Shown here: positions 1 through 64,000 of the stretch, piece after piece
How positions within the stretch are numbered: the first letter of the stretch is position 1
Layout of the letters: each line of letters begins with the position of its first letter
Source: Lysobacter sp. K5869
Lineage (GTDB): Bacteria > Pseudomonadota > Gammaproteobacteria > Xanthomonadales > Xanthomonadaceae
Assembly (NCBI RefSeq): GCF_018847975.1
Contig: NZ_CP072597.1
Coordinates: forward strand, 3,077,001 to 3,141,000
DNA: 64,000 bases
Reading direction: 5' to 3'
Translations under genes and position numbers: made by a program
The notes under the pieces: model-generated
Databases searched by the model: none
What the model saw: only the letters and a program-made list of their open reading frames with translations
Told to the model about the DNA's origin: nothing

Positions 1-1011
1 GAACCGTTCCGCGGCATCCTGCTCGGCCTGTTCTTCCTCAGCGTGGGCATGTCGCTGGATTTGAAAGTGGTCGCCGCCAACTGGCCGCTGATCGTCGGCG
101 GCGTGCTCGCGCTGATGCTGGTCAAGGCGGTGTGCATCTACATCGTCGCGCGGCTGCTGAAGTCCTGCCACACCGAAGCCCTGGACCGCGCGGTGCTGAT
201 GGCGCAAGGCGGCGAATTCGCGTTCGTGCTGTTCTCCGCGGCGGTCAACGCGCGTCTGATCCAGGCCGAGATCGGCGCCAACCTCACCGCCATCGTGGTG
301 CTGTCGATGGTGCTCACGCCGGTGGCGATCATCGCCCTGCGCAAGCTCTCGCCCAAGACCGCGCTGTCGCTGGAAGGCGTGGACGAACCCAACGGCCTCA
401 GCGGCAGCGTGCTGCTGATCGGCTTCGGCCGCTTCGGCCAGGTGGTGTCGCAGTCGCTGCTGGCGCGCGGGGTGGAGGTGGCGATCATCGACACCGACGT
501 GGAGATGATCGAAAGCGCGCAGACCTTCGGCTTCAAGGTCTACTACGGCGACGGCACCCGCCTGGACGTGCTGCGCGCCTCCGGCGCGGCGAGCGCGCAG
601 CTGATCGCGATCTGCATCGACAACCGTGTCGCGGCCACCACCACCGCGCAGCTGATCCGCCACGAGTTCCCGCAGGCGCGGGTGCTGGCGCGCAGTTTCG
701 ACCGCGAGCATGCGCTGGAACTGGTGCACGCCGGGGTCGATCTGCAGATCCGCGAGACCTTCGAGTCGGCGATGCGCTTCGGCGAGGCGGCGCTGGTGGA
801 GCTGGGCGTATCGGCGGACGAGGCGGCCGAAGTGGTCGCCGACATCCGCCGCCGCGATGCCGAGCGTTTCGAACTGGAACTGGTCGACGGCGTGCGCGCG
901 GGCCTGTCGCTGCTGTACGGCAACATGCAGCAGACGCCGTTGATAGCGCCGAAGCCGCGCCGGGCCGCGCCGAAGGACGAGGAAGAACACGTGCCCGGCA
1001 TTTCGGCGTGA
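1..1011 (+). CDS. Kef-type K+/H+ antiporter, C-terminal part (cut by window start)
   Basis: The frame is open from base 1, so the 5' end lies outside the window; 336 residues are visible. They begin within the transmembrane exchanger domain (PFRGILLGLFFLSVGMSLDL, typical of KefB/KefC/YbaL), followed by further membrane helices with the conserved GGEFAFV motif. A cytosolic RCK/TrkA-N domain follows, with the Rossmann motif GFGRFG at about visible residues 141-146. Family role: inner-membrane, monovalent-cation:proton antiport of the CPA2 type, gated through the nucleotide-binding RCK domain. The tail is Arg/Pro/Glu-rich. KefB, KefC and YbaL cannot be told apart from the fragment. Confidence 0.93.
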   Translation, partial: EPFRGILLGLFFLSVGMSLDLKVVAANWPLIVGGVLALMLVKAVCIYIVARLLKSCHTEALDRAVLMAQGGEFAFVLFSAAVNARLIQAEIGANLTAIVVLSMVLTPVAIIALRKLSPKTALSLEGVDEPNGLSGSVLLIGFGRFGQVVSQSLLARGVEVAIIDTDVEMIESAQTFGFKVYYGDGTRLDVLRASGAASAQLIAICIDNRVAATTTAQLIRHEFPQARVLARSFDREHALELVHAGVDLQIRETFESAMRFGEAALVELGVSADEAAEVVADIRRRDAERFELELVDGVRAGLSLLYGNMQQTPLIAPKPRRAAPKDEEEHVPGISA

Positions 1012-1039
1012 GCGGGCGCGAGGCGGCGGGAGACCGGCG

Positions 1040-1558
1040 ATGAGCTTCAACGTATGGGGCGTGTTGTTCCCGCTGCTGTTCGCGGCGGGGCTGGCCGCCT
1101 TGGTGCGGACGATCGGTTCGTTGCTGCGGCTGACCGACGGCGCGGTCGTCGCCCGCGCGCCCGCGCGCAGCGGCGAGCGCCTGCGCGTGCCCGAGGCCGG
1201 CGTTTACGACCTGTGCCTGGAAGGGCGCACCTTCAGCGCCGACTTCCTCGGCGTGCGCTACAGCCTGCGCGACGCCGGCGGCGAGCTGGTGCCGATCCGG
1301 CGCAAACTCAGCCGCACCAAGGTCAGCGGCCTGGGCAGCACGCGGATCAGCGTGGGTGGGTTCGAGCTGGCGCGCGGCGCCGAGTTGAGCCTGAGCGTGG
1401 AGGGCATGTCCGCGCAGGCGCAGCAGCGTTGCTCGTTCGTGGTCCAGCGGCCGATCGGCGCGGGCATCGCGGTGCGGGTGGTGGGGTTGGTGTTGGCCGG
1501 CGCAGCGACGATCGGCGGCATGGTCGGCAGCGTCGCGGCGTGGCTGCCGGCTACTTGA
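1040..1558 (+). CDS. Hypothetical membrane protein
   Basis: 172 residues with a hydrophobic helix at about 7-25 and another at about 145-168 flanking a soluble stretch rich in beta-type alternation. I recognise no family. It starts 28 bases after the antiporter stop, behind a GGGAG ribosome-binding site, so it is probably cotranscribed with the antiporter. Its last 8 bases overlap the end of the converging PD40 gene on the other strand. Function unknown; a membrane-anchored accessory protein is a guess. Confidence 0.75.
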   Translation: MSFNVWGVLFPLLFAAGLAALVRTIGSLLRLTDGAVVARAPARSGERLRVPEAGVYDLCLEGRTFSADFLGVRYSLRDAGGELVPIRRKLSRTKVSGLGSTRISVGGFELARGAELSLSVEGMSAQAQQRCSFVVQRPIGAGIAVRVVGLVLAGAATIGGMVGSVAAWLPAT

Positions 1559-2498
1559 TCGCGGCGTTGGCGGCGGATTTCGCCACGCACTCCGGCGGCC
1601 AGTGGCGATCCGCGCCGGGTCGCAGATCGAGCACGAAGAACTCGCCGGAGCGTTCGCCGTCGGCCTGCGCGAACAACAACCGGTCGCCGCGCGGCGACAG
1701 CAGCGGGCCGACCTGGAACACGTCCTGGCGCGCCGGCAGTTTGCCCAGTTCGCGCCAGCGTCCGCGCTCCAGCCGATAGCGATACAGATGCGAACGGTCG
1801 CCGCGGTCGGTCACCGCGACCAGCTCGCGTCCGTCGTGCGAGAGGTCCGCTTCGTACTCGTTGGCCGCGCTGCTGACCGGCGCGCCGAGGTTGCGCACCC
1901 GCCACGCGCCGTCCGCGCCCGGCGTCGCCATGTACAGATCGCCTTGCCCGAGCCCGCCCTCGCGCGAGGAGCCGAACAGCAAGCGGCCGTCGGCGAGCGC
2001 GCGCGGCAGCAGTTCCGAGGCGGGCGAGTTCACCGGCGCCGGCAAGCGCACCGGCGCTCCCCAATCGCCGCCGGGTTCGCGCTGGACGTAGTAGATGTCG
2101 AGGTCTTCGCCGTTCGGGTCGTGGCGCGCGGAGACGAAGTACAGCCGACGGCCGTCGTCGGCGAGGAACGGGTCGGCATCGAGGCCGGCGCGCCCGGCGG
2201 CGAACGAGGGCGATTCGGGCGGCGACCAGCCGGCGTCGGTGCAGCGCGAGCGCAGAATGCGCCACTGGGCGAAGTTGCGGTCGCTGCGCATGAAGTAGAG
2301 CTCGCGGCCGTCGGGCGAAAAGGTCGGCGAGGATTCGTATTGATCGCTGGCGATGTTGGCCGGCGCCCAGCGCTGCGGCGTCGCGGCGGGCGCGCGCGGG
2401 TAAGCGAGCACGCTGGCGCAGGCGGCGGCGAGGATCGCCATCGGCAGCCAGCGCGCGGGCGATTCGGTCGGAACGGCGAAGCGGGACGGGCGGGACAT
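1551..2498 (-). CDS. Secreted PD40 (TolB-like) beta-propeller protein
   Basis: 315 residues. An N-terminal signal or anchor helix spans about residues 17-35 and ends in an Ala-rich segment. The body is made of repeated strands of the form SPTFSPDGRELYFM, DPFLADDGRRLYFVSA and EADLSHDGRELVAVTD, the PD40/WD40-like repeat of TolB-type propellers. Such proteins fold as periplasmic or surface propellers; no catalytic domain is attached. The ATG is preceded by GGAG at 8 nt. It stands alone, tail to tail with the membrane protein downstream. A specific role is not deducible. Confidence 0.85.
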   Translation of the reverse strand: MSRPSRFAVPTESPARWLPMAILAAACASVLAYPRAPAATPQRWAPANIASDQYESSPTFSPDGRELYFMRSDRNFAQWRILRSRCTDAGWSPPESPSFAAGRAGLDADPFLADDGRRLYFVSARHDPNGEDLDIYYVQREPGGDWGAPVRLPAPVNSPASELLPRALADGRLLFGSSREGGLGQGDLYMATPGADGAWRVRNLGAPVSSAANEYEADLSHDGRELVAVTDRGDRSHLYRYRLERGRWRELGKLPARQDVFQVGPLLSPRGDRLLFAQADGERSGEFFVLDLRPGADRHWPPECVAKSAANAAIK

Positions 2499-2562
2499 CG
2501 GCGGCTCCGTGGGGTGGCGCGCGGATCCGAGCCGCCGCGTTATCGCGCGCGGCCGCGCCGTT

Positions 2563-3180
2563 TCATTCTTTGTGGCGCTGGTGAAAGCGCTTGGCCTTGG
2601 CGACGTTGCCGCAGGTCGCCATGTCGCACCAACGCCGCCGTCCGCTTTTGGAGGTATCGACGAACACCCAGCCGCAATCGTGGCCGTCGCAGACGCGCAG
2701 CCGGTCCAGGCGCGCGTCCTTGAGCAGTTCGATGGCGTAGGCGGTGACCACGTGCGCGATCAGGTCCAGCCCCGAGCGTTCGGCCGACCACTGCGTTTGC
2801 AGGCGTCCGCCGCGCGAGATCAGCCGCGCGGCGCGCGAGGCGGCCAGCCGCGCCTGATCCAGCGTTTCGAGTTCCGCCTCGGCCGGCTCGGCGCCGGAGG
2901 ACAGCGCGTACAGCGCGGTGCATAAGGCTTCGCGCAATTGCTTGGCGCGGGCCAGCGCGGCGGCGGCCTTGGACGGCGCCGCGTCGGCCTGAGCCGCGAG
3001 CGCTTCGGCGTCCGCATCGAGGATCAGCGCGGCTTTGCGCGCCCAGCGCAGCAGCGCCGCGTATTCGTCGAGCCAATCGCGCGGCAGGGTATCGCGCGCG
3101 GTCACGGTGTTGACCAGATCCAGGGCGGGGTCGCCGCCGACCAGATCCATGTCGCGGAATTCGTGGTGTTCCAGACGCAT
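2563..3180 (-). CDS. CGNR zinc-finger / ABATE domain protein
   Basis: 205 residues. The N-terminal half matches the ABATE (putative stress-induced transcription regulator) type (VGGDPALDLVNTV near the start). The C-terminus is a CGNR zinc-finger domain with Cys pairs in CDGHDCGWVFVD and RRWCDMATCGNVAKA, ending in a basic HQRHK tail. Known CGNR proteins are presumed nucleic-acid-binding regulators; targets are unknown. It is monocistronic, with a candidate promoter about 30 bases upstream of the start. No clear Shine-Dalgarno sequence precedes the ATG. Confidence 0.88.
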   Translation of the reverse strand: MRLEHHEFRDMDLVGGDPALDLVNTVTARDTLPRDWLDEYAALLRWARKAALILDADAEALAAQADAAPSKAAAALARAKQLREALCTALYALSSGAEPAEAELETLDQARLAASRAARLISRGGRLQTQWSAERSGLDLIAHVVTAYAIELLKDARLDRLRVCDGHDCGWVFVDTSKSGRRRWCDMATCGNVAKAKRFHQRHKE

Positions 3181-3211
3181 GCGGGGCCGTTGCCGTTCGG
3201 GTGCGTCTCGC

Positions 3212-3240
3212 AGGCTAGGTCAATTCCGCATAACCTGCAA
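3212..3240 (-). promoter_or_regulatory. Candidate sigma-70 promoter of the CGNR gene
   Basis: On the minus strand TTGCAG and TAGCCT are separated by 17 bases, 31 bases upstream of the CGNR start codon. Both hexamers match the consensus only partly (4 of 6). Confidence 0.4.
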
Positions 3241-3282
3241 TATGTAGATAAAGGGTTTATGACGAGCGGCCCCGAAGCCCCT

Positions 3283-3367
3283 GTAGGAGCGGCGCGAGCC
3301 GCGACCGCGCTCCTCCCGGCTCGCGTCGTATGCGCGATGTCGCGGTCGCGGCTCACGCCGCTCCTAC
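3283..3367. repeat. Dispersed palindromic (REP-like) element, inverted pair
   Basis: GTAGGAGCGGCGCGAGCCGCG on the plus strand is followed about 60 bases later by its inverted counterpart ending GCCGCTCCTAC. The same family occurs near 7804-7970, 11712-11738, 22346-22622 and 33851-33953. It lies between the protease terminator and the CGNR promoter. Confidence 0.85.
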
Positions 3368-3370
3368 ACA

Positions 3371-3405
3371 AAGCAAAACCGGCCGTCGCGCGGGGCGACG
3401 GCCGG
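3371..3405 (-). terminator. Rho-independent terminator of the lysyl-endopeptidase-like gene
   Basis: Ten-base arms CCGGCCGTCG (3379-3388) and CGACGGCCGG (3396-3405) form a GC-rich hairpin, followed on the minus strand by TTTTGCTTTG. It lies 23 bases past the stop codon. Confidence 0.7.
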
Positions 3406-3427
3406 TGTGCGGGCTAAAAACCAGCGC

Positions 3428-4804
3428 TTACGGATTGAAATACTGCGAAACGCTCGAATAGATATCGGCGAAGCGCGAGTAGTAATCCGGATCGCGCGGC
3501 GCGCTGCAGTACGAGGTGCCGCCGTACAGACCGCCGCGCAGCTGATAGCCGCCGCTGCTGGTGACGGTGAACAGACCCGAACCCGACGAGCCGCCCTCGG
3601 TGACGCCGGTGTTCCAGACCACGCGGTACAGCGGCGACTTGCCGTCGATGGAAGTCGACAGTCCGGTCACCGAACCCAGCGAGTACTTCTTCACGTCGCC
3701 GGCCGGGTGGTGGATGCCTTCGATGGCGGTGCCGGTGGACGCGATCGCCGCGCTCGACCAACCGGCGTAGACGGCGCCCGACGGCGGCGCGGTCTTGAGT
3801 TCGAGCAGCGAGGTGTCGCGCGTGGTGTTGGCGTGGCGCAGGTAAGCGCCGCCGCTCAGCGTGGTGTAGGCCGGGTTGACCACGCTGCCGTTGCAGGTGG
3901 TGGCGTCGTAGAACCAATACGTCTGCAAGGTGTTGGCGACGGTCTGGGTGCTGATGCAATGCGCCGCGGTCCAGAACAAACGCTTCTTCGGCGAGAAGTT
4001 GTTGTTGAGCAGCGTGCCGGTGCACAGGTAGGTGCCGCTGCTGGTGGTGAAGGTCATGCGCGCCACCGACTTGGCGGTGGAGACGAAGCCCGACGGCGGG
4101 CTGGCGCGGCAGACGATGTCCTTCTCGCACGAATCGCTCTCGCCGATCTTGGCCTGGATCTGGCGCTCGGTCGCGGCCGGGCTGATGTCCAGGTGCGAGA
4201 GCTGCGGCAGCTTGAGTTTGAGCGCGCGGGCGTTCACGCCCTTGGGCAGCACCAGTTCGACGGTCATCGTGTCGCCTTCCACCACCGGCGACCAACCCAG
4301 CTCGTTGCCGGCGAAGTCGGCGCCGCGCTGGGCGAACACGCGGCCGTCGCTGCCGGCGAAGTGCAGCGTCGCGGCGTTCGCGCCGGCGCCGCGCAGCGAC
4401 AGGCCCGCGCGCAGCGCGACCGCGCCGGCCGAGGACACTTCGAAGCGCGCGGCGCGGCCGCCGTCGGCGAGCGGCTGCCACGCCAGCGTGTTCAGATCCA
4501 CCGCGCTGCGTGCGATGTTGCGCGAAAAACCGATCTCCAGCGGATCGCCGTTCTTGTCCTGGGCGACGCGGCGGTTCTTCAGCGCGGACGCGTCCAGGCT
4601 GGTCGGCTGGCCGAGACTGACCACGCGCGGCGCGCTGGCCTTGGCCGAGGAGGCGAATTCGGCGGCGCCCATCGCGCCGGCGGCGGGCGATTCGACGACC
4701 GGCGCCGAATCCATTTCGGCCACCGGGGATTTCGCGGCGGCGACGGAGCAAACCGCGGACAACCCGGCGACGAGCGCCAGGGTCAGAGCATTCTTGCGGA
4801 TCAT
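3428..4804 (-). CDS. Secreted trypsin-like serine protease, lysyl endopeptidase (Lys-C) type
   Basis: 458 residues: signal peptide about 1-24, a propeptide-like region to about 220, then an S1-fold protease domain. The triad is visible as His282 (FWTAAHC), Asp330 (TTRDTSLLEL) and Ser407 (EGGSSGSG). Several Cys residues (226, 232, 261, 283, 304, 433) could form disulphides. The layout matches bacterial lysyl endopeptidases such as Achromobacter protease I and Lysobacter Lys-C. Lys specificity is inference: the Asp of the SAPRDPDYYSRF segment is a candidate S1-pocket residue. No C-terminal PPC or secretion domain is attached. It is monocistronic, with its own terminator. Confidence 0.9.
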   Translation of the reverse strand: MIRKNALTLALVAGLSAVCSVAAAKSPVAEMDSAPVVESPAAGAMGAAEFASSAKASAPRVVSLGQPTSLDASALKNRRVAQDKNGDPLEIGFSRNIARSAVDLNTLAWQPLADGGRAARFEVSSAGAVALRAGLSLRGAGANAATLHFAGSDGRVFAQRGADFAGNELGWSPVVEGDTMTVELVLPKGVNARALKLKLPQLSHLDISPAATERQIQAKIGESDSCEKDIVCRASPPSGFVSTAKSVARMTFTTSSGTYLCTGTLLNNNFSPKKRLFWTAAHCISTQTVANTLQTYWFYDATTCNGSVVNPAYTTLSGGAYLRHANTTRDTSLLELKTAPPSGAVYAGWSSAAIASTGTAIEGIHHPAGDVKKYSLGSVTGLSTSIDGKSPLYRVVWNTGVTEGGSSGSGLFTVTSSGGYQLRGGLYGGTSYCSAPRDPDYYSRFADIYSSVSQYFNP

Positions 4805-5295
4805 CGTGCGTTTCCTTGTCGGAAGTGGCGGAGAGAAGAGGGCGGCGTCGCGCCGCGGCGTCCACGAGGAGAGCGGACGGCCTCAACCTAGCGCCGCCGT
4901 CGCGCGCGCTTTTGTGCGCTCCGGCGGGCTTCGCGCAAGCCGGGGAAGTACAAGCGCTCGCATGCGAAACCGTTTCGGCCAAGCGCGGATGCGATCACAG
5001 TTGCACGCTTCGTCACGCGCGTTCGCTCGCGCGCGAACGCGCGCGGCGTCGCAGACGGAAACCGACGCGTTGCGCGGATGCGATGGCGCGGTGCAGCGAG
5101 GCGCGCGGCGGACGCGTCGATTCGTCGCGCGCCGAACGCCGCGCGCGGGCTTCGCCGAAAGGCCGGTTCGCACGCGCCGTCGCGACGTCCGACGAGCGGT
5201 CGCGGCCGACCGTTCGCGCCATGTCGATGCGCCGTTCGCCCGCGCCCCGGGCCGCCCAGACGCCGCGTTCATGGCGATGTGAGACCATAGCGGCC
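4805..5295. other. Gene-free spacer between protease and rnr
   Basis: This 491-base spacer separates the divergent protease and RNase R genes and should hold both promoters. Its sequence is low-complexity CG/GC-rich, and the frames open across it encode Arg/Ala/Ser-rich strings with no domain. I could not identify a convincing -35/-10 pair or a Clp/CRP-type palindrome. Confidence 0.6.
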
Positions 5296-7785
5296 ATGAC
5301 CAAAAAGACGACTAAGAACAAAAAGACCGGAAAGACCGGCCAATCCGCCTCCGCCAGCGCCGCCCCGGGCGGCAAGAAGGGCGGCCGCAAGACCCCGGCA
5401 CCGCGCCCCGCGTGGCTGCCCGAGAATCTCCAGCACGGCCCGAGCAAGGGCGCTCGCGGCAAGCCCAAGCCCGCCGCGCCGGCGCCCGCCGGCAAACCCG
5501 CCGGCGGCAAGCGCGTCCCGGCCGCGCCGCCGGTCGCCCAGGGCGGCCCGCATCACGATCCGCACGCCGAACGCGAAGCCGCGCGCTACGCCCAGCCCAT
5601 CGCCAGCCGCGAGCTGATCCTGCAGACGCTCAGCGGCGCCGACGGCCCGATGCGCGCCGACGAGCTCGGCCAGCGCCTGGGCCTGACCGAACCCGAGCGC
5701 GCCGACGCGCTGGGCAAGCGTCTGGCGGCGATGCTGCGCGACGGCCAGTTGCTGCTCAACCGCAAGGGCGAGTTCGCCCCCGCCGCGCAGATGGACCTGA
5801 TTCCCGGCGTGGTGATCGCCAATCCCGACGGCTTCGGCTTCCTGCGCCCGGAATCCGGCGGCGGCGACGATCTGTTCCTGCCGCCGTTCGAGATGCGCAA
5901 GGCCATGCACGGCGACCGCGTGCTCGCCAGCGTCACCGGCGTGGACCGCCGCGGCCGCCGCGAAGGCGCGATCGTGGAAGTGCTCGAACGCCGGCTCAAT
6001 CGTTTGATCGGCCGTTTCACCCTCGAACAAGGCATCAGCTACGTCGTGCCCGACGACCGCCGCATCCAGCGCAACGTGCAGATTCCGCCGGACGCGCGCA
6101 TGGACGCGAAGAACGGCCAGTTGGTGGTGTGCGAGCTGGTGCAGGCGCCCGATCACCATCGTCCGCCGATCGGCCGCGTGCTCGCGGTGCTCGGCGAGAA
6201 GCTCACCGCTTCGCTGGCGGTGCAGGCCGCGATCCACGGCCACGAAATTCCCGACGTGTTCCCGCAGGCGGTGCTCGACGAAGCCTCGGCGGTGCCGCTG
6301 ACGGTGCCGGAAGAAGTCGCGCAGCAACGCGTCGATCTGCGCGCGGTGCCGCTGGTCACCATCGACGGCGAGGACGCCAAGGACTTCGACGACGCGGTCT
6401 ATTGCGAGACCAACCGCAAGGGCTTCCGCCTGATCGTCGCCATCGCCGACGTCTCGCATTACGTCCGTCCCGGCACGCCGCTGGACGACGAGGCGCAAAA
6501 GCGCGCGACCTCGGTGTACTTCCCCGGCTTTGTCGTGCCGATGCTGCCGGAGACGCTGTCGAACGGCATTTGTTCGTTGAACCCGAAGGTCGACCGCTTG
6601 TGTTTCGTCTGCGATATGCAGATCGGCCACGACGGCGAAGTGACCGAATCGAAGTTCTACGAAGCGGTGATGAACTCGCACGCGCGGCTGACCTACACCA
6701 CGGTGTGGAACGCGGTCGGCGACGTGCCCGAAGAAGCCAAGGCCGAGGCTCAAGCGCAGATCGGTTCGCTGCTGCCGAACATCGAACGCCTGCATCAGCT
6801 GTTCCATGTATTGGTCAAGGCGCGCCAGCAGCGCGGCGCGATCGAGTTCGAGTCGAGCGAAGTGCGCTTCGTGATCGGCAAGGACGGCGAGGTGGTGCAG
6901 GCCGGCATGCTTCAGCGCAACGACGCGCACAAGCTGATCGAAGAATGCATGATCGCGGCCAACGTGGAGGCCGCGAAGTACCTCATGGCCAAGCAGGTTC
7001 CCGCGCCGTTCCGCGTGCACGAGCGGCCGCCGGAGCAGAAGTACGCCGATCTGCAGGAGTTCCTCAAGGAATTCAAGCTGCGCATGCCGGCCTGGAGCCA
7101 GGTCGAGCCGCGCGACTTCACCCATTTGCTGAAGAAGATCCGCGACCGTCCCGACGCCGCGCTGCTGGAATCGGTGCTGCTGCGCAGCCAGAGCCTGGCG
7201 GTGTACGCGCCGGAGAACACCGGCCACTTCGGTCTGGCGCTGCACGCCTACGCCCACTTCACCTCGCCGATCCGGCGTTACCCGGATTTGCTCGTGCACC
7301 GTGCGATCAAGCACGCGCTGCGCGGCGCCAAGCCCTCGTCGTATCTGTACTCGCCGCCGCAGATGGCCGCGCTGGCGCTGCAATGCTCCGAACGCGAGCG
7401 CCGCGCCGACGAGGCCGAGCGCGAGGTCGACGAGCGTTACCGCGCGGCGTGGATGGAGCAGCACGTCGGCGGCCAGTTCGACGGCGTCATCAGCGGCGTG
7501 ACCAGCTTCGGGCTGTTCATCGAACTGGACGATTCCAAGGTCAACGGCTTGGTCCACGTGACCCAGTTGCCGCACGACTATTACCACTTCGACCCGATCC
7601 GCAAGACCCTGGCCGGCGAGCGCACCGGCCGCGAGTACCGGCTCGGCGACCGGGTCCGCATCGTCGTGCTCAAGGCCAGCGTCGAGGACCGCAAGATCGA
7701 CTTCAAGCTGGTCGACGAGGAGCGCGGCGCGAAGCCGCTGCCGCCGCGCGGCCAGCCGGCGAAGCGGGTCAAGCAGAAGTACTGA
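5296..7785 (+). CDS. rnr: Ribonuclease R
   Basis: 829 residues. A basic, disordered Lys/Gly/Pro/Ala-rich N-terminal tail (about 1-95) precedes a winged-helix segment (about 100-165), cold-shock OB folds (to about 320), the RNB catalytic domain and a C-terminal S1 domain (about 725-805). Catalytic aspartates are Asp357, Asp363, Asp365 and Asp366 (TIDGEDAKDFDDAVY), with the spacing of E. coli 272/278/280/281. It is a processive 3'-5' exoribonuclease that degrades structured RNA. The start at MTKKTTKNKK is chosen because upstream in-frame sequence is low-complexity and unlike the family. It is followed by rlmB, as rnr often is. Confidence 0.97.
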   Translation: MTKKTTKNKKTGKTGQSASASAAPGGKKGGRKTPAPRPAWLPENLQHGPSKGARGKPKPAAPAPAGKPAGGKRVPAAPPVAQGGPHHDPHAEREAARYAQPIASRELILQTLSGADGPMRADELGQRLGLTEPERADALGKRLAAMLRDGQLLLNRKGEFAPAAQMDLIPGVVIANPDGFGFLRPESGGGDDLFLPPFEMRKAMHGDRVLASVTGVDRRGRREGAIVEVLERRLNRLIGRFTLEQGISYVVPDDRRIQRNVQIPPDARMDAKNGQLVVCELVQAPDHHRPPIGRVLAVLGEKLTASLAVQAAIHGHEIPDVFPQAVLDEASAVPLTVPEEVAQQRVDLRAVPLVTIDGEDAKDFDDAVYCETNRKGFRLIVAIADVSHYVRPGTPLDDEAQKRATSVYFPGFVVPMLPETLSNGICSLNPKVDRLCFVCDMQIGHDGEVTESKFYEAVMNSHARLTYTTVWNAVGDVPEEAKAEAQAQIGSLLPNIERLHQLFHVLVKARQQRGAIEFESSEVRFVIGKDGEVVQAGMLQRNDAHKLIEECMIAANVEAAKYLMAKQVPAPFRVHERPPEQKYADLQEFLKEFKLRMPAWSQVEPRDFTHLLKKIRDRPDAALLESVLLRSQSLAVYAPENTGHFGLALHAYAHFTSPIRRYPDLLVHRAIKHALRGAKPSSYLYSPPQMAALALQCSERERRADEAEREVDERYRAAWMEQHVGGQFDGVISGVTSFGLFIELDDSKVNGLVHVTQLPHDYYHFDPIRKTLAGERTGREYRLGDRVRIVVLKASVEDRKIDFKLVDEERGAKPLPPRGQPAKRVKQKY

Positions 7786-7803
7786 GGTGGCCGAAGCCCC
7801 TGT

Positions 7804-7970
7804 GTAGGAGCGGCGTGAGCCGCGACCCACCGCAGCGGTGTACGTCAGCGCCGGTTTCCGAAGCGGCCGGCGATCGGAAAGGCCCATGGTGGCGTGCTCA
7901 CGGGGGCTAGGCTTCGGATCGAACGCTTTCGTAAACCGCTGCGGTTAGTCGCGGTTCGCGCCGCTCCTAC
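7804..7970. repeat. Dispersed palindromic (REP-like) element, inverted pair
   Basis: A GTAGGAGCGGCGTGAGCCGCG unit starts at 7804 and a diverged inverted unit ends GCCGCTCCTAC at 7970. It sits between rnr and rlmB. Confidence 0.8.
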
Positions 7971-7991
7971 AGGGGCTCCGGCCCCATGCCG

Positions 7992-7997
7992 TAGAAT
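7992..7997 (+). promoter_or_regulatory. Candidate -10 element (TAGAAT) for rlmB
   Basis: TAGAAT lies 46 bases upstream of the rlmB ATG. The same hexamer serves the rplU and tRNA-Thr promoters in this window. No -35 match is found 17 bases upstream, so the assignment is weak. Confidence 0.35.
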
Positions 7998-8042
7998 TCC
8001 CGCCCCAAGCCTTACCGGGCCCCGCGCCCACACGGATTCCCC

Positions 8043-8798
8043 ATGAGCCAGAAACAATGGATCGCCGGCATCAACGCCGTCTCCGCCGCGATCGAGCACG
8101 ACGCGGCCAACGTGCGCGAGGTGCTGATCGAGGCCGGCGCCAAGAACCCGCGTCTGGCCGAGATCGAGACCGCCGCGCGCCGTGCCGACATCGACGTGCG
8201 CCGGGTCGCGACCCAGGCGCTGGACGGCGTGGTCGGCGGGCTGCGCCATCAGGGCGTGGTCGCGCGTTACGCCGCGGCCAAGACCTGGAGCGAGAACGAG
8301 CTCGAAGGCCTGATCGAGGCCGCCGAGGGCCGCGCCCTGGTGCTGATCCTCGACGGCGTGCAGGACCCGCACAACCTCGGCGCCTGCCTGCGCAGCGCGG
8401 CCGCGGCCAACGCGACCGCGGTGATCATCCCCAAGGACAAGTCGGTGCAGGTCAACGCCACCGTGCGCAAGACTTCGGCCGGCGCCGCCGACAGCGTGCC
8501 GGTGATTCCGGTGACCAACCTCGCGCGCACCCTGCGCGAGCTGCAGAAGCTCGGCGTGTGGATCTACGGCCTGGCCGGCGAGGCCGAGGCCTCGCTGTAT
8601 TCGCTGGACCTGCGCGGCAACGTCGCGCTGGCGCTCGGCGGCGAAGCCGACGGCCTGCGCCGACTGACCCGCGAAACCTGCGATCAGCTGGTGCGCATCC
8701 CGATGCCCGGCGGCGACGCGGCCAGCGGCGTCGAAAGCCTGAACGTGTCGGTCGCGGCCGGCGTGACCTTGTTCGAGGCGGTGCGGCAGCGCGGCTAA
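8043..8798 (+). CDS. rlmB: 23S rRNA (guanosine-2251-2'-O-)-methyltransferase RlmB
   Basis: 251 residues, the usual length. An N-terminal substrate-binding domain (about 1-80) is followed by a SPOUT trefoil-knot methyltransferase domain with its three TrmH-family motifs: DPHNLGACLRSA (motif 1), LALGGEADGLRRLT (motif 2) and SLNVSVAAGVTLFE (motif 3). It methylates a conserved guanosine in the 23S rRNA peptidyl-transferase loop. It follows rnr on the same strand but is separated from it by 257 bases containing a palindromic repeat, so independent transcription is likely. Confidence 0.96.
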   Translation: MSQKQWIAGINAVSAAIEHDAANVREVLIEAGAKNPRLAEIETAARRADIDVRRVATQALDGVVGGLRHQGVVARYAAAKTWSENELEGLIEAAEGRALVLILDGVQDPHNLGACLRSAAAANATAVIIPKDKSVQVNATVRKTSAGAADSVPVIPVTNLARTLRELQKLGVWIYGLAGEAEASLYSLDLRGNVALALGGEADGLRRLTRETCDQLVRIPMPGGDAASGVESLNVSVAAGVTLFEAVRQRG

Positions 8799-8842
8799 GA
8801 CGGCGGGTTGCGGCTGGTTGGGGCGTCCGATCCGAAGACAGC

Positions 8843-8914
8843 GGGGCCGAAGATCCCTGCTACGACGCGCTGAGCGCTTTGTCGCCCAGCCTCGTGGCAG
8901 GGATCTTCGGCCCC
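8843..8914. repeat. Long hairpin with perfect 18-bp arms
   Basis: Arm 8843-8860 (GGGGCCGAAGATCCCTGC) and arm 8897-8914 are exact reverse complements around a 36-base loop; pairing continues imperfectly inward (10 of 12). It lies downstream of rlmB and is unrelated in sequence to the GTAGGAGCGGCG family. No T tract follows directly, so it is not a standard terminator. Confidence 0.8.
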
Positions 8915-9026
8915 GGTTATTTTCGCCCCGAAGCCGCGATCGCGCCCTCGTGAACGCCGCGCCTACCTAGGTAACCCCCCGCTGACCCCGAGGCCGCACG
9001 CGCGGCCCCCGCCACGACCGCGCCGA

Positions 9027-9032
9027 TATAAT
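9027..9032 (+). promoter_or_regulatory. -10 element of the guanidine-riboswitch/gdx promoter
   Basis: A perfect TATAAT lies 13 bases before the first riboswitch hairpin, placing transcription start near 9039. No recognisable -35 hexamer is found 16-18 bases upstream. Confidence 0.6.
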
Positions 9033-9044
9033 GCGCCCCGACCG

Positions 9045-9114
9045 ACCCGGGACGGCCCGGGTCCGCGCAGCCAGTTCCACCCCTGCGGCGCGCGTTACAT
9101 CCGGGGACGGCCCC
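9045..9114 (+). promoter_or_regulatory. Guanidine-II (mini-ykkC) riboswitch
   Basis: Two hairpins each present an ACGG tetraloop, the hallmark of the class. P1 has seven perfect base pairs (ACCCGGG 9045-9051, loop 9052-9055, CCCGGGT 9056-9062). P2 has GGGG 9103-9106, loop ACGG 9107-9110, CCCC 9111-9114. The element ends about 20 bases before the gdx start codon, with the ribosome-binding site GGGAG just after P2. Family knowledge: guanidinium stabilises loop-loop pairing of the two hairpins and frees the ribosome-binding site. The downstream gene is the expected one. Confidence 0.88.
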
Positions 9115-9134
9115 ATCGTCATGGGAGCTGCATC

Positions 9135-9446
9135 ATGCCTTGGGTTCTTCTCGTCTTTGCCGGCCTGTTCGAAATCGGCTGGGCCATCGGCCTCAAATAC
9201 ACTGAAGGCTTCACCCGCCTGTGGCCGTCGGTCGGCACCGTCGCGTCGATGGCGATCAGCGTCGGCCTGCTCGGTCTGGCGATGAAGTCGTTGCCGGTCG
9301 GCACCGCCTACGCCATCTGGGTCGGCATCGGCGCGGTCGGCACGGTCATCCTCGGCATCGTGCTGTTCAACGAGCCGGCCAACGCCTTGCGCGTGGCCAG
9401 CATCGTGTTGATCGTCGCCGGTCTGGTCGGCCTGAAACTGGCTTAA
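9135..9446 (+). CDS. gdx: Guanidinium exporter Gdx (SugE), SMR family
   Basis: 103 residues in four transmembrane helices, standard for small multidrug resistance proteins. The essential glutamate is Glu13 (LFEIGWAIG), and [14 protein letters not shown] is characteristic of the Gdx/SugE branch rather than EmrE. It works as a dual-topology dimer exchanging guanidinium for protons across the inner membrane. The guanidine-II riboswitch directly upstream strongly supports guanidinium as substrate. The GGGAG ribosome-binding site lies 8-12 nt before the ATG. Confidence 0.95.
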
Positions 9447-9544
9447 AAACCGCTCGCGCGCTGGCATCGACGCCCGCGCGCCGGCATCATCGCCCGCATG
9501 CGGCGCCGCTCTCACGGCGCCGCGTTCGTTTCCCAGGACGATCC

Positions 9545-9991
9545 ATGACCATCCGCGAACGCCGCCGCGACGACCATCCCGCGCTGCTCGATCTTTGGGA
9601 GCGCTCGGTGCGCGCCACCCACGATTTCCTCAGCGAAACCGACATCGCCGAACTGCGCCCGCAAGTGCGCGACATCTACTTCGACGCGGTCGAACTGTGG
9701 GTGTACGAAGACGCCGACGGCCTGGCCGGCTTCATCGGTCTGGCGGATGCGCAAGTGGAAATGCTGTTCCTCGAGCCCGCGCGGCGCGGGCAGGGCATCG
9801 GCACGCGCCTGCTCGATCACGCGCGCCACCTGCGCGGCGCGCTGACGGTCGACGTGAACGAACACAACCCGCAGGCGCACGGGTTCTATCGCCGCTACGG
9901 CTTCGTCGAAACCGGCCGTTCGCCGCTGGACGGGCAGGGCAAGCCGTTTCCGCTGATCCACATGGCGCTGCCGCGCGACGCGGCCGGCTGA
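9545..9991 (+). CDS. yjaB: GNAT acetyltransferase, YjaB-like
   Basis: 148 residues with a GNAT fold. The acetyl-CoA-binding loop is at RRGQGIGTRLLDHA, and the C-terminal motif HGFYRRYGFVETGRS is typical. The N-terminus (SVRATHDFLSETDI) and the end (GKPFPLIHMAL) align well with E. coli YjaB, an N-acetyltransferase of unclear physiological substrate. The start at MTIRERRRDD is preceded by CCAGGACGATCC; longer in-frame extensions run back through gdx and are rejected. It is 98 bases downstream of gdx. Confidence 0.9.
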   Translation: MTIRERRRDDHPALLDLWERSVRATHDFLSETDIAELRPQVRDIYFDAVELWVYEDADGLAGFIGLADAQVEMLFLEPARRGQGIGTRLLDHARHLRGALTVDVNEHNPQAHGFYRRYGFVETGRSPLDGQGKPFPLIHMALPRDAAG

Positions 9992-10019
9992 GCGCCGGCG
10001 CACGTCGTTCGCTCGCGCA

Positions 10020-10631
10020 TCACTCCAGCGCGTTGACCAACAACTCGTCGAAACGCCGCGCGATGTCGGCGATGGTCTGCGCCTTGTCCTGGCCGTTGAT
10101 GATCCGCCGCGCCTCTTCGTAGTTCGGCAACTGCCCCGGCTTGAAGTAGTTGTCGAGCTTCTTGCCGGTGAACCAGCCCTGCTTCATGCCCTGCATGGCG
10201 ATGGCGTAGGCGATCTCCGGCTTCTTCGCGTCCTCGGGCTTGGCGACCAGATCCACGCCGAGGAACTTGCCGGCGCGGTCGTAGTTGGTGCGTCCGGTGA
10301 GCTGCACATAGCCGCGGCCGTGGAAGCGCGCGCCGTCGCCGCGCTTGGTGTTGCCCAGCGCCTTGCCGATGCGCGTGTCGGGGCCGTAGAGCTTCTCGAA
10401 CCGCTCGTCGCTGCCGAACTCGTCGATCGGCCGCAGCGTGTGCGCGGTTTCCCACTTGAACGTCGCCAAGCAATACGCGATCTGGTAACGGTGCACCGGA
10501 TTGACGCTGAAGCTGGCGTCCTGCTCGATCCGGCCGATCAGAAAGCGCAGCGCCTGCGCGAGATCGTCGCGCAGCGGGCCGAAGCGCCGGCGGTAGCCGT
10601 CGAGAAACTGCTCGTCGTCGAAAGCGAACAT
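10020..10631 (-). CDS. GH19-like (chitinase / endolysin-type) hydrolase
   Basis: 203 residues. The motifs YQIAYCLATFKWETAHTLRP and HGRGYVQLTGRTNYDRAG are those of the lysozyme-like superfamily containing GH19 chitinases and phage endolysins, with the Glu of KWETA as likely catalytic acid. No signal peptide is seen (start MFAFDDEQFL), so if the target is peptidoglycan it must leave the cell by another route. The ATG at 10631 is chosen for its strong GGGGAGGA ribosome-binding site. It stands alone; neighbours do not suggest a prophage. Chitin versus peptidoglycan cannot be decided here. Confidence 0.8.
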   Translation of the reverse strand: MFAFDDEQFLDGYRRRFGPLRDDLAQALRFLIGRIEQDASFSVNPVHRYQIAYCLATFKWETAHTLRPIDEFGSDERFEKLYGPDTRIGKALGNTKRGDGARFHGRGYVQLTGRTNYDRAGKFLGVDLVAKPEDAKKPEIAYAIAMQGMKQGWFTGKKLDNYFKPGQLPNYEEARRIINGQDKAQTIADIARRFDELLVNALE

Positions 10632-10732
10632 CCTGTCCTCCCCATCCGTGGATCGCGGCGTTCGCCGCGCGCGGCGGGGGCCGCGCATTCCATCGAACGG
10701 GGGCGCCGGGGGCGGGCGGCCAAGGTGGGGAT

Positions 10733-10748
10733 GTTGCGTTTTCGCAAC
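10733..10748. repeat. Short inverted repeat GTTGCG-TTTT-CGCAAC
   Basis: Six-base arms around TTTT lie about 100 bases upstream of the GH19-like gene, in an otherwise featureless 287-base spacer. It could be an operator or part of a promoter; nothing more can be said. Confidence 0.4.
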
Positions 10749-10918
10749 GTGGCCGCGGAGCGAGGTCAGTCGTGCCGGTGGCGCTCCACGCTGCCGCGCG
10801 CTGCAGCGTGGCGATGCCGGTGCGCGAAATCGTGTCGTGCGGGTGAGCGTGGGTGAGGGCGGATCATCGGGTTACGCACCGAGCGACCGCGCGAGCCGCG
10901 CAGCGCCGCCGCGGCGAC

Positions 10919-11569
10919 TCAGCCGCCGCGCGCCGGCCAGGCGTTGACGATCTTGCAGAACAACTCGGCGGTGCGCTGGGTGTCGTACACCGCCGAATGC
11001 GCTTCCTGGCCGTTCCATTCGAAGCCGGCGGCCTGCACCGCGCGGGCCAGCACGGTCTGGCCGTAGGCGACGCCGGCCAGGGTCACGGTGTCGAACACGC
11101 TGAAGGGGTGGAACGGGTTGCGTTTGTGGCCGCTGCGGGCGACCGCGGCGTTGAGGAAGTTGAGGTCGAAGTGGGCGTTGTGGCCGACCAGGATGGCGCG
11201 CTGGCAGCCGTGGCGCTTGACCGCTTCGCGCACCGGTGCGAACACCGCTTCCAGCGCTTGCCGCTCGGGCTTGGCGCCGCGGAAGGGGTGGTCGATGTCG
11301 ATGCCGGTGACTTCCAGCGACTTGGGGTCGATCAAGGTGCCGGCGGCGGGCACGACGTGCGAGCTGGCGATCTCGCCGGGCACGAGGCGGCCGTCGGCGT
11401 CGAGCTCGATGGGCTGCACGGCGATCTCGAGCAGGGCGTGCTTGTTCCAGTCGAAGCCGCCGGTTTCCACGTCCACGACCACCGGCAGGTAGCCGCGGAA
11501 GCGGGTGGCGAGGGTGGCGGGGACGGGCGCGGCGGGGGCGGCGCTGGGGGCGGGGCCGGGGTCGATCAT
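10919..11569 (-). CDS. rnt: Ribonuclease T
   Basis: 216 residues of the DEDDh exonuclease superfamily. The active-site set is Asp33, Glu35, Asp135, His191 and Asp196, exactly the E. coli RNase T residues (23, 25, 125, 181, 186) shifted by ten. RNase T trims tRNA 3' CCA ends and matures 5S and 23S rRNA 3' ends, acting as a cytosolic dimer. The first about 22 residues (Pro/Ala-rich) extend beyond the family core. It is monocistronic, 183 bases downstream of the RiPP operon. Confidence 0.95.
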
Positions 11570-11711
11570 GGCGGGAAGCCTAGCAAATCGGGGCTCGGCG
11601 GTCGCCGGAGGGCGGGGTGGGGCCGTCGCGCGCGGCGAGTGCGGCGGCGCGCGAAGCCGCGTCGCATGGAGGTTTCGCGGGCATTGGCCGGTCGCGTCGA
11701 GGTTGTGGTGG

Positions 11712-11738
11712 CGCGGTCGCGGCTTGCGCGGCTCCTAC
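11712..11738. repeat. Solo half of the dispersed palindromic element
   Basis: A single unit (CGCGGTCGCGGCTTGCGCGG followed by CTCCTAC) without an inverted partner lies just after the DUF2063 gene stop. Confidence 0.7.
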
Positions 11739-11752
11739 AGAGGGGGCTTGGG

Positions 11753-12505
11753 TCAGAAATAGACCACGGCGTTGGCGCGCATCTGGCGCAGCAGGGCGGC
11801 GCCCATGTCCAGGAACGCGGCCGCGTCGTCGCTGCCGGCTTCGGCCGCCAGCGCGCGCAGTTGCTCGCGCGCGCTCAGTTCCGGCGATTCTTCCAACCGT
11901 TGCAGCAGGCGGAATGCGAGCGGGCTCAGTTCGGAGAAACGCACTTCGCCGTCGGCTTCGCGCCGCAGCAGCAGCAAGGTCGGCGCCGGCGGCGGCTGCG
12001 CGGGCTGGAAGTCCGGGCCGAGCCGGTGCACCGGCCAAGCGTAGGCCAGCGGCCACGCCAGCGGCGACAGGCGCGGCGCGCGCTCGAGCAGGTCGGCGTC
12101 GGCGAGGCCGGTGTCGTCGCGCGGCGCGCTCGCTTCGCTAAGCTGCAAGGCCAGCTCGACCCATTCGTAATGCGCCAGTTCCAGCAGGAACGGCGGATCG
12201 ATCTCGTCGAGTTCCTGCAGATAGCGCTGGAACTCGCGCGCGATCTCGGCGAACAGCGGCGTGTGGCAGCGGTGGTCGCGATAGAAATCGCGCACCAGGC
12301 GTTCCCAGCGCTGCTCGCCCAAGGTGCGCTCGATCACCGGGAAGTTGCCCGACAGCAGCCCCAGGATGTTGTTGAACAGCAGGTCGCGATAAATGCCCAG
12401 GCGCCGGTCTTCGATGCCGCCGGGCGCGGGGCTCGTGGCGGGATCGCGCAGATGCCGGGTCAGTTCGAACTGTTGCGCGCGCAGGCGCGAGGGGGCGTCG
12501 CTCAT
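11753..12505 (-). CDS. HvfC/BufC-family RiPP maturation partner (DUF2063)
   Basis: 250 residues. The N-terminal DUF2063 domain (LRAQQFELTRHLRDP, YRDLLFNNILGLLSGNFPVIERTLGEQRW, FYRDH) is the known partner of MNIO/DUF692 enzymes. In related systems this protein binds the precursor and the oxidative enzyme. A C-terminal domain (about 110-245) of mixed helices follows. It starts 4 bases after the DUF692 stop, so the two are translationally coupled, and it is the last gene of the operon. Naming as bufC or hvfC depends on the nomenclature used, so no symbol is assigned. Confidence 0.9.
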   Translation of the reverse strand: MSDAPSRLRAQQFELTRHLRDPATSPAPGGIEDRRLGIYRDLLFNNILGLLSGNFPVIERTLGEQRWERLVRDFYRDHRCHTPLFAEIAREFQRYLQELDEIDPPFLLELAHYEWVELALQLSEASAPRDDTGLADADLLERAPRLSPLAWPLAYAWPVHRLGPDFQPAQPPPAPTLLLLRREADGEVRFSELSPLAFRLLQRLEESPELSAREQLRALAAEAGSDDAAAFLDMGAALLRQMRANAVVYF

Positions 12506-12509
12506 GGGC

Positions 12510-13400
12510 TCAGGCGCGGGCGCGGCGGGCGGACGCGGATTCGCGCGCGGCCGGCGCGGTCTCGCGCAGGATCCGGCGCACGATGCCGAGTTCGTCGACC
12601 AGCTCTTCGTACGGCGGGAAGTTGAAGTCGCGTTCCAGCAGGGTCGGGCGCGGCCCGAACAGGCGGTAGGCGTCGGCCAGCAAGTCCCAGACTTCGTGCT
12701 TGACCGGCGCGCCGTGGGTGTCGACTTTCAGATCGTCGGCTTCGTCGTAATGGCCGGCGACGTGCAGATAGGCGATGCGCTCGTGCGGCATGGCCGCGAT
12801 GAACGCGCGCGCGTCGTAGCGGTGGTTGATCGAGTTGACGTAGACGTTGTTGACGTCGAGCAGCAGATCGCAATCGGCCTCGGCCAGGACCGCGCGGGTG
12901 AACTCGATTTCGCTCATTTCCTGATGCGGCGCGGCGTAGTAGGAGGCGTTCTCCACCGCGATGCGGCGGCCGACGATGTCCTGGGTGCGGCGGATGCGCG
13001 CGGCGACGTGATGCACGGCTTCCTCGGTGAAGGGAATCGGCAGCAGGTCGTAGAGATGGCCGTCGTCGCTGCAGTAACTCAGATGTTCGCTGTAGCAGGC
13101 GACCGAATGCTCGTCGAGGAAACGGCGCACGCGGGCGAGGAAAGTCTCGTCCAGCGGCGCGGTGCCGCCCAGCGACAGCGACAGGCCGTGGCAGACCAGC
13201 GGATACCGCGAGGACAGCTCGCGCAGTTGCTCGCCGTAGCGGCCGCCGACGCCGATCCAGTTCTCCGGCGCCACTTCGAGGAAATCGAAATCGCGCGCGG
13301 CGCCCGGCGCATGCGGCGCGGACTGCAGCGGGCCCAGCAGGGCCCGCCGCAGGCCGAGACCGACGGCATCGGGAGTCAACGAAGTCGTTGCGTCGGGCAT
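12510..13400 (-). CDS. MNIO (DUF692) peptide-modifying iron enzyme, HvfB/BufB family
   Basis: 296 residues forming a TIM barrel typical of multinuclear non-heme iron oxidative enzymes. Metal-ligand motifs are in place: [58 protein letters not shown] and LERDFNFP. Family knowledge: these enzymes modify cysteines in precursor peptides to oxazolone/thioamide or thiooxazole groups. It lies 27 bases downstream of the Cys-rich precursor gene and 4 bases before its DUF2063 partner, the canonical order. All expected His/Glu/Asp/Asn motifs are seen, so it should be active. Confidence 0.94.
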
Positions 13401-13427
13401 GCCGATCCAGGCCTCATCGTGCCGCGA

Positions 13428-13856
13428 TCAGATCGAACCGCCGCACTTGCCTTCGCCGCACTTGCCTTCCGCGGCCTTCTTCGCGGCCGGGGCGGCGGCC
13501 TTCTTGTCGGCGCCGCACTTGCCTTCGCCGCACTTGCCCTCGGCGCCCTTCTTCTTGTCGGCGCCGCACTTGCCCTCGGCCTTCTTCTTATCGGCGCCGC
13601 ACTTGCCTTCGGCCTTCTTGGCGCCGCAGCTGCCTTCGGCCTTCTTCTTGTCGGCGCCGCAGCTGCCTTCGGCCTTCTTGGCCGCGTCGGTGGCCTTGGC
13701 GTCGGCGGCCTTCTCGGCGGTCTGCGCCTGCTGGGCGCCGAGCAGGTAGCCCTGCGACAGGTCGCTCATCGCGAACGCGGAAGCCGACAGGCTCAGGCCG
13801 CCGAGCAGGGTGGCGCCGAGAGCGAGGGCGACGGGCTTGTTGATTTTCTTGGACAT
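13428..13856 (-). CDS. Bufferin/HvfA-type RiPP precursor with eight EG(K/S)CG motifs
   Basis: 142 residues. A signal peptide (about 1-29, ending SASAFA) leads into MSDLSQGYLLGAQQ, a segment typical of the family. The rest is Lys/Ala-rich low complexity with two EGSCG and six EGKCG motifs: Cys66, 77, 86, 97, 109, 114, 133 and 138, all inside motifs. In characterised relatives such cysteines are converted to metal-binding heterocycles and the exported product binds copper. The ATG has AGGAG at 7 nt. It is first in the operon with the DUF692 and DUF2063 genes. No DoxX-like fourth gene follows. Copper as ligand is inferred from relatives. Confidence 0.92.
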   Translation of the reverse strand: MSKKINKPVALALGATLLGGLSLSASAFAMSDLSQGYLLGAQQAQTAEKAADAKATDAAKKAEGSCGADKKKAEGSCGAKKAEGKCGADKKKAEGKCGADKKKGAEGKCGEGKCGADKKAAAPAAKKAAEGKCGEGKCGGSI

Positions 13857-14070
13857 GCGTTCTCTCCTGGTGGCGACGGGCGGATGCTCCGCCGGTGTTG
13901 TGTAGGCGGGCAGTACCCGCGGTAAGCGAAAACAGCGTAGTGCCTGAAACGGTACGGAGCTTAGTGCGATTGCGGGGTACTGCGGGGTGACAGCGTTGGC
14001 GCCCTGGCCGGTCGGCGGCGCGGGCTGGGTTCTGGGCAGGGATACGGCGCGGGCCGCGGCGCGGATGCAG

Positions 14071-14586
14071 TCACGGCGAGAGATACTCGCGCGCCAGCAC
14101 CCGGGCCCGGTGCAGGCGCGATTTGACCGCCTCGCGGCTGATCCCGAGTTCCTCGCCGATCTCGGCCACGGTCAGGCCTTCCAGGTCGCGCAGCAGGATG
14201 ATTTGGCGGTAGTGCGCGGGCAGCGATTCCAGCGCGGCGGCGACGTCGTGGCGCCATTCGGCCGGCTCGGGAGTGACGACGGGCGCGATTTCCTCGGTGA
14301 TCGGCTGGCCGCTGAGCAGGCGGCGGCCGCGCTTGAGCCGGTTGCACTCGCGTTTGACGATGCGGAAGGTCCAGGAGACGAAGCATTCGAGCACGCGCAG
14401 GTCGCGCAGCTTGCGCGAGACCGCGATCAGGCTCTCCTGCACCGCGTCCTCCACGTCGTTGATGACGCAGTGGAATTCGGCGTAGCGGCGCAGGTCCTGG
14501 CGCGAGTGCTTGAGCACCCGCTCCAGTGCGGCCGTGTCGCCCGCGCGGGCGGCGGCCAGATCTCCATTGGCCAGTGACAGCGTCAT
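14071..14586 (-). CDS. ECF-type RNA polymerase sigma factor
   Basis: 171 residues with sigma region 2 (about 10-80, YAEFHCVINDVEDAVQESLIAVSRKL) and region 4 (about 118-165, LPAHYRQIILLRDLEGLTVAEIGEELGISREAVKSRLHRAR). No anti-sigma gene adjoins it. The ATG at 14586 is preferred over an upstream TTG because of the family-like start and GGAGG 12 nt upstream. It lies 214 bases upstream of the RiPP precursor in the same direction, and ECF factors are common beside such operons, so control of the operon is a reasonable inference. Its own promoter region carries a palindrome at 14622-14639. Confidence 0.9.
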   Translation of the reverse strand: MTLSLANGDLAAARAGDTAALERVLKHSRQDLRRYAEFHCVINDVEDAVQESLIAVSRKLRDLRVLECFVSWTFRIVKRECNRLKRGRRLLSGQPITEEIAPVVTPEPAEWRHDVAAALESLPAHYRQIILLRDLEGLTVAEIGEELGISREAVKSRLHRARVLAREYLSP

Positions 14587-14959
14587 GTGGCGGCGGTTCC
14601 TCCGTGGAAGGTGGAATATACCCGGCAAGGGCTTGCCGGCTATGGATCAAGAGTGGGGTGCAGTGCGCAAGGATTCGCGGCCGTGTTGCGCGATTGCAGC
14701 GCGATTCACAACGCATTCAGCGCGGCGGCGCTTGAAAACGGTTGCAGCGGGGGCGGGGCGGATCGCCGCGATTCGGCGAGAGTCGCGCAGCCGACGGGCG
14801 GCGCGAGCGCGGCGCGGCTCGCTCCCGCCGCATGTTGCACCGCAGCGCGGCATCAGCGCGCGAGGGCGGCCCGCAAACGGAACGGCCCGCCGCGCGGTGC
14901 GCGGCGGGCCGTCGTCGGCCGCACGTCGGATCGAAGCGGGCGCGCGCGGCGCCCGGATC
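14587..14959. other. Spacer between phoU and the ECF sigma gene
   Basis: The 373 bases hold the sigma promoter/palindrome at one end and a strong hairpin at the other (arms 14882-14893 and 14901-14912). On the minus strand the hairpin is followed by TTCCGTTT and may terminate phoU. The middle is GC-rich with no gene I can support. Confidence 0.5.
14615..14639 (-). promoter_or_regulatory. Operator-like palindrome with -10 element upstream of the ECF sigma gene
   Basis: On the minus strand TATATT (14615-14620) is immediately preceded by the palindrome CCGGCAAGCCCTTGCCGG (arms 14622-14629 and 14632-14639). A repressor or activator bound there would overlie the promoter. Confidence 0.45.
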
Positions 14960-15670
14960 TCAGACCGACGCGGTGGTGTTGGTGGTGTCGCGCTTGTCGC
15001 GCGGCGGCAGCGGCTCGTCGCCCTTGACCAGGAACCACACGTTCTCGGCGATGTTGGTGGCGTGGTCGCCGACGCGCTCGATGTTCTTGGCCATGAACAA
15101 CAGATGGGTGCAGGCGGTGATGCTGCGCGCGTCTTCCATCATGTAGGTCAGCAGCTCGCGGAACAGGCCGGTGTAGGCGGTGTCGACCTCGGCGTCGCGG
15201 TCGCGCACCTTCTGCGCCAGCTCGACGTCGTTGTCGCGATACGCCACCAGCACGTCGCGCAGCTGCTTGACCGCCAGCGTGCCCAGCGCGTGCAGGCCGG
15301 CCACGTGCGGCAGCGGCGGCGACAGGTTCAGCGCGGTCGAACGCTTGGCGACGTTGGCGGCGTAGTCGCCGACGCGCTCGATGTCCGAGGCGATGCGGAT
15401 CGCCGCCAGAATCTCGCGCAGATCGCGCGCCATCGGCCCGCGCAGCGCCAGCTTCATCACGTCGTGGCTGATTTCCTGCTCCAGGGCGTCGATGGCTTCG
15501 TCGTTGGCGATGATCCGCTCGGCGGCCTTGTCGTCGCGGCGCTGGACCACGTCGAGCGCGGATTCCAGTTGCGCCGCGGCGATCTCGCCCATGCGCAGGG
15601 TTTCGTCGAGCAGTCGGCGCTGCTCGTCGTCGTAGCTCTTGACGATGTGGTCGTGCATCTGGTTGCTCAT
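14960..15670 (-). CDS. phoU: Phosphate-signalling regulator PhoU
   Basis: 236 residues, all-helical, with two PhoU repeats (about 15-110 and 120-215) carrying the metal-binding acidic motifs (ASDIERVGDYAANVAKR and AKNIERVGDHATNIAENV). PhoU links the Pst transporter to the PhoR/PhoB two-component system and holds PhoB inactive when phosphate is plentiful. It is the last gene of the pst set, 158 bases past pstB, separated by a spacer with an imperfect hairpin. No phoR or phoB lies in the window. Confidence 0.97.
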   Translation of the reverse strand: MSNQMHDHIVKSYDDEQRRLLDETLRMGEIAAAQLESALDVVQRRDDKAAERIIANDEAIDALEQEISHDVMKLALRGPMARDLREILAAIRIASDIERVGDYAANVAKRSTALNLSPPLPHVAGLHALGTLAVKQLRDVLVAYRDNDVELAQKVRDRDAEVDTAYTGLFRELLTYMMEDARSITACTHLLFMAKNIERVGDHATNIAENVWFLVKGDEPLPPRDKRDTTNTTASV

Positions 15671-15685
15671 GGCGCTTTTACCGCC

Positions 15686-15816
15686 GGGAATGAAGGGAAT
15701 GAGGGGGACGGGGAAGCAGGATCATCGGAATCGCAGCGGCGCCGAAGCGAGGAGGGACGAGAACGAGAACGCGACAGACCCCGCCATTCCCTGTTCCCTT
15801 GGTTCCCTTCATTCCC
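15686..15816. repeat. Inverted GGGAATGAAGGGAA arms in the pstB-phoU spacer
   Basis: Exact 14-base arms at 15686-15699 and 15803-15816 enclose about 100 bases. The purine-rich GGGAAT style recurs in other spacers (30901-30977, 43296-43466). Confidence 0.6.
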
Positions 15817-15828
15817 CGCTCCGCGCCC

Positions 15829-16698
15829 TCAGCCGAACCGACCCGTGATGTAGTCTTCGGTCTGCTGCTTGGTCGGCTTGGAGAAGATCTGCTCGGTCGG
15901 GCCGTGTTCGATCAGATCGCCGAGGTACATGAAGGCGGTGAAGTCGGACACGCGCGCGGCCTGCTGCATGTTGTGGGTCACGATGGCGATCGTGTAGTCC
16001 TTCTTCAACTCTTCGACCAACTGCTCGATGCGGCTGGTGGAGATCGGATCCAGCGCCGAGGTCGGTTCGTCGAGCAGCAGCACCGACGGCTTCAGCGCCA
16101 CCGCGCGGGCGATGCACAAACGCTGCTGCTGGCCGCCGGACAGGCCCAGCGCGCTCTGGCCGAGCTTGTCCTTGACCTCGTCCCACAGCGCGCCCTGGCG
16201 CAGCGCGTGCTCGACGCGGTCGTTCATTTCCGACTTCGACAGCTTCTCGTGGTGGCGGATGCCGTAGGCCACGTTCTCGAAGATCGTCATCGGGAACGGC
16301 ACCGGCTTCTGGAACACCATGCCGACCTTGCTGCGCAGGCGGTTCATCGGGTACTTCGGGTCGAGGATGTTCTCGCCGTCCAGCAGCACCTGGCCGCGCG
16401 CTTCCAGCTTCGGGTACAGCGCGTAGATGCGGTTGAAGATGCGCAGCAGGGTCGATTTGCCGCAGCCCGACGGGCCGATCAGCGCGGTGACCTGCTTTTC
16501 CGGGATTTCCAGGTTGATCGACTTGAGCGCGTGGAACTTGTCGTAATAGAAGTTCAGGTCGCGCGCGGCCAGCTTGACCGGGTTGGCGCCGACGGCCTCG
16601 CGGCCGGGCGTGGCGACGGACAGGCGGGCGTCGGACGAGCGAGCGTCATTCATAACCGGGTTCCGGGCTTCAGCGGGAGTGTTCGAGAGGTCAGTCAT
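15829..16698 (-). CDS. pstB: Phosphate ABC transporter ATPase PstB
   Basis: 289 residues: Walker [10 protein letters not shown] (75-83), signature LSGGQQQRL and Walker [13 protein letters not shown], followed by the switch His in IVTHNMQQA. An N-terminal extension of about 35 residues precedes the conserved core ([17 protein letters not shown]); an internal ATG at residue 16 is an alternative start. It powers inner-membrane phosphate import with PstA and PstC. The start overlaps the pstA stop by 8 bases (ATGACTGA), so the genes are coupled. Confidence 0.98.
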
Positions 16699-17596
16699 TG
16701 GAAATCCGTTTGCGCAGCACCAGCGCGCGGGCGAGCAGGCTGACGATCAGGACGAAGAAGGTGAGGACCAGGGCGCCGGCCCAGGCCAGGGTCTGCCAGG
16801 TCTCGTAGGGGCTGCCGGCGAACTGGTTCATCACCACCGGCACGCTCGCCATCGGCTGCAGCACGTTGTGGCTCCAGTACTGGTTGCCGAAGGCGGTGAA
16901 CAGCAGCGGCGCGGTTTCGCCGCTGATGCGCGCCAGCGCCAGCAGCACGCCGGTGACGATGCCGGCCGAGGCGCTGCGATAGAGCACCTGCACGATCACC
17001 TTCCACTGCGGAACGCCGAGCGACAGCGCCGCTTCGCGCATCTGCGGCGGCACCAGCCGCAGCATTTCGTCGGTGGTGCGCACCACCACCGGCAGCACGA
17101 TGAAGGCCAGGGCGATGGCGCCGGCGAGCGCGGAGAAGTTGCCGCCGGTCTGCATCACTACAAGGGTGTAGACGAACAGGCCGAGCACGATCGACGGCGC
17201 CGACAGCAGGATGTCGTTGACGAAGCGCACCACGGTGCCGATCTTGCGCCCGGCGCCGTACTCGGCGAGCCAGGTGCCGGCGGCGATGCCGAGCGGGGTG
17301 CCGATGACGATGGCGATCAGGCACATCACCGCGCTGCCGAAGAAGGCGTTGAGCAGGCCGCCTTCCTGCATCGGCGGCGGCGTGTTCTGGGTGAACAGCG
17401 CCCAGTTGATGCCGCCGATGCCCTTGGAGATCAGGGTGTAGAGGATCCAGCCGAGGAAGAACAGGCCGAACAGCGCTGCGGCGCAGGCCAGCAGCACCGA
17501 CAGCGCGTTGATCACCCGGCGGCGCGCGTACAGCGAATCGGCGACGCGGTGGCGGCGTTGCAGGTCGGCGTCGGTCTTGGAAGCGGCGGCGCTCAT
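16691..17596 (-). CDS. pstA: Phosphate ABC transporter permease PstA
   Basis: 301 residues with six hydrophobic segments. The EAA-type cytoplasmic loop is [24 protein letters not shown] ([15 protein letters not shown]), the contact for PstB. It forms the inner-membrane channel with PstC. The ATG shares a base with the pstC stop (TGATG), and its AAGGAGG ribosome-binding site lies inside pstC. Confidence 0.97.
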
Positions 17597-18567
17597 CAGT
17601 TGCCCTCCTTGCGCGAGAGTTGCAGCAGCATCAGCCGCGCCGCGGCCAGCACCACGAAGGTCACGATGAACAGCACGAAGCCGAGCAGCAGCAGGGCCGA
17701 GCGGTAGGTCTCGGTGGCTTCGCCGAAGTCGTTGGCGATCAGCGCGGCGATGGTGGTGCCCGGCTCCAGCAGCGAGGCGGAGAAGTTGACCGAGTTGCCG
17801 ATCACGAAGGCCACCGCCATGGTCTCGCCGAGCGCGCGGCCCAGGCCCAGGAAGATGCCGCCGATGACCGCCGAGCGGGTGTAGGGCAGGACGATGTCCC
17901 AGCTCACTTCCCACTTGGTCGAGCCCAGCGCGTAGGCCGATTCCTTCAGCCGCGTCGGCACGGTCAGGAACACTTCGCGCATCACCGAGGAGATGAAGGG
18001 AATGACCATGATCGCCAGCACGATGCCGGCGGTGAGCATGCCGATGCCCAGCGGCGGGCCTTGGAACAACGGGCCGATCAGCGGCCAAGTGCCGACGTGG
18101 TCGTTGAGCCAGGGCGTGACGTATTCGGTCATCACCGGCACCAGCACGAACAGGCCCCACATGCCGTAGATGATCGAGGGAATGCCCGCGAGCAGTTCGA
18201 TCGCGGTGCCGATCGGGCCGCGCGCCCAGCGCGGCGCGACCTCGGTCAGGAAGAAGGCGATGCCGAAGCTCACCGGCACGGCGATGACCATCGCGATCAG
18301 CGCGGTGACGATGGTGCCGTAGATCGGCACCAACGCGCCGTAGTGGTTCTCCACCGGGTTCCACTGCGCGGTGATGAAGAAGTCGAGGCCTTCTTCTTCC
18401 AGCACGTGGCGGCCGCCCCACAGCATCGACAGCGCGGCGCTGGCGAGGGCGAACAGGACGAAGACGACGGTGGCGGTGAGGACGTAGCGGAACAGGCGGT
18501 CCTGGCGCGCGTCTTTGACGTCGCGGGCGGAGTGGCCGGTCTGGGCGGGTAGGGCGGTCGCGTTCAT
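17596..18567 (-). CDS. pstC: Phosphate ABC transporter permease PstC
   Basis: 323 residues, six transmembrane segments after a cytoplasmic N-terminus of about 25 residues. Typical PstC sequence includes NPVENHYGALVPIYGTIVT, FLTEVAPRWARGPIG and the coupling loop LKESAYALGSTKWEV. It pairs with PstA. It lies 291 bases downstream of pstS, a gap occupied by a mobile-type inverted repeat, so pstS and pstCAB may be partly uncoupled. Confidence 0.97.
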   Translation of the reverse strand: MNATALPAQTGHSARDVKDARQDRLFRYVLTATVVFVLFALASAALSMLWGGRHVLEEEGLDFFITAQWNPVENHYGALVPIYGTIVTALIAMVIAVPVSFGIAFFLTEVAPRWARGPIGTAIELLAGIPSIIYGMWGLFVLVPVMTEYVTPWLNDHVGTWPLIGPLFQGPPLGIGMLTAGIVLAIMVIPFISSVMREVFLTVPTRLKESAYALGSTKWEVSWDIVLPYTRSAVIGGIFLGLGRALGETMAVAFVIGNSVNFSASLLEPGTTIAALIANDFGEATETYRSALLLLGFVLFIVTFVVLAAARLMLLQLSRKEGN

Positions 18568-18709
18568 TTGCGAGAAGAGTCCGGCGGGGCCACGCGTGGG
18601 AAGGGGGCTGGCTGTCGGGTGGTGCGTTGGGTGCGGCGCGGTCGGTTTCGGCGTGGGGCGTTGGATGTCGAAGCCGGTGAACTGTCAGGCGCTGCGTTTG
18701 TTACCTGCT

Positions 18710-18813
18710 GTCATCCCCGCGAAAGCGGGGATCCAGGGCTCTATCGCGACGTGGCGCTCCGGGTAGGAGGCAGGGCGCTGAAGTCTCTGGATTCCCGCTT
18801 TCGCGGGAATGAC
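18710..18813. repeat. Inverted-repeat element (GTCATTCCCGCGAAAGCGGG type)
   Basis: Arms at 18710-18736 and 18787-18813 match in 25 of 27 positions as reverse complements around a 50-base centre. Each arm itself contains the small palindrome CCCGCGAAAGCGGG. Arms of this type are widespread short repeats in beta- and gammaproteobacteria, thought to be MITE-like. It lies in the pstS-pstC spacer. Confidence 0.85.
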
Positions 18814-18858
18814 GCATCGGCAAAGCCGCGCCCGCTTGCGCGGGCGCGGGCCGATGCG

Positions 18859-19944
18859 TCACTTGAACTCCGCCCCCCAATACGCCTCGATCTGCTTCAC
18901 CAGCTCCGGCGGCAGCGGCACGTAGTCGAGCGCCTGCGCCTGCGACTGGCCGTTCTCGAAGGCCCACTTGAAGAACGCGCGGGTGTCGCTGCTGCGCTTG
19001 GCGTCCTTCGGCGTCTTGTACATGAGGATGAAATTGGTCGCGGTGATCGGCCAGGACTTCTCGCCGGAGGCGTTGGTGATCACCAGATTGAAGTCCTTGG
19101 CGCTCGCCCAGTCGGCGGTCGAGGCCGCGGCCTGGAAGGATTCGGCGCTGGGCTGGACGAACTGGCCGGCCGCGTTCTGCAACTGGGTGTGGGCCATCTT
19201 GTTCTGCAGCGCGTAGGCCAGCTCGACGTAGCCGATCGAGCCCTTGATCTGCTTCACGTACGAGGCCACGCCCTCGTTGCCCTTGCCGCCGACGCCGCCC
19301 GGCCACTGCACCGAGGTGCCTTCGCCGACCTTGGTCTTCCAATCCGGGCTGACCTTGGACAGGTAGTTGGAGAAGTTGAAGGTGGTGCCCGAACCGTCGG
19401 AGCGGTGCACGACGTTGATCTTGAGGTCCGGCAGGGCGGTGCCCGGGTTGGCCGCGGCGATGGCCGCGTCGTTCCACTTGGCGACCTTGCCCATGAAGAT
19501 GTCGGCCAGCAGCGGGCCGGTCAGGCGCAGCTTGCCGGCGTCGATGCCGTCGACGTTGACCACCGGCACCACGCCGCCGATCGCCGAGGGGAACTGGCCC
19601 AAGCCCGCGGCGGCGAGCTCTTCGCTCGGCAGCGGCTTGTCGGAGGAGCCGAAATCGACCGTCGCGGCCTTGATCTGGGCGATGCCGCCGCCGGAGCCGA
19701 TCGACTGGTAGTTGACCTTGGCGCCGGTGGCCTTGTTGTAGTCGTCCGACCACTTCGACAGCAGCGGATAGATGAAGGTGGCGCCGGCGCCGGTGATCTG
19801 CGCGGCGACCTTATCGCCGGCGGGCGCGGCGGCGTCGGTCTTGGCGTCGCCGGCCGGGGCCGGGTTCTGCTGGTTGCCGCCGCAGGCGGCGAGGCCCAGC
19901 GCGACGGCGAGGGAGAGGACGGCGATGCGGGCCGACGATTTCAT
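18859..19944 (-). CDS. pstS: Phosphate-binding protein PstS (lipoprotein form)
   Basis: 361 residues. A lipoprotein signal ends in LGLAAC (lipid-attachment Cys21), followed by an Ala/Asp-rich linker and the PstS domain. Phosphate ligands are in ITGAGATFIYPLLSKW, SIGSGGGIAQIKAATVDFGSSD and HRSDGSGTTFNF. It captures phosphate in the periplasm for PstCAB. Start MKSSARIAVL is chosen because GGAG lies 8 nt upstream (it overlaps an earlier in-frame ATG). The second, non-lipidated paralogue is encoded just upstream. A three-unit Pho box precedes the gene. Confidence 0.96.
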   Translation of the reverse strand: MKSSARIAVLSLAVALGLAACGGNQQNPAPAGDAKTDAAAPAGDKVAAQITGAGATFIYPLLSKWSDDYNKATGAKVNYQSIGSGGGIAQIKAATVDFGSSDKPLPSEELAAAGLGQFPSAIGGVVPVVNVDGIDAGKLRLTGPLLADIFMGKVAKWNDAAIAAANPGTALPDLKINVVHRSDGSGTTFNFSNYLSKVSPDWKTKVGEGTSVQWPGGVGGKGNEGVASYVKQIKGSIGYVELAYALQNKMAHTQLQNAAGQFVQPSAESFQAAASTADWASAKDFNLVITNASGEKSWPITATNFILMYKTPKDAKRSSDTRAFFKWAFENGQSQAQALDYVPLPPELVKQIEAYWGAEFK

Positions 19945-20005
19945 GCGGTGCTCCATGAAAGGGAGGCCGGCTGGGCGCCGGCTGGGTGGCGCCATTTGAT
20001 GATCT

Positions 20006-20038
20006 TTTTGTTACACCGCTATGACATCGATTCGTCAC
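20006..20038 (-). promoter_or_regulatory. Pho box (three 11-bp units) upstream of the lipoprotein pstS
   Basis: On the minus strand the three consecutive 11-base units GTGACGAATCG, ATGTCATAGCG and GTGTAACAAAA resemble the PhoB half-site CTGTCAT plus four A/T-rich bases. The last 18-mer ends 10 bases before TCAAAT, a -10-like hexamer, as in PhoB-activated promoters. Confidence 0.75.
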
Positions 20039-20270
20039 GAATCTGTAGTGAAAGCCGCGCAGGGGTGTCCAAGTTGGCGTTTTTGCGGGGTTTTGGCCCG
20101 GTTTGGCGGTAACAAAGCGTCCGCGGTCCGGGCCGGCGGCGGTCCGGGGTCGCATTCGCGGCGGCCGTGGGAAGCGTTTCATGCTTGCGGCCGGCGGTTG
20201 GATCGACCCGAGCCGAACCGGCGGGTGCGGACTCGGATGCCGCCGCCGGCCACACCGCTTCGGCGCCGCC

Positions 20271-20298
20271 AAAAAACAACGGGCCCGAAGGCCCGTTG
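20271..20298 (-). terminator. Rho-independent terminator of the second pstS
   Basis: On the minus strand a nine-base-pair stem (CAACGGGCC / GGCCCGTTG, 20277-20285 and 20290-20298) closes a TTCG tetraloop and runs into GTTTTTT. It lies about 57 bases past the pstS stop. Confidence 0.9.
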
Positions 20299-20354
20299 CG
20301 CGATCCGTCCGTCCGGCGACCGAGAACCCCCCGGTCCGACCGCCGTGGGGCCGA

Positions 20355-21374
20355 TCAGTAGTTCATGTTGCTCTGCCAGTAGGTCTCGATCTGCTTGACC
20401 AGCGCGTCGGGCAGCGGCACGTAGTCGAGCGTCTTGGCCTGCGCATCGCCGTTGGCGTAGACCCACTTGAAGAATTCCTTGGCGTTCTTGGCGCCGTCGG
20501 CGTTCTTGGGCTGCTTGTACATCAGGATGAAGTTGGTCGCGGTGATCGGCCAGGAGTTCTCGCCCGGCGCGTTGGTCATGACCAGGTAGAAGTCCTTCGC
20601 GTTGGCCCAGTCGGCGCTGGCGGCGGCGGCCGAGAAGGTCTCGTCGGTCGGCAGCACGAACTTGCCGTCGGCGTTCTTCAGGCGCGAGTACGACATCTTG
20701 TTCTGCAGCGCGTAGGACAGTTCGACGTAGCCGACGCCGCCCTGGATCTGCTTGACGTACGCGGCGACGCCTTCGTTGCCCTTGCCGCCGATGCCGGTCG
20801 GCCACTTGACCGCGGTGCCTTCGCCGACCGAGGACTTCCACTCCGGGCTCACCTTCGACAGGTAGTTGACGAAGTTGAAGGTGGTGCCCGAACCGTCGGA
20901 GCGGTGCACGACGGTGATCTTCTTCTCCGGCAGCTTCAGGCCGCCGTTGAGGGCGACGATGGCCGGATCGTTCCACATGGTGATCTTGCCGAGGAAGATG
21001 TTGGCCAGGGTCGCGCCGTCGAGCTTCATCGCGCCGGAAGCCACGCCCGGCACGTTGATCACCGGCACCACGCCGCCGATCACCGACGGGAACTGGGCCA
21101 GGCCGAACTTAGCGAGCTCCTCGGGCTTGAGCGGGGCGTCGGAGGAACCGAAGTCCACCGTCGCGGCCTTGATCTGCGCGATGCCGCCGCCCGAGCCGAT
21201 CGACTGGTAGTTGACCTTCTTGTTGGTCGCCTTGGCGTAATCGGCCGACCACTTCGACATCACCGGGTAGACGAACGACGCGCCGGCGCCGGTCACGTCG
21301 GCCGCCTGAGCGTTGAGCGCGAAAGCGGTGGTCAGCGCGAGCGCGGCGAAACGGAGCTTGAGGAGCTTGTGCAT
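20355..21374 (-). CDS. pstS: Second phosphate-binding protein PstS (soluble periplasmic form)
   Basis: 339 residues with a conventional cleavable signal peptide (about 1-24, ending ALNAQA) instead of a lipobox. The mature domain closely parallels the neighbouring PstS (GAGASFVYPVMSKW, SIGSGGGIAQIKAATVDFGSSD, HRSDGSGTTFNFVNY). The pair is a tandem duplication whose copies differ mainly at the N-terminus: one lipid-anchored, one free. It is separated from the downstream pstS by its own terminator and a new Pho box, so the two copies form separate transcription units. Confidence 0.96.
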   Translation of the reverse strand: MHKLLKLRFAALALTTAFALNAQAADVTGAGASFVYPVMSKWSADYAKATNKKVNYQSIGSGGGIAQIKAATVDFGSSDAPLKPEELAKFGLAQFPSVIGGVVPVINVPGVASGAMKLDGATLANIFLGKITMWNDPAIVALNGGLKLPEKKITVVHRSDGSGTTFNFVNYLSKVSPEWKSSVGEGTAVKWPTGIGGKGNEGVAAYVKQIQGGVGYVELSYALQNKMSYSRLKNADGKFVLPTDETFSAAAASADWANAKDFYLVMTNAPGENSWPITATNFILMYKQPKNADGAKNAKEFFKWVYANGDAQAKTLDYVPLPDALVKQIETYWQSNMNY

Positions 21375-21432
21375 GGGTTTCCCTGGAGTGTGAGTGCGGA
21401 CACGTTCCGCCCTGCGCGCTATTTCATAACGG

Positions 21433-21454
21433 TTTGGTGACATTTCCGTGTCAG
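21433..21454 (-). promoter_or_regulatory. Pho box upstream of the second pstS
   Basis: On the minus strand two 11-base units, CTGACACGGAA and ATGTCACCAAA, match the PhoB direct-repeat pattern. The 18-base core is separated by exactly 10 bases from TGAAAT (21421-21426), the probable -10. Confidence 0.78.
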
Positions 21455-21648
21455 CGGAGCAGGAAGCGGCACGGACGGCGCCGGCCGCGACTGAACGGGG
21501 CTGGGGCGCGCTGGCGGGCAAGGGCCAATCGGTTCGCCACGGAGCCGAACGGCCCGAAGCTAGGGAAACTCCTAGCTGACGAGGTGACACCGCGCGGTCA
21601 AGGTGAGCGCGGGCAACGGAGCCCCCCACCCAACGCACGGAGACGAAC

Positions 21649-22260
21649 ATGGCATTGAACGGTCCCGACTACGCCGGACCCTCGTCCGCGCAGTTCAACG
21701 CGCTGGTCAACACCAAGGCCGAGGTCGAAGCGGGGCAGGTCAAGGCCCCCGACGGCACTCGCCCGCTGGTGGTCGAGCCCGGCGACAACCTCAGCGCGAT
21801 CGCCGCGCGCAACGGCACCTCGGTCGAACAACTGCTCAAGGACAACCCGCAGTGGTCGCTCGATCCGGCCTCGCACCCGGGCACGCGCGACGCCGACCTG
21901 ATCTATCCCGGCGAAGTGGTGTTCGTGCGCCCCTTCAGCGACACCGGCCCGATGCAGACCAGCGCCGTCGGCGCCGACGGCAAGGCGACGTTCCAGAACC
22001 AGCGCGACGGCGCGCCGGTCGGCGCGCCGTACCAGGCCAAGGTCGCGCCCAACGGCTACCCGGCCGACAGCGAGATCGTCACCGCCGACGGCCTGGCGAT
22101 CCGCACCGACGCCAAGGGCGAACCGCTGACCGGCACCTACCACGGCGCCGAACAGCAAGGCACGGTGAGCGGCGAACCCGCGTACCGCGGCTACAGCCAG
22201 GAGTACGTCGACGGCGTGCCGAGCGGCTCCAAGCACTACTCGCCCGGCAAAATGCTCTGA
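21649..22260 (+). CDS. LysM-domain protein
   Basis: 203 residues. A LysM domain at about 38-92 (VVEPGDNLSAIAARNGTSVEQLLKDNP, then DLIYPGEVVFV) suggests peptidoglycan or chitin binding. The remainder is Gly/Asp/Ala-rich with no recognised domain. No signal peptide is present, so export by another route or a cytoplasmic role is open. It is divergent from pstS and has its own strong terminator. Confidence 0.85.
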   Translation: MALNGPDYAGPSSAQFNALVNTKAEVEAGQVKAPDGTRPLVVEPGDNLSAIAARNGTSVEQLLKDNPQWSLDPASHPGTRDADLIYPGEVVFVRPFSDTGPMQTSAVGADGKATFQNQRDGAPVGAPYQAKVAPNGYPADSEIVTADGLAIRTDAKGEPLTGTYHGAEQQGTVSGEPAYRGYSQEYVDGVPSGSKHYSPGKML

Positions 22261-22283
22261 TCGCGCGTTTGGCGCGATGTCGA

Positions 22284-22317
22284 ACGGGCGGCGGCGTGGG
22301 GCCGCCGCCCGTTTTTT
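22284..22317 (+). terminator. Rho-independent terminator of the LysM gene
   Basis: Eleven-base arms CGGGCGGCGGC (22285-22295) and GCCGCCGCCCG (22301-22311) are followed by seven T residues. It lies 25 bases past the stop. Confidence 0.92.
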
Positions 22318-22345
22318 TCATCGCCGCGCGGTGTCGTTCCCGACC

Positions 22346-22622
22346 GTAGGAGCGGCGTAAGCCGCGACCGCGACACCGCGCCTGCGTCGCACGCGAGCGT
22401 CCGCACCGGCGCAAGATCGCCGCGCTGTCACGCTCCCGACTGTAGGAGCGACGCAAGTCGCGACCGCGATACCGCGCTTACGACGCAAGCAAGCTCTTCG
22501 CGTCCGCGCAAGATCGCCGGACCGTCGCGTTCCCGACCGTAGGAGCGGCGTAAGCCGCGACCGAGACATCGCGCCTGCGTCGCAAGCGAGGTGCCTCGGT
22601 CGCGGCTTACGCCGCTCCTACA
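22346..22622. repeat. Tandem array of about 96-bp units carrying the dispersed palindrome
   Basis: Units begin GTAGGAG at 22346, 22442 and 22539 (periods 96 and 97 bases). Each shares a GCGCAAGATCGCCG segment and the lead-in TCCCGAC before the next GTAGGAG. The third is closed by an inverted copy ending GCCGCTCCTAC at 22621. Units differ by scattered substitutions. The array fills the spacer between the LysM terminator and the porin terminator. Confidence 0.88.
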
Positions 22623-22658
22623 GGGAACACCCGTTTTTCGCGGCGATCCGATCGCGCG

Positions 22659-22690
22659 AAAAAAGAAAGGCGCGGCCTGAGCCGCGCCTT
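22659..22690 (-). terminator. Rho-independent terminator of the porin gene
   Basis: On the minus strand ten-base arms AAGGCGCGGC and GCCGCGCCTT (22667-22676 and 22681-22690, loop TCAG) are followed by TTCTTTTTT. Confidence 0.9.
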
Positions 22691-22764
22691 ACGATCAACT
22701 CGATCGAGGGGGAGAGAGAGTCGCCGCCCGCGGCATGCAAGCGCGGGCGGCGTTGGAGCGTGGA

Positions 22765-24057
22765 TTACCAGTAGAACTGCAGACGCGCGCTGACCACGTT
22801 CGGGCTGTCGTCGACGACGCGGTTGAAGGTGCGGTTGTTGTACTGCGGGCTCTGCGAGTAGGTCGCGCTGGTCTTGCCGATGTAGCGCGAGCTGTCGACG
22901 ATCGAGTAGTCCAGCATGAACTTGAAGTTCGAGCGCCAGTACCAGTTCACGCCCACGGTCCAGGCGCTCATCTCGCCGCCGAGCACGCCGTCGACGATCG
23001 GAGCGGCGGTCGGGGTGGCGCCCGGACGCAGGCTGCCGTCGTTGAGGTCGATCTTGTCGTAGCGGATGCCCACCTGCCACATGCCGCTGGCCGGTTCGTT
23101 GGGCAGCGGGGTGGTCGGGGTGCCCGACTTGTAGCCCCAGGTTTCGCCGGTGATGTTCCACACGCCGCTGACGTACCAGCTGTCGGCGGTGAAGTCCTTG
23201 CCGGTCAGGGTCGTGGTCTTGTAGCGGTCGAGCGTGCTGCGCATGTACTCGGCCTGGACCTTGAACGGACCGTGCACGTACATCGCTTCGGCGCCGATGA
23301 TGGCCTGGGTGTCGACGTTGGTCAGGGTGCCGGTATCGACCAGACGGCCGGCGGCCAGATCGGCCTGCGGACGGGTGCGGATACGCGAGCTGTTGTCGAG
23401 CACGCCGGTGTTGCCTTCCAGCTCCGCGTCCAGGTTCACGTACGACAGACCCAGGTGCAGGATGTTGCCCTTCTCGTTGATCGGGGCGAAGGTGCCGCGC
23501 AGGCCGTAGCCCTTGCCGTGCTTCTGGTTGCGGGTCAGCTCGTCGCCGAAGTAGCTGGCGGTGACGCTCCAGTCGTTGGTGCCGTAGCTGTAGGCGACGC
23601 CGAGACGACGGGCGATGCCGAAGGTGTTGGTCACCATCGCCTTGGAGATGAAATCGTTGTTCTTGGTCGAGGACAGCTCTTCCATGCTGTTGGGCTGCTT
23701 GAACTGGCCGAACTGCACGAAGTGGTTGCCGTCGCCGCCGATCTTGTACTTCAGGTTGACGTCGAGGAACTTGTCGGCCTTGGCGTCGTAGCCGGCGACC
23801 CACTCGAAGTTGCCCGGGCCCTTGCCCTTGAGCACGAGTTCGGCGCGACGCAGTTCCTGGTCGGTGTCCTTGCCGTCCGGCACGTCGCCGTTGAGGTTCA
23901 GCACGTCGCTGTTGAAGTCGTTGTAATCCGCCTGGACCAGACCTTCGAAGGTGACTTCCGAGTCGCCGATGACGTCCAGAGCGATTTCGGCGTGCGCGGC
24001 GGGCGCGGCCAGCGCGGCGAGCAACGCAACAGCGAGGGTGGTGCGCGAGAGTTTCAT
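22765..24057 (-). CDS. Phosphate-selective porin, OprP/OprO family
   Basis: 430 residues: signal peptide about 1-23 (ending AAPAAHA), then a 16-strand-type beta barrel ending in the aromatic ARLQFYW typical of outer-membrane proteins. Family-typical stretches include LRRAELVLKGKGPGNFEWVAGYDAKADKFLDV and FVQFGQFKQPNSMEEL. Relatives form trimeric anion channels selective for phosphate or pyrophosphate. Being near the pst genes and behind a Pho-box-like element, it probably delivers phosphate to PstS. Whether phosphate or polyphosphate is preferred cannot be read from the sequence. Confidence 0.92.
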   Translation of the reverse strand: MKLSRTTLAVALLAALAAPAAHAEIALDVIGDSEVTFEGLVQADYNDFNSDVLNLNGDVPDGKDTDQELRRAELVLKGKGPGNFEWVAGYDAKADKFLDVNLKYKIGGDGNHFVQFGQFKQPNSMEELSSTKNNDFISKAMVTNTFGIARRLGVAYSYGTNDWSVTASYFGDELTRNQKHGKGYGLRGTFAPINEKGNILHLGLSYVNLDAELEGNTGVLDNSSRIRTRPQADLAAGRLVDTGTLTNVDTQAIIGAEAMYVHGPFKVQAEYMRSTLDRYKTTTLTGKDFTADSWYVSGVWNITGETWGYKSGTPTTPLPNEPASGMWQVGIRYDKIDLNDGSLRPGATPTAAPIVDGVLGGEMSAWTVGVNWYWRSNFKFMLDYSIVDSSRYIGKTSATYSQSPQYNNRTFNRVVDDSPNVVSARLQFYW

Positions 24058-24103
24058 TGGTCTAGCCCTGAGGCGTGGAAAGATGGCGCGCAGGCTAGAG
24101 TGT

Positions 24104-24125
24104 GAAAGTTGCGTAAATGTGACAG
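24104..24125 (-). promoter_or_regulatory. Candidate Pho box upstream of the porin
   Basis: On the minus strand CTGTCACATTT is followed by the weaker unit ACGCAACTTTC. The 18-base core lies 10 bases before TAGCCT (24092-24097), the same geometry as at both pstS genes. Confidence 0.6.
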
Positions 24126-24203
24126 GACTGACTTATTTCTTGGGCGTGACTGCGGGATGACGCCATTACAACTGTCAGGTTGCTGCCGAAATATCCTTTG
24201 CGA

Positions 24204-25133
24204 TCAAACGGCTACGGGCTCCGGCTCGCCGGGCGTCTGGTCCGGGAAGCGACAAAGATCACGAATCGCACAATGCGGGCAATCCGGTTTTCGTGCCTTG
24301 CAAACGTAACGTCCGTGCAGGATCAGCCAGTGGTGAGCGTCTTGCAGATAGTGCTCCGGCACGACTTCGAGCAGCTTGTGCTCGACCGCGAGCACGTCCT
24401 TGCCCGGCGCCAGACCGGTGCGGTTGGAGACGCGGAAGATGTGCGTGTCGACCGCCATGGTCGGCTCGCCGAAGGCGGTGTTGAGCACGACGTTGGCGGT
24501 CTTGCGGCCGACCCCGGGCAGCGCTTCGAGCGCGGCGCGGTCGCGCGGGACTTCGCCGCCGTGCCGCTCCAGCAATTGCTGAGACAGCGCGACCACGTTC
24601 TGCGCCTTGGTGTTGAACAAGCCGATGGTGGCGATGTACGGCTTGAGCCGGTCCACGCCCAGATCGGCGATGGCTTGCGGCGTGTTGGCGACCGGAAACA
24701 ATTTGCGCGTCGCCTTGTTGACGCCGACGTCGGTGGCCTGCGCCGACAGCGCGACCGCGACCAGCAACTCGAACGGCGTGGCGTATTCGAGTTCGGTGAC
24801 CGGGTGCGGGTTGAGCGCTTGCAGGCGCGCGAACATTTCTTCGATCTGCGCCGGTTTCATCTGTGCGCCGGGGCGCTCTTTGACCGGAGCGTCGACGCGC
24901 GCGCTGGGGCGCGCGGCGGCGGTTTTCTTCGCGGCGGCTTTCTTGGCGGCGGTTTGGGCCGCGACGGTTTTAGCCGTGGCGGCTTTCTTCGCCACGGCCT
25001 TCTTGCCGGCGGCTCGCCGGTCGTCGGCGCGCGCGACGGTTTGTTTCGCTGCGGTCTTCTTCGTCGCGCGCTTGCCGGCGACGGAGCGGGAGGACGTGGC
25101 GGGCCGGGCGGCGGGCGCGGTCTTCTTGGGCAT
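24204..25133 (-). CDS. nth: Endonuclease III with histone-H1-like N-terminal tail
   Basis: 309 residues against about 211 in E. coli. Residues 1-91 are a Lys/Ala-rich, histone-H1-like tail; the Nth core starts at MKPAQIEEMF (92). It has the helix-hairpin-helix LPGVGRKTA (205-213), catalytic Lys211 and Asp229, and [4Fe-4S] ligands Cys278, 285, 288 and 294 with the canonical X6/X2/X5 spacing. It excises oxidised pyrimidines and nicks abasic sites in base-excision repair. Neither start has a strong ribosome-binding site; an internal start at 24860 could make a tail-less form. Confidence 0.95.
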   Translation of the reverse strand: MPKKTAPAARPATSSRSVAGKRATKKTAAKQTVARADDRRAAGKKAVAKKAATAKTVAAQTAAKKAAAKKTAAARPSARVDAPVKERPGAQMKPAQIEEMFARLQALNPHPVTELEYATPFELLVAVALSAQATDVGVNKATRKLFPVANTPQAIADLGVDRLKPYIATIGLFNTKAQNVVALSQQLLERHGGEVPRDRAALEALPGVGRKTANVVLNTAFGEPTMAVDTHIFRVSNRTGLAPGKDVLAVEHKLLEVVPEHYLQDAHHWLILHGRYVCKARKPDCPHCAIRDLCRFPDQTPGEPEPVAV

Positions 25134-25201
25134 GCGGGTCGGGTCTTAAGAAAACGTGCGGTGCGGACCGGCGCCGCGGCGCGGTTCGCGCGGGGAAAGC
25201 A

Positions 25202-25645
25202 TCAGTCGGTCCCGCGTTGCGCGGCTTTGGCCTTGGCCCGCGCCAACGCGGCGGCGGCGCCGCCGGGCAGCGCGGGGCGCGGCGGCGATGCCGGCGCGGC
25301 GGCGGCCGGCTCGGTCGATTGCGACTGTGTCGCGGGCGCGGACGGCGCCGCGCGCTGCGCCGCGCGTTCCTCGGCGCGGCGTTGCAGGCGGCGGTCGCGG
25401 GCGCGGTAGCGCTCGCGCGCGGCGAGCGCGCGCAGCCGCGCGTCGCGCGCCTCGCGGCTGCGTTGCGCGCACTCGGGCGCGCACGCGGCGCAAACGCCGT
25501 CCGCATCGAAACCCGGGTCGAGCAAGCCGAGCGCGATCGCGCCGTCGAGATCGTCGCCGGCGAGCGCGCGCGCGATCGCATGCGCGCGCGCGCCGGCCGC
25601 CTCGAGGCAGCCGCACACGCACACCGGCGAGGCGTCCGCGCTCAT
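25202..25645 (-). CDS. Hypothetical Cys-rich, Arg/Ala-rich protein
   Basis: 147 residues. The N-terminal part has cysteine clusters (VCVCGCLE and VCAACAPEC) that could bind zinc or an iron-sulphur cluster, and the middle is a charged Arg/Glu/Ala-rich probable coiled coil. The end is Ala/Pro-rich. I recognise no family. It starts 4 bases after the enoyl-CoA hydratase stop and is probably cotranscribed with it; nth follows 68 bases later. Confidence 0.7.
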   Translation of the reverse strand: MSADASPVCVCGCLEAAGARAHAIARALAGDDLDGAIALGLLDPGFDADGVCAACAPECAQRSREARDARLRALAARERYRARDRRLQRRAEERAAQRAAPSAPATQSQSTEPAAAAPASPPRPALPGGAAAALARAKAKAAQRGTD

Positions 25646-25649
25646 CCGC

Positions 25650-26432
25650 TCAGCGGCCGACGAACGCCGGCTTGCGCCGTTCCAGGAACGCGCCGGTGCC
25701 TTCGCGCATGTCGTCGGTCGAGAACATCAGGCCGAACTGCGCGGTTTCGTATTCCAGGCCTTCCTCGATCCCGCATTCGCCGCCGACGGCGACGCAGTCG
25801 AGCACGCCGCGCAGCGCCAGCGGCGCGGACGCGGCCAGTTGCTCGGCGATCTTGAAGGTCTCGGTTTCCAGTTCGGCCGCCGGCACCACGCGGTTGACGA
25901 TGCCGAGCTGCTGCGCGCGCGCCGCGTCGATCGGCGCGCCGAGCAGGCACAGTTCCAGGGTCGCCGCGCGCCCGGCCAGGCGCAGCAGGCGCTGGGTGCC
26001 GCCGAAGCCCGGAATCAGGCCGAGATTGACCTCCGGCTGGCCGACCTTGGCGCTGTCGGCGGCGATGCGCAGATGGCAGCCCATCGCCAGTTCCAGGCCG
26101 CCGCCGAGGGCGAAGCCGTTGACCATCGCCACCACCGGCTTGGGCATTTTTTCGATCCGGCGCATGAGCTTTTGCCCGCGCAAGGAGAAATCGCGGCCCT
26201 GGACCGGGGTCAGGCCGTTCATTTCGGCGATGTCGGCGCCGGCGACGAAGGCCTTGGGGCCGGCGCCGGTGAGGACCACGGCGCGCACCGTCGGATCGGC
26301 CGCGGCGGCCTCGAAGGCGGCCAGCAGGGCGTCCAGGGTGGCTGCGTTGAGCGCATTCAGCTTGTCCGGGCGGTTGACGGTGATCTGGCGCACGGCGCCG
26401 CGATCGGCGATCAGCAGGGGCGATTCGGTCAT
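25650..26432 (-). CDS. Enoyl-CoA hydratase (crotonase family)
   Basis: 260 residues, the normal length. Both catalytic glutamates are present: Glu114 (GGGLELAMGCH) and Glu134 (QPEVNLGLIPGFGG), 20 residues apart as in rat mitochondrial hydratase. The oxyanion-hole segments are FVAGADIAEM and FALGGGLELA. It should hydrate trans-2-enoyl-CoA in fatty-acid or amino-acid breakdown. It heads a short set with the Cys-rich hypothetical protein; no other beta-oxidation gene adjoins it. Confidence 0.93.
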   Translation of the reverse strand: MTESPLLIADRGAVRQITVNRPDKLNALNAATLDALLAAFEAAAADPTVRAVVLTGAGPKAFVAGADIAEMNGLTPVQGRDFSLRGQKLMRRIEKMPKPVVAMVNGFALGGGLELAMGCHLRIAADSAKVGQPEVNLGLIPGFGGTQRLLRLAGRAATLELCLLGAPIDAARAQQLGIVNRVVPAAELETETFKIAEQLAASAPLALRGVLDCVAVGGECGIEEGLEYETAQFGLMFSTDDMREGTGAFLERRKPAFVGR

Positions 26433-26670
26433 GTGATGGCCGTAGAATTCAGGGGCTTGGGGGGAATGCGACGGGCGTTGAACTCCGCGCCCGCGGCGCG
26501 GTCAGAGCGGGCTGGCGTCAGTAGCGGTTAAGCGCTGCCGCCGGTATCCTAACCCGTCCACTCGGGGGCTTACGACCCGAGCGACACTACATACGGGGCA
26601 TTGGAAGGTGTCCCTAAAGCTGATCGGGGCGGCGCAGGTCGCCCCGTGCCATTACCGGAGATTTCATCGA

Positions 26671-27357
26671 ATGAAGTTGCGTTTGATTGCTGCCGCCGTC
26701 GCGGCCCTGGCTCTGACCGCCGGCAACGCCGTCGCGCAGGACACTTCTTCCGAGAAGGGCAAGCTTAGCTATGCGCTCGGTTACGACCTCGGCCGCAACG
26801 CCACCGAAAGCGGCGAGCAGGTCGACGTGAACACCATCATCAAGGGTCTGCAAGACGGCTACGCCAAGAAGCAGCCCTCGGTGCCGGTCGACCAGCTGCG
26901 CACCGCCGTGCAGAACATGCAGAAGCGTCAGGCCGAGCGGGCCAAGGCCGAGTGGGACAAGGCCGCTGCCGAGAACAAGACCAAGAGCGACGCCTTCGTC
27001 AACGCCAACAAGGGCAAGGCCGGCGTGAAGGCGCTGCCGAACGGCGCCCAGTACCGCGTGATCGAAACCGGCACCGGCGCCAAGCCGACCCAGGCCAGCA
27101 CCGTGGCCCTGGAAGTCGCCGGTCCGTTCCCGTGGGGCGAGCGTCCGGCGCAGGCGCGTCCGGCCAACAACATCCCGTCGATCAAGGTCAGCGAGATCGA
27201 AATGGCCGCGATGCGCGACGTGCTGCTGCAGATGCCGGCCGGCTCGAAATGGGAAGTGACCCTGCCGGCCGCCCAGGCCTACGGCGCCGACCCGCGCACT
27301 CCGTTCCCGCCGAACGTGGCCGTGCAGTTCGAGATCAAGCTGGTCAGCGTCAAGTAA
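26671..27357 (+). CDS. FKBP-type (FkpA/Mip-like) protein with degenerate isomerase domain
   Basis: 228 residues. A signal peptide (about 1-23, ending GNAVA) precedes an FKBP_N helical dimerisation region (about 28-115, KLSYALGYDLGRN, KGLQDGYAKKQP). The C-terminal FKBP part keeps LLQMPAGSKWEVTLPAAQAYGADP and PPNVAVQFEIKLVSV. However, the strand normally reading VHYTGTLIDGTVFDSS is replaced by LEVAGPFPWGERPA, losing the usual Tyr, Asp and Phe of the active site. A periplasmic chaperone with little prolyl-isomerase activity is the likeliest reading. GGAG lies 11 nt before the ATG. Confidence 0.85.
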   Translation: MKLRLIAAAVAALALTAGNAVAQDTSSEKGKLSYALGYDLGRNATESGEQVDVNTIIKGLQDGYAKKQPSVPVDQLRTAVQNMQKRQAERAKAEWDKAAAENKTKSDAFVNANKGKAGVKALPNGAQYRVIETGTGAKPTQASTVALEVAGPFPWGERPAQARPANNIPSIKVSEIEMAAMRDVLLQMPAGSKWEVTLPAAQAYGADPRTPFPPNVAVQFEIKLVSVK

Positions 27358-27387
27358 GACCGGCGTTTTGGTTTTCCGCTGCAACGC

Positions 27388-27420
27388 ACTTGCGCCGGCT
27401 CGTCCGGCGCAAGTCGTTTG
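27388..27420 (+). terminator. Probable terminator of the FKBP-like gene
   Basis: Ten-base arms CTTGCGCCGG (27389-27398) and CCGGCGCAAG (27404-27413) form a hairpin followed by the modest T-rich TCGTTTG. It lies about 30 bases past the stop. Confidence 0.55.
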
Positions 27421-27497
27421 TGGGGCGGGGGATGCGGCCGCGCGCGATCGCCGCGTCCGCGCTTTTTCGCAGGCCGCGCCCGTCTTCGCGGCGAGGC

Positions 27498-27525
27498 TTT
27501 ACCCGGCCGCGCCGCGATGCAAAAT
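27498..27525 (+). promoter_or_regulatory. Candidate promoter giving a leaderless DUF1289 transcript
   Basis: TTTACC and CAAAAT are 16 bases apart, and CAAAAT ends only 6 bases before the ATG at 27532, so transcription would begin at or next to the start codon. No ribosome-binding site precedes that ATG. Confidence 0.45.
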
Positions 27526-27531
27526 GGCGGC

Positions 27532-27732
27532 ATGGCCCCGGTGGACGATATGACGACTTTCCGCGCAGTGCTGAGCCCGTGCATCGGCATCTGCCAACTC
27601 GGCGACGACGGCCTGTGCCTGGGTTGCCACCGCACCACCGCCGAAATCGCGCGCTGGTCGCAAATGAACGACGACGAGCGCCTGCGCCTGATGGAACACG
27701 TGCTGCCGCAGCGCGAATCGGGCCGCGCGTGA
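27532..27732 (+). CDS. DUF1289 small Cys-containing protein
   Basis: 66 residues with the DUF1289 signature SPCIGICQLGDDGLCLGCHRTTAEIARW, whose four cysteines (CX3C, then CX2C) suggest a bound metal or iron-sulphur cluster. Function is unknown in the family. In-frame ATGs at 27517, 27532 and 27550 are possible starts. I chose 27532 because a -10-like hexamer ends 6 bases before it. Its stop overlaps the Nudix start (GTGA), so the genes are coupled. Confidence 0.82.
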   Translation: MAPVDDMTTFRAVLSPCIGICQLGDDGLCLGCHRTTAEIARWSQMNDDERLRLMEHVLPQRESGRA

Positions 27733-28394
27733 GCGACGCCGCGACTCCGGCGAACGACTTCGGTTCCGACTTCCTCGCCGGCGATTCGCGCGCGCGCACC
27801 CGCCTGCTGGCGGCGCTGCATCCGCTCGACGCCGCGCCCGAGGACGACGGCTGGAATCTCGACGATCTGCACGGCCTGCTGCCCGACAACGCGCTGCGCG
27901 CGCAGGCGGCGGTGCTGGTCGGATTGGTGCCGCGCCCGCACGGCGTGCAGGTGTTGCTGACCCGGCGCACCGACGGCCTGCGCCAGCACGGCGGTCAGGT
28001 CAGCTTTCCCGGCGGGCGGATCGAGCCCGACGACGAAGACGCGGTCGCCGCGGCGCTGCGCGAAACCTTCGAGGAAATCGGCGTGCCGCCGGCCCTGATC
28101 GCGCCGCTGGGGTTTCTCGATCCGCTGGTGACCATCACCGGCTTCCGCGTGTTGCCGCTGGTGGCCACGCTCGATCCCGCCTACGTCGCCAAGCCCGATC
28201 CGGCCGAAGTGGCCGAAGTGTTCGAGGTGCCGCTGGCGTTCCTGCTGGAGCCGGACAACCTCACCACCCGCACTCTGGAATACAAGGGCCGCGCGCGCCA
28301 CGTGCTGGAATACCGCTGGCCCGACCAGCGCATCTGGGGCGCGACCGCGTCGATGCTGCTCAACCTGCGACAACGCCTGGAGGCCGTGCGATGA
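27729..28394 (+). CDS. Nudix hydrolase, CoA-pyrophosphatase (NudL) type
   Basis: 221 residues starting with GTG inside the DUF1289 stop. The Nudix box GGRIEPDDEDAVAAALRETFEEIGV is complete, and the preceding LLTRRTDGLRQHGGQVSFPGG is the extra motif of the CoA-diphosphatase (UPF0035/NudL) branch. Such enzymes cleave CoA or acyl-CoA to phosphopantetheine and 3',5'-ADP. Its stop overlaps the next ATG (ATGA), so three genes form a tight operon. Confidence 0.92.
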   Translation: MSDAATPANDFGSDFLAGDSRARTRLLAALHPLDAAPEDDGWNLDDLHGLLPDNALRAQAAVLVGLVPRPHGVQVLLTRRTDGLRQHGGQVSFPGGRIEPDDEDAVAAALRETFEEIGVPPALIAPLGFLDPLVTITGFRVLPLVATLDPAYVAKPDPAEVAEVFEVPLAFLLEPDNLTTRTLEYKGRARHVLEYRWPDQRIWGATASMLLNLRQRLEAVR

Positions 28395-29242
28395 GCGACT
28401 GGACCACCCTGGTTTCGGCCGAAGACTTGGCCGCGGCGCTGGGGCGCGAGGATCTGATCGTGATCGACACGCGCACCTCGCTGAGCGACCGCGCGGCGAG
28501 CGAGCAGGCCTATCGCGACGCGCACATTCCCGGCGCGCGCTACGCCGATCTCGATCGCGACCTGTCCGATCACCGCAAGCCCGGCGGCGGCCGCCACCCG
28601 TGGCCGGACGCGGCCGATTTCGTCGCCACGCTCGGCCGCTGGGGCGTGACGCCGCGGCATCAGGTCGTGGTCTACGACGCCGCCGACGGCGCGCTGGCTG
28701 CTTCGCGCTTGTGGTTCCTGCTGCGCGTGCTCGGCCATCGCCGCGTCGCCGTGCTCGACGGCGGCTGGCAGCGCTGGAGCAAGCTCGGCTTGCCGACCGA
28801 CGCGGCGGTGCCGGCGCCGCAACCGACGCAGTACGCGGCCAGTTATGAGGCGCAGCGCTTGCTCGACGCGCAACAAGTGCGTTCGCTGCTGGATTCCGGC
28901 GGCTTGCTGATCGACGCGCGCGCGGCCGAGCGTTTCCGCGGCGACGTAGAACCTTTGGACAAAGTCGCCGGCCACGTGCCCGGCGCGCGCAACCGCGCGT
29001 TCTCGCTCAATCTCGAAGACGGCCGCTTCAAGTCGCCGCAGGCGCTGGCGCAGGAGTTCGCACCGTTGCTGCAGGGGCGCGAGCCTGCGCAGGTCGCGGC
29101 GATGTGCGGCTCCGGCGTGACCGCCTGCCACCACTTGCTGGCGATGGCGCATGCGGGATTCGACGGCGCCGGGTTGTACACCGGGTCGTGGAGCGGGTGG
29201 ATCGAGGATCCGCGCAGGCCGGTGGCGACCGGGGACGAGTGA
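28391..29242 (+). CDS. sseA: Sulfurtransferase SseA type (two rhodanese domains)
   Basis: 283 residues with two rhodanese domains: an inactive N-terminal one (about 10-140) and an active C-terminal one with Cys239 in CGSGVTA. The CGSGVTA loop is that of 3-mercaptopyruvate sulfurtransferases, whereas thiosulfate rhodaneses usually show CRKGVTA-like loops. It transfers sulfur to cyanide or thiols in the cytosol. It is the last gene of the DUF1289-nudix-sseA operon, coupled by an ATGA overlap. Confidence 0.92.
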   Translation: MSDWTTLVSAEDLAAALGREDLIVIDTRTSLSDRAASEQAYRDAHIPGARYADLDRDLSDHRKPGGGRHPWPDAADFVATLGRWGVTPRHQVVVYDAADGALAASRLWFLLRVLGHRRVAVLDGGWQRWSKLGLPTDAAVPAPQPTQYAASYEAQRLLDAQQVRSLLDSGGLLIDARAAERFRGDVEPLDKVAGHVPGARNRAFSLNLEDGRFKSPQALAQEFAPLLQGREPAQVAAMCGSGVTACHHLLAMAHAGFDGAGLYTGSWSGWIEDPRRPVATGDE

Positions 29243-29555
29243 ATTCCGCTTACCCGCGTCGTCGTTGCCGAAAAGGTCGAGAACTTCAGCGCCGTGCCGC
29301 GATGAATCCCCGGCTGTATCCGCCTCAGTGAGCGTGGCGACGGCGGAGTTCGCCGAGTTTCCGCGGCAACGCAGACTCCCAAACAGGCCTCGCCACGATT
29401 CCCGAGTCGCACCGGAATCATGAGAAAACCGTCGCCATTCCATGCGGAATCGGTGCATTACATAACGCTATATAAGTGATGCGCGTCGCGTAACCGACCC
29501 GTCACATCCCGTTCCCATCCTTGCGCGCAATTCGCTCGTCAGGGGAGAGCGCGCC
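29243..29555. other. Spacer upstream of the PstS-like/OmpA gene
   Basis: 313 bases. It holds a Pho-box-like repeat (29488-29509) near the right end and a TATATAAG stretch at about 29470. The rest has no gene I can support and no clear terminator for sseA. Confidence 0.5.
29488..29509 (+). promoter_or_regulatory. Candidate Pho box upstream of the PstS-like/OmpA gene
   Basis: Two 11-base units, GCGTAACCGAC and CCGTCACATCC; the second is a good PhoB half-site, the first is weak. A CATCCT hexamer follows the 18-base core by 10 bases, mirroring the sites at pstS. Confidence 0.42.
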
Positions 29556-30896
29556 ATGTTGCGTGCCGCGGTGTCGTCGCTGTTGTGGGTCTGTACGCTC
29601 GTCTTCGCCGCCGCGGCGCCCGCGCAGGAGGCCGAGCGGGTGCGCGTCGCAGGCTCCAACACCCTGGCGCAGGCGCTGGTGCCGGGCGTGGCGCAGGCGT
29701 GGCTGCGCGATATCGGTTATCGCGACATCCAGGTGCGCAAGCCGCGGCCGGCGCTGACCGAGATCCATGCCAGCCGCGACGGCCAGCCGCTGATCGTGGA
29801 GATCGCCGCCAGCGACTCGGCGCACGGCTTCGCCGATCTGGTCGAAGGCAACGCGCAGATCGCGATGATGTCGCGGCGGCCGAGCGCGGCCGAACTCGAC
29901 GCGGGCTGGCAGCTCGGCGATCTGGCCTCGCAGGATCAGGAATTCGTGGTCGCGCTCGACGGCGTGGCGGTGGTGGTCAATCGCGCCAATCCGATCGCGC
30001 GCTTGGACATGGAGCAATTGCGCGCGCTGTTTTCCGGGCGTTCGCGCGATTGGCGCGAACTCGGCGGCCGCGGCGGCGAGGTGCATCTGCATCTGGACGC
30101 CAGCGCCGGCGCGGTGCGCGATCTGATGAACGACAAGGTCATGCGCGGCAGCGCGTTCGGCGAGGCGCAGGTGCATCCCGACGCGCGCGCGCTGGTCGCC
30201 GCGGTCGCCGCCGATCCGTTCGCGGTCGGGCTGATTCCGATCGGCGAGAGCTACGGCGCCGGCACGCGCCCGGTGGCGGTGTCCGACGGCGGCCGCGCGG
30301 TCGCGCCGACCCGCACCGACGTGCTCAGCGAGGACTATCCGCTGAGCCGGCGCTTGTATCTTTACGGCGGCCAGATGATGGGCGCGCTGAGCCGCAGCTT
30401 CGCGCTGTACGCGATGGGCCGCGGCGGCCAGCGCGCGGTCGCGCAGGCCGGCCACGTCGCGGTGACCCTGGTGCCGGGCCGCGCCCGGCCGGTGACGCTG
30501 GGGCCGGTGGAATACCGGCAGATGGTCGAGAACGCGGTGCGCCTGCCGTTGAGCCTGCGCTTCAACTTCGCCGGCTCCGGCGAGAGCGCGGTCGCCGCCA
30601 GCGTCTACGACAGCCGCGCGGTGCGCGACCTCGACCGCCTGCGCAGCTTCATGCGCCTGCCGCCGAACCGCGGCCGCAGCGTGCTGGTGATCGGTTTCGC
30701 CGACGCCAGCGCGGGCTCGCCGATGGCCTCGATGATGATGAGCAACGACCGCGCCGACCTGGTCGCGCAGGAATTGGTGTCGCGCGGGATCAAGGTGCGG
30801 GTGGCGCGCGGCATGGGCAGCGCGCTGGCGGTGGCGGGCGCGCGCGATCGGCTGGCGCGGTATCGCAATGAGCGGGTGGAGGTTTGGCTGCTTTGA
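29556..30896 (+). CDS. PstS-like substrate-binding domain fused to OmpA-type domain
   Basis: 446 residues. After a signal peptide (about 1-24, ending AAPAQ) comes a PstS-type ligand-binding domain (about 30-270: RVAGSNTLAQALVPGVAQAW, VEGNAQIAMMSRRPS, LHLDASAGAVRDLMN). A C-terminal OmpA-like domain (about 325-446) follows, with LVIGFADASAGSPM, NDRADLVAQELVSRGI and YRNERVEVWL. OmpA domains bind peptidoglycan, so the protein should be a wall-anchored periplasmic binding protein. No transporter is adjacent. The ligand may be phosphate, but the classic SGSGTTFNF loop is altered to DASAGAVRD. Confidence 0.88.
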   Translation: MLRAAVSSLLWVCTLVFAAAAPAQEAERVRVAGSNTLAQALVPGVAQAWLRDIGYRDIQVRKPRPALTEIHASRDGQPLIVEIAASDSAHGFADLVEGNAQIAMMSRRPSAAELDAGWQLGDLASQDQEFVVALDGVAVVVNRANPIARLDMEQLRALFSGRSRDWRELGGRGGEVHLHLDASAGAVRDLMNDKVMRGSAFGEAQVHPDARALVAAVAADPFAVGLIPIGESYGAGTRPVAVSDGGRAVAPTRTDVLSEDYPLSRRLYLYGGQMMGALSRSFALYAMGRGGQRAVAQAGHVAVTLVPGRARPVTLGPVEYRQMVENAVRLPLSLRFNFAGSGESAVAASVYDSRAVRDLDRLRSFMRLPPNRGRSVLVIGFADASAGSPMASMMMSNDRADLVAQELVSRGIKVRVARGMGSALAVAGARDRLARYRNERVEVWLL

Positions 30897-30900
30897 AGCG

Positions 30901-30977
30901 GGAGATAGCGAGTAGGAGATAGGAGATAGCGAAAGCCTGCTCCCGCTAACTTCTAACTCCTATCCGCTAACTCCTGT
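30901..30977. repeat. Purine-rich short-repeat island (GGAGATAGCGA type)
   Basis: Repeats of TAGGAGATAGGAGATAGCGA are followed by loosely complementary CTAACTTCTAACTCCTATCC runs between two converging genes. It could form an imperfect hairpin and may act as a bidirectional terminator. Confidence 0.5.
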
Positions 30978-30978
30978 T

Positions 30979-31737
30979 TCACTTGCCTAACTTCGCCACC
31001 AACGCCTTCAACGCCGTCTGCGTATCCTGCGAATACCAGGAATCGACGAAGCGATCGAGTTCGATGTGCTCGGGGCGCAGCGCCTCGATCAGGTCGGCGC
31101 GGGCCAGCGCGCGGGTTTGCAGCATCGCGCTGCGCGGCAGGCTCAGCAGTTGCTGCAGCCACTCGCGCGCGTGCGCGGCGACTTGGTCGATCTCCACCAA
31201 CTCGTCGACCAGGCCGATGCGCAGCGCAGTGTCGGCGTCGACCATCGCGCCGGCCACCAGCAGGCGCTCGGCGCGGTAGGTGCCGACCACGCGCCGCATC
31301 AGCCGCTGGATGCCTTCCGGCGCGACCAGTCCGACCTGGGTTTCGTTGAGGCCGATGCGGTAATCGCCGGCGGCCATCACCCGGTAATCGCAGCACAGCG
31401 TCAGCACGCAGCCGCCGGCCGGGGCGTGGCCGGCGATCGCCGCGACCACCGGCACCTGCGCCGAAGCCAGCGTGCGCGCCAGACCGAAGAACGACTGCCA
31501 CGCGAGCAGCAGATGATCGCGCTGATCGCCCAGCGACAGCAGGTACGGCACGTCCAGGCCCGCGGAAAACACCTTCGGCCCGCCGCTGAGCACGATGCCC
31601 TGGGCGCCGTGGCCGATGGCGTGCTCGACCGCCTCGCGCGCGGCGTTGCACAGCGCCGGGTTGAGCGCGTTGACCGGCGCGCGCGCCAGCTTGATTTCGA
31701 CGATGTCGCCGTGGGTCTGGGTTTCTACGCAATTCAT
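30979..31737 (-). CDS. Crotonase-family protein, delta3-delta2-enoyl-CoA isomerase type
   Basis: 252 residues. The segment IAGHAPAGGCVLTLCCDYRVM replaces the hydratase Glu by Val111 but keeps the second acid, Glu132, in GLNETQVGLVAPEG. This combination and the two motifs match mitochondrial-type 3,2-trans-enoyl-CoA isomerases, which need a single glutamate. It would shift double bonds during breakdown of unsaturated fatty acids. The ATG overlaps the stop of the DUF4139 gene (ATGA), an odd pairing with no metabolic logic I can see. Confidence 0.86.
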   Translation of the reverse strand: MNCVETQTHGDIVEIKLARAPVNALNPALCNAAREAVEHAIGHGAQGIVLSGGPKVFSAGLDVPYLLSLGDQRDHLLLAWQSFFGLARTLASAQVPVVAAIAGHAPAGGCVLTLCCDYRVMAAGDYRIGLNETQVGLVAPEGIQRLMRRVVGTYRAERLLVAGAMVDADTALRIGLVDELVEIDQVAAHAREWLQQLLSLPRSAMLQTRALARADLIEALRPEHIELDRFVDSWYSQDTQTALKALVAKLGK

Positions 31738-33308
31738 GGTTTGACGTCCTGGGGCCAGCGGTAGCGCACGGTGTAGGTCAGCTTGGTCTCGCCTTGCGCC
31801 GGCACGTCCACCTCGAACTGCGCGTGTCGCGCGTCCTTCTTCTTCGCCGGCAGGCTGGACGACACGATCTCCCAATCGCTCCAGCGCGGCAAGGGTTCGG
31901 TGACGCGGACCGTGGCCGCGGTCTTCTTCGCGTTCTTGATCTCGATCGAGAACGATTCGGTCATCGTCCGTCCGGTACGGTCGAGGCGGAAATCGGTGGC
32001 CTCGCGCTTGGCGGTCAGGTCGAACACCTTGCCCAGGGCGAGCTTGATGTCGGCGCCGGCGGGCGTGTGGTCGAGCGTGGATTCGCCGAGGAAATCGCCG
32101 CCGTCGAACGCGCGCAGGCGACCGGCCGGCAACGGCAGGCCGAGTCCCGAAGCCTGATCGTTGACGAATTCGACCTTGTTCATGACCGGCAGCTCGCCGG
32201 TCTGTCCGGAGTAGCTGCGCTCGATCAGCGGCTGCGGCGGCTCCCAGCCCACGCCGCTGGCGTCGAGCGCGTAGATGCGCTCGCACTTGACCTGGTCGTT
32301 GCGCGGGAACAGCGCGATGCGTTCGGTGCTGCCGTTGCGTAGGGTCACCGGCTGCGGCAAGTCGTAGGCGTGGTGTTCGCCGGCGGCGCGTTCCAGCGGC
32401 ATCGGCGGCGCGGGAGCGGGCGCTGCTTCGGCGTAGGCCACTCGGCTGCCGGTGACCTGGACGACGTCGAGCCCCGCCAGATTGCGCTGACGGTTGGGTT
32501 CGCCCGCGACCAGACTCAAGCGCGCGCCCTCGAAGCCGCGGCCGGAACGGTTGGCGACCAGGGCCGCGCCGTCGAGCGCGAGCGAGCAGCCCGCGCCCGG
32601 CGCGAGCGTGGCCTGGTATTCGGCGCGCCAGGCCATGCCGCCCATCGGATAGCTGAGCTCGAATTCGGCGTCGCCGGCTTGGGTGGCTTCGACCGTCCAT
32701 TGCAGCGCCGACTGGCGCGGCAATGCGTCGTCGTTGTCGACCAGACTGAAACTGTCGTAGCTGCGGACGACCTTGATCCGGCCGTCGTCGAGCGCAAGGG
32801 TGAGGCCGTCGCCGGCCGCGAGCAGCACGCCGCTGTCGGTCTGCTTGGCGCCGCCGGCGGTGTGTTCGACCGACACCTTGCGGCCGATCGCGCCGCTCAT
32901 GATGTTCTGCGCGCCCGACACCGCGGCCACGTAGCGCTGGGCGACGATGCCGACGCCGGGCGTGCGCGGGGTCAGGGTCGCGGCTTCGACGTCGATCGAC
33001 GGCGGCAGCGGGGTTTCTTCCAGCGCGTTGGCGCCGCGCTTGAGCGCGACCCGCAGCGGCCGCGCGACCAGGGCGTAGCCCGGCATGCCGGCGCTGGCGG
33101 CGCGGACGTTGGCGAGGGCTTCGTAGTCGCCGCTGTAGACGCTCAGGCGCAGCGCGCCGTCGCGCGTGGCGGCGGGCTTGGCGCCCTGGGCGTTCGGCTT
33201 GGCGCCGTCGGCGGGCGCGGCGGCGCGGTCGCCGGACGGGGCGCCGCCGCAGGCGGCCAGGAGGCCCGCGGCGAGCGCGGGAGCGAGCAGGCGCAACGGC
33301 TGGTTCAT
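31734..33308 (-). CDS. DUF4139 lipoprotein
   Basis: 524 residues: lipoprotein signal with lipobox LLAAC (residues about 16-20), an Ala/Pro/Lys linker, then a DUF4139-type body with beta-rich segments (LQWTVEATQAGDAEFELSYPMGGMAWRAEYQATL, FSIEIKNAKKTAATVRVTEPLPRWSDWEI). Members are envelope proteins of unknown function. The ATG at 33308 is chosen because AAGGA lies 8 nt upstream; another ATG sits 6 bases earlier. It is divergent from the PCuAC gene with only 51 bases between. Confidence 0.88.
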   Translation of the reverse strand: MNQPLRLLAPALAAGLLAACGGAPSGDRAAAPADGAKPNAQGAKPAATRDGALRLSVYSGDYEALANVRAASAGMPGYALVARPLRVALKRGANALEETPLPPSIDVEAATLTPRTPGVGIVAQRYVAAVSGAQNIMSGAIGRKVSVEHTAGGAKQTDSGVLLAAGDGLTLALDDGRIKVVRSYDSFSLVDNDDALPRQSALQWTVEATQAGDAEFELSYPMGGMAWRAEYQATLAPGAGCSLALDGAALVANRSGRGFEGARLSLVAGEPNRQRNLAGLDVVQVTGSRVAYAEAAPAPAPPMPLERAAGEHHAYDLPQPVTLRNGSTERIALFPRNDQVKCERIYALDASGVGWEPPQPLIERSYSGQTGELPVMNKVEFVNDQASGLGLPLPAGRLRAFDGGDFLGESTLDHTPAGADIKLALGKVFDLTAKREATDFRLDRTGRTMTESFSIEIKNAKKTAATVRVTEPLPRWSDWEIVSSSLPAKKKDARHAQFEVDVPAQGETKLTYTVRYRWPQDVKP

Positions 33309-33347
33309 CGTCATGTCCTTGATGGCCGGGGCTTGATAGCCGGGGGG

Positions 33348-33353
33348 TATGAT
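33348..33353 (+). promoter_or_regulatory. -10 element giving a probable leaderless PCuAC transcript
   Basis: TATGAT ends 6 bases before the ATG at 33360, so the transcript would start at the initiation codon. No ribosome-binding site is visible. Confidence 0.5.
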
Positions 33354-33359
33354 AGGCCG

Positions 33360-33833
33360 ATGAACGTATCTCGCATCCGAACGGGGTTGACGCTGGCGGC
33401 GTGCTTGGCCGCGGCGTCGGCGATGAATGGCGCGATGGCGAAATCGCCCGCGCCGAACAAGGGCTGTGTGGCGCAGGTGCGCGAGGGCTGGGTGCGCTTG
33501 CCGCCGATGCAGATGCCGATGATGGCCGGCTTCGGCCGGATCGAAAACCGCTGCGCGCAGCCGGTGGTCATCGTCGGCGCGAAGAGCGCGGCGTTCGGCG
33601 ACGTGTCGCTGCACGAGACCCGCATCGTCGACGGCATCAGCAAGATGCGCGCACTGCCGGAACTGCGCATCGCGCCCGACGGCGCGGCCGTGCTCAAGCC
33701 CGGCGGCATGCATCTGATGTTGATGCAGCCGCATGCGCCGCTCAAGGAAGGCAGTCGGGTGGCGGTGGAATTCGTATTGAAGGACGGCGGCTCGCTGCTC
33801 GGCGAGTTCGAGGTGCGTAAGGCCGCGCCATGA
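33360..33833 (+). CDS. Periplasmic copper chaperone PCuAC
   Basis: 157 residues with a signal peptide (about 1-27). The copper-binding motif H-x10-M-x21-H-x-M is exact: His in SLHETRIVDG, Met in SKMRALPEL, and HLM in GGMHLMLMQ. Family role: binds Cu(I) in the periplasm and delivers it to the Cu-A or Cu-B site of haem-copper oxidases. No SCO/SenC gene adjoins it. A -10-like element directly before the ATG suggests leaderless translation. Confidence 0.93.
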   Translation: MNVSRIRTGLTLAACLAAASAMNGAMAKSPAPNKGCVAQVREGWVRLPPMQMPMMAGFGRIENRCAQPVVIVGAKSAAFGDVSLHETRIVDGISKMRALPELRIAPDGAAVLKPGGMHLMLMQPHAPLKEGSRVAVEFVLKDGGSLLGEFEVRKAAP

Positions 33834-33850
33834 GGCGTTGTCTGGATTCT

Positions 33851-33953
33851 CCCTGTAGGAGCGGCGCGAGCCGCGACCGCGACAACTCAACTACGATGAA
33901 AGTTTCGGCGTAGTTGAGTTGTCGCGGTCGCGGCTCGCGCCGCTCCTACAGGG
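33851..33953. repeat. 44-bp perfect inverted repeat containing the dispersed palindrome
   Basis: Arms 33851-33894 and 33910-33953 are exact reverse complements around a 15-base loop. The outer part is the GTAGGAGCGGCGCGAGCCGCG core; the inner GACAACTCAACTAC is specific to this copy. It lies between two converging genes and could act as a bidirectional terminator. Confidence 0.95.
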
Positions 33954-33962
33954 GGCTACCGA

Positions 33963-34693
33963 TCAGCGCGGCGAGCAGGCGGCGCGCACCGGTTCCGGCA
34001 ACGCCGCCGGTTGGCCGGTTTCGCGGTGGATCCACACCATCACCACGTTGCCCTCGCAATACAGCGCGCTGGGGTCGTGGGCGCCGACGATGCGGTGGCC
34101 GATGCTCAGGCTGGTGTTGCCCAGGCGTTCGACGAACAGCTCGATGTCGATCTCGTTCGGCCACTCGATCGGGCGGCGGTAGTTCAGATGCGCGGCCGCG
34201 ACCACGGGCGCGACGTGCTCGTCCATGCCGTGGCCCGGCAGGGTCACCATCCAGCGCAGGCGCGCTTCCTCGAGGTAGCTGAGGAACTTGGAATTGTTGA
34301 CGTGGTTGAACGCGTCCAGATCGCGCCAGCGCACCGACAACGGCACGCGGATCAGCGCGGCGGGGGCGACGGCGACGGATTCGACCAACTGGGCGACGAC
34401 CGGCGGCTGAGGCTGCGCCGGCGCCGCGTCGTCGGCACGCGTGGGTTCCGGCTGCGCGCGAGCGGGCTGCTGCGCCGCGCGCGGGGGCTTGGCGGCCTTT
34501 TCCGTGCGGGCCGCGGCCGCTACCGGCGCCGCGGCGGCGGTAGCGTCGCCCGAGGCTTGAACCTTGTGTTCGGCGGCGTTCTGCGCGGGCGCGGCCGCTT
34601 CGGTCTTGCGCTTGCGCGGCGCACGCTTGCGCGGCGCCGTTTTCTTGCCGGCCGCCTTGGCGGCCTTGGGCTGGCTTTCGTTGTCGCTGTCGC

Positions 34694-34697
<4 letters not shown>
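33963..34697 (-). CDS. Acyl-CoA thioesterase (4HBT hot-dog) with long basic N-terminal tail
   Basis: 244 residues. Residues 1-110 are low-complexity Lys/Ala/Pro/Gln with [15 protein letters not shown] YbgC/FadM-like hot-dog domain follows (about 112-240), with the active-site segment [28 protein letters not shown] and the Asp of [10 protein letters not shown]. It should hydrolyse acyl-CoA thioesters in the cytosol. The ATG overlaps the uvrA stop (ATGA), coupling it to a DNA-repair gene whose product also ends in a Lys/Ala tail. The tail is absent from typical family members. Confidence 0.88.
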
Positions 34698-37642
<2,945 letters not shown>

Positions 37643-38042
37643 CGGGTGCCTGCAAGGGGGAGGGTCGCCGGCGCGGAAGGCGACGGCGAACAGGGGAGCG
37701 TATCGAGTGGGGAAGATGGGGGCAAATCCGCGCAACGGAAGATGCGGCGGGCGTCGCGGGCGATGTCATCGCAGGCCCGTGGGGCTTGGCTCGGGCGTTG
37801 CGGCGGGCGGCGGGACGGGCGCGCGGCGGCGCGGCGCGGGACGCGGAAATGCGCGGCCCGCAAGGGCGCGGGCGCGGTTCGGGTTCGAGGTTCCACGCCG
37901 GGATCGCGATGATCCGGACCGACTGCCGCCGGCCCGACGGCGCCGCGGCGACCACGCGGCCTTGGCCGCGTTTGTCGCTTTCGTTCAGTTTCGGCCGTTC
38001 CGGGCCGGCCGGGGCGGCGAACGCCCCGTTCGATTCAGGGCG
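37643..38042. other. Spacer upstream of uvrA
   Basis: 400 bases between the OmpA-type lipoprotein gene and uvrA, both on the minus strand. A small GGGGCG/CGCCCC hairpin at about 38011-38027 may belong to the end of the lipoprotein gene. Otherwise it is GC-rich with no gene or SOS box that I can identify. Confidence 0.5.
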
Positions 38043-38960
38043 CTATTTGACCTGATTGAAACGCACCGGCGTCGCCGTCGCCCCGGTTTCGCCGCGGGTA
38101 TCGAGCGCGCCGGGGTTGGCGCCGGCGACGATCAGCTGGACCTTGACCGCCTCGGCGCGCTGGCGCGACAGCGCCTCGTTGTCGGTCGGCTGGCCGGCGC
38201 CGCCGCCCGGGCCGACGATTTCGTAGCGCGCGTCCTTCGGCCCGGCGGCCATGGCTTTGGCGGCGCGGCTGAGGATGTCGAGGCTGGCCGGGGCGATGCG
38301 CGCGCCGCCTTCCTCGAAGCGCACCTCGATCTTGTTCAAGGCCTGGACGATGTCGCCGGCGCCGGATTTGCCCGGCACCAGCGCCGCCAGCGCCTGCGCC
38401 GCGGCGTCGCTGGACGCGGCCTCGCCGCCGACGCCCTCGAACAGGCCGCCGTAGCGGAAACCGGGGAACAGCGTCTTGGCCTTCTCGAGCAGCAGCGCGC
38501 GGTCGGCGTCGTTGACCTGGCCGCTGAGCTCGACGCTCTGGCCTTCGAAGGTGACCGCGACGCCGGGCATGGTCAGCGCGGCGACGAACTGCGGCAGCTT
38601 GTCTTGCCACGGCGCCGGCTTGACCGCCTTGCCGACTTCCAGGTCGCCGGCGATCTGGCCGGCGTAGGCCTGAGTCAGCGCGATGCTCAGCGCCTTGTGC
38701 GTGGCTTCGCTGTCGACGCGGCCGTCGTAGCGGATCGCGCCGTTGTTGTTGGCCAGGCCGAGCTTGGCTTCGACCGGCGGAATCGGCGTGGGCGCCGGCG
38801 CGGCGGCGCTGTCGGCGGCGGGCGCGGCGTCGGTGGCCGGCGCGGGGTCGCGGTTGCAGGCGCTCAGGCCGGCGAGGGCGGCGAGCAGGGCGGCGCCGGC
38901 GAGGAGGCCGGAGCGGGCGGTTCGGATGTTGTGGGTTCGATCGGTGCGGGCGATGCGCAT
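38043..38960 (-). CDS. OmpA-family lipoprotein
   Basis: 305 residues. A lipoprotein signal with an Arg-rich n-region ends in lipobox LSAC (Cys33), followed by an Asp/Ala/Pro linker. BON-like or small repeated segments (GRVDSEATHKALSIALTQAYAGQ; VSVELSGQVND-like) precede a C-terminal OmpA-type domain (LDILSRAAKAMAAGPKDARYEIVG, NEALSRQRAEAVKVQLIVAG). It is probably outer-membrane-anchored and peptidoglycan-associated. GGAG lies 6 nt before the ATG at 38960. Monocistronic. Confidence 0.85.
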   Translation of the reverse strand: MRIARTDRTHNIRTARSGLLAGAALLAALAGLSACNRDPAPATDAAPAADSAAAPAPTPIPPVEAKLGLANNNGAIRYDGRVDSEATHKALSIALTQAYAGQIAGDLEVGKAVKPAPWQDKLPQFVAALTMPGVAVTFEGQSVELSGQVNDADRALLLEKAKTLFPGFRYGGLFEGVGGEAASSDAAAQALAALVPGKSGAGDIVQALNKIEVRFEEGGARIAPASLDILSRAAKAMAAGPKDARYEIVGPGGGAGQPTDNEALSRQRAEAVKVQLIVAGANPGALDTRGETGATATPVRFNQVK

Positions 38961-39245
38961 GGAGTCTCCGCTGGACGGGGCTGCGAGAAAACGGGGTGGC
39001 GCGGGCGGTTCGATGCGGGGGAACGATGCGAGCGGCGCGGCGCGTGCGGCGAGTCGCCGTGCGGTGCGGCCGGTTTGCGAGGGGCGACTTGCGATGGGGC
39101 TGCGTGCGTTGGAGCGAGATGCGATAGAGCGAAGTGCGAGGCGACGGAACGCGATGGATCGGCAGTCGACGAGTTCAATGGAGTGCGCGGCTACGCGCAA
39201 GTTCCCGGCGCCCTGGATTCGCGGCGACTTCCACCGCCTGCGTCG
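38961..39245. other. Spacer between subtilase and OmpA-type lipoprotein genes
   Basis: The bases between the subtilase terminator and the lipoprotein start contain repeated GCGATGGG/GCGAGATGCGATAGAGCGAAG-like GCGA-rich sequence and no gene I can support. Confidence 0.45.
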
Positions 39246-39282
39246 CCGCAAACACGAAGGGCCCGGCGCACCGGGCCCTTCG
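39246..39282 (-). terminator. Terminator of the subtilase gene
   Basis: Twelve-base arms CGAAGGGCCCGG (39255-39266) and CCGGGCCCTTCG (39271-39282) form a perfect hairpin 19 bases past the stop. The following minus-strand bases, TGTTTGCGG, are only weakly T-rich. Confidence 0.7.
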
Positions 39283-39300
39283 CGGATTACCGCGCTGCGA

Positions 39301-41394
39301 TCAGCGGCTCGAGTTGTAGGTGATCTCGACCGGATCGGCGCATTCCTGCGTACCGTTGTTGCACACCTTGTAGCTCATGGTGCCGCTGCCGATGATGCGG
39401 AAGGTATCGGTATTGGCGCCGGTGTTGCGAACCGTCTTGAGGATCGCACCGTTGCGCCAGATGTCGATGTTCTTCTTGCCCTTCTCCCACGACAGGTTCA
39501 CCGAGGTGCGGTGGTTGGCCTGCGCGCTGGCCTTGGCGTCGAGACGGCGCGGATAGTTCGCGTCGACGAAGCTCGGGTACAGGGACATGCCGGCCGAAGC
39601 GCGGTAGCCCTTGACCTGCACGTACCACACGCCGCCCTTCGGGGTCGGGAAGAAGCAGGTCTCGTTGTTGGACGAGGTGAACGGACGGCAGTCGTAGGAG
39701 GTGCTGGTCGGTTCGGCGCCGTACTTGACGTAGATGTCCGAATCGCCGGTGCCGCCGTACAGCGCGAACAGCAGGTTCGACGCGCCGTTGGGCACCAGCA
39801 GCTGATAGCGCAGGATGCCGTTGGCGCCGACCTCGATGTTGGTCACGGTGACGCCGTTCTCCAGCTCGATCGCCGGTTCCGGTTCCGGCGCCTGCGGATC
39901 CGGCGGCAGCGCCTCGGTGCCCTTGGCGACGGCGACGGCGTAACGCGCGTCGACGATGCCCGAGCCGCACCAGTTGCTCCAGCTGCAACCGCCCGGCTGG
40001 CCGCCGACGTGCGCGGTGTTGACCAGGATCTTCTCGATTTCCGCCGGAGTCTTCGGCGTGGAAGCCGCCGACTGCATCAGCGCGACCACGCCGGCCACGT
40101 GCGGCGACGCCATCGAGGTGCCGGCCATCCACGCATAGCCTTCGCCTTCCTGGCCCTGCAGGCCCAGGTTCAAGGTCGACAGGATGTTGTCCGCCGCCGG
40201 CTGCGCGCCCGAGCCGCCGGGCGCGGCGACGTCGATCTTGTTGCCGAAGTTGGAGTAGCTCGCCAGCGCGCCGGTCGGGCCGACCGCGGAAATCGCGATC
40301 ACGTTGTCGCAGTTGGCCGGCGAGAAGTTGGCCACGTCGCCGCCGGAATTGCCGGCCGCGATGACCACCGTGGTGCCGCGCGCGCGGGCCGCGGCGAACG
40401 CGGTCTGCTCGGCCGCCGAGCACGCGCCCGAACCGCCGAGGCTGAGGTTGATGACTTCGGCCGGAGTGGCGTTGTCGGGCACGCCGGCGACGCTGCCGCC
40501 CGAGGCCCAGGTCACCGCGTCGATGATGTCGGAGGTGTAGCCGCCGCAGCGGCCGAGCACGCGCACCGGCTGCACCTTGGCGTTCGGCGCGACGCCGGCC
40601 ACGCCGACGCCGTTGTTGCTCACCGCGGCGATGGTGCCGGCCACGTGGGTGCCGTGCCAGCTGCTGTCCTCGGGAATGCCGAAGATGTTGCACGAGCCGT
40701 CGTGCCAATCGCCCGGATCGTTCGGATCCGCGTCGCGGCCGTCGCCGTCGACGCTGACTTCGGTGTCTTCGATGAAGTCGTAGCCCGGCAGGATGTTGGC
40801 GTTGAGATCGCTGTGCGGGGTGATGCCGGTGTCGAGCACCGCGACCACGATGCCGTCGCCCTTGGCGAGGTCCCAGGCCGGTTCCAGATTCAGGCCGCCC
40901 GGGCCGTTCTTGTAATGCCACTGCTGGGCGTAGCCCGGATCGTTGGGCACCATGGTCGGGAACTTGAGTTCGTCGCGGACGACTTCGACGATGCTCGGAT
41001 CGTTCTTCATCAGCTCGATCGCCAGTTCCTTGGTGGCGGCGACATCGAGCGGCGTGTCGGTCTTGATCAGTTGCGCGCCGGTGGCGAGCGTGCGCAGCGG
41101 CTTGATGCCGACGCCGAGCGCGGACACGGCCTTGGCGTACTGCTGATTCAACGCGGCCGCGCTGAGCTTGGCCGACGCGCCGGGCGCGCGGGTGATGATG
41201 AAGCGGCTGGACGTGGCCGCGGGGGTTTGCTTGGCGGTGGCGAGCTTGGCCGCCTTCGGCGAGGCCGCGGCCTTGGCCGACGGCACCTTGTTGAACGCCG
41301 GCAGCTTGCCGCCGGAATAGGCGACCGGGGCGATCACCACGGCAGTCGCCAGCGCCAGAGCGGTCCATTTCATCGAACGTGCTTTGCGAGTCAT
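39301..41394 (-). CDS. Secreted subtilisin-family (S8) serine protease with C-terminal PPC-type domains
   Basis: 697 residues: signal sequence about 1-27, propeptide to about 145, S8 domain about 150-490. Triad Asp188 (VAVLDTG), His247 (WHGTHVAG), Ser427 (MAGTSMASPHVAG), with oxyanion Asn349 (AAGNSGG). Cys residues in the domain suggest disulphides. A PPC-like domain (about 520-620, YGGTGDSDIYVKYG, GVWYVQVKGYRAS) and a fibronectin-type end (SVNLSWEKGKKNIDIWRNG) follow. It resembles the extracellular proteases of Xanthomonas and Lysobacter. The start has AAGGA at 9 nt. Confidence 0.96.
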   Translation of the reverse strand: MTRKARSMKWTALALATAVVIAPVAYSGGKLPAFNKVPSAKAAASPKAAKLATAKQTPAATSSRFIITRAPGASAKLSAAALNQQYAKAVSALGVGIKPLRTLATGAQLIKTDTPLDVAATKELAIELMKNDPSIVEVVRDELKFPTMVPNDPGYAQQWHYKNGPGGLNLEPAWDLAKGDGIVVAVLDTGITPHSDLNANILPGYDFIEDTEVSVDGDGRDADPNDPGDWHDGSCNIFGIPEDSSWHGTHVAGTIAAVSNNGVGVAGVAPNAKVQPVRVLGRCGGYTSDIIDAVTWASGGSVAGVPDNATPAEVINLSLGGSGACSAAEQTAFAAARARGTTVVIAAGNSGGDVANFSPANCDNVIAISAVGPTGALASYSNFGNKIDVAAPGGSGAQPAADNILSTLNLGLQGQEGEGYAWMAGTSMASPHVAGVVALMQSAASTPKTPAEIEKILVNTAHVGGQPGGCSWSNWCGSGIVDARYAVAVAKGTEALPPDPQAPEPEPAIELENGVTVTNIEVGANGILRYQLLVPNGASNLLFALYGGTGDSDIYVKYGAEPTSTSYDCRPFTSSNNETCFFPTPKGGVWYVQVKGYRASAGMSLYPSFVDANYPRRLDAKASAQANHRTSVNLSWEKGKKNIDIWRNGAILKTVRNTGANTDTFRIIGSGTMSYKVCNNGTQECADPVEITYNSSR

Positions 41395-42651
41395 GACAAA
41401 CTTCCTTGATCCTTCGTTGCGCATGATCCCCTTCGCATCCCCTGTCGAGCGTCGGGCCTTGGTCCGCGGGCGTCGTGCGGGACGCCGCCGCGGGACTTCC
41501 TGAGCGCGGACCGCGCGGCGCTAGGCCGGCGTTGCCGCGATGTGCGTCGCGCGCGCTCGTCCGCTTCCATGCGCCGCGGGCGGCGTGGAAAACGCGGGAC
41601 GTGCGTGGCGTGCGTGGGCGCAGGGTCGGGGCGCTGCGCCGACTACCGGTCTGACGACGAGAAAACAAGCTGAAGACTGCAAGCCCATGCAGGACGTCCC
41701 CGATGACGCGACTGCACCATGCTGGCGCGCGTGCGTCGCACGCGCTGCGCAAGGACGGTGCCGATCCATGTCGCGCGACCCCCTGCAAGTCGCTCGCGTC
41801 CGAAGCTAATTGAGCGCGCGGCCGACGTGCAAGTGTCATCGAAGCTGTGCTAGCGGGATGAATGCGACTGCGCGCACATACGCGCGACGCATGGATTTCG
41901 CGCGCCTTCGCCGCGGCATGCGCGCAGGCCTGGATTTTCCGGCGTTTTCGCCGGTCCGCCGTTCGGCGCGACGGCGCGCGCGGATTTTTCCCGCGAAAAA
42001 TTTTCTTTCGGAAGTGTGAACTTCGTCGCCGCGCTTTCTGATGCGCTGCGGGCGATTTTCTTGAGCGACGCCACTTTTCTTGCGCTGCGTTGCGACGACG
42101 TGCGAGCGAGTGCGGCGTTGGCGCGCGAATTTATTTTCGATTGCGGAATCGTGGCGGTGAGGCGTCGCGCGTTGTTCGGATGCGGCGTCGATGCGCGCGG
42201 GCGATGTTCGCCGCAGGTTCGCATCGATGCGGTGGATTCGGCCGATCGGTCGGTCGGAATCGATGCGGTCGGAGGATTGAAGAACGGCGGCGCTGAGGTC
42301 GGCGGCGATGTGCCAGGAGACTCGATCGCAGCAAACTCGGAACCGCATCGAAGCGGTGCCGGCCGCGAAACGGCGGGACGGGGGCAGGGGCGGTCGCGCG
42401 AGGCCAGGATCGCCGCTCAGGCGCATTCAGGCGGGCGCGGCGGCTGAGTCGGGGTGGGCGGTTGCGCCCCGGGGTGAACCGGTCTTTGCGTAAGTAATTG
42501 ATTTTAATGGATTGAACGCCCGCAGTAGGCGCCCGCCCGAGTTCCCCGAACCCGTGCGGTTGCCGTAACTCGCTGAAGCGCCTAGAATTCCGCTTCTGTC
42601 CGTCCATCCCTGGGCGGCGCAGGACCAAAATAACTACAGAGGAATCTGGTC
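41395..42651. other. Gene-free 1.26-kb region between subtilase and rplU
   Basis: Frames open here on either strand encode Arg/Ala/Ser/Val strings without domain features, and codon use is unlike neighbouring genes. Composition shifts toward A+T at about 41930-42150 (for example GATTTTTCCC and AAATTTTCTTTC). The right end holds the rplU promoter; the left end must hold the subtilase promoter. No tRNA, transposase remnant or CRISPR repeat is visible. Confidence 0.6.
42560..42588 (+). promoter_or_regulatory. sigma-70 promoter of rplU-rpmA
   Basis: TTGCCG and TAGAAT are separated by exactly 17 bases. Transcription start would be near 42595, giving a leader of about 57 bases. Confidence 0.8.
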
Positions 42652-42972
42652 ATGTACGCAGTTCTGGTCACCGGCGGTAAGCAATACCGCGTGATGCAAG
42701 GCGAGACGCTCCGCGTCGAGCTGCTGGACGTCGAAGCCGGCAGCGAAATCAAGTTCGACACCGTCCTGATGCTGGGCGACGGCGAAGGCATCAAGGTCGG
42801 CGACGCGCTCAAGGGCGCCACCGTCACCGCTACGGTCGTCGGCCACGGCCGCGCCGACAAGGTGCGCATCGTCAAGTTCCGCCGCCGCAAGCACCATCGC
42901 AAGCAGATGGGCCACCGTCAGCACTACACCGAAATCCAGATCACCGGCATCGCCGGTGGCGACAACAAGTAA
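42652..42972 (+). CDS. rplU: 50S ribosomal protein L21
   Basis: 106 residues, the family's usual length. [14 protein letters not shown] at the start and the basic C-terminal [16 protein letters not shown] with the end YTEIQITGI are diagnostic. It binds 23S rRNA in the large subunit. AGAGGAAT precedes the ATG. It is first in the rplU-rpmA operon. Confidence 0.99.
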
Positions 42973-42984
42973 GGAGCAGCTGCC

Positions 42985-44539
<1,555 letters not shown>

Positions 44540-44760
44540 GCCTCGGGCTCAGCATCGTCAAAACGTGAACTCGTCGCGGCGCCGTTGGCGTCGCGGCGTC
44601 GCCGTGCGCGCGCGCCGCGCGGCCGGCTTCAATCTCGCTTCACTCGCCGCGCCGAAGATGCGCGGCATGTCCGCGTTGGTGGCCGCCCCGGCTTGCGCAT
44701 CGCTGCGCTTGCGCGCGGGCGGGCAGGGTGCGGCCGCGGCGAAAAAATTGCAGGCAAACA

Positions 44761-44783
44761 AAAACCCGGCCGAGGCCGGGTTT
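44761..44783 (-). terminator. Rho-independent terminator of rpsT
   Basis: On the minus strand AAACCCGGCC and GGCCGGGTTT pair with a minimal loop and run into TTTGTTTGCC, 31 bases past the rpsT stop. Confidence 0.85.
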
Positions 44784-44813
44784 GTGTTCATCGCTGCCCT
44801 GGCGGGCGGCGAA

Positions 44814-45086
44814 TCAAGCGGCGGTAGCCAGCGCCTTGATGCGCGCGGCCAGGCGGCTCTTATGACGGGCGGCCTTGTTCTTGTGGATCAGGCCGCGGGC
44901 GCTGAAACGGTCGAGGATCGGCTGGGCGACGTCGAAAGCGGACTTGGCACCGGCGGCGTCGTTCTCGCCGAGGGCCTTGAGCACCTTCTTGACAGCGGTG
45001 CGCAGCATCGAACGCTGGCTGCCGTTACGGGCGTTGCGCACGACAGTCTGCTTGGCGCGCTTCTTGGCGGACTTGATGTTTGCCAC
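44814..45086 (-). CDS. rpsT: 30S ribosomal protein S20
   Basis: 90 residues, all-helical and basic: [18 protein letters not shown] at the start and [22 protein letters not shown] at the end are diagnostic. It binds 16S rRNA early in 30S assembly. It is divergent from murJ, the common arrangement in gammaproteobacteria. Confidence 0.99.
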
Positions 45087-45295
45087 GGTGAATTCCTGAA
45101 AATTAGGTTGGAAGCTTTGATGAAAGCCGGGTTGATGAAACTGGACGAAACACGCAGCGCCGGACGTTGGCCGAAACCGGGTCTTGCGCAGTTGCGGAAA
45201 ATCAGACCCAAAAGTATGGGCGATTCAGGGGCTTGCGTCAACCCGGTGGGTTTGCGGCAAAGCCGGGCCGGGCATCCGGGCCGGGGAGGGCGGGC

Positions 45296-46924
45296 ATGAG
45301 CAAGGGCGGCCTGCTGCGTTCCTCGGTGGTGTTCAGCGCGATGACCTTCATTTCGCGGGTCACCGGCCTGATCCGCGACCAAGTCTACGCCTGGCAGTTC
45401 GGCGCCAGCCCGGCGATGGACGCCTTCTTCGTCGCGTTCAGAATTCCGAACTTCATGCGCCGGCTCTCGGCCGAGGGCTCGTTCTCGATGGCCTTCGTGC
45501 CGGTCCTGGCCGAGTACAAGGAAAAGCACGACCACGCGGCGGTCAAGGAGCTGATCGACCGGGTCACCGGCACCCTGACCGCGGCGCTGGTGGTGCTGAC
45601 CGCGGTCGTGGTGCTGGCGGCGCCCTGGGTCATGGGCGTGTTCGCGCCGGGCTTCGCCCCGGGCGGCGAGCAGTACCGGCTGGCGACCCAGATGCTGCAG
45701 ATCACCTTCCCGTACGCTTTGTTCATCTCGCTGGCCTCGCTGGTCGGCGGGGTGCTCAACAGCTACGAGAAATTCGCGGTGCCGGCGCTGTCGCCGGTGT
45801 TGCTGAACATCTCGATGATCGCCGCGGCGGCCGCCGCCGCGCCGCTGATGCGGCCGTTCGGCGCCGAACCGGTGTTGGCGCTGGCCTGGGGCGTGTTCTT
45901 CGCCGGCGTGCTGCAGCTGGTGTTCCAGTTGCCGGCGCTGGCCAAGCTCGGCCTGCTGCCGCGGCCGCGCTGGGGCTGGCAGCACTCGGGCGTGCGCAAG
46001 ATCCTCAAGCTGATGGTGCCGACCTTGTTCGGCTCGTCGGTGGCCCAGCTCAACTTGCTGCTGAACACCGCGCTGGCCTCGTTCCTGATCGTCGGCAGCG
46101 TCAGCTGGCTGTACCTGACCGACCGCCTGCTGGAGTTCCCGCTCGGCATGTTCGGCGTCGCCATCGGCACGGTGATCCTGCCGCATCTGTCCAAGCGCCA
46201 TGCCGCGACCGACAGCGTGGGCTATTCCAAGGCGCTGGATTGGGGCTTCCGCCTGTGCCTGCTGATCGGCGTGCCGGCCTGCCTGGGCCTGGTGCTGTGC
46301 GCCGAGGCGCTGATCGCCGCGCTGTTCCAGTACGGCCGGCTGACCCCGCAGGACACCCAGATGATCCGCCTGAGCCTGATGGCGCAATCCACCGCGGTGC
46401 CGGCGTTCTTGCTGGTGAAGGTGCTGGCGCCGGCGTTCTATTCGCGCCAGGACACCAAGACCCCGGTCAAGTCGGCGGTGGTGTCGGTGGCGGTGAACCT
46501 GCTGTCCACGGTCGGCCTGTTGCTGCTCGCGGTGTATTTCAGCGACGCCGGCCGCGCCGCGCTGGCGCGCGGGGCGGGGCTGACTCAGGCGCTGGGCGAG
46601 GTGCCGGGCGCGCATGCCTGCCTCGCGCTCGCCATCGCCATCGCCGGCTGGACCAATGCCTTGCAGCTCGCGTGGTATCTGCGCCGGGCCCGGGTCTATC
46701 AGCGCCAGCCGGGCTGGGGGCGGTTCCTGCGCCAGATCGGCGTGGCCAGCGCGGGTCTGAGCGCGGTGGTGCTGTTCCTGCTGTGGCTGTGGCCGGGCTG
46801 GACCGGCTGGCCGTGGTGGGAGCGCGGCTGGAAGCTGGCGGTGGTGGTCGGCGCCGGCGGCGCGGTGTACGGCGCGCTGCTGTGGCTGCAGGGCATCCGG
46901 CCGCGGGATCTGCGCGGGCATTGA
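45296..46924 (+). CDS. murJ: Lipid II flippase MurJ
   Basis: 542 residues with about 14 transmembrane helices of the MOP fold. Conserved stretches include RVTGLIRDQVYAWQFGASPAMDAFFVAFRIPNFMRRLSAEG and TDRLLEFPLGMFGVAIGTVILP. It flips lipid II across the inner membrane for peptidoglycan synthesis. The start MSKGGLLRSS is chosen for the GGGGAGGG ribosome-binding site 5 nt upstream. It begins a run of same-strand genes: ribF, ileS, lspA and ispH. Confidence 0.97.
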   Translation: MSKGGLLRSSVVFSAMTFISRVTGLIRDQVYAWQFGASPAMDAFFVAFRIPNFMRRLSAEGSFSMAFVPVLAEYKEKHDHAAVKELIDRVTGTLTAALVVLTAVVVLAAPWVMGVFAPGFAPGGEQYRLATQMLQITFPYALFISLASLVGGVLNSYEKFAVPALSPVLLNISMIAAAAAAAPLMRPFGAEPVLALAWGVFFAGVLQLVFQLPALAKLGLLPRPRWGWQHSGVRKILKLMVPTLFGSSVAQLNLLLNTALASFLIVGSVSWLYLTDRLLEFPLGMFGVAIGTVILPHLSKRHAATDSVGYSKALDWGFRLCLLIGVPACLGLVLCAEALIAALFQYGRLTPQDTQMIRLSLMAQSTAVPAFLLVKVLAPAFYSRQDTKTPVKSAVVSVAVNLLSTVGLLLLAVYFSDAGRAALARGAGLTQALGEVPGAHACLALAIAIAGWTNALQLAWYLRRARVYQRQPGWGRFLRQIGVASAGLSAVVLFLLWLWPGWTGWPWWERGWKLAVVVGAGGAVYGALLWLQGIRPRDLRGH

Positions 46925-47090
46925 GGCCGAAGGCGGCGACGGATCGCGGGCCCGGGCGCGGCTCCCGGCCTGTCGCGGCGCGGCGATCCGGGCCGCGGCG
47001 AGGCCGCCCCCGCGCGGTTCGTCGCCGGCTCCGCGCGCAACCGCGTCGAACCGGCGGTGTTCGATGCCATTGAGAGCGGCGGCCGGCGGC

Positions 47091-47096
47091 TATACT
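47091..47096 (+). promoter_or_regulatory. Candidate -10 element (TATACT) for ribF
   Basis: TATACT lies 59 bases upstream of the ribF ATG. A TTGAGA lies 15 bases before it, a short spacing, so the assignment is tentative. Confidence 0.4.
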
Positions 47097-47154
47097 TCCT
47101 GATTCATCCTTCAAGCCGTATCCCGGGCGACCGGGTCGCCACGCCAGAATCCGA

Positions 47155-48162
47155 ATGAGCAGGCTGTTTCGAGACGTCGACCGCGGGACGCGTTGCCCGC
47201 ACGGCAGTGTGGTCTGCATCGGCGCCTTCGATGGCCTGCACCTGGGCCACCGCGCGCTGGTGCGCCACACGGTAGCGCGCGCGCGCGCCTTGGGCGTGCC
47301 GGCGGTGGCGCTGAGCTTCGAGCCGCTGCCGCGCGAGTTCTTCGCCCCGGCCGCGCCGCCGCCGCGTTTGCTATTGCCGCGGGCCAAGGCCGCCGGCCTG
47401 CTGGCGCTGGACGCCGATCAGGTCGGCCTGCTGCGCTTCAACCGCGAGCTGAGCAGCTGGAGCGGCGAGGAATTCGTCGAGCGCGTGCTGGTGAAGCAGC
47501 TGGCCGCGCGCGAAGTCTGGGTCGGCCCGCAATTCCGCTTCGGCAAGGCGCGCGGCGGCGACATCGAACTGCTGCGGCGCATGGGCGAGGCCGCCGGCTT
47601 CGGCGCGCACGAAATCGAGCCGGTGCACCTGGACGGCGAACGCGTGTCGAGCACCCGCATCCGCGAAACCATCCTGGCCGGCGACTTCGCCGCCGCCGCG
47701 CGCTTGCTCGGCCGGCCGTACGCCATTGGCGGCCATGTCGTGCGCGGCCAGCAGCTCGGCCGCACCCTCGGCTTTCCGACCGCCAACCTGCGCTTCGGCG
47801 GCAAGACGCCGGCGCTGTCGGGCATCTACGCGACCTGGGTGCACGGCATCGGCGATCGCCCGCGTCCGTCGGTGTCGAGCCTGGGCACGCGCCCGACCGT
47901 GGCCGGCGTGGAGCCGCTGCTGGAGGCGCATCTGTTCGATTTCGACGGCGACCTGTACGGTCGCAGGATCGAGGTCGAATTCGTCGCCCACCTGCGCGCC
48001 GAACTGAAGTTCCCCGATCTGGCGACGCTGACCGTGCAGATGCACCGCGACGCCGCACAGGCGCGCGAGCTGCTGGCGCTCGACGCGCAGCGCCGCCGCC
48101 TCGATCCCGCTACGCCGCCCGATCCGCAGCGCGCGCCCGCCGCCGCCGAAAAAACCGCTTGA
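47155..48162 (+). CDS. ribF: Bifunctional riboflavin kinase / FAD synthetase
   Basis: 335 residues. The N-terminal nucleotidyltransferase carries GAFDGLHLGHRALV (HxGH) and VSSTRIRETILAGDF (ISSTxIR-type). The C-terminal riboflavin kinase domain starts with GHVVRGQQLGRTLGFPTANL. Together they turn riboflavin into FMN and then FAD. It lies 60 bases upstream of ileS, the usual order. Confidence 0.97.
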   Translation: MSRLFRDVDRGTRCPHGSVVCIGAFDGLHLGHRALVRHTVARARALGVPAVALSFEPLPREFFAPAAPPPRLLLPRAKAAGLLALDADQVGLLRFNRELSSWSGEEFVERVLVKQLAAREVWVGPQFRFGKARGGDIELLRRMGEAAGFGAHEIEPVHLDGERVSSTRIRETILAGDFAAAARLLGRPYAIGGHVVRGQQLGRTLGFPTANLRFGGKTPALSGIYATWVHGIGDRPRPSVSSLGTRPTVAGVEPLLEAHLFDFDGDLYGRRIEVEFVAHLRAELKFPDLATLTVQMHRDAAQARELLALDAQRRRLDPATPPDPQRAPAAAEKTA

Positions 48163-48222
48163 CCCCTTAGCGCGAACCGTTAGCGCCATTCACTCCGCCG
48201 AAGATCCCGTCCGAGACCCGCT

Positions 48223-51159
48223 GTGACCAACGACCCGAGCCAACCCGCCGCCGGCAACCCGTACAAGGCCACCTTGCTGCTGCCGGCGACCGAATTCCCG
48301 ATGCGAGGCGACCTGCCCAAGCGCGAGCCGGAGACGCTGGCGCGCTGGGAAGGCGAAGGCCTGTATCAGCGAATTCGCGCGAAGGTGAAGGACCGCGAGC
48401 GCAGCTTCGTGCTTCACGACGGCCCGCCGTACGCCAACGGCGAGATCCACATCGGCCACGCGCTCAACAAGGTGCTCAAGGACATCGTGGTCAAGTCCAA
48501 GCTGCTGTCCGGCTTCGACGCGCCCTATGTTCCGGGCTGGGATTGCCACGGCCTGCCGATCGAGACCAAGGTCGAGAAGACCTACGGCAAGGTCGGCGAG
48601 AAGCTCGACGCCGCGCAGTTCCGCGCCAAGTGCCGCGAATACGCCGCCAGCCAGATCGAGCTGCAGCGCCGCGACTTCAAGCGCCTGGGCGTGATCGGCG
48701 ATTGGGAGAACCCGTACCTGACCATGGATTTCCGCTACGAGGCGGACATCATGCGGTCGCTGGCCAAGATCGTCGAACGCGGCCATTTGGTGCGCGGCTC
48801 CAAGCCGGTGCATTGGTGCTTCGACTGCGGCTCGGCCCTGGCCGAGGCGGAGATCGAATACCACGACAAGGAATCCACCCAGATCTACGTGCGCTATCCG
48901 GTGCTCGACCGCAAGCGCGTGTTCGACGCGTTCGGGATCGAGGACGACGGCAGCCCGCTGTCGGTGCCGATCTGGACGACCACGCCGTGGACGCTGCCGG
49001 CGAGCCTGGCGGTGTCGATGGGTCCGAACGTCGAGTATTCGCTGGTGCGGATCGAGCCGGGCGAGGAATCGCTGTTCAAGGAACCGGCGCAGCGTCCGGA
49101 ATATCTGCTGCTGGCGCACGACTTGACCGCCAGCGTGTTGAGCGCGATCGCCAACGTCGATGCGCTCAAGCAGGGCCACAGCGTCGAAACCCGCGACTGG
49201 TCCTCGCATCCGGGCGAGGTCTTCGAAGGCCTGCGCCTGCGCCATCCGTTCTACGCCGAGCGCGAAATCCCGGTGCTGTTGGGCGATCACGTGACCACCG
49301 ACGCCGGCACCGGCGCGGTCCACACCGCGCCCGGCCACGGCCAGGAGGACTACGCGGTCTCGCTCAAGTACGGCCTGATCGCGCGCTACACCGCCGCGCA
49401 GATCAATCCGGTCGACGCGCGCGGCCTGTACCTGCCGTCGACGCCGCCGGCGGGCGAGCACGTCCTGGCCGGCAAGCACATCTTCAAGAGCGACGAGCTG
49501 CTGCTGGAGATCCTGCGCGAGAACGGCGCGCTGCTGGCGCGCGGCAAGATCAAGCACAGCTATCCGCATTGCTGGCGGCACAAGACGCCGGTGGTGTTCC
49601 GCGCCACGCCGCAGTGGTTCATCTCGATGGAGCAGGCCGGCCTGCGCCGCGACGCGCTGGCCGCGATCCCGGGCGTGACCTGGATCCCGGGCTGGGGCGA
49701 GTCGCGCATCTACAACATGATCGAGAGCCGTCCGGACTGGACCATCTCGCGCCAGCGCTACTGGGGCGTGCCGATCGCGCTGTTCTTCCATCGCGAGACC
49801 GGCCAACCGCATGCGCGCACGGTCGAAATCATGCGTCAGGTCGCCGACGCGGTGGAGCGCGAGGGCGTGGACGCGTGGTACGCGATGACCGCCGAGCAGT
49901 TGCTGGGCGAGGAGGCCGGCGACTACGAGAAGGTCACCGACATCCTCGACGTCTGGTTCGATTCCGGCGCCAGCCACGAGTGCGTGCTCGCGCAGCGGCC
50001 GCAGGACGGCCTGCGCAAGCCGGCCGATCTGTACCTGGAAGGCTCCGACCAGCACCGCGGCTGGTTCCACAGCGCGCTGCTGACCGGCGTGGCGATGGAC
50101 GGCGTGGCGCCGTACCGGCAAGTGCTGACGCATGGCTTTACGGTCGACGAGCAAGGCAAGAAGCAGTCCAAGTCGCTCGGCAACGTGGTGGTGCCGCAGA
50201 AGGTCATCGATGCGATGGGCGCGGACGTGCTGCGCCTGTGGGTCGCCTCGACCGACTTCAGCGCCGAGATGTCGGTGTCGGACAAGATCCTCAAGCAGAA
50301 CGCCGACGTTTACCGCCGCATCCGCAACACCGCGCGCTTCCTGCTCGGCAACCTCAGCGGTTTCGATCCGGCGCGCGACTGCGTGGCGCTGGACGACATG
50401 GTCGCGCTCGACCGCTGGATCGTGCACCGCGCCAGCGAGCTGCAGGACCGCATCGCCGCCGCGTACGAAAGCTACGATTTCGCCGAAATCGTGCAGCTGC
50501 TGTCGAACTTCTGCAGCGTCGACCTGGGTTCGCTGTACCTGGACGTGACCAAGGACCGCCTCTACACCATGCGCGAGGATTCGCGCGGCCGCCGTTCGGC
50601 GCAGAGCGCGATGTACCGCATCGCCGAGGCGTTCGTGCGCTGGATCGCGCCGGTCCTGGCCTTCACCGCCGACGAAATGTGGCGCCACCTGCCGGCCAAC
50701 ACCGAGCACGGCCCGCGCGAAGACAACGTGCTGTTCGCCACCTGGTACGACGGCCTGGCGCCGCTGCCGGCGGACGCGGCGCTGTCGGACGAGGACTTCA
50801 AGCGCCTGCTGGAATTGCGCGAGAACGTCACCCGCGCGCTCGAGCCGATGCGCGCGGCCGGCGAGATCGGCGCGGCGCTGGAGGCGGAGATCACCTTGCG
50901 TTGCGGCGTCGCCGATCAGAACTGGCTGGCGCCGCTGACCGACGAACTGCGCTTCTTGTTCATCAGCGGCGATGTCGAGGTGGTGGCGGACGACGGCATC
51001 CAGGACATCGCGGTGCTGACGGCCAAGACCGCGAAGCACAAGTGCGTGCGCTGCTGGCATTACCGCGCCGACGTCGGCGCCGACCCGAAGCACCCGGAAC
51101 TGTGCGGACGCTGCGTGAGCAACGTCGAAGGCCCGGGCGAAGAGCGCCGCTGGTTCTGA
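48223..51159 (+). CDS. ileS: Isoleucyl-tRNA synthetase
   Basis: 978 residues, GTG start. Class I motif HIGH is at 76-79 ([10 protein letters not shown]); the KMSKS loop reads KQSKS at 647-651. The editing domain includes [15 protein letters not shown] and [21 protein letters not shown]-terminal zinc motif is complete ([10 protein letters not shown]...CGRCVSN). It charges tRNA-Ile and edits Val-tRNA. The Met-to-Gln change in KMSKS is notable, but the loop's lysines are intact. It is followed by lspA 85 bases downstream. Confidence 0.98.
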
Positions 51160-51244
51160 TGCGGCCGCGGCGCGCGCAGCGATGCGCGCGCCGTCTTCCG
51201 ATCCCCGATCCTCGATTTCCGATTCATAACGACCCCAAGACCCG

Positions 51245-51769
51245 ATGACCTCAAGCACCCCCGCCAAGAACGCGCTGCCCTGGCTGATCGTCTCGATCGC
51301 GGTGATCGCGCTCGACCAGTGGAGCAAGAACTGGGTGCTGGCCTCGCTGCCGGAATACACCCCCGTGGTGGTGATCGAAGGTTTCTGGAACTGGTACCGC
51401 AGCTACAACACCGGCGCGGCTTTCAGTTTCCTCAGCGACGCCGGCGGCTGGCAGAAGTATTTCTTCCTGGTCCTGGCGGTCGGCATCAGCGGCCTGCTGG
51501 CGCGCTGGCTGGCGCGCACGCCGCGCGGCGAGTGGAAGACCGCGCTGCCGTACTCGCTGGTGATCGGCGGGGCGATCGGCAACGTCATCGACCGCCTGCT
51601 GCACGGCCACGTGGTCGATTTCATCCAGTGGTACTGGCGCACCTGGTACTGGCCCTCGTTCAACATCGCCGATGCGGCCATCGTGGGCGGCGCCATCGGC
51701 ATCGCGGCGTTCGGGCTGTTCAGCAAGCCCGAGGCCGAACCGCGGCCGCCCGGAACCGGCAAGGCCTGA
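51245..51769 (+). CDS. lspA: Lipoprotein signal peptidase (signal peptidase II)
   Basis: 174 residues, four transmembrane helices. Family motifs [41 protein letters not shown] and [12 protein letters not shown] contain the catalytic aspartates (in NVIDR and NIADA). It cleaves prolipoproteins after lipidation; this window encodes several substrates (PstS, DUF4139, OmpA-type and GH16 lipoproteins). Confidence 0.98.
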
Positions 51770-51855
51770 GCGTCGGCGGATCGCGCGCAACGCCGCGTTC
51801 CGCTGCCGCCGGCTCACTTCCGCTCATCGCGTCAGCCCGCCTGCCGGGACCGGAG

Positions 51856-51861
51856 TACAAT
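51856..51861 (+). promoter_or_regulatory. -10 element giving a probable leaderless ispH transcript
   Basis: TACAAT ends 6 bases before the ATG at 51868, the spacing also seen at the PCuAC and DUF1289 genes. No ribosome-binding site is visible. Confidence 0.5.
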
Positions 51862-51867
51862 CGCGTT

Positions 51868-52818
51868 ATGGACGTTCTGCTCGCCAACCCCCGCGGCTTC
51901 TGCGCCGGCGTCGACCGCGCCATCGAGATCGTCAAGCGCGCGATCGAGACGCTCGGCGCGCCGATCTACGTGCGCCACGAAGTCGTGCACAACCGCTTCG
52001 TCGTCGACGACCTCAAGCACCGCGGCGCGATCTTCGTCGAGGAACTCGACGAGGTGCCCGACGGCGCCACCGTGATCTTCAGCGCCCACGGCGTGTCCAA
52101 GGCGGTGCGCGCGGAAGCCGAACGGCGCGGGCTCAAGGTGTTCGACGCGACCTGCCCGCTGGTGACCAAGGTCCACCTGGAAGTCTCGCGCCACTGCCGC
52201 GCCGGGCGCGACGTGGTGCTGATCGGCCACGAAGGCCATCCCGAAGTCGAAGGCACGATGGGCCAGTGGAAGCGCGAGGCCGGTTCGGGCCGCATCTATC
52301 TGGTCGAGGACGCCGAAGACGTCGCCGCGATGCAGGTCGATCAGCCGGAGAATCTGGCCTACACCACCCAAACCACGTTGTCGGTCGACGACACTCGCAG
52401 CGTGATCGAAGCGCTGCGCGCCAAGTACCCCGCGGTGCAGGGCCCGAAGAACGACGACATCTGCTACGCCACCCAGAACCGCCAGGATTCGGTGCGCGAA
52501 CTCGCCGCGCGCTGCGATCTGGTGCTGGTGGTCGGCTCGCCGAACAGCTCCAATTCCAACCGCCTGCGCGAGTTGGCCGAGCGCGAGGGCGTGGCCGCGT
52601 ATCTGATCGACGGCGCGATCGAGATCGACCCGCGCTGGGTCGAGGGCCGCCAACGCATCGGCATCACCGCCGGCGCCTCGGCGCCGGAAGTGCTGGTGCG
52701 CGGCGTGATCGAGCGTCTGCGCGAACTCGGCGCCGCGCACGTGGCCGAGCTCGACGGCGAGCCGGAGGACATGGTGTTCGCGTTGCCGAAGGAATTGCGC
52801 TTGCAGTTGATCAACTGA
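51868..52818 (+). CDS. ispH: 4-hydroxy-3-methylbut-2-enyl diphosphate reductase
   Basis: 316 residues. The iron-sulphur ligands Cys12 ([11 protein letters not shown]), Cys96 ([11 protein letters not shown]) and Cys199 ([10 protein letters not shown]) are in place, as is the proton-relay motif [12 protein letters not shown]. It is the last step of the MEP pathway, making IPP and DMAPP. The start at [10 protein letters not shown] is the family start. It lies 98 bases after lspA with its own -10 element, so it may be transcribed separately. A terminator follows. Confidence 0.98.
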
Positions 52819-52847
52819 GCGCCGCGCGCTCGACGCGCTGACGACGC

Positions 52848-52880
52848 GGCCGGTCCGATGAGGACCGGCCGTTGCTTTTT
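52848..52880 (+). terminator. Rho-independent terminator of ispH
   Basis: Nine-base arms GGCCGGTCC (52848-52856) and GGACCGGCC (52862-52870), loop GATGA, are followed by GTTGCTTTTT. Confidence 0.88.
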
Positions 52881-52909
52881 ACGGCTTCGATTTCCTACTG
52901 CGCGCGCGC

Positions 52910-54529
52910 TCAGCGCCCCGAACGCAACCGGCACGCGCTGTCGTTCGTGCGCGGATCGATCAAGGCGTAACGGCCCGGATCGTAGCCGTCGCCCTCGCGC
53001 CGCACCGCCGCGTTGGCGAAGGCCGAGCCGCGGCCGTCGCCGTCGATGCGCGCGAACGCGTCGATGCGATACGCCGCCGGCGCGGGCCCGCCCGCGCTCA
53101 ACGCATAGGCCGGCGCTTGCCCGGGCAAGTCGATCCGGCGCAGGCGCGCTTTCGCGGCGACGCCGGCGCCGCTGCCGCCGACGCCGCTGTCGGCGCTGGC
53201 GAACCAGCCGCTCGGGCTGAAGCCGAGGAAACGGCCGGGGTTGGCCGGATCGGCGAAGCAGTACGTGCGGTTGTGCACGCGCGCGATCGTGTACTGGTCG
53301 AACGAGCCCGAATCGATGCCGAGCACGATGCGTCCGCCGTTGTCGACCGCGATTTCGCGCACGCGCGCGAACACGTCGCCGGTGTCGAAGGGCTCTAACA
53401 CGAACGCGGGGTCGACCGAGCCGTCCATGGCGAAGCGCTGCATGCCGATGCGCGGCGTTTCGCCGATGCGGTAGTAAGCGACCGTCGCGCGGCCGTCGGC
53501 GAGCACGGTCAAGCGGCCGGGGGATTCCAGGTCGGGCCGGCGGAAACGGTAATCGAAGCGGCCGTCGGGATGGTGCCGCACCACGGTGCCGCGCCAAGGC
53601 AGATGGGGAGCGGACGGCCATACGTCGTGACTGGTGAGGATGCTGCCGTCGCTTTGCAGCGCGAACCCCTGGATGCCGTAGGAAGCGAATCGATAACTCT
53701 CGACCACGCGCCCGTCGCGGCCGAATTCGGTATCCAGGCGGCCGTCGGCGCGCAAGCGCATCAACAGCAGGCCGCGCTCCTGCACGGTGCCGGCCATCAC
53801 GATGCGCCCGTCGGCTTGCAGCGCCACGTGTTCGATGTAGCCGCCGTAACGCGCGGTGGGAAAGTCGGTGATGCTGACGCCGCCCACGCCGAAGCCGGTG
53901 TCGGCGCTGCCGTCGGCGCGCAGGCGCACGGCCACCGCATAGCCGTGGCGCGGCGCGGCGGGATAGCCGCCGGTGCCGGCCAGGACGATGGCGCCGTCGG
54001 CTTGCCGCGCGAACGCTGCGAGCCCGAAGTCGATGCCGGTGTCGAACACGGCCATGCCGCCGTCGCCGAAGTCGGTGTCGGCGCTGCCGTCGGGGTTGAA
54101 GCGCATCAGCATCGGCTGCGATTCGAGCCTGCCGACGATCAGGATCTTGCCGTCGGGCAACAGCGCCAGATGGTCGCACGACGACCAGCCCGAGCCGAAC
54201 GGCAGACCGAAACGCACTTGGCCGTCGCGGCCGAAGCCGGTGTCGATGCGGCCGTCCTCGCGCAGCCGCAGCAGGCGGCAGCGGTAGGTGCCGACCGGGC
54301 CTTTGTGATCGCGGCTGAGCGCGAGCACGCGGCCGTCGTCTTGAACGGCGATGGCGTCCAGGCCTTCTTCGCTGTCGCCGCTCAACGGCCTCGACAGTCC
54401 GTTGAGGCCGAAGCCGCGGTCGAGCGCGCCGTCGCGCGGCGTCGCGGCGATGGAGGGAAGCGACGCGGCGAGCAGCGCGGCGGACAGCGCGATCGCGCGC
54501 AGCGGGGAGCGGAACGGAGGGGCGGGCAT
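52910..54529 (-). CDS. Secreted delta-60-repeat beta-propeller protein (paralogue 1)
   Basis: 539 residues: signal peptide about 1-28 (ending LPSIAA), then serial repeats of about 55-60 residues with the delta-60 hallmark (GALDRGFGLNGLSRPL, ADTDFGDGGMAVFDT, RLDTEFGRDGRVVES), each paired with DDGRVLALS-like strands. From about residue 430 a distinct C-terminal module (TYCFADPANPGRFLGFSPSG, DSGVGGSG, AGGPAPAAYRIDAFARIDG) follows. Secreted or surface role unknown. Start chosen for CAGGAG 8 nt upstream. Its upstream neighbour is a full-length paralogue. Confidence 0.87.
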   Translation of the reverse strand: MPAPPFRSPLRAIALSAALLAASLPSIAATPRDGALDRGFGLNGLSRPLSGDSEEGLDAIAVQDDGRVLALSRDHKGPVGTYRCRLLRLREDGRIDTGFGRDGQVRFGLPFGSGWSSCDHLALLPDGKILIVGRLESQPMLMRFNPDGSADTDFGDGGMAVFDTGIDFGLAAFARQADGAIVLAGTGGYPAAPRHGYAVAVRLRADGSADTGFGVGGVSITDFPTARYGGYIEHVALQADGRIVMAGTVQERGLLLMRLRADGRLDTEFGRDGRVVESYRFASYGIQGFALQSDGSILTSHDVWPSAPHLPWRGTVVRHHPDGRFDYRFRRPDLESPGRLTVLADGRATVAYYRIGETPRIGMQRFAMDGSVDPAFVLEPFDTGDVFARVREIAVDNGGRIVLGIDSGSFDQYTIARVHNRTYCFADPANPGRFLGFSPSGWFASADSGVGGSGAGVAAKARLRRIDLPGQAPAYALSAGGPAPAAYRIDAFARIDGDGRGSAFANAAVRREGDGYDPGRYALIDPRTNDSACRLRSGR

Positions 54530-54549
54530 CGCGACTCCTGGGCGAGGGC

Positions 54550-54576
54550 GCGCGGCGCGCACGGTGCGCGCCGCGC
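54550..54576. repeat. 12-bp GC hairpin between the two propeller paralogues
   Basis: Arms GCGCGGCGCGCA (54550-54561) and its exact reverse complement (54565-54576) enclose CGG. No T tract follows, so termination is doubtful. Confidence 0.5.
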
Positions 54577-54713
54577 CGGGTCGGGCGCTCGCAGGCGGGC
54601 ATCGCGCTCGCGCACGTACGCAAGCGCGCAACGCGAACCCGCGCAGCGCGCGCATGAGGGAACGGCGCGGCGGCGGGGCGTCGAGCCCCGGCCGCCGCGC
54701 CCTCGTCAGCGGA

Positions 54714-56318
54714 TCAGCGCCCCGGCAAAATCTTGCACGCCGGGTCGTTCATCTGCGCATCGATCAGGCCGTACACCGCCGGCGCCTGCCCGCGCTTGAC
54801 CACGTTGGCGAAGCCGAAGCCGCGCACGTCGCCGGTGACGGCGAAAGCGTCGACCCGATACGCCGCCGGCGACGGGCCGCCGGCGCTGAGCACGCGGCCG
54901 GCCGGCCGTCCCGGCGGTTGCGCCGAACGCAGGCGGCCTTGCGCGACCAAACCTTGGCCGCTGCCGCCGACGCCGCTGTCGACGGTGGCGAACCAGCCGC
55001 TTTCGCTGAAGCCGATCCAGCGGCCCGGATTGACCGGGTCGGCGAGGCAGTACGTGGTCGCGGCCACGCGCGCCAGGCCGATGCGGTTCTCGTCGCTGAG
55101 CCACGCGGCGACCACCATGCGGCCGCTGCCCGGCACGGCCAGATCGATGAAGTAATCCTCGTTGCCGCCGAAGTCGATCGGCGCGACCGCGAAGGTGGTA
55201 TCGACCGAGCCGTCCGGATTCACGCGCTGCAAGCGGCCGGGCTTGGGCGCGGCCCCGGCGGTGTTGCCGACCACGAGCACGCGGCCGTCGGCTTGCGGCG
55301 CCAAGCGGCCGGAGACGTCGAGATCCGGGCGGTGATAAGTCGTATCCAGGCGACCGTCGGCGTTGTGGCGCAGCAGCGTGCCGCGCACGCCGCCGCCGGC
55401 GACGATGGGATGGCTGCTGAGGAACTTGCCGTCGGCCTGCAGCACCAGGCCTTGCGCGCCGGCGTCGAGGCCGGTGATGCGGTCCACCGTGCTGCCGTCC
55501 TTGCCGAAGCCCGGATCCGGGCGGCCGTCGGCGAGATAGCGCGCGATCAGATTCCAGCGCCCGCCGCCGCCGGCGACGACGATCTTGCCGTCGGGCTGCA
55601 GCAGCACGTGCTGTGCGCCCGCGCCTTGAGCCTGCTCGGGATGCGGCGTCACCACCACGCCCTTGCGGCCGAACCCGTTGTCGGCGCGGCCGTCGCCGCG
55701 ATAGCGCGCGAGCACCACCGCGTCTTGCCCCGTGCCGGCATCGAAGCGCTTGCCGGCGGCGACGATGCGGCCGTCGGCCTGCAGCGCCAAACCGTAGAAC
55801 TCGTCGAGCCCGCCGACGTCGAGCGTCTGCACGCCGTCGCGCGAGAAGCTGCGGTCGGTCTTGCCGTCGGCGAGGAAGCGCAGCAACAGCGCATCGCCCT
55901 TGTTGCCGCCGGCGACCAGGATGCGGCCGTCGGCCTGCACCGCGAGCGCGCGGCAGGCCGCGGGCTTGGCGTCGGAGCGCAGCTTGATCCGCACCTCGCC
56001 GTTGGCGCCGAAGCTCGGGTCGAGCTTGCCGCTGGCATCGAAGCGCAGCAATCGGCACTGCAGATAATTCCGGTGCAGCGGCTCGTCGCCGCCGCCTTCG
56101 CCGACGGTGAGGATCTTGCCGTCGGACTGGATCGCCACGGCGCGGACGAAGTCGTCGTTGACCGGGAAATCGGTGACGACCAGACCGCGGCGGCCGAACG
56201 CCGGATCGAGCGCGCCGTCGGGCAGCTTGGCCAGCGCCGAGGGCGCCAGCGCGGCGAGCGACAGACCGCAGGCGATGGCGAACGGCAGCGCGCGTGGGAC
56301 TGCGTGGGAACGGATCAT
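54714..56318 (-). CDS. Secreted delta-60-repeat beta-propeller protein (paralogue 2)
   Basis: 534 residues with the architecture of the neighbouring paralogue: signal peptide about 1-26, delta-60 repeats (GALDPAFGRRGLVVTDF, KLDPSFGANGEVRIKL, RADNGFGRKGVVVTP), then the same C-terminal module (TYCLADPVNPGRWIGFSESG, DSGVGGSGQG, AGGPSPAAYRVDAFAVTG). AGGAG lies 7 nt before the ATG. The pair is a tandem duplication with diverged repeats and a more conserved C-terminus. Function unknown; the final Cys in DPACKILPGR matches DSACRLRSGR in the partner. Confidence 0.87.
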   Translation of the reverse strand: MIRSHAVPRALPFAIACGLSLAALAPSALAKLPDGALDPAFGRRGLVVTDFPVNDDFVRAVAIQSDGKILTVGEGGGDEPLHRNYLQCRLLRFDASGKLDPSFGANGEVRIKLRSDAKPAACRALAVQADGRILVAGGNKGDALLLRFLADGKTDRSFSRDGVQTLDVGGLDEFYGLALQADGRIVAAGKRFDAGTGQDAVVLARYRGDGRADNGFGRKGVVVTPHPEQAQGAGAQHVLLQPDGKIVVAGGGGRWNLIARYLADGRPDPGFGKDGSTVDRITGLDAGAQGLVLQADGKFLSSHPIVAGGGVRGTLLRHNADGRLDTTYHRPDLDVSGRLAPQADGRVLVVGNTAGAAPKPGRLQRVNPDGSVDTTFAVAPIDFGGNEDYFIDLAVPGSGRMVVAAWLSDENRIGLARVAATTYCLADPVNPGRWIGFSESGWFATVDSGVGGSGQGLVAQGRLRSAQPPGRPAGRVLSAGGPSPAAYRVDAFAVTGDVRGFGFANVVKRGQAPAVYGLIDAQMNDPACKILPGR

Positions 56319-57017
56319 GGGGGGGCTCCTGCTGCGTGAGATGGGCAGCGGTCGGCGGCCCCCTGCATCCTCGACCGCGCGGCGAGACTCGGCGATCGCC
56401 CCGTCGCGCGCAATCGGGCGCGGCCGCAAAACCGCACATTCGGGTGGGCGATGTGCGAAAGCGGCAAGCCGTTAGCGCAATCGACGTGCGCGGCGCAGCG
56501 CTCTCGCGCAAACGCGCGCGCGACGTGGTGTGATCCGATTAGCGCTGTTGTTGCGCTGCGCGTTGGCGGCGGGCGAGGGCGCGGTTTGCGCGTGCGGGCG
56601 GTTCGATGGCGTGGGTTGCGCTGTTTTTAGAGATGTTTGGAGATCGGTTGCGTTCGGTCGCGGTCGTTGTTTCGATGCGACAGCGACAACGACAACAACG
56701 ATGCGACGCGACGCGACGCGCAACGATCCATCGATAGCCGGGCACCGCCGCGTTTGCTCAGCGCGCGGCGACAACGCGCGCGACTCGGCGCCGTCGCGCG
56801 CGAACGAGCGGTCGGATCGAGGGGCCGGGCGATGAGATCGGATCGGGCGCCGCGCGTCCGCTCGGCGGGCAGGGCGGGGCGCCACGGTGCGGGCTGCGCA
56901 AACGCAGGGCGCAGGCTGCAGCTTTGTCCGCTCAGGTCATTTCGTCCCGAGATCGACTTTCCCTGGCCTTTTTGTGTTTTTGAGTATTTATGGCGACGGC
57001 CCGGCTCGGGCCTGTTT
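56319..57017. other. Long spacer between propeller paralogue 2 and the GH16-like gene
   Basis: About 700 bases with no gene I can support. It contains a minisatellite-like CGACAACGACAACAACGA run and GATGCGACGCGACGCGACGC at about 56680-56720. Frames across it encode Arg/Ala/Ser strings. Both flanking genes read away from it, so it should contain two promoters; only the right-hand one is recognisable. Confidence 0.5.
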
Positions 57018-57035
57018 GACAACGTTGTCTATAGT
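57018..57035 (+). promoter_or_regulatory. LacI-type operator overlapping a -10 element upstream of the GH16-like gene
   Basis: GACAACGTTGTC (57018-57029) is a perfect 12-base palindrome with the central CG typical of LacI-family operators and resembles the NagR-type box (TGACARCGYTGTCA) known from Xanthomonas. It directly abuts TATAGT (57030-57035), so binding would block the promoter. Confidence 0.55.
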
Positions 57036-57095
57036 GCGCGAGGTTTACCGGCTGCGATCCAACCACCACGACCGGCCACGAAGAAGGACAACGCC

Positions 57096-58097
57096 ATGGG
57101 GCAGCGCCGTACGTTTCGCGTCAGCATTCTCGTCGCCTCGCTGATCATCGCCGGCTGCAGCGCCGGCAACGATCCGACGAGCGCAAAACCCGCCGAACCG
57201 GCGCAAGCCGCGAGTGCGCCCGCCGCGCCCGCGACGAGCGATCCGGTGTTCTTCGACGACTTCAACTACGCCGACATGGCCGCGTTCAACGCCAACGGCT
57301 GGAAGGCGCGCACCGAAACCGGCCACCCCGGCATCAAGGGCGCGGCGTGGTCGGCCGAAGGGCTGTCGTTCCACTCCGACATTCCAGACACCGCCGCCGG
57401 CGCGGTGCGCATGAGCTCGGTGACCGACGGCACCGGCGAGAAAACCCGTCAGACCCAGTTCTGCCACGCGCGCAAGTACCGCGAAGGCACTTACGCCGCG
57501 CGCGTGTTCTTCCGCGACGAACCGAACTCGGGGCCGGACGGCGACGAAGTCATCCAGACCTTCTACGCCATCAGCCCGCTCAAGGCGCCGATGGACAAGA
57601 ACTACAGCGAGACCGACTTCGAGTACCTGCCCAACGGCGGCTGGGGCGAAAACGCCAAGCCGGCGATGTGGACCACGAGCTGGGACACCTTCCAACTCGA
57701 GCCGTGGACCAAGGTCAACGAATTCACCCGCCACGAAGGCAGCTACGCCGGCTGGCATACCCTGGTGCTCACCGTCGCCGACAAGCAGCTGAAGTACTAC
57801 GTCGACGGCAAGCTGTTCTCCGAACACAGCAGCGCGGTGTACCCGGAAGACTTCATGTCGATCAACTTCAACCTGTGGTTCATGCCCAAGGGCGCGGACG
57901 GCTCGCTCGGCCCGGTGGATTCGCCGGAACTGCGCGAATACCGCGAAGACATCGACTGGGTGTTCTTCCACGAGGGCGCGGCGCTCGCGACCGCCGACGT
58001 GGAAGCGCGGGTCGCCGATATGCGCGGCAAGAAGGTGGCGTACATCGACAACGTCAAGGAGCAGAACCCGAAGCTGCCGTCGCCTTGCGGGTTGTGA
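57096..58097 (+). CDS. GH16-like glycoside hydrolase lipoprotein
   Basis: 333 residues: lipoprotein signal with lipobox IIAGC (Cys21), an Ala/Pro linker, then a jelly-roll domain of GH16 type. The catalytic motif ExDxE is read as ETDFE, Glu172, Asp174 and Glu176, within SETDFEYLPNGGWG. The remainder (GWHTLVLTVADKQLKYYVDGKLF) fits the laminarinase/agarase fold. It probably cleaves a beta-glucan or galactan at the cell surface; the exact substrate is unclear. AAGGA lies 9 nt before the ATG. A LacI-like operator upstream suggests sugar control. Confidence 0.82.
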   Translation: MGQRRTFRVSILVASLIIAGCSAGNDPTSAKPAEPAQAASAPAAPATSDPVFFDDFNYADMAAFNANGWKARTETGHPGIKGAAWSAEGLSFHSDIPDTAAGAVRMSSVTDGTGEKTRQTQFCHARKYREGTYAARVFFRDEPNSGPDGDEVIQTFYAISPLKAPMDKNYSETDFEYLPNGGWGENAKPAMWTTSWDTFQLEPWTKVNEFTRHEGSYAGWHTLVLTVADKQLKYYVDGKLFSEHSSAVYPEDFMSINFNLWFMPKGADGSLGPVDSPELREYREDIDWVFFHEGAALATADVEARVADMRGKKVAYIDNVKEQNPKLPSPCGL

Positions 58098-58235
58098 TCG
58101 GGCTCGCTCGCGGGGGGCGGGCGATTCGTTCTTGCGGGGTAAGCGCGTAGCGCGCCCCAGGGCCCACGACCCGCCCGCGAACCCCGGGACAGGCCGGCGC
58201 CCGGCCCGGGGCGTCGGATTGCGCTCTTGTCCGAA

Positions 58236-58264
58236 TTGACCGGACCACCCCGGCCCCCTAGAAT
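58236..58264 (+). promoter_or_regulatory. sigma-70 promoter of tRNA-Thr
   Basis: TTGACC and TAGAAT are separated by 17 bases; the -10 ends 10 bases before the tRNA 5' end. Confidence 0.85.
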
Positions 58265-58274
58265 TGCCGTCCTC

Positions 58275-58350
58275 GCCGGAATAGCTCAGTTGGTAGAGCG
58301 GCGCATTCGTAATGCGTAGGTCGCAGGTTCGACTCCTGTTTCCGGCACCA
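58275..58350 (+). tRNA. tRNA-Thr (anticodon CGT)
   Basis: A complete 76-base cloverleaf including encoded CCA. Acceptor GCCGGAA/TTCCGGC, D arm AGCTCAGTTGGTAGAGC, anticodon stem GCGCA/TGCGT with loop TTCGTAA (anticodon CGT, reading ACG), T arm with GGTTCGACTCC. It is a solo tRNA with its own promoter and terminator. Confidence 0.98.
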
Positions 58351-58355
58351 GATGA

Positions 58356-58389
58356 AGAAAAACGCCCGGCTCGCGCCGGGCGTTTTTTT
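58356..58389. terminator. Bidirectional Rho-independent terminator after tRNA-Thr
   Basis: Ten-base arms AACGCCCGGC and GCCGGGCGTT (58361-58370, 58375-58384) are followed by TTTTT on the plus strand and preceded by GAAAAA. It therefore also works for the minus-strand gene that ends at 58515. Confidence 0.92.
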
Positions 58390-58514
58390 ATGCGCCGCGC
58401 GCGGCACCGATGGCGGAGGCCAGGCGCGCCGGGGGATGCCGGTTCCGGCGAGCCCTCGCGCGCCAGCCGCCGCGCGCGGCTCCCGACACCCCCGCTGTCG
58501 CGGCGCGAAACCCT

Positions 58515-58994
58515 TCAGCGCGCCGGCGCGGGGATCGCCTCGTACCCGGGCTGATAGAACCCGCGCGCCCCGGTTTCGCCGCTCAACTCGCCGCCGCTGC
58601 AGCGGTAGCTGCGCTCGTCGTAGGAAAAATTGGTGACGATGACCGCGTTGGCCTCGTCGCGGCGGCGGAACTGCGGGCCGGTCTGGACGCGGTATTCGGC
58701 CTGGCCCGGACCGCGCTCGACCACGCCGTCGCTGATGACCAACACCTGCCGGGTCGTGCCCGGTTCGGTGTCGCGCGGCTGCGCCTCGGCCAGGGCGCGG
58801 TCCTCGCGCGCGGTCTGTTCGAGGAAGGCCTTGCAGGCGGCGTAGTCGGGGAAGCGTTTGGGCTCGATCGGCTGGCCGGGGAGGTGGCCGCTGGCCAGGG
58901 CGGCCGGAGCGGCCGCAAGCGTCGCGGCGGTCAGCAGCAGCGCGAGGCCGCGGCGGCGAAGCTCGGATGAGCGTGGACGGGCGGTTTCTTCCAT
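58515..58994 (-). CDS. Hypothetical secreted protein
   Basis: 159 residues with a signal peptide (about 1-35, ending PAALASG). The mature part (YAACKAFLEQTAREDRALAEAQP, QVLVISDGVVERGPGQAEYRVQTGPQFRR, SYDERSYRCSGGELSG) has two Cys that could pair. I recognise no domain. It is monocistronic and converges on tRNA-Thr. An in-frame extension upstream is low-complexity, so the ATG at 58994 is preferred. Confidence 0.75.
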   Translation of the reverse strand: MEETARPRSSELRRRGLALLLTAATLAAAPAALASGHLPGQPIEPKRFPDYAACKAFLEQTAREDRALAEAQPRDTEPGTTRQVLVISDGVVERGPGQAEYRVQTGPQFRRRDEANAVIVTNFSYDERSYRCSGGELSGETGARGFYQPGYEAIPAPAR

Positions 58995-59410
58995 GAGCGT
59001 GGCTTCCGATGCGGGAATGCGGCCGGGTGGCGTCGCCGGCGCAGTATCGCAGCGTGGTCGGGCAAGGCAAGCCGTCGCGCGCTCGGCCGCGCGGCGCCTG
59101 AAACGGCTGCAGGTTCTGCCGAACGATCGCCATCGACCGGCAGGGGGCGGCGCTGCGGAGCCGATCGAGCCGTTGGCTTGGATCCAGTCGATAGCGGCGC
59201 CGCCCTGAGCGCGCACGCGGTCAGCCAAGGCGGCACTTCGTTGGCCCTCGGCCTTTCGTCGTCGACCGGTGGCGCCAGGCGGCCGAACGCGGCGGTTGCG
59301 TTCGATTTCGCAGCGACGCCCGCCCCAATCTCAACTCTTGATAAAGCCGGCACTTAGCATGTTTTTCGTGCAGTCCATGGACGTGGCGTGAGTCGCTCCG
59401 CGGGGTGCAG
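58995..59410. other. Spacer upstream of the type I secretion genes
   Basis: This interval has no gene I can support. Composition becomes more A+T-rich toward its right end (TTGATAAAGCC, CATGTTTTTCGTGCAG), where promoters for the secretion genes may lie. No convincing -35/-10 pair was found. Confidence 0.45.
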
Positions 59411-59533
59411 ATGAATCGTATGAACGATTGCAAAAAGCAGGGTTGTCGATTGACGGCCGCTCATCCCGATGTGACGCTGATTATGTTCGGGGATGGCACC
59501 CTGGTGGTGCCCAATTTTTCTAGCAGTAGGTAG
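59411..59533 (+). CDS. Possible 40-residue peptide just upstream of hlyB
   Basis: An ATG-started frame of 40 codons ends in TAG 6 bases before the hlyB ATG. The product begins MNRMNDCKKQGCRLTAAH and ends GDGTLVVPNFSSSR, with two Cys, a basic start and a hydrophobic middle (DVTLIMFGDGTLVV). An in-frame second ATG lies at 59420. The ribosome-binding site is weak (GGGGTG). It resembles no family I know. Position suggests a leader peptide, a small substrate, or chance; the coding status is unproven. Confidence 0.35.
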   Translation: MNRMNDCKKQGCRLTAAHPDVTLIMFGDGTLVVPNFSSSR

Positions 59534-59539
59534 TCAGCA

Positions 59540-61696
59540 ATGTCGCAAGGAAGTGCGGCGCTTGCCGTCGTGGGGACGGGCAAGACGTCTGAACAGGAGG
59601 ACCGCGCGCTCGCCGGTTTGGTCCTGTTGGCCCAGTTTCATGGCATCGCGGCGGACGCGGCGCAACTCAAGCACCAATTCGCGGTCGGCGGCGAGGGATT
59701 CGACGAAACCCGCTTGCTGCTCGCGGCAAAGCAATTGGGGCTGAAGGCGCGGATCGGCGACCAGCCGCTCGAACGCATCGACAAGGCGAACCTGCCGGCG
59801 CTGGCCTTGCGCCCGGACGGCGAGGCCTTCGTCGTGGCCAAGGTCGGCCCCGACGCGGTGCTGATTCACGACCTGGAACAGAAACGTCCGCTCAAACTGA
59901 GCCGGGCCGAGTTCGCCGAGCGCTACGCCGGCCGCTTGTTGCAGGTCGCGTCGCGCGCCTCCGTGCTGGGGGAACTGGCCAAGTTCGATTTCAGCTGGTT
60001 CGTGCCGGCGGTGGTGAAGTATCGCCGGCTGCTGACCGAAGTGCTGGTCGTTTCTTTGTTCATCCAGCTGTTCGCCCTGGTCACGCCCTTGTTCTATCAG
60101 GTGGTGATGGACAAGGTGCTGGTGCACAACGGCATGACCACCCTACACGTGATCGCGATCGGCCTGGCGACCATGGCCGTATTCGATGTGCTGCTGTCGG
60201 GGATGCGCACCTACGTGTTCGCCCATACCACCAGCAAGATCGATGTCGAGCTGGGGGCGCGGTTGTTCCGCCACATCCTGGCGTTGCCGCTGGCGTATTT
60301 CGAATCGCGCCGGGTCGGCGAGACCATCGCCCGGGTGCGCGAACTGGAGAACATCCGCGCCTTCCTCACCGGTCAGGCATTGACCAGCGTGCTGGACTTG
60401 CTGTTCACCGTGGTGTTCTTGGCGGTGATGTTCTACTACAGCGGCTGGTTGACTCTGATCGTGCTGATCTCGCTGCCGCTGTATGCGCTGTGGTCGGCGG
60501 CGATCACGCCGGTGCTGCGCAAGCACCTGGACGAAAAGTTCGCCCGCAGCGCAGAGAACCAGTCGTTCCTGGTCGAGACCGTCAACGGCATCGGCACGAT
60601 CAAGGCCAACGCGGTCGATCCGCGCGTGACCCGCACCTGGGACAACCAGTTGGCCGGCTACGTCGGCGCGGCGTTCCGGGTCACGCGTCTGGCCACGATC
60701 GGCCAGCAGGGCGTGCAGTTGGTGCAGAAACTGGTCAGCGTCGCGATTCTGTACTGGGGCGCGCAGCTGGTGATCCGCGGCGAGCTGTCGATCGGCCAGC
60801 TGATCGCTTTCAATATGCTGTCCGGTCAGGTCGCCGCGCCGATCATCCGGCTGGCGCAGTTGTGGCAGGACTTCCAGCAGGTCGGCATCTCGGTCGAGCG
60901 TCTGGGCGACATCCTCAATACCCGCACCGAACTGCCCGGCAGCCGCATGGCGTTGCCGCCGATCCGTGGCCGCATCACCTTCGAGAACGTCGCCTTCCGC
61001 TATCGCCCCGACGTGCCCGAAGTGTTGCAAGGCATCGATTTGGACATCGCCGCGGGCGAGGTGATCGGCATCGTCGGACGCTCCGGTTCGGGCAAGAGCA
61101 CGCTGACCAAGCTGGTGCAGCGGCTGTACGTGCCGGAACGCGGCCGGGTGCTGATCGACGGCCACGATCTGGCCTTGGCCGATCCGGCCTGGCTGCGCCG
61201 GCAACTCGGCGTGGTGCTGCAGGAGAACTTCCTGTTCAACCGGTCGGTGCGCGAGAACATCGCGCTCAGCGATCCGGGCATGCCGATCGAGCGGGTCATC
61301 CATGCGGCCAAGCTGGCCGGCGCGCACGAGTTCATCGTCGAACTGCCCGAAGGTTACGACACCAAGGTCGGCGAGCATGGCACCGGTCTCTCCGGCGGCC
61401 AGCGCCAGCGTATCGCCATCGCCCGCGCGCTGGTGACCGACCCGCGCATCCTTATTTTCGACGAAGCCACCAGCGCGTTGGACTACGAGTCCGAGCATGC
61501 GGTGATGGGCAACATGCAGGCTATCTGCAAGGGCCGCACGGTACTGATCATCGCCCATCGACTGTCGACCGTTCGCCGCGCCAACCGCATCGTCGTGGTC
61601 GAGAAGGGGCGGATCGTGGAAAGCGGCAGCCACGCCGAACTGGTGGCGCGGGCCGACGGCCACTACGCCTACCTGCACCGCTTGCAACAGGGCTGA
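59540..61696 (+). CDS. hlyB: Type I secretion ABC transporter, HlyB family
   Basis: 718 residues. An N-terminal C39-peptidase-like domain (about 15-130) lacks the catalytic Cys ([14 protein letters not shown]), as in E. coli HlyB, so it docks rather than cleaves substrate. A six-helix membrane domain follows ([16 protein letters not shown]..., [17 protein letters not shown]), then the ATPase: Walker [10 protein letters not shown] (513-521), signature LSGGQRQRI, Walker [13 protein letters not shown]. It drives export of an RTX-type or other C-terminal-signal protein through HlyD and a TolC-like channel. No TolC or RTX gene is visible. Confidence 0.96.
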
Positions 61697-61702
61697 GCCG
61701 CC

Positions 61703-63124
61703 ATGAAACATATCTTTCAAGGCGTCGGCGATTTCGCCGCGCGCTACGCCCGAGTCTTCAAGGCGGCCTGGTCGGTGCGCCATAGCTTCGACGCGCCGCC
61801 GCGCAGCGCCGACGAACTGGCGTTCCTGCCCGCGCATCTGGAACTGATCGAGACGCCGCTATCGCCGCTGCCGCGCTGGACCATGCGCGCGATCGTGGCG
61901 CTGTTCGCCATCGCCTTGCTGTGGGCCTGCATCGGCCAGTTGGACATCGTCGCGGTGGCGCAGGGCAAGACCGTGGTCGGTTCGCGGACCAAGGTGGTGC
62001 AGCCGGCCGAAACCTCGGTGGTGCGTCGGATCCTGGTCCGCGACGGCGAACAGGTGAAGCAAGGCCAGTTGCTGATCGAACTCGACGCCACCGCGACCGC
62101 GGCCGATTACGAAAAAGCCGGGGAAACCTTGGTCAACGCGCGTTTGGCGGAGCTGCGGCTGAGCGCGTTGGCCGCGGCATTGGACGGGCGCGGCGAGCCG
62201 ACGCTGTCGGCCGATGCTTCCTTGCCGCCGGTGCGGTTCCGATCCGAGCAGCAATTGGCGACCAGCGAATTCCAGGCCTTCACCGCCAAGCGCAGCAACC
62301 TGGAGGCGGCGGTCGGCCAGCGCCAGGCCGAGCTGCAAACGGTGCGCTCGATGATCGGCCCGCTGGAGCAGAACGCGATCATCGCCAAGGGCCGCGCGGA
62401 GGATTACGGGCGGCTGGTCGAGGGGAAATACGTCGGCCGCCACGAATACTTGCTGCGCGAGCAGGAGCGCATCGCCGCCGAGCGCGATCTTGCCGCGCAG
62501 CGCAGCCGCTTGCACGAAACCCAGTCGGCGTTGGCCGGCGCGCAGGAGCAGCTCAAAGTGCTGATCGCAGACACGCGCCAGCAGACGCTCGACGAATTGC
62601 GCAAGGCGCGCGAACAGGTGCAGCAGTTCGCGCCGGAAGTCGCCAAGACCGGCCAGCGCGACCGGCTCATGCAACTGCGCGCGCCGGTGTCCGGCACCGT
62701 GCAGCAGTTGGCCGTGCATACCGTTGGCGGCGTGGTCACGCCGGCGCAACCGCTGTTGGCGGTGGTGCCGTCGGAAGAAGCGCTGGAAGTCGAGGCGACC
62801 GTGCTCAACAAGGACATCGGCTTCGTGCGCCCCGGCCAGACCGCGACGGTGAAGATCGAAAGCTTCCCCTACACCCGCTACGGCTACCTGACCGGCACCG
62901 TCGAAAGCGTCTCCCACGACGCCGCCCAGGACGAAAAGCTCGGTCTGGTGTTTCCAGCGCGGGTGCGGCTGTCGAAGGCCTCGTTGAACATCGACGGCGT
63001 CGAGGTGCGGCTGACGCCGGGCATGGCCCTGAGCGTGGAGATCGGCACGGGAAAGCGGCGGGTGATCGATTACGTGCTTAGTCCGCTGCGGCAGCATACG
63101 GGCGAAGCGTTGCGGGAGCGGTGA
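61703..63124 (+). CDS. hlyD: Type I secretion membrane fusion protein, HlyD family
   Basis: 473 residues: cytoplasmic N-terminus about 1-55, one transmembrane helix (IVALFAIALLWACIGQL), lipoyl-like halves flanking a long coiled-coil hairpin (about 130-320), then the beta-barrel end (EVEATVLNKDIGFVRPGQTATVKIESFPYTRYGYLTG) conserved in HlyD. It bridges HlyB to the outer-membrane channel. It starts 6 bases after hlyB, forming one operon. Confidence 0.96.
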   Translation: MKHIFQGVGDFAARYARVFKAAWSVRHSFDAPPRSADELAFLPAHLELIETPLSPLPRWTMRAIVALFAIALLWACIGQLDIVAVAQGKTVVGSRTKVVQPAETSVVRRILVRDGEQVKQGQLLIELDATATAADYEKAGETLVNARLAELRLSALAAALDGRGEPTLSADASLPPVRFRSEQQLATSEFQAFTAKRSNLEAAVGQRQAELQTVRSMIGPLEQNAIIAKGRAEDYGRLVEGKYVGRHEYLLREQERIAAERDLAAQRSRLHETQSALAGAQEQLKVLIADTRQQTLDELRKAREQVQQFAPEVAKTGQRDRLMQLRAPVSGTVQQLAVHTVGGVVTPAQPLLAVVPSEEALEVEATVLNKDIGFVRPGQTATVKIESFPYTRYGYLTGTVESVSHDAAQDEKLGLVFPARVRLSKASLNIDGVEVRLTPGMALSVEIGTGKRRVIDYVLSPLRQHTGEALRER

Positions 63125-63173
63125 GGCGGGACAAGGATGCTGCGAAGCGCGAAGCCGGCCAAAGAGAAGGGCT

Positions 63174-63950
63174 ATGTCCAGCAACGTTGTATTTAGAGCT
63201 TCAATAGGGATGGGCCTTTTGTCGTTGTTTTGCGCATGTAGTGACGTGCAGCGCGAACGCGATATCGCCGACGAAGAAAAGGTCGCGCCGGTGCATATGC
63301 CGAAGGTCGCTTGCCCACGGGGACGCGATGAGTCCTGGGCCTACGTAACGGTGGGCAAGACACTGTTCAAGCTTCCTCGGGCACCGGCCGCCCGTGTACA
63401 TGTATCCGGCGATGTGCGGGCAGCGACCGAACAAGAAGACGACCTGGGGAAATGCGTCGAGAAGCCCCGACCCGTCCAGAATTTAGGGTTGACCGAACTT
63501 TTGACTGCGGCAAGTAGCGAACCTCATTTTCCCGAGGTGAGGCGTGTCCAGGATCTGGCGTTGGTGGGAATCGCGGACGGCGCGCCTGCGCTGCAAGATT
63601 CATTTCTTTATCTGGTGCGCAACCAATCCCCTGGGGAGCGCTGCTTGACGGTGCCGGGTGGGTTCGAGACATGCGGACAGCCCCAGTTGCTCGCACAACA
63701 AGAACGGCCGACGGCCTACCGCGCACGATTGGATGTCTATACGGCCCCGGAGGGGCGAATTTATGTCGTTCTTTGCGGCTTCGGTCCGAGCATTTCTTCG
63801 GACGACTGTAGGGTTAACTATAGATTGGGGGCGAGCGTAAGTCTGGAATATCGTTTCAACAGAAAAGAGTTGCCGCTCGACAAGCTTATTGGCGTTGATC
63901 GGGTTTTGAGGGGAAAAGTGGATGCGCTACGCGTCGGCGAATACCGCTGA
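63174..63950 (+). CDS. Hypothetical lipoprotein downstream of hlyBD
   Basis: 258 residues with a lipoprotein signal ending LFCAC (Cys22), followed by a soluble body with several Cys (CPRG, GKCVEK, ERCLTVPGGFETCGQ, LCGFG, DDCRVNY). No recognised domain. Codon use is less GC-biased than neighbours, hinting at horizontal acquisition. It lies 49 bases after hlyD and may be an accessory or immunity-type partner of the exporter. Confidence 0.78.
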   Translation: MSSNVVFRASIGMGLLSLFCACSDVQRERDIADEEKVAPVHMPKVACPRGRDESWAYVTVGKTLFKLPRAPAARVHVSGDVRAATEQEDDLGKCVEKPRPVQNLGLTELLTAASSEPHFPEVRRVQDLALVGIADGAPALQDSFLYLVRNQSPGERCLTVPGGFETCGQPQLLAQQERPTAYRARLDVYTAPEGRIYVVLCGFGPSISSDDCRVNYRLGASVSLEYRFNRKELPLDKLIGVDRVLRGKVDALRVGEYR

Positions 63951-63992
63951 TCACTGTATCCATATATTTTTTACTTACCAAGGACAAGGAAA

Positions 63993-64000
63993 GTGACTCT
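63993..64000 (+). CDS. Possible start of a further gene (cut by window end)
   Basis: GTGACTCT follows AAGGACAAGGAAA, a good ribosome-binding site about 8 bases upstream. Only three codons would be visible, so nothing can be said of the product. Confidence 0.25.

Follow-up and report, generated by a model that had tools for sequence, protein, structure and literature searches.

A captophorin operon headed by a lone, perhaps self-sensing ECF sigma factor in Lysobacter

A captophorin operon of the soil bacterium Lysobacter sp. K5869 is probably driven by a dedicated ECF sigma factor that stands alone and that may, we infer, sense its own signal. In the window (the whole stretch of 64,000 nucleotides analysed here), four minus-strand genes at 11753-14586 encode the sigma factor, a precursor peptide, an MNIO enzyme and its partner PME1 (Table 1). 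All four genes of the HvfABC-family RiPP metallophore operon proposed in the initial annotation, with its eight-cysteine precursor and ECF sigma factor, are found in place, their families above cut-off. The peptide gene set belongs to the published class Buf_EGKCG/oxazolin, i.e. the captophorins. Such gene sets are widespread, and section 7 of PMC13097082 puts MNIO-PME1 loci at more than 24,000. It is the sigma factor that is the new part of the system and the unusual one, through its fixed linkage, invariant cysteine pair, own promoter motif and predicted regulon. That the operon has its own ECF sigma was recognised from the start; these properties of it were understated. The regulators that the cited parts of the literature give for captophorin-type operons are sigma/anti-sigma pairs, whereas this operon seems to lack an anti-sigma.

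Table 1. Features of the captophorin locus (positions in the window)
Feature	Position	Strand	Evidence
ECF sigma factor, 171 aa	14071..14586	-	TIGR02937, 75.5 bits; C40 and C81 invariant, H39 nearly so; no anti-sigma gene recognised next to it
Captophorin/oxazolin-type precursor, 142 aa, 8 Cys	13428..13856	-	2 EGSCG and 6 EGKCG; NF050137
MNIO enzyme, HvfB family	12510..13400	-	NF003818, 435 bits
PME1/HvfC partner (DUF2063 and NGO1945_C domains)	11753..12505	-	NF050145, 304 bits; PF09836, PF22106
Sigma-precursor intergenic region, GC hairpin at 13879-13893 ahead of Shine-Dalgarno	13857..14070	-	Hairpin not clearly special against control
Predicted ECF-type promoter of sigma gene, GAATCC-N17-CTCTT	14649..14676	-	Motif comparison over 47 loci
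Palindrome with 12-bp arms, likely 5' leader of sigma mRNA	14618..14643	.	Sequence; no conserved pairs in 10 relatives

The family matches of enzyme, partner and precursor repeat are beyond chance, because the scores for NF050137, NF003818 and NF050145 exceed their cut-offs and MbnB_TglH_ChrH gave 349 bits. The adjacent MNIO (HvfB) and PME1 (HvfC) genes of a captophorin operon are thus both present above the NCBIfam cut-offs (360 for NF003818, 142 for NF050145). With gaps of 27 nt between precursor and MNIO and 4 nt between MNIO and PME1, the earlier description of a DUF692 enzyme and a DUF2063 partner in tight spacing holds. Among solved structures the best match of the MNIO is 3BWW, and 3DEE was the single solved relative found for PME1. 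Arg18-Arg19 and Asp258-Phe259 of the MNIO resemble, by motif matching and not by alignment, the specificity and base residues of FonB as given in PMC13097082 (section 14). No DoxX gene lies within the operon, as had been observed, but this is hardly noteworthy: with a single DoxX query (E <= 1e-4), 12 of 28 relatives show none either, and DoxX loss was dropped as a special feature. Five DoxX matches occur across the genome, and one adjoins a second captophorin locus.

The precursor has exactly eight cysteines, each within EG(S/K)CG. Counted in the translation, EGSCG stands at residues 63 and 74 and EGKCG at residues 83, 94, 106, 111, 130 and 135, in the order first reported. Residues 1-29, read by eye, resemble a Sec signal ending in AFA. 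The repeat domain NF050137 scored 57.5 bits (cut-off 19.5), in keeping with repeated EGKCG, and the full-length HvfA equivalog NF050188 scored 46.7 bits, below its cut-off of 95; the precursor is therefore a member of the wider HvfA family through its repeat domain and not an HvfA equivalog. EGKCG is the commonest 5-mer in the account of PMC13097082. The motif-rich form, once singled out as noteworthy, is shared by the 47 sigma-linked precursors, which carry 4-11 motifs each, with EG[ST]CG present in 24. By analogy with the family, PME1 would recruit the Sec precursor, the MNIO would convert its eight EG(S/K)CG cysteines to 5-thiooxazoles before export, and the periplasmic product would bind copper. 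The chemistry initially named was thioamide/oxazolone or thiooxazole; since oxazolin has been revised to a 5-thiooxazole in the part of PMC13097082 that treats it, the latter is now favoured. Section 12 of that paper gives a shift of -8 Da for two repeats, from which about -4 Da per cysteine follows. In its EGKCG-repeat precursor with a putative signal peptide, MNIO, DUF2063-RRE partner and NCBIfam families the gene set matches the fontiphorin (FonABC) and oxazolin (HvfABC) captophorins. It differs from them in the lone ECF sigma at its head, some EGSCG and the lack of DoxX in this copy.

The sigma factor is firmly tied to this gene set. Among the MNIO matches listed (120 rows of a longer list), 47 of the 53 genomes of the host family that have the sigma carry an orthologue directly upstream of the precursor-MNIO pair, at a sigma-to-MNIO distance of 443-880 bp. 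Of the 56 sigma rows, two are fragments of a single broken gene in G023, which counts once in the 47, and another is a weak second match in G027. C40 and C81 are unchanged in 46/46 linked orthologues, a set that omits L148, whose MNIO is divergent, and L166, whose gene is broken; the 47-locus set used for the promoter motif adds L085, which is cut by a contig end. The pair is also kept in all 24 relatives down to 41% identity and in 120 of 120 relatives listed of the 1655 in the database, and H39 is nearly invariant. An AlphaFold model of the protein was set aside as evidence for its low confidence (mean pLDDT 64.7, pTM 0.36, weak at 38-46).

Anti-sigma factors are usual for ECF sigmas (in the cited parts of PMC7907618 and PMC8999054), and it is conceivable, if rather unlikely, that an ordinary one encoded elsewhere controls this sigma while C40 and C81 serve only folding or RNA polymerase contacts. 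L147, L164, L165, L192 and L193, relatives whose fetched stretch shows no MNIO match, keep the pair too, which is therefore not specific to the captophorin operon, as that explanation would have it. Against it, no anti-sigma gene was recognised beside sigma in 22 neighbourhoods (gene calls and sequence starts), which agrees with the original reading. NrsF (PF06532), the anti-sigma family searched genome-wide, has no match in the window genome, so that the ECF16 sigma-F/NrsF arrangement is not found there; it is absent from 9/9 Lysobacter genomes searched and above cut-off in only 2/53 sigma-bearing genomes. In the preferred reading, which has no anti-sigma, C40 and C81, aided by H39, may restrain or activate the sigma through a metal or thiol-redox change. 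Only if this holds would the protein share with CorE/CorE2 (ECF238) and OrbS an on-board cysteine metal sensing without anti-sigma. Their sensing cysteines lie in a C-terminal extension (in CorE in the linker too), whereas C40 and C81 sit in the sigma2 part of this protein. It has no such extension: it ends in REYLSP after region 4, with no cysteine there, and thus lacks the C-terminal cysteine-rich domain of a CorE-like ECF238 sigma. As a candidate, a sensor made of two cysteines within the sigma core would be compact and open to direct testing.

A strict motif, G[AC]A[TC]C-N18-CTCTT, designed after viewing sigma's own upstreams, precedes 29 of the 47 linked sigma genes and is not found in this form before the other 18. 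All 29 matches have a spacer of 18; other spacers in the tested range of 10-26 give 0 or 1, and 200 mononucleotide shuffles gave none. The motif was likewise missing from all 17 upstreams of precursors that have no sigma next to them, two of these in sigma-bearing genomes (the second locus of the window genome, and G007). The conserved promoter-like element is the GAATCC-N17-CTCTT at 14649-14676 and not the palindrome (ATACCCGGCAAG/CTTGCCGGCTAT), which had been taken for part of a palindromic promoter; although real, the palindrome is situated downstream of the likely -10. RNAalifold gave no conserved pairs for the sigma leader over 10 sequences from the nearest loci, and a conserved hairpin there was rejected. 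The palindrome just downstream of the -10 would suit a sigma that is always active and controlled solely by the amount made, through another regulator at its promoter. EcfQ of Bradyrhizobium, for which control is thought to act via an unknown transcription factor in the part of PMC3420878 cited, is a precedent. We give this somewhat less weight than a distant anti-sigma. Against it, the palindrome is without conserved pairing in the 10 relatives, whereas the cysteine pair is invariant. A hairpin before the precursor was also considered, in 64 upstreams with the starts of 7 loci corrected by hand. It is not claimed because ordinary gene starts often have one too (28/46, shuffles 14, as against 48/64, shuffles 6.7; 47/90 in a looser control).

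From comparative evidence, sigma would transcribe its own gene from GAATCC-N17-CTCTT. Only one of 47 sigma-precursor gaps bears the motif (G129, overlapping the sigma stop codon), and the operon is therefore assumed to be reached from the sigma promoter by read-through. This scarcity in the gaps, and a strict pattern in just 29/47 sigma upstreams, could be taken to mean that the motif belongs to another regulator and that sigma has other targets. We consider this improbable, since the motif follows sigma presence over 198 genomes and sigma-less DUF417 genes lack it (0/5). Genome-wide, a sharper motif gave 24 matches in 18/53 sigma-bearing genomes and 6 in 6/145 sigma-less ones (Fisher 1.6e-7, related genomes not being independent). 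Minus the 10 matches directly before the sigma gene, the figures are 14 in 10/53 and 6 in 6/145 (p 0.0019, with the same dependence between genomes). Among the matches are sites ahead of bufferin, DUF417 and MsrP genes.

DUF417 and msrP were first noticed through the motif. Of the DUF417 upstreams in sigma-bearing genomes, 4/7 have the strict form and 6/7 the relaxed form, as against 0/5 in sigma-less genomes; minus the discovery genome, the relaxed form gives 5/6 against 0/5 (p 0.015). For msrP, sampled in 70 of 128 MsrP-bearing genomes, the relaxed motif precedes 8/42 sigma-bearing and 0/28 sigma-less loci (minus the discovery genome 7/41 against 0/28, p 0.036). The first 30 loci had given 7/12 against 0/18, before 40 further loci were added, and the strict motif is not significant (4/42 against 0/28, p 0.14). 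None of the 9 Lysobacter genomes, the window genome included, has the motif before msrP, and msrP was rejected as a sigma target in the window genome. Comparative evidence suggests that the targets of sigma may extend to an RclC-like DUF417 gene, and to MsrP, bufferin and redox genes in other genera, a predicted set with the look of an envelope copper/oxidant stress regulon.

A similar set is known under another sigma factor. In the part of PMC3511200 cited, Caulobacter sigma-F/NrsF (ECF16) governs YedY and DUF692/DUF2282 operons, i.e. an ECF sigma over MNIO metallophore operons and an MsrP-type enzyme. Sigma-F works with a membrane-bound anti-sigma that carries the sensing cysteines, and its promoter is GTAACC-N16-CGAA, whereas for the window system no NrsF was found and the promoter is G[AC]A[TC]C-N18-CTCTT. 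GTAACC-N15-17-CG[TA]A occurs in 0/47 sigma upstreams and 0/47 sigma-precursor gaps, so that the sigma-F promoter is not seen here. In one sigma-less genus, DUF417 and precursor genes bear GTAACC-N16-CG[TA]A, with NrsF in all five genomes concerned. One tentative proposal, to which we give somewhat less than even chances, is that lineage-specific minimal ECF sigmas sense copper or thiol oxidants directly through the sigma2 cysteine pair, without anti-sigma, and in Lysobacter and its kin took over the metallophore/oxidant-repair regulon run by sigma-F/NrsF in a sister genus. The predicted promoter and regulon, with this exchange, offer a way to study a regulon changing hands between sigma factors. 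H. influenzae RpoE2/HrsE is likewise an ECF sigma over a DoxX-DUF692-DUF2063 operon (cited part of PMC7907618), with methionine sulfoxide repair under HOCl; it differs in its 67-aa cytoplasmic anti-sigma and in being encoded away from the operon.

Four consecutive genes on the minus strand of the window encode an ECF sigma factor, a 142-aa precursor, an MNIO enzyme and a DUF2063/RRE partner (PME1), in a genome of 5.97 Mb. The best named relatives of the sigma are from Lysobacter. It is matched in 53 of 198 genomes of the family (E <= 1e-15), and in 47 of these an MNIO gene, among the MNIO matches listed, lies in the same orientation 443-880 bp downstream. Two of the six unlinked sigmas end at contig ends (G116, with the precursor still present, and G120). 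MNIO itself is present in 154/198 genomes, so that many family members have the enzyme without this sigma. At the order level the sigma is matched in 24 of 299 genomes at 1e-25, 21 of them within the family, and at the class level in 5/321, the own genome included, with one other strong match only. Genes for a sigma and NrsF accompany Buf1 but not Buf2 clusters, and the main-text account of EGKCG clusters mentions no sigma (PMC12452194). No account of the operon sigma was found in the main texts of the literature searched.

The gene order in relatives is phoU-sigma-precursor-MNIO-PME1-(DoxX)-RNase T; of 28 relatives, 22 have phoU, 27 have RNase T and 16 have DoxX. The initial annotation regarded the lack of a DoxX-like gene as noteworthy, but 12 of the 28 relatives lack it too, the closest ones among them, so that it has been lost repeatedly. 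Its observation of a sigma without an adjacent anti-sigma holds more widely: no anti-sigma-like gene was recognized in 22 sigma neighbourhoods, as judged by gene calls and sequence starts. The genes upstream of the sigma vary from genus to genus, and the shortest gap between sigma and precursor is 45 nt. The window's genome contains another captophorin locus (L227, G000:C1:3476000-3483000), with DoxX upstream, a precursor and MNIO, and no sigma.

The MNIO enzyme and its partner pass the NCBIfam cut-offs for HvfB and HvfC, with 3BWW and 3DEE, respectively, as closest solved structures. The precursor scores above the cut-off of the KCGExKCG_twice domain and below that of the full-length HvfA equivalog. 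The published set of Buf_EGKCG/oxazolin precursors has about 2,000 members, 31-506 residues long (PMC12452194); EGKCG is the commonest 5-mer, and the class has been named captophorins (PMC13097082). Fontiphorin carries 5-thiooxazoles, and the group in oxazolin has been revised to 5-thiooxazole as well (PMC13097082). A double Arg and an Asp-Phe in FonB are linked to Lys-Cys substrates (PMC13097082), and R18-R19 and D258-F259 of the MNIO enzyme resemble these as unaligned motif matches. FonBC accepted substitution of the Lys ahead of Cys by Ala, Arg or Thr (PMC13097082); by this tolerance, the two EGSCG sites of the precursor are probably modified. The eight-cysteine, motif-rich form, initially singled out as noteworthy, is ordinary, since sigma-linked precursors have 4-11 motifs each and EG[ST]CG is present in 24/47.

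Other features recur in the precursors. A Gly-Tyr pair, which the partner protein may recognize, lies within residues 21-60, just past the putative signal peptide, in 47/47 sigma-linked and 17/17 other precursors. EF-hand-like stretches, identified by pattern, are seen in 22/47 and 14/17, often between EGKCG repeats; in the L227 precursor the stretch sits between two EGKCG pairs. EF-hands fused behind a short EGKC domain have been described (PMC12452194). A short GC hairpin is found 16-34 nt ahead of 47/64 precursor starts by a strict rule, and is common before other genes too (22/46).

The motif G[AC]A[TC]C-N18-CTCTT lies upstream of the sigma gene in 29/47 loci. When spacers of 10-26 were tried, those other than 18 gave 0 loci, or 1 at 20 and 25. 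The motif was found in 0/200 shuffled sets, in 0/17 precursor upstreams without an adjacent sigma, and in the sigma-precursor gap of 1/47 loci (G129). Genome-wide, a looser pattern ending in CTCTTG is at chance level (7 matches in the window's genome vs 15 for the reversed-pattern control). The sharper pattern GAAYCSNTT-N14-CTCTT has 30 matches in the 198 genomes: 24 in 18/53 genomes with the sigma vs 6 in 6/145 without; its reversed control has 10 (4 and 6). Ten of the 24 are directly before the sigma gene, and the other 14 fall in 10/53 genomes with the sigma, compared with the 6 matches in 6/145 without (p 0.0019).

Features in the window and genes preceded by the sharper motif
Feature	Window position	Strand	Description
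Predicted sigma-gene promoter motif	14649-14676	minus	G[AC]A[TC]C-N18-CTCTT pattern
Short GC hairpin ahead of precursor	13879-13893		
Frame with weak GH19 chitinase match	10020-10688	minus	PF00182, 28.6 bits (cut-off 25.5)
Gene after motif: DUF417			in three genomes; matches Pfam DUF417, with RclC as best NCBIfam match, under its cut-off
Gene after motif: MsrP			equivalog above cut-off
Gene after motif: cytochrome b561			followed by frame read as YceI
Gene after motif: DUF2282 bufferin precursor			followed by frame read as MNIO
Gene after motif: Cys-rich small protein			KCG-type
Gene after motif: VTT-domain oxidoreductase			L260; similar frame at L248
Gene after motif: YgaP-like protein			immediately ahead of sigma in G068
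Gene after motif: precursor			in G129

Three of the 14 matches (L255, L257 and L259; two in the window's genome) have no convincing gene, and none of the six in genomes without the sigma precede genes of the kinds tabulated. In one genome, G121, the motif stands ahead of the DUF2282 bufferin precursor, the KCG-rich small protein and the VTT-oxidoreductase (L251, L258, L260). DUF417 is present in 12/198 genomes; in those with the sigma, 4/7 have the strict motif upstream and 2 more have only the final -10 base altered, vs 0/5 without the sigma. For msrP the motif is found in 8/42 (relaxed) or 4/42 (strict) vs 0/28. Both genes were noticed via the motif in one genome, and p = 0.015 (DUF417) and 0.036 (msrP) when it is left out. 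The msrP motif is found in none of nine Lysobacter genomes, and the predicted regulon in the window's genome is thus small, comprising the captophorin operon and DUF417.

A different promoter appears in one genus that lacks the sigma. Among the 17 precursor loci with no sigma next to them, 15 of which are in genomes lacking it, 4 have GTAACC-N16-CG[TA]A upstream; ahead of DUF417 it is found in 4/5 genomes without vs 0/7 with the sigma. By its sequence this is the promoter of Caulobacter sigma-F, GTAACC-N16-CGAA (PMC3511200). The five genomes with it all belong to one genus, g19, and all have NrsF. Eight of the 17 precursor loci are in NrsF genomes, four of them with the sigma-F-type promoter, vs none of the nine without NrsF. 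NrsF scores above its cut-off in 24/145 genomes without vs 2/53 with the sigma (p 0.017), and in none of nine Lysobacter genomes. From this distribution, DUF417 and the precursor genes are apparently controlled by sigma-F/NrsF in g19, and in Lysobacter by the operon's lone sigma.

H39, C40 and C81 of the sigma are unvarying across 46 linked orthologues, and C68 varies. C40 and C81 are likewise invariant, and H39 nearly so, among 24 sequences with identities as low as 41%. Both cysteines are kept in all 120 relatives listed of 1655 in the database, and a narrower expression also demanding neighbouring residues matches 117. The complete pair is absent from the 15 most remote ECF relatives examined; by eye, a Cys lies near the place of C40 in six (L012, L014, L015, L017-L019) and near that of C81 in one (L167). 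The pair is retained in five relatives for which the fetched stretch shows no MNIO match (L147, L164, L165, L192, L193), and is thus a mark of the sigma group, not of the operon. CorE and OrbS are examples of sigmas that sense metals with no anti-sigma; their cysteines are in C-terminal extensions (PMC8999054, PMC9023288), and the operon sigma has no such extension.

The sequence itself shows the genes with their linkage, the cysteines that do not vary, and the motif with its tracking of the sigma. By analogy with characterized relatives, the precursor would acquire thiooxazoles, be exported and bind Cu. In the likeliest mechanism the sigma would transcribe its own gene and the operon, and C40 and C81 may sense metal or thiol oxidation directly in place of an anti-sigma. 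This direct sensing is the least supported step of the mechanism and also the most interesting one. Two distant sigma relatives outside the family, L192 and L194, both adjoin VTT-type membrane proteins (by eye); L192 also has an AhpD-like frame, and L194 an MNIO match and a DUF2282-like precursor.
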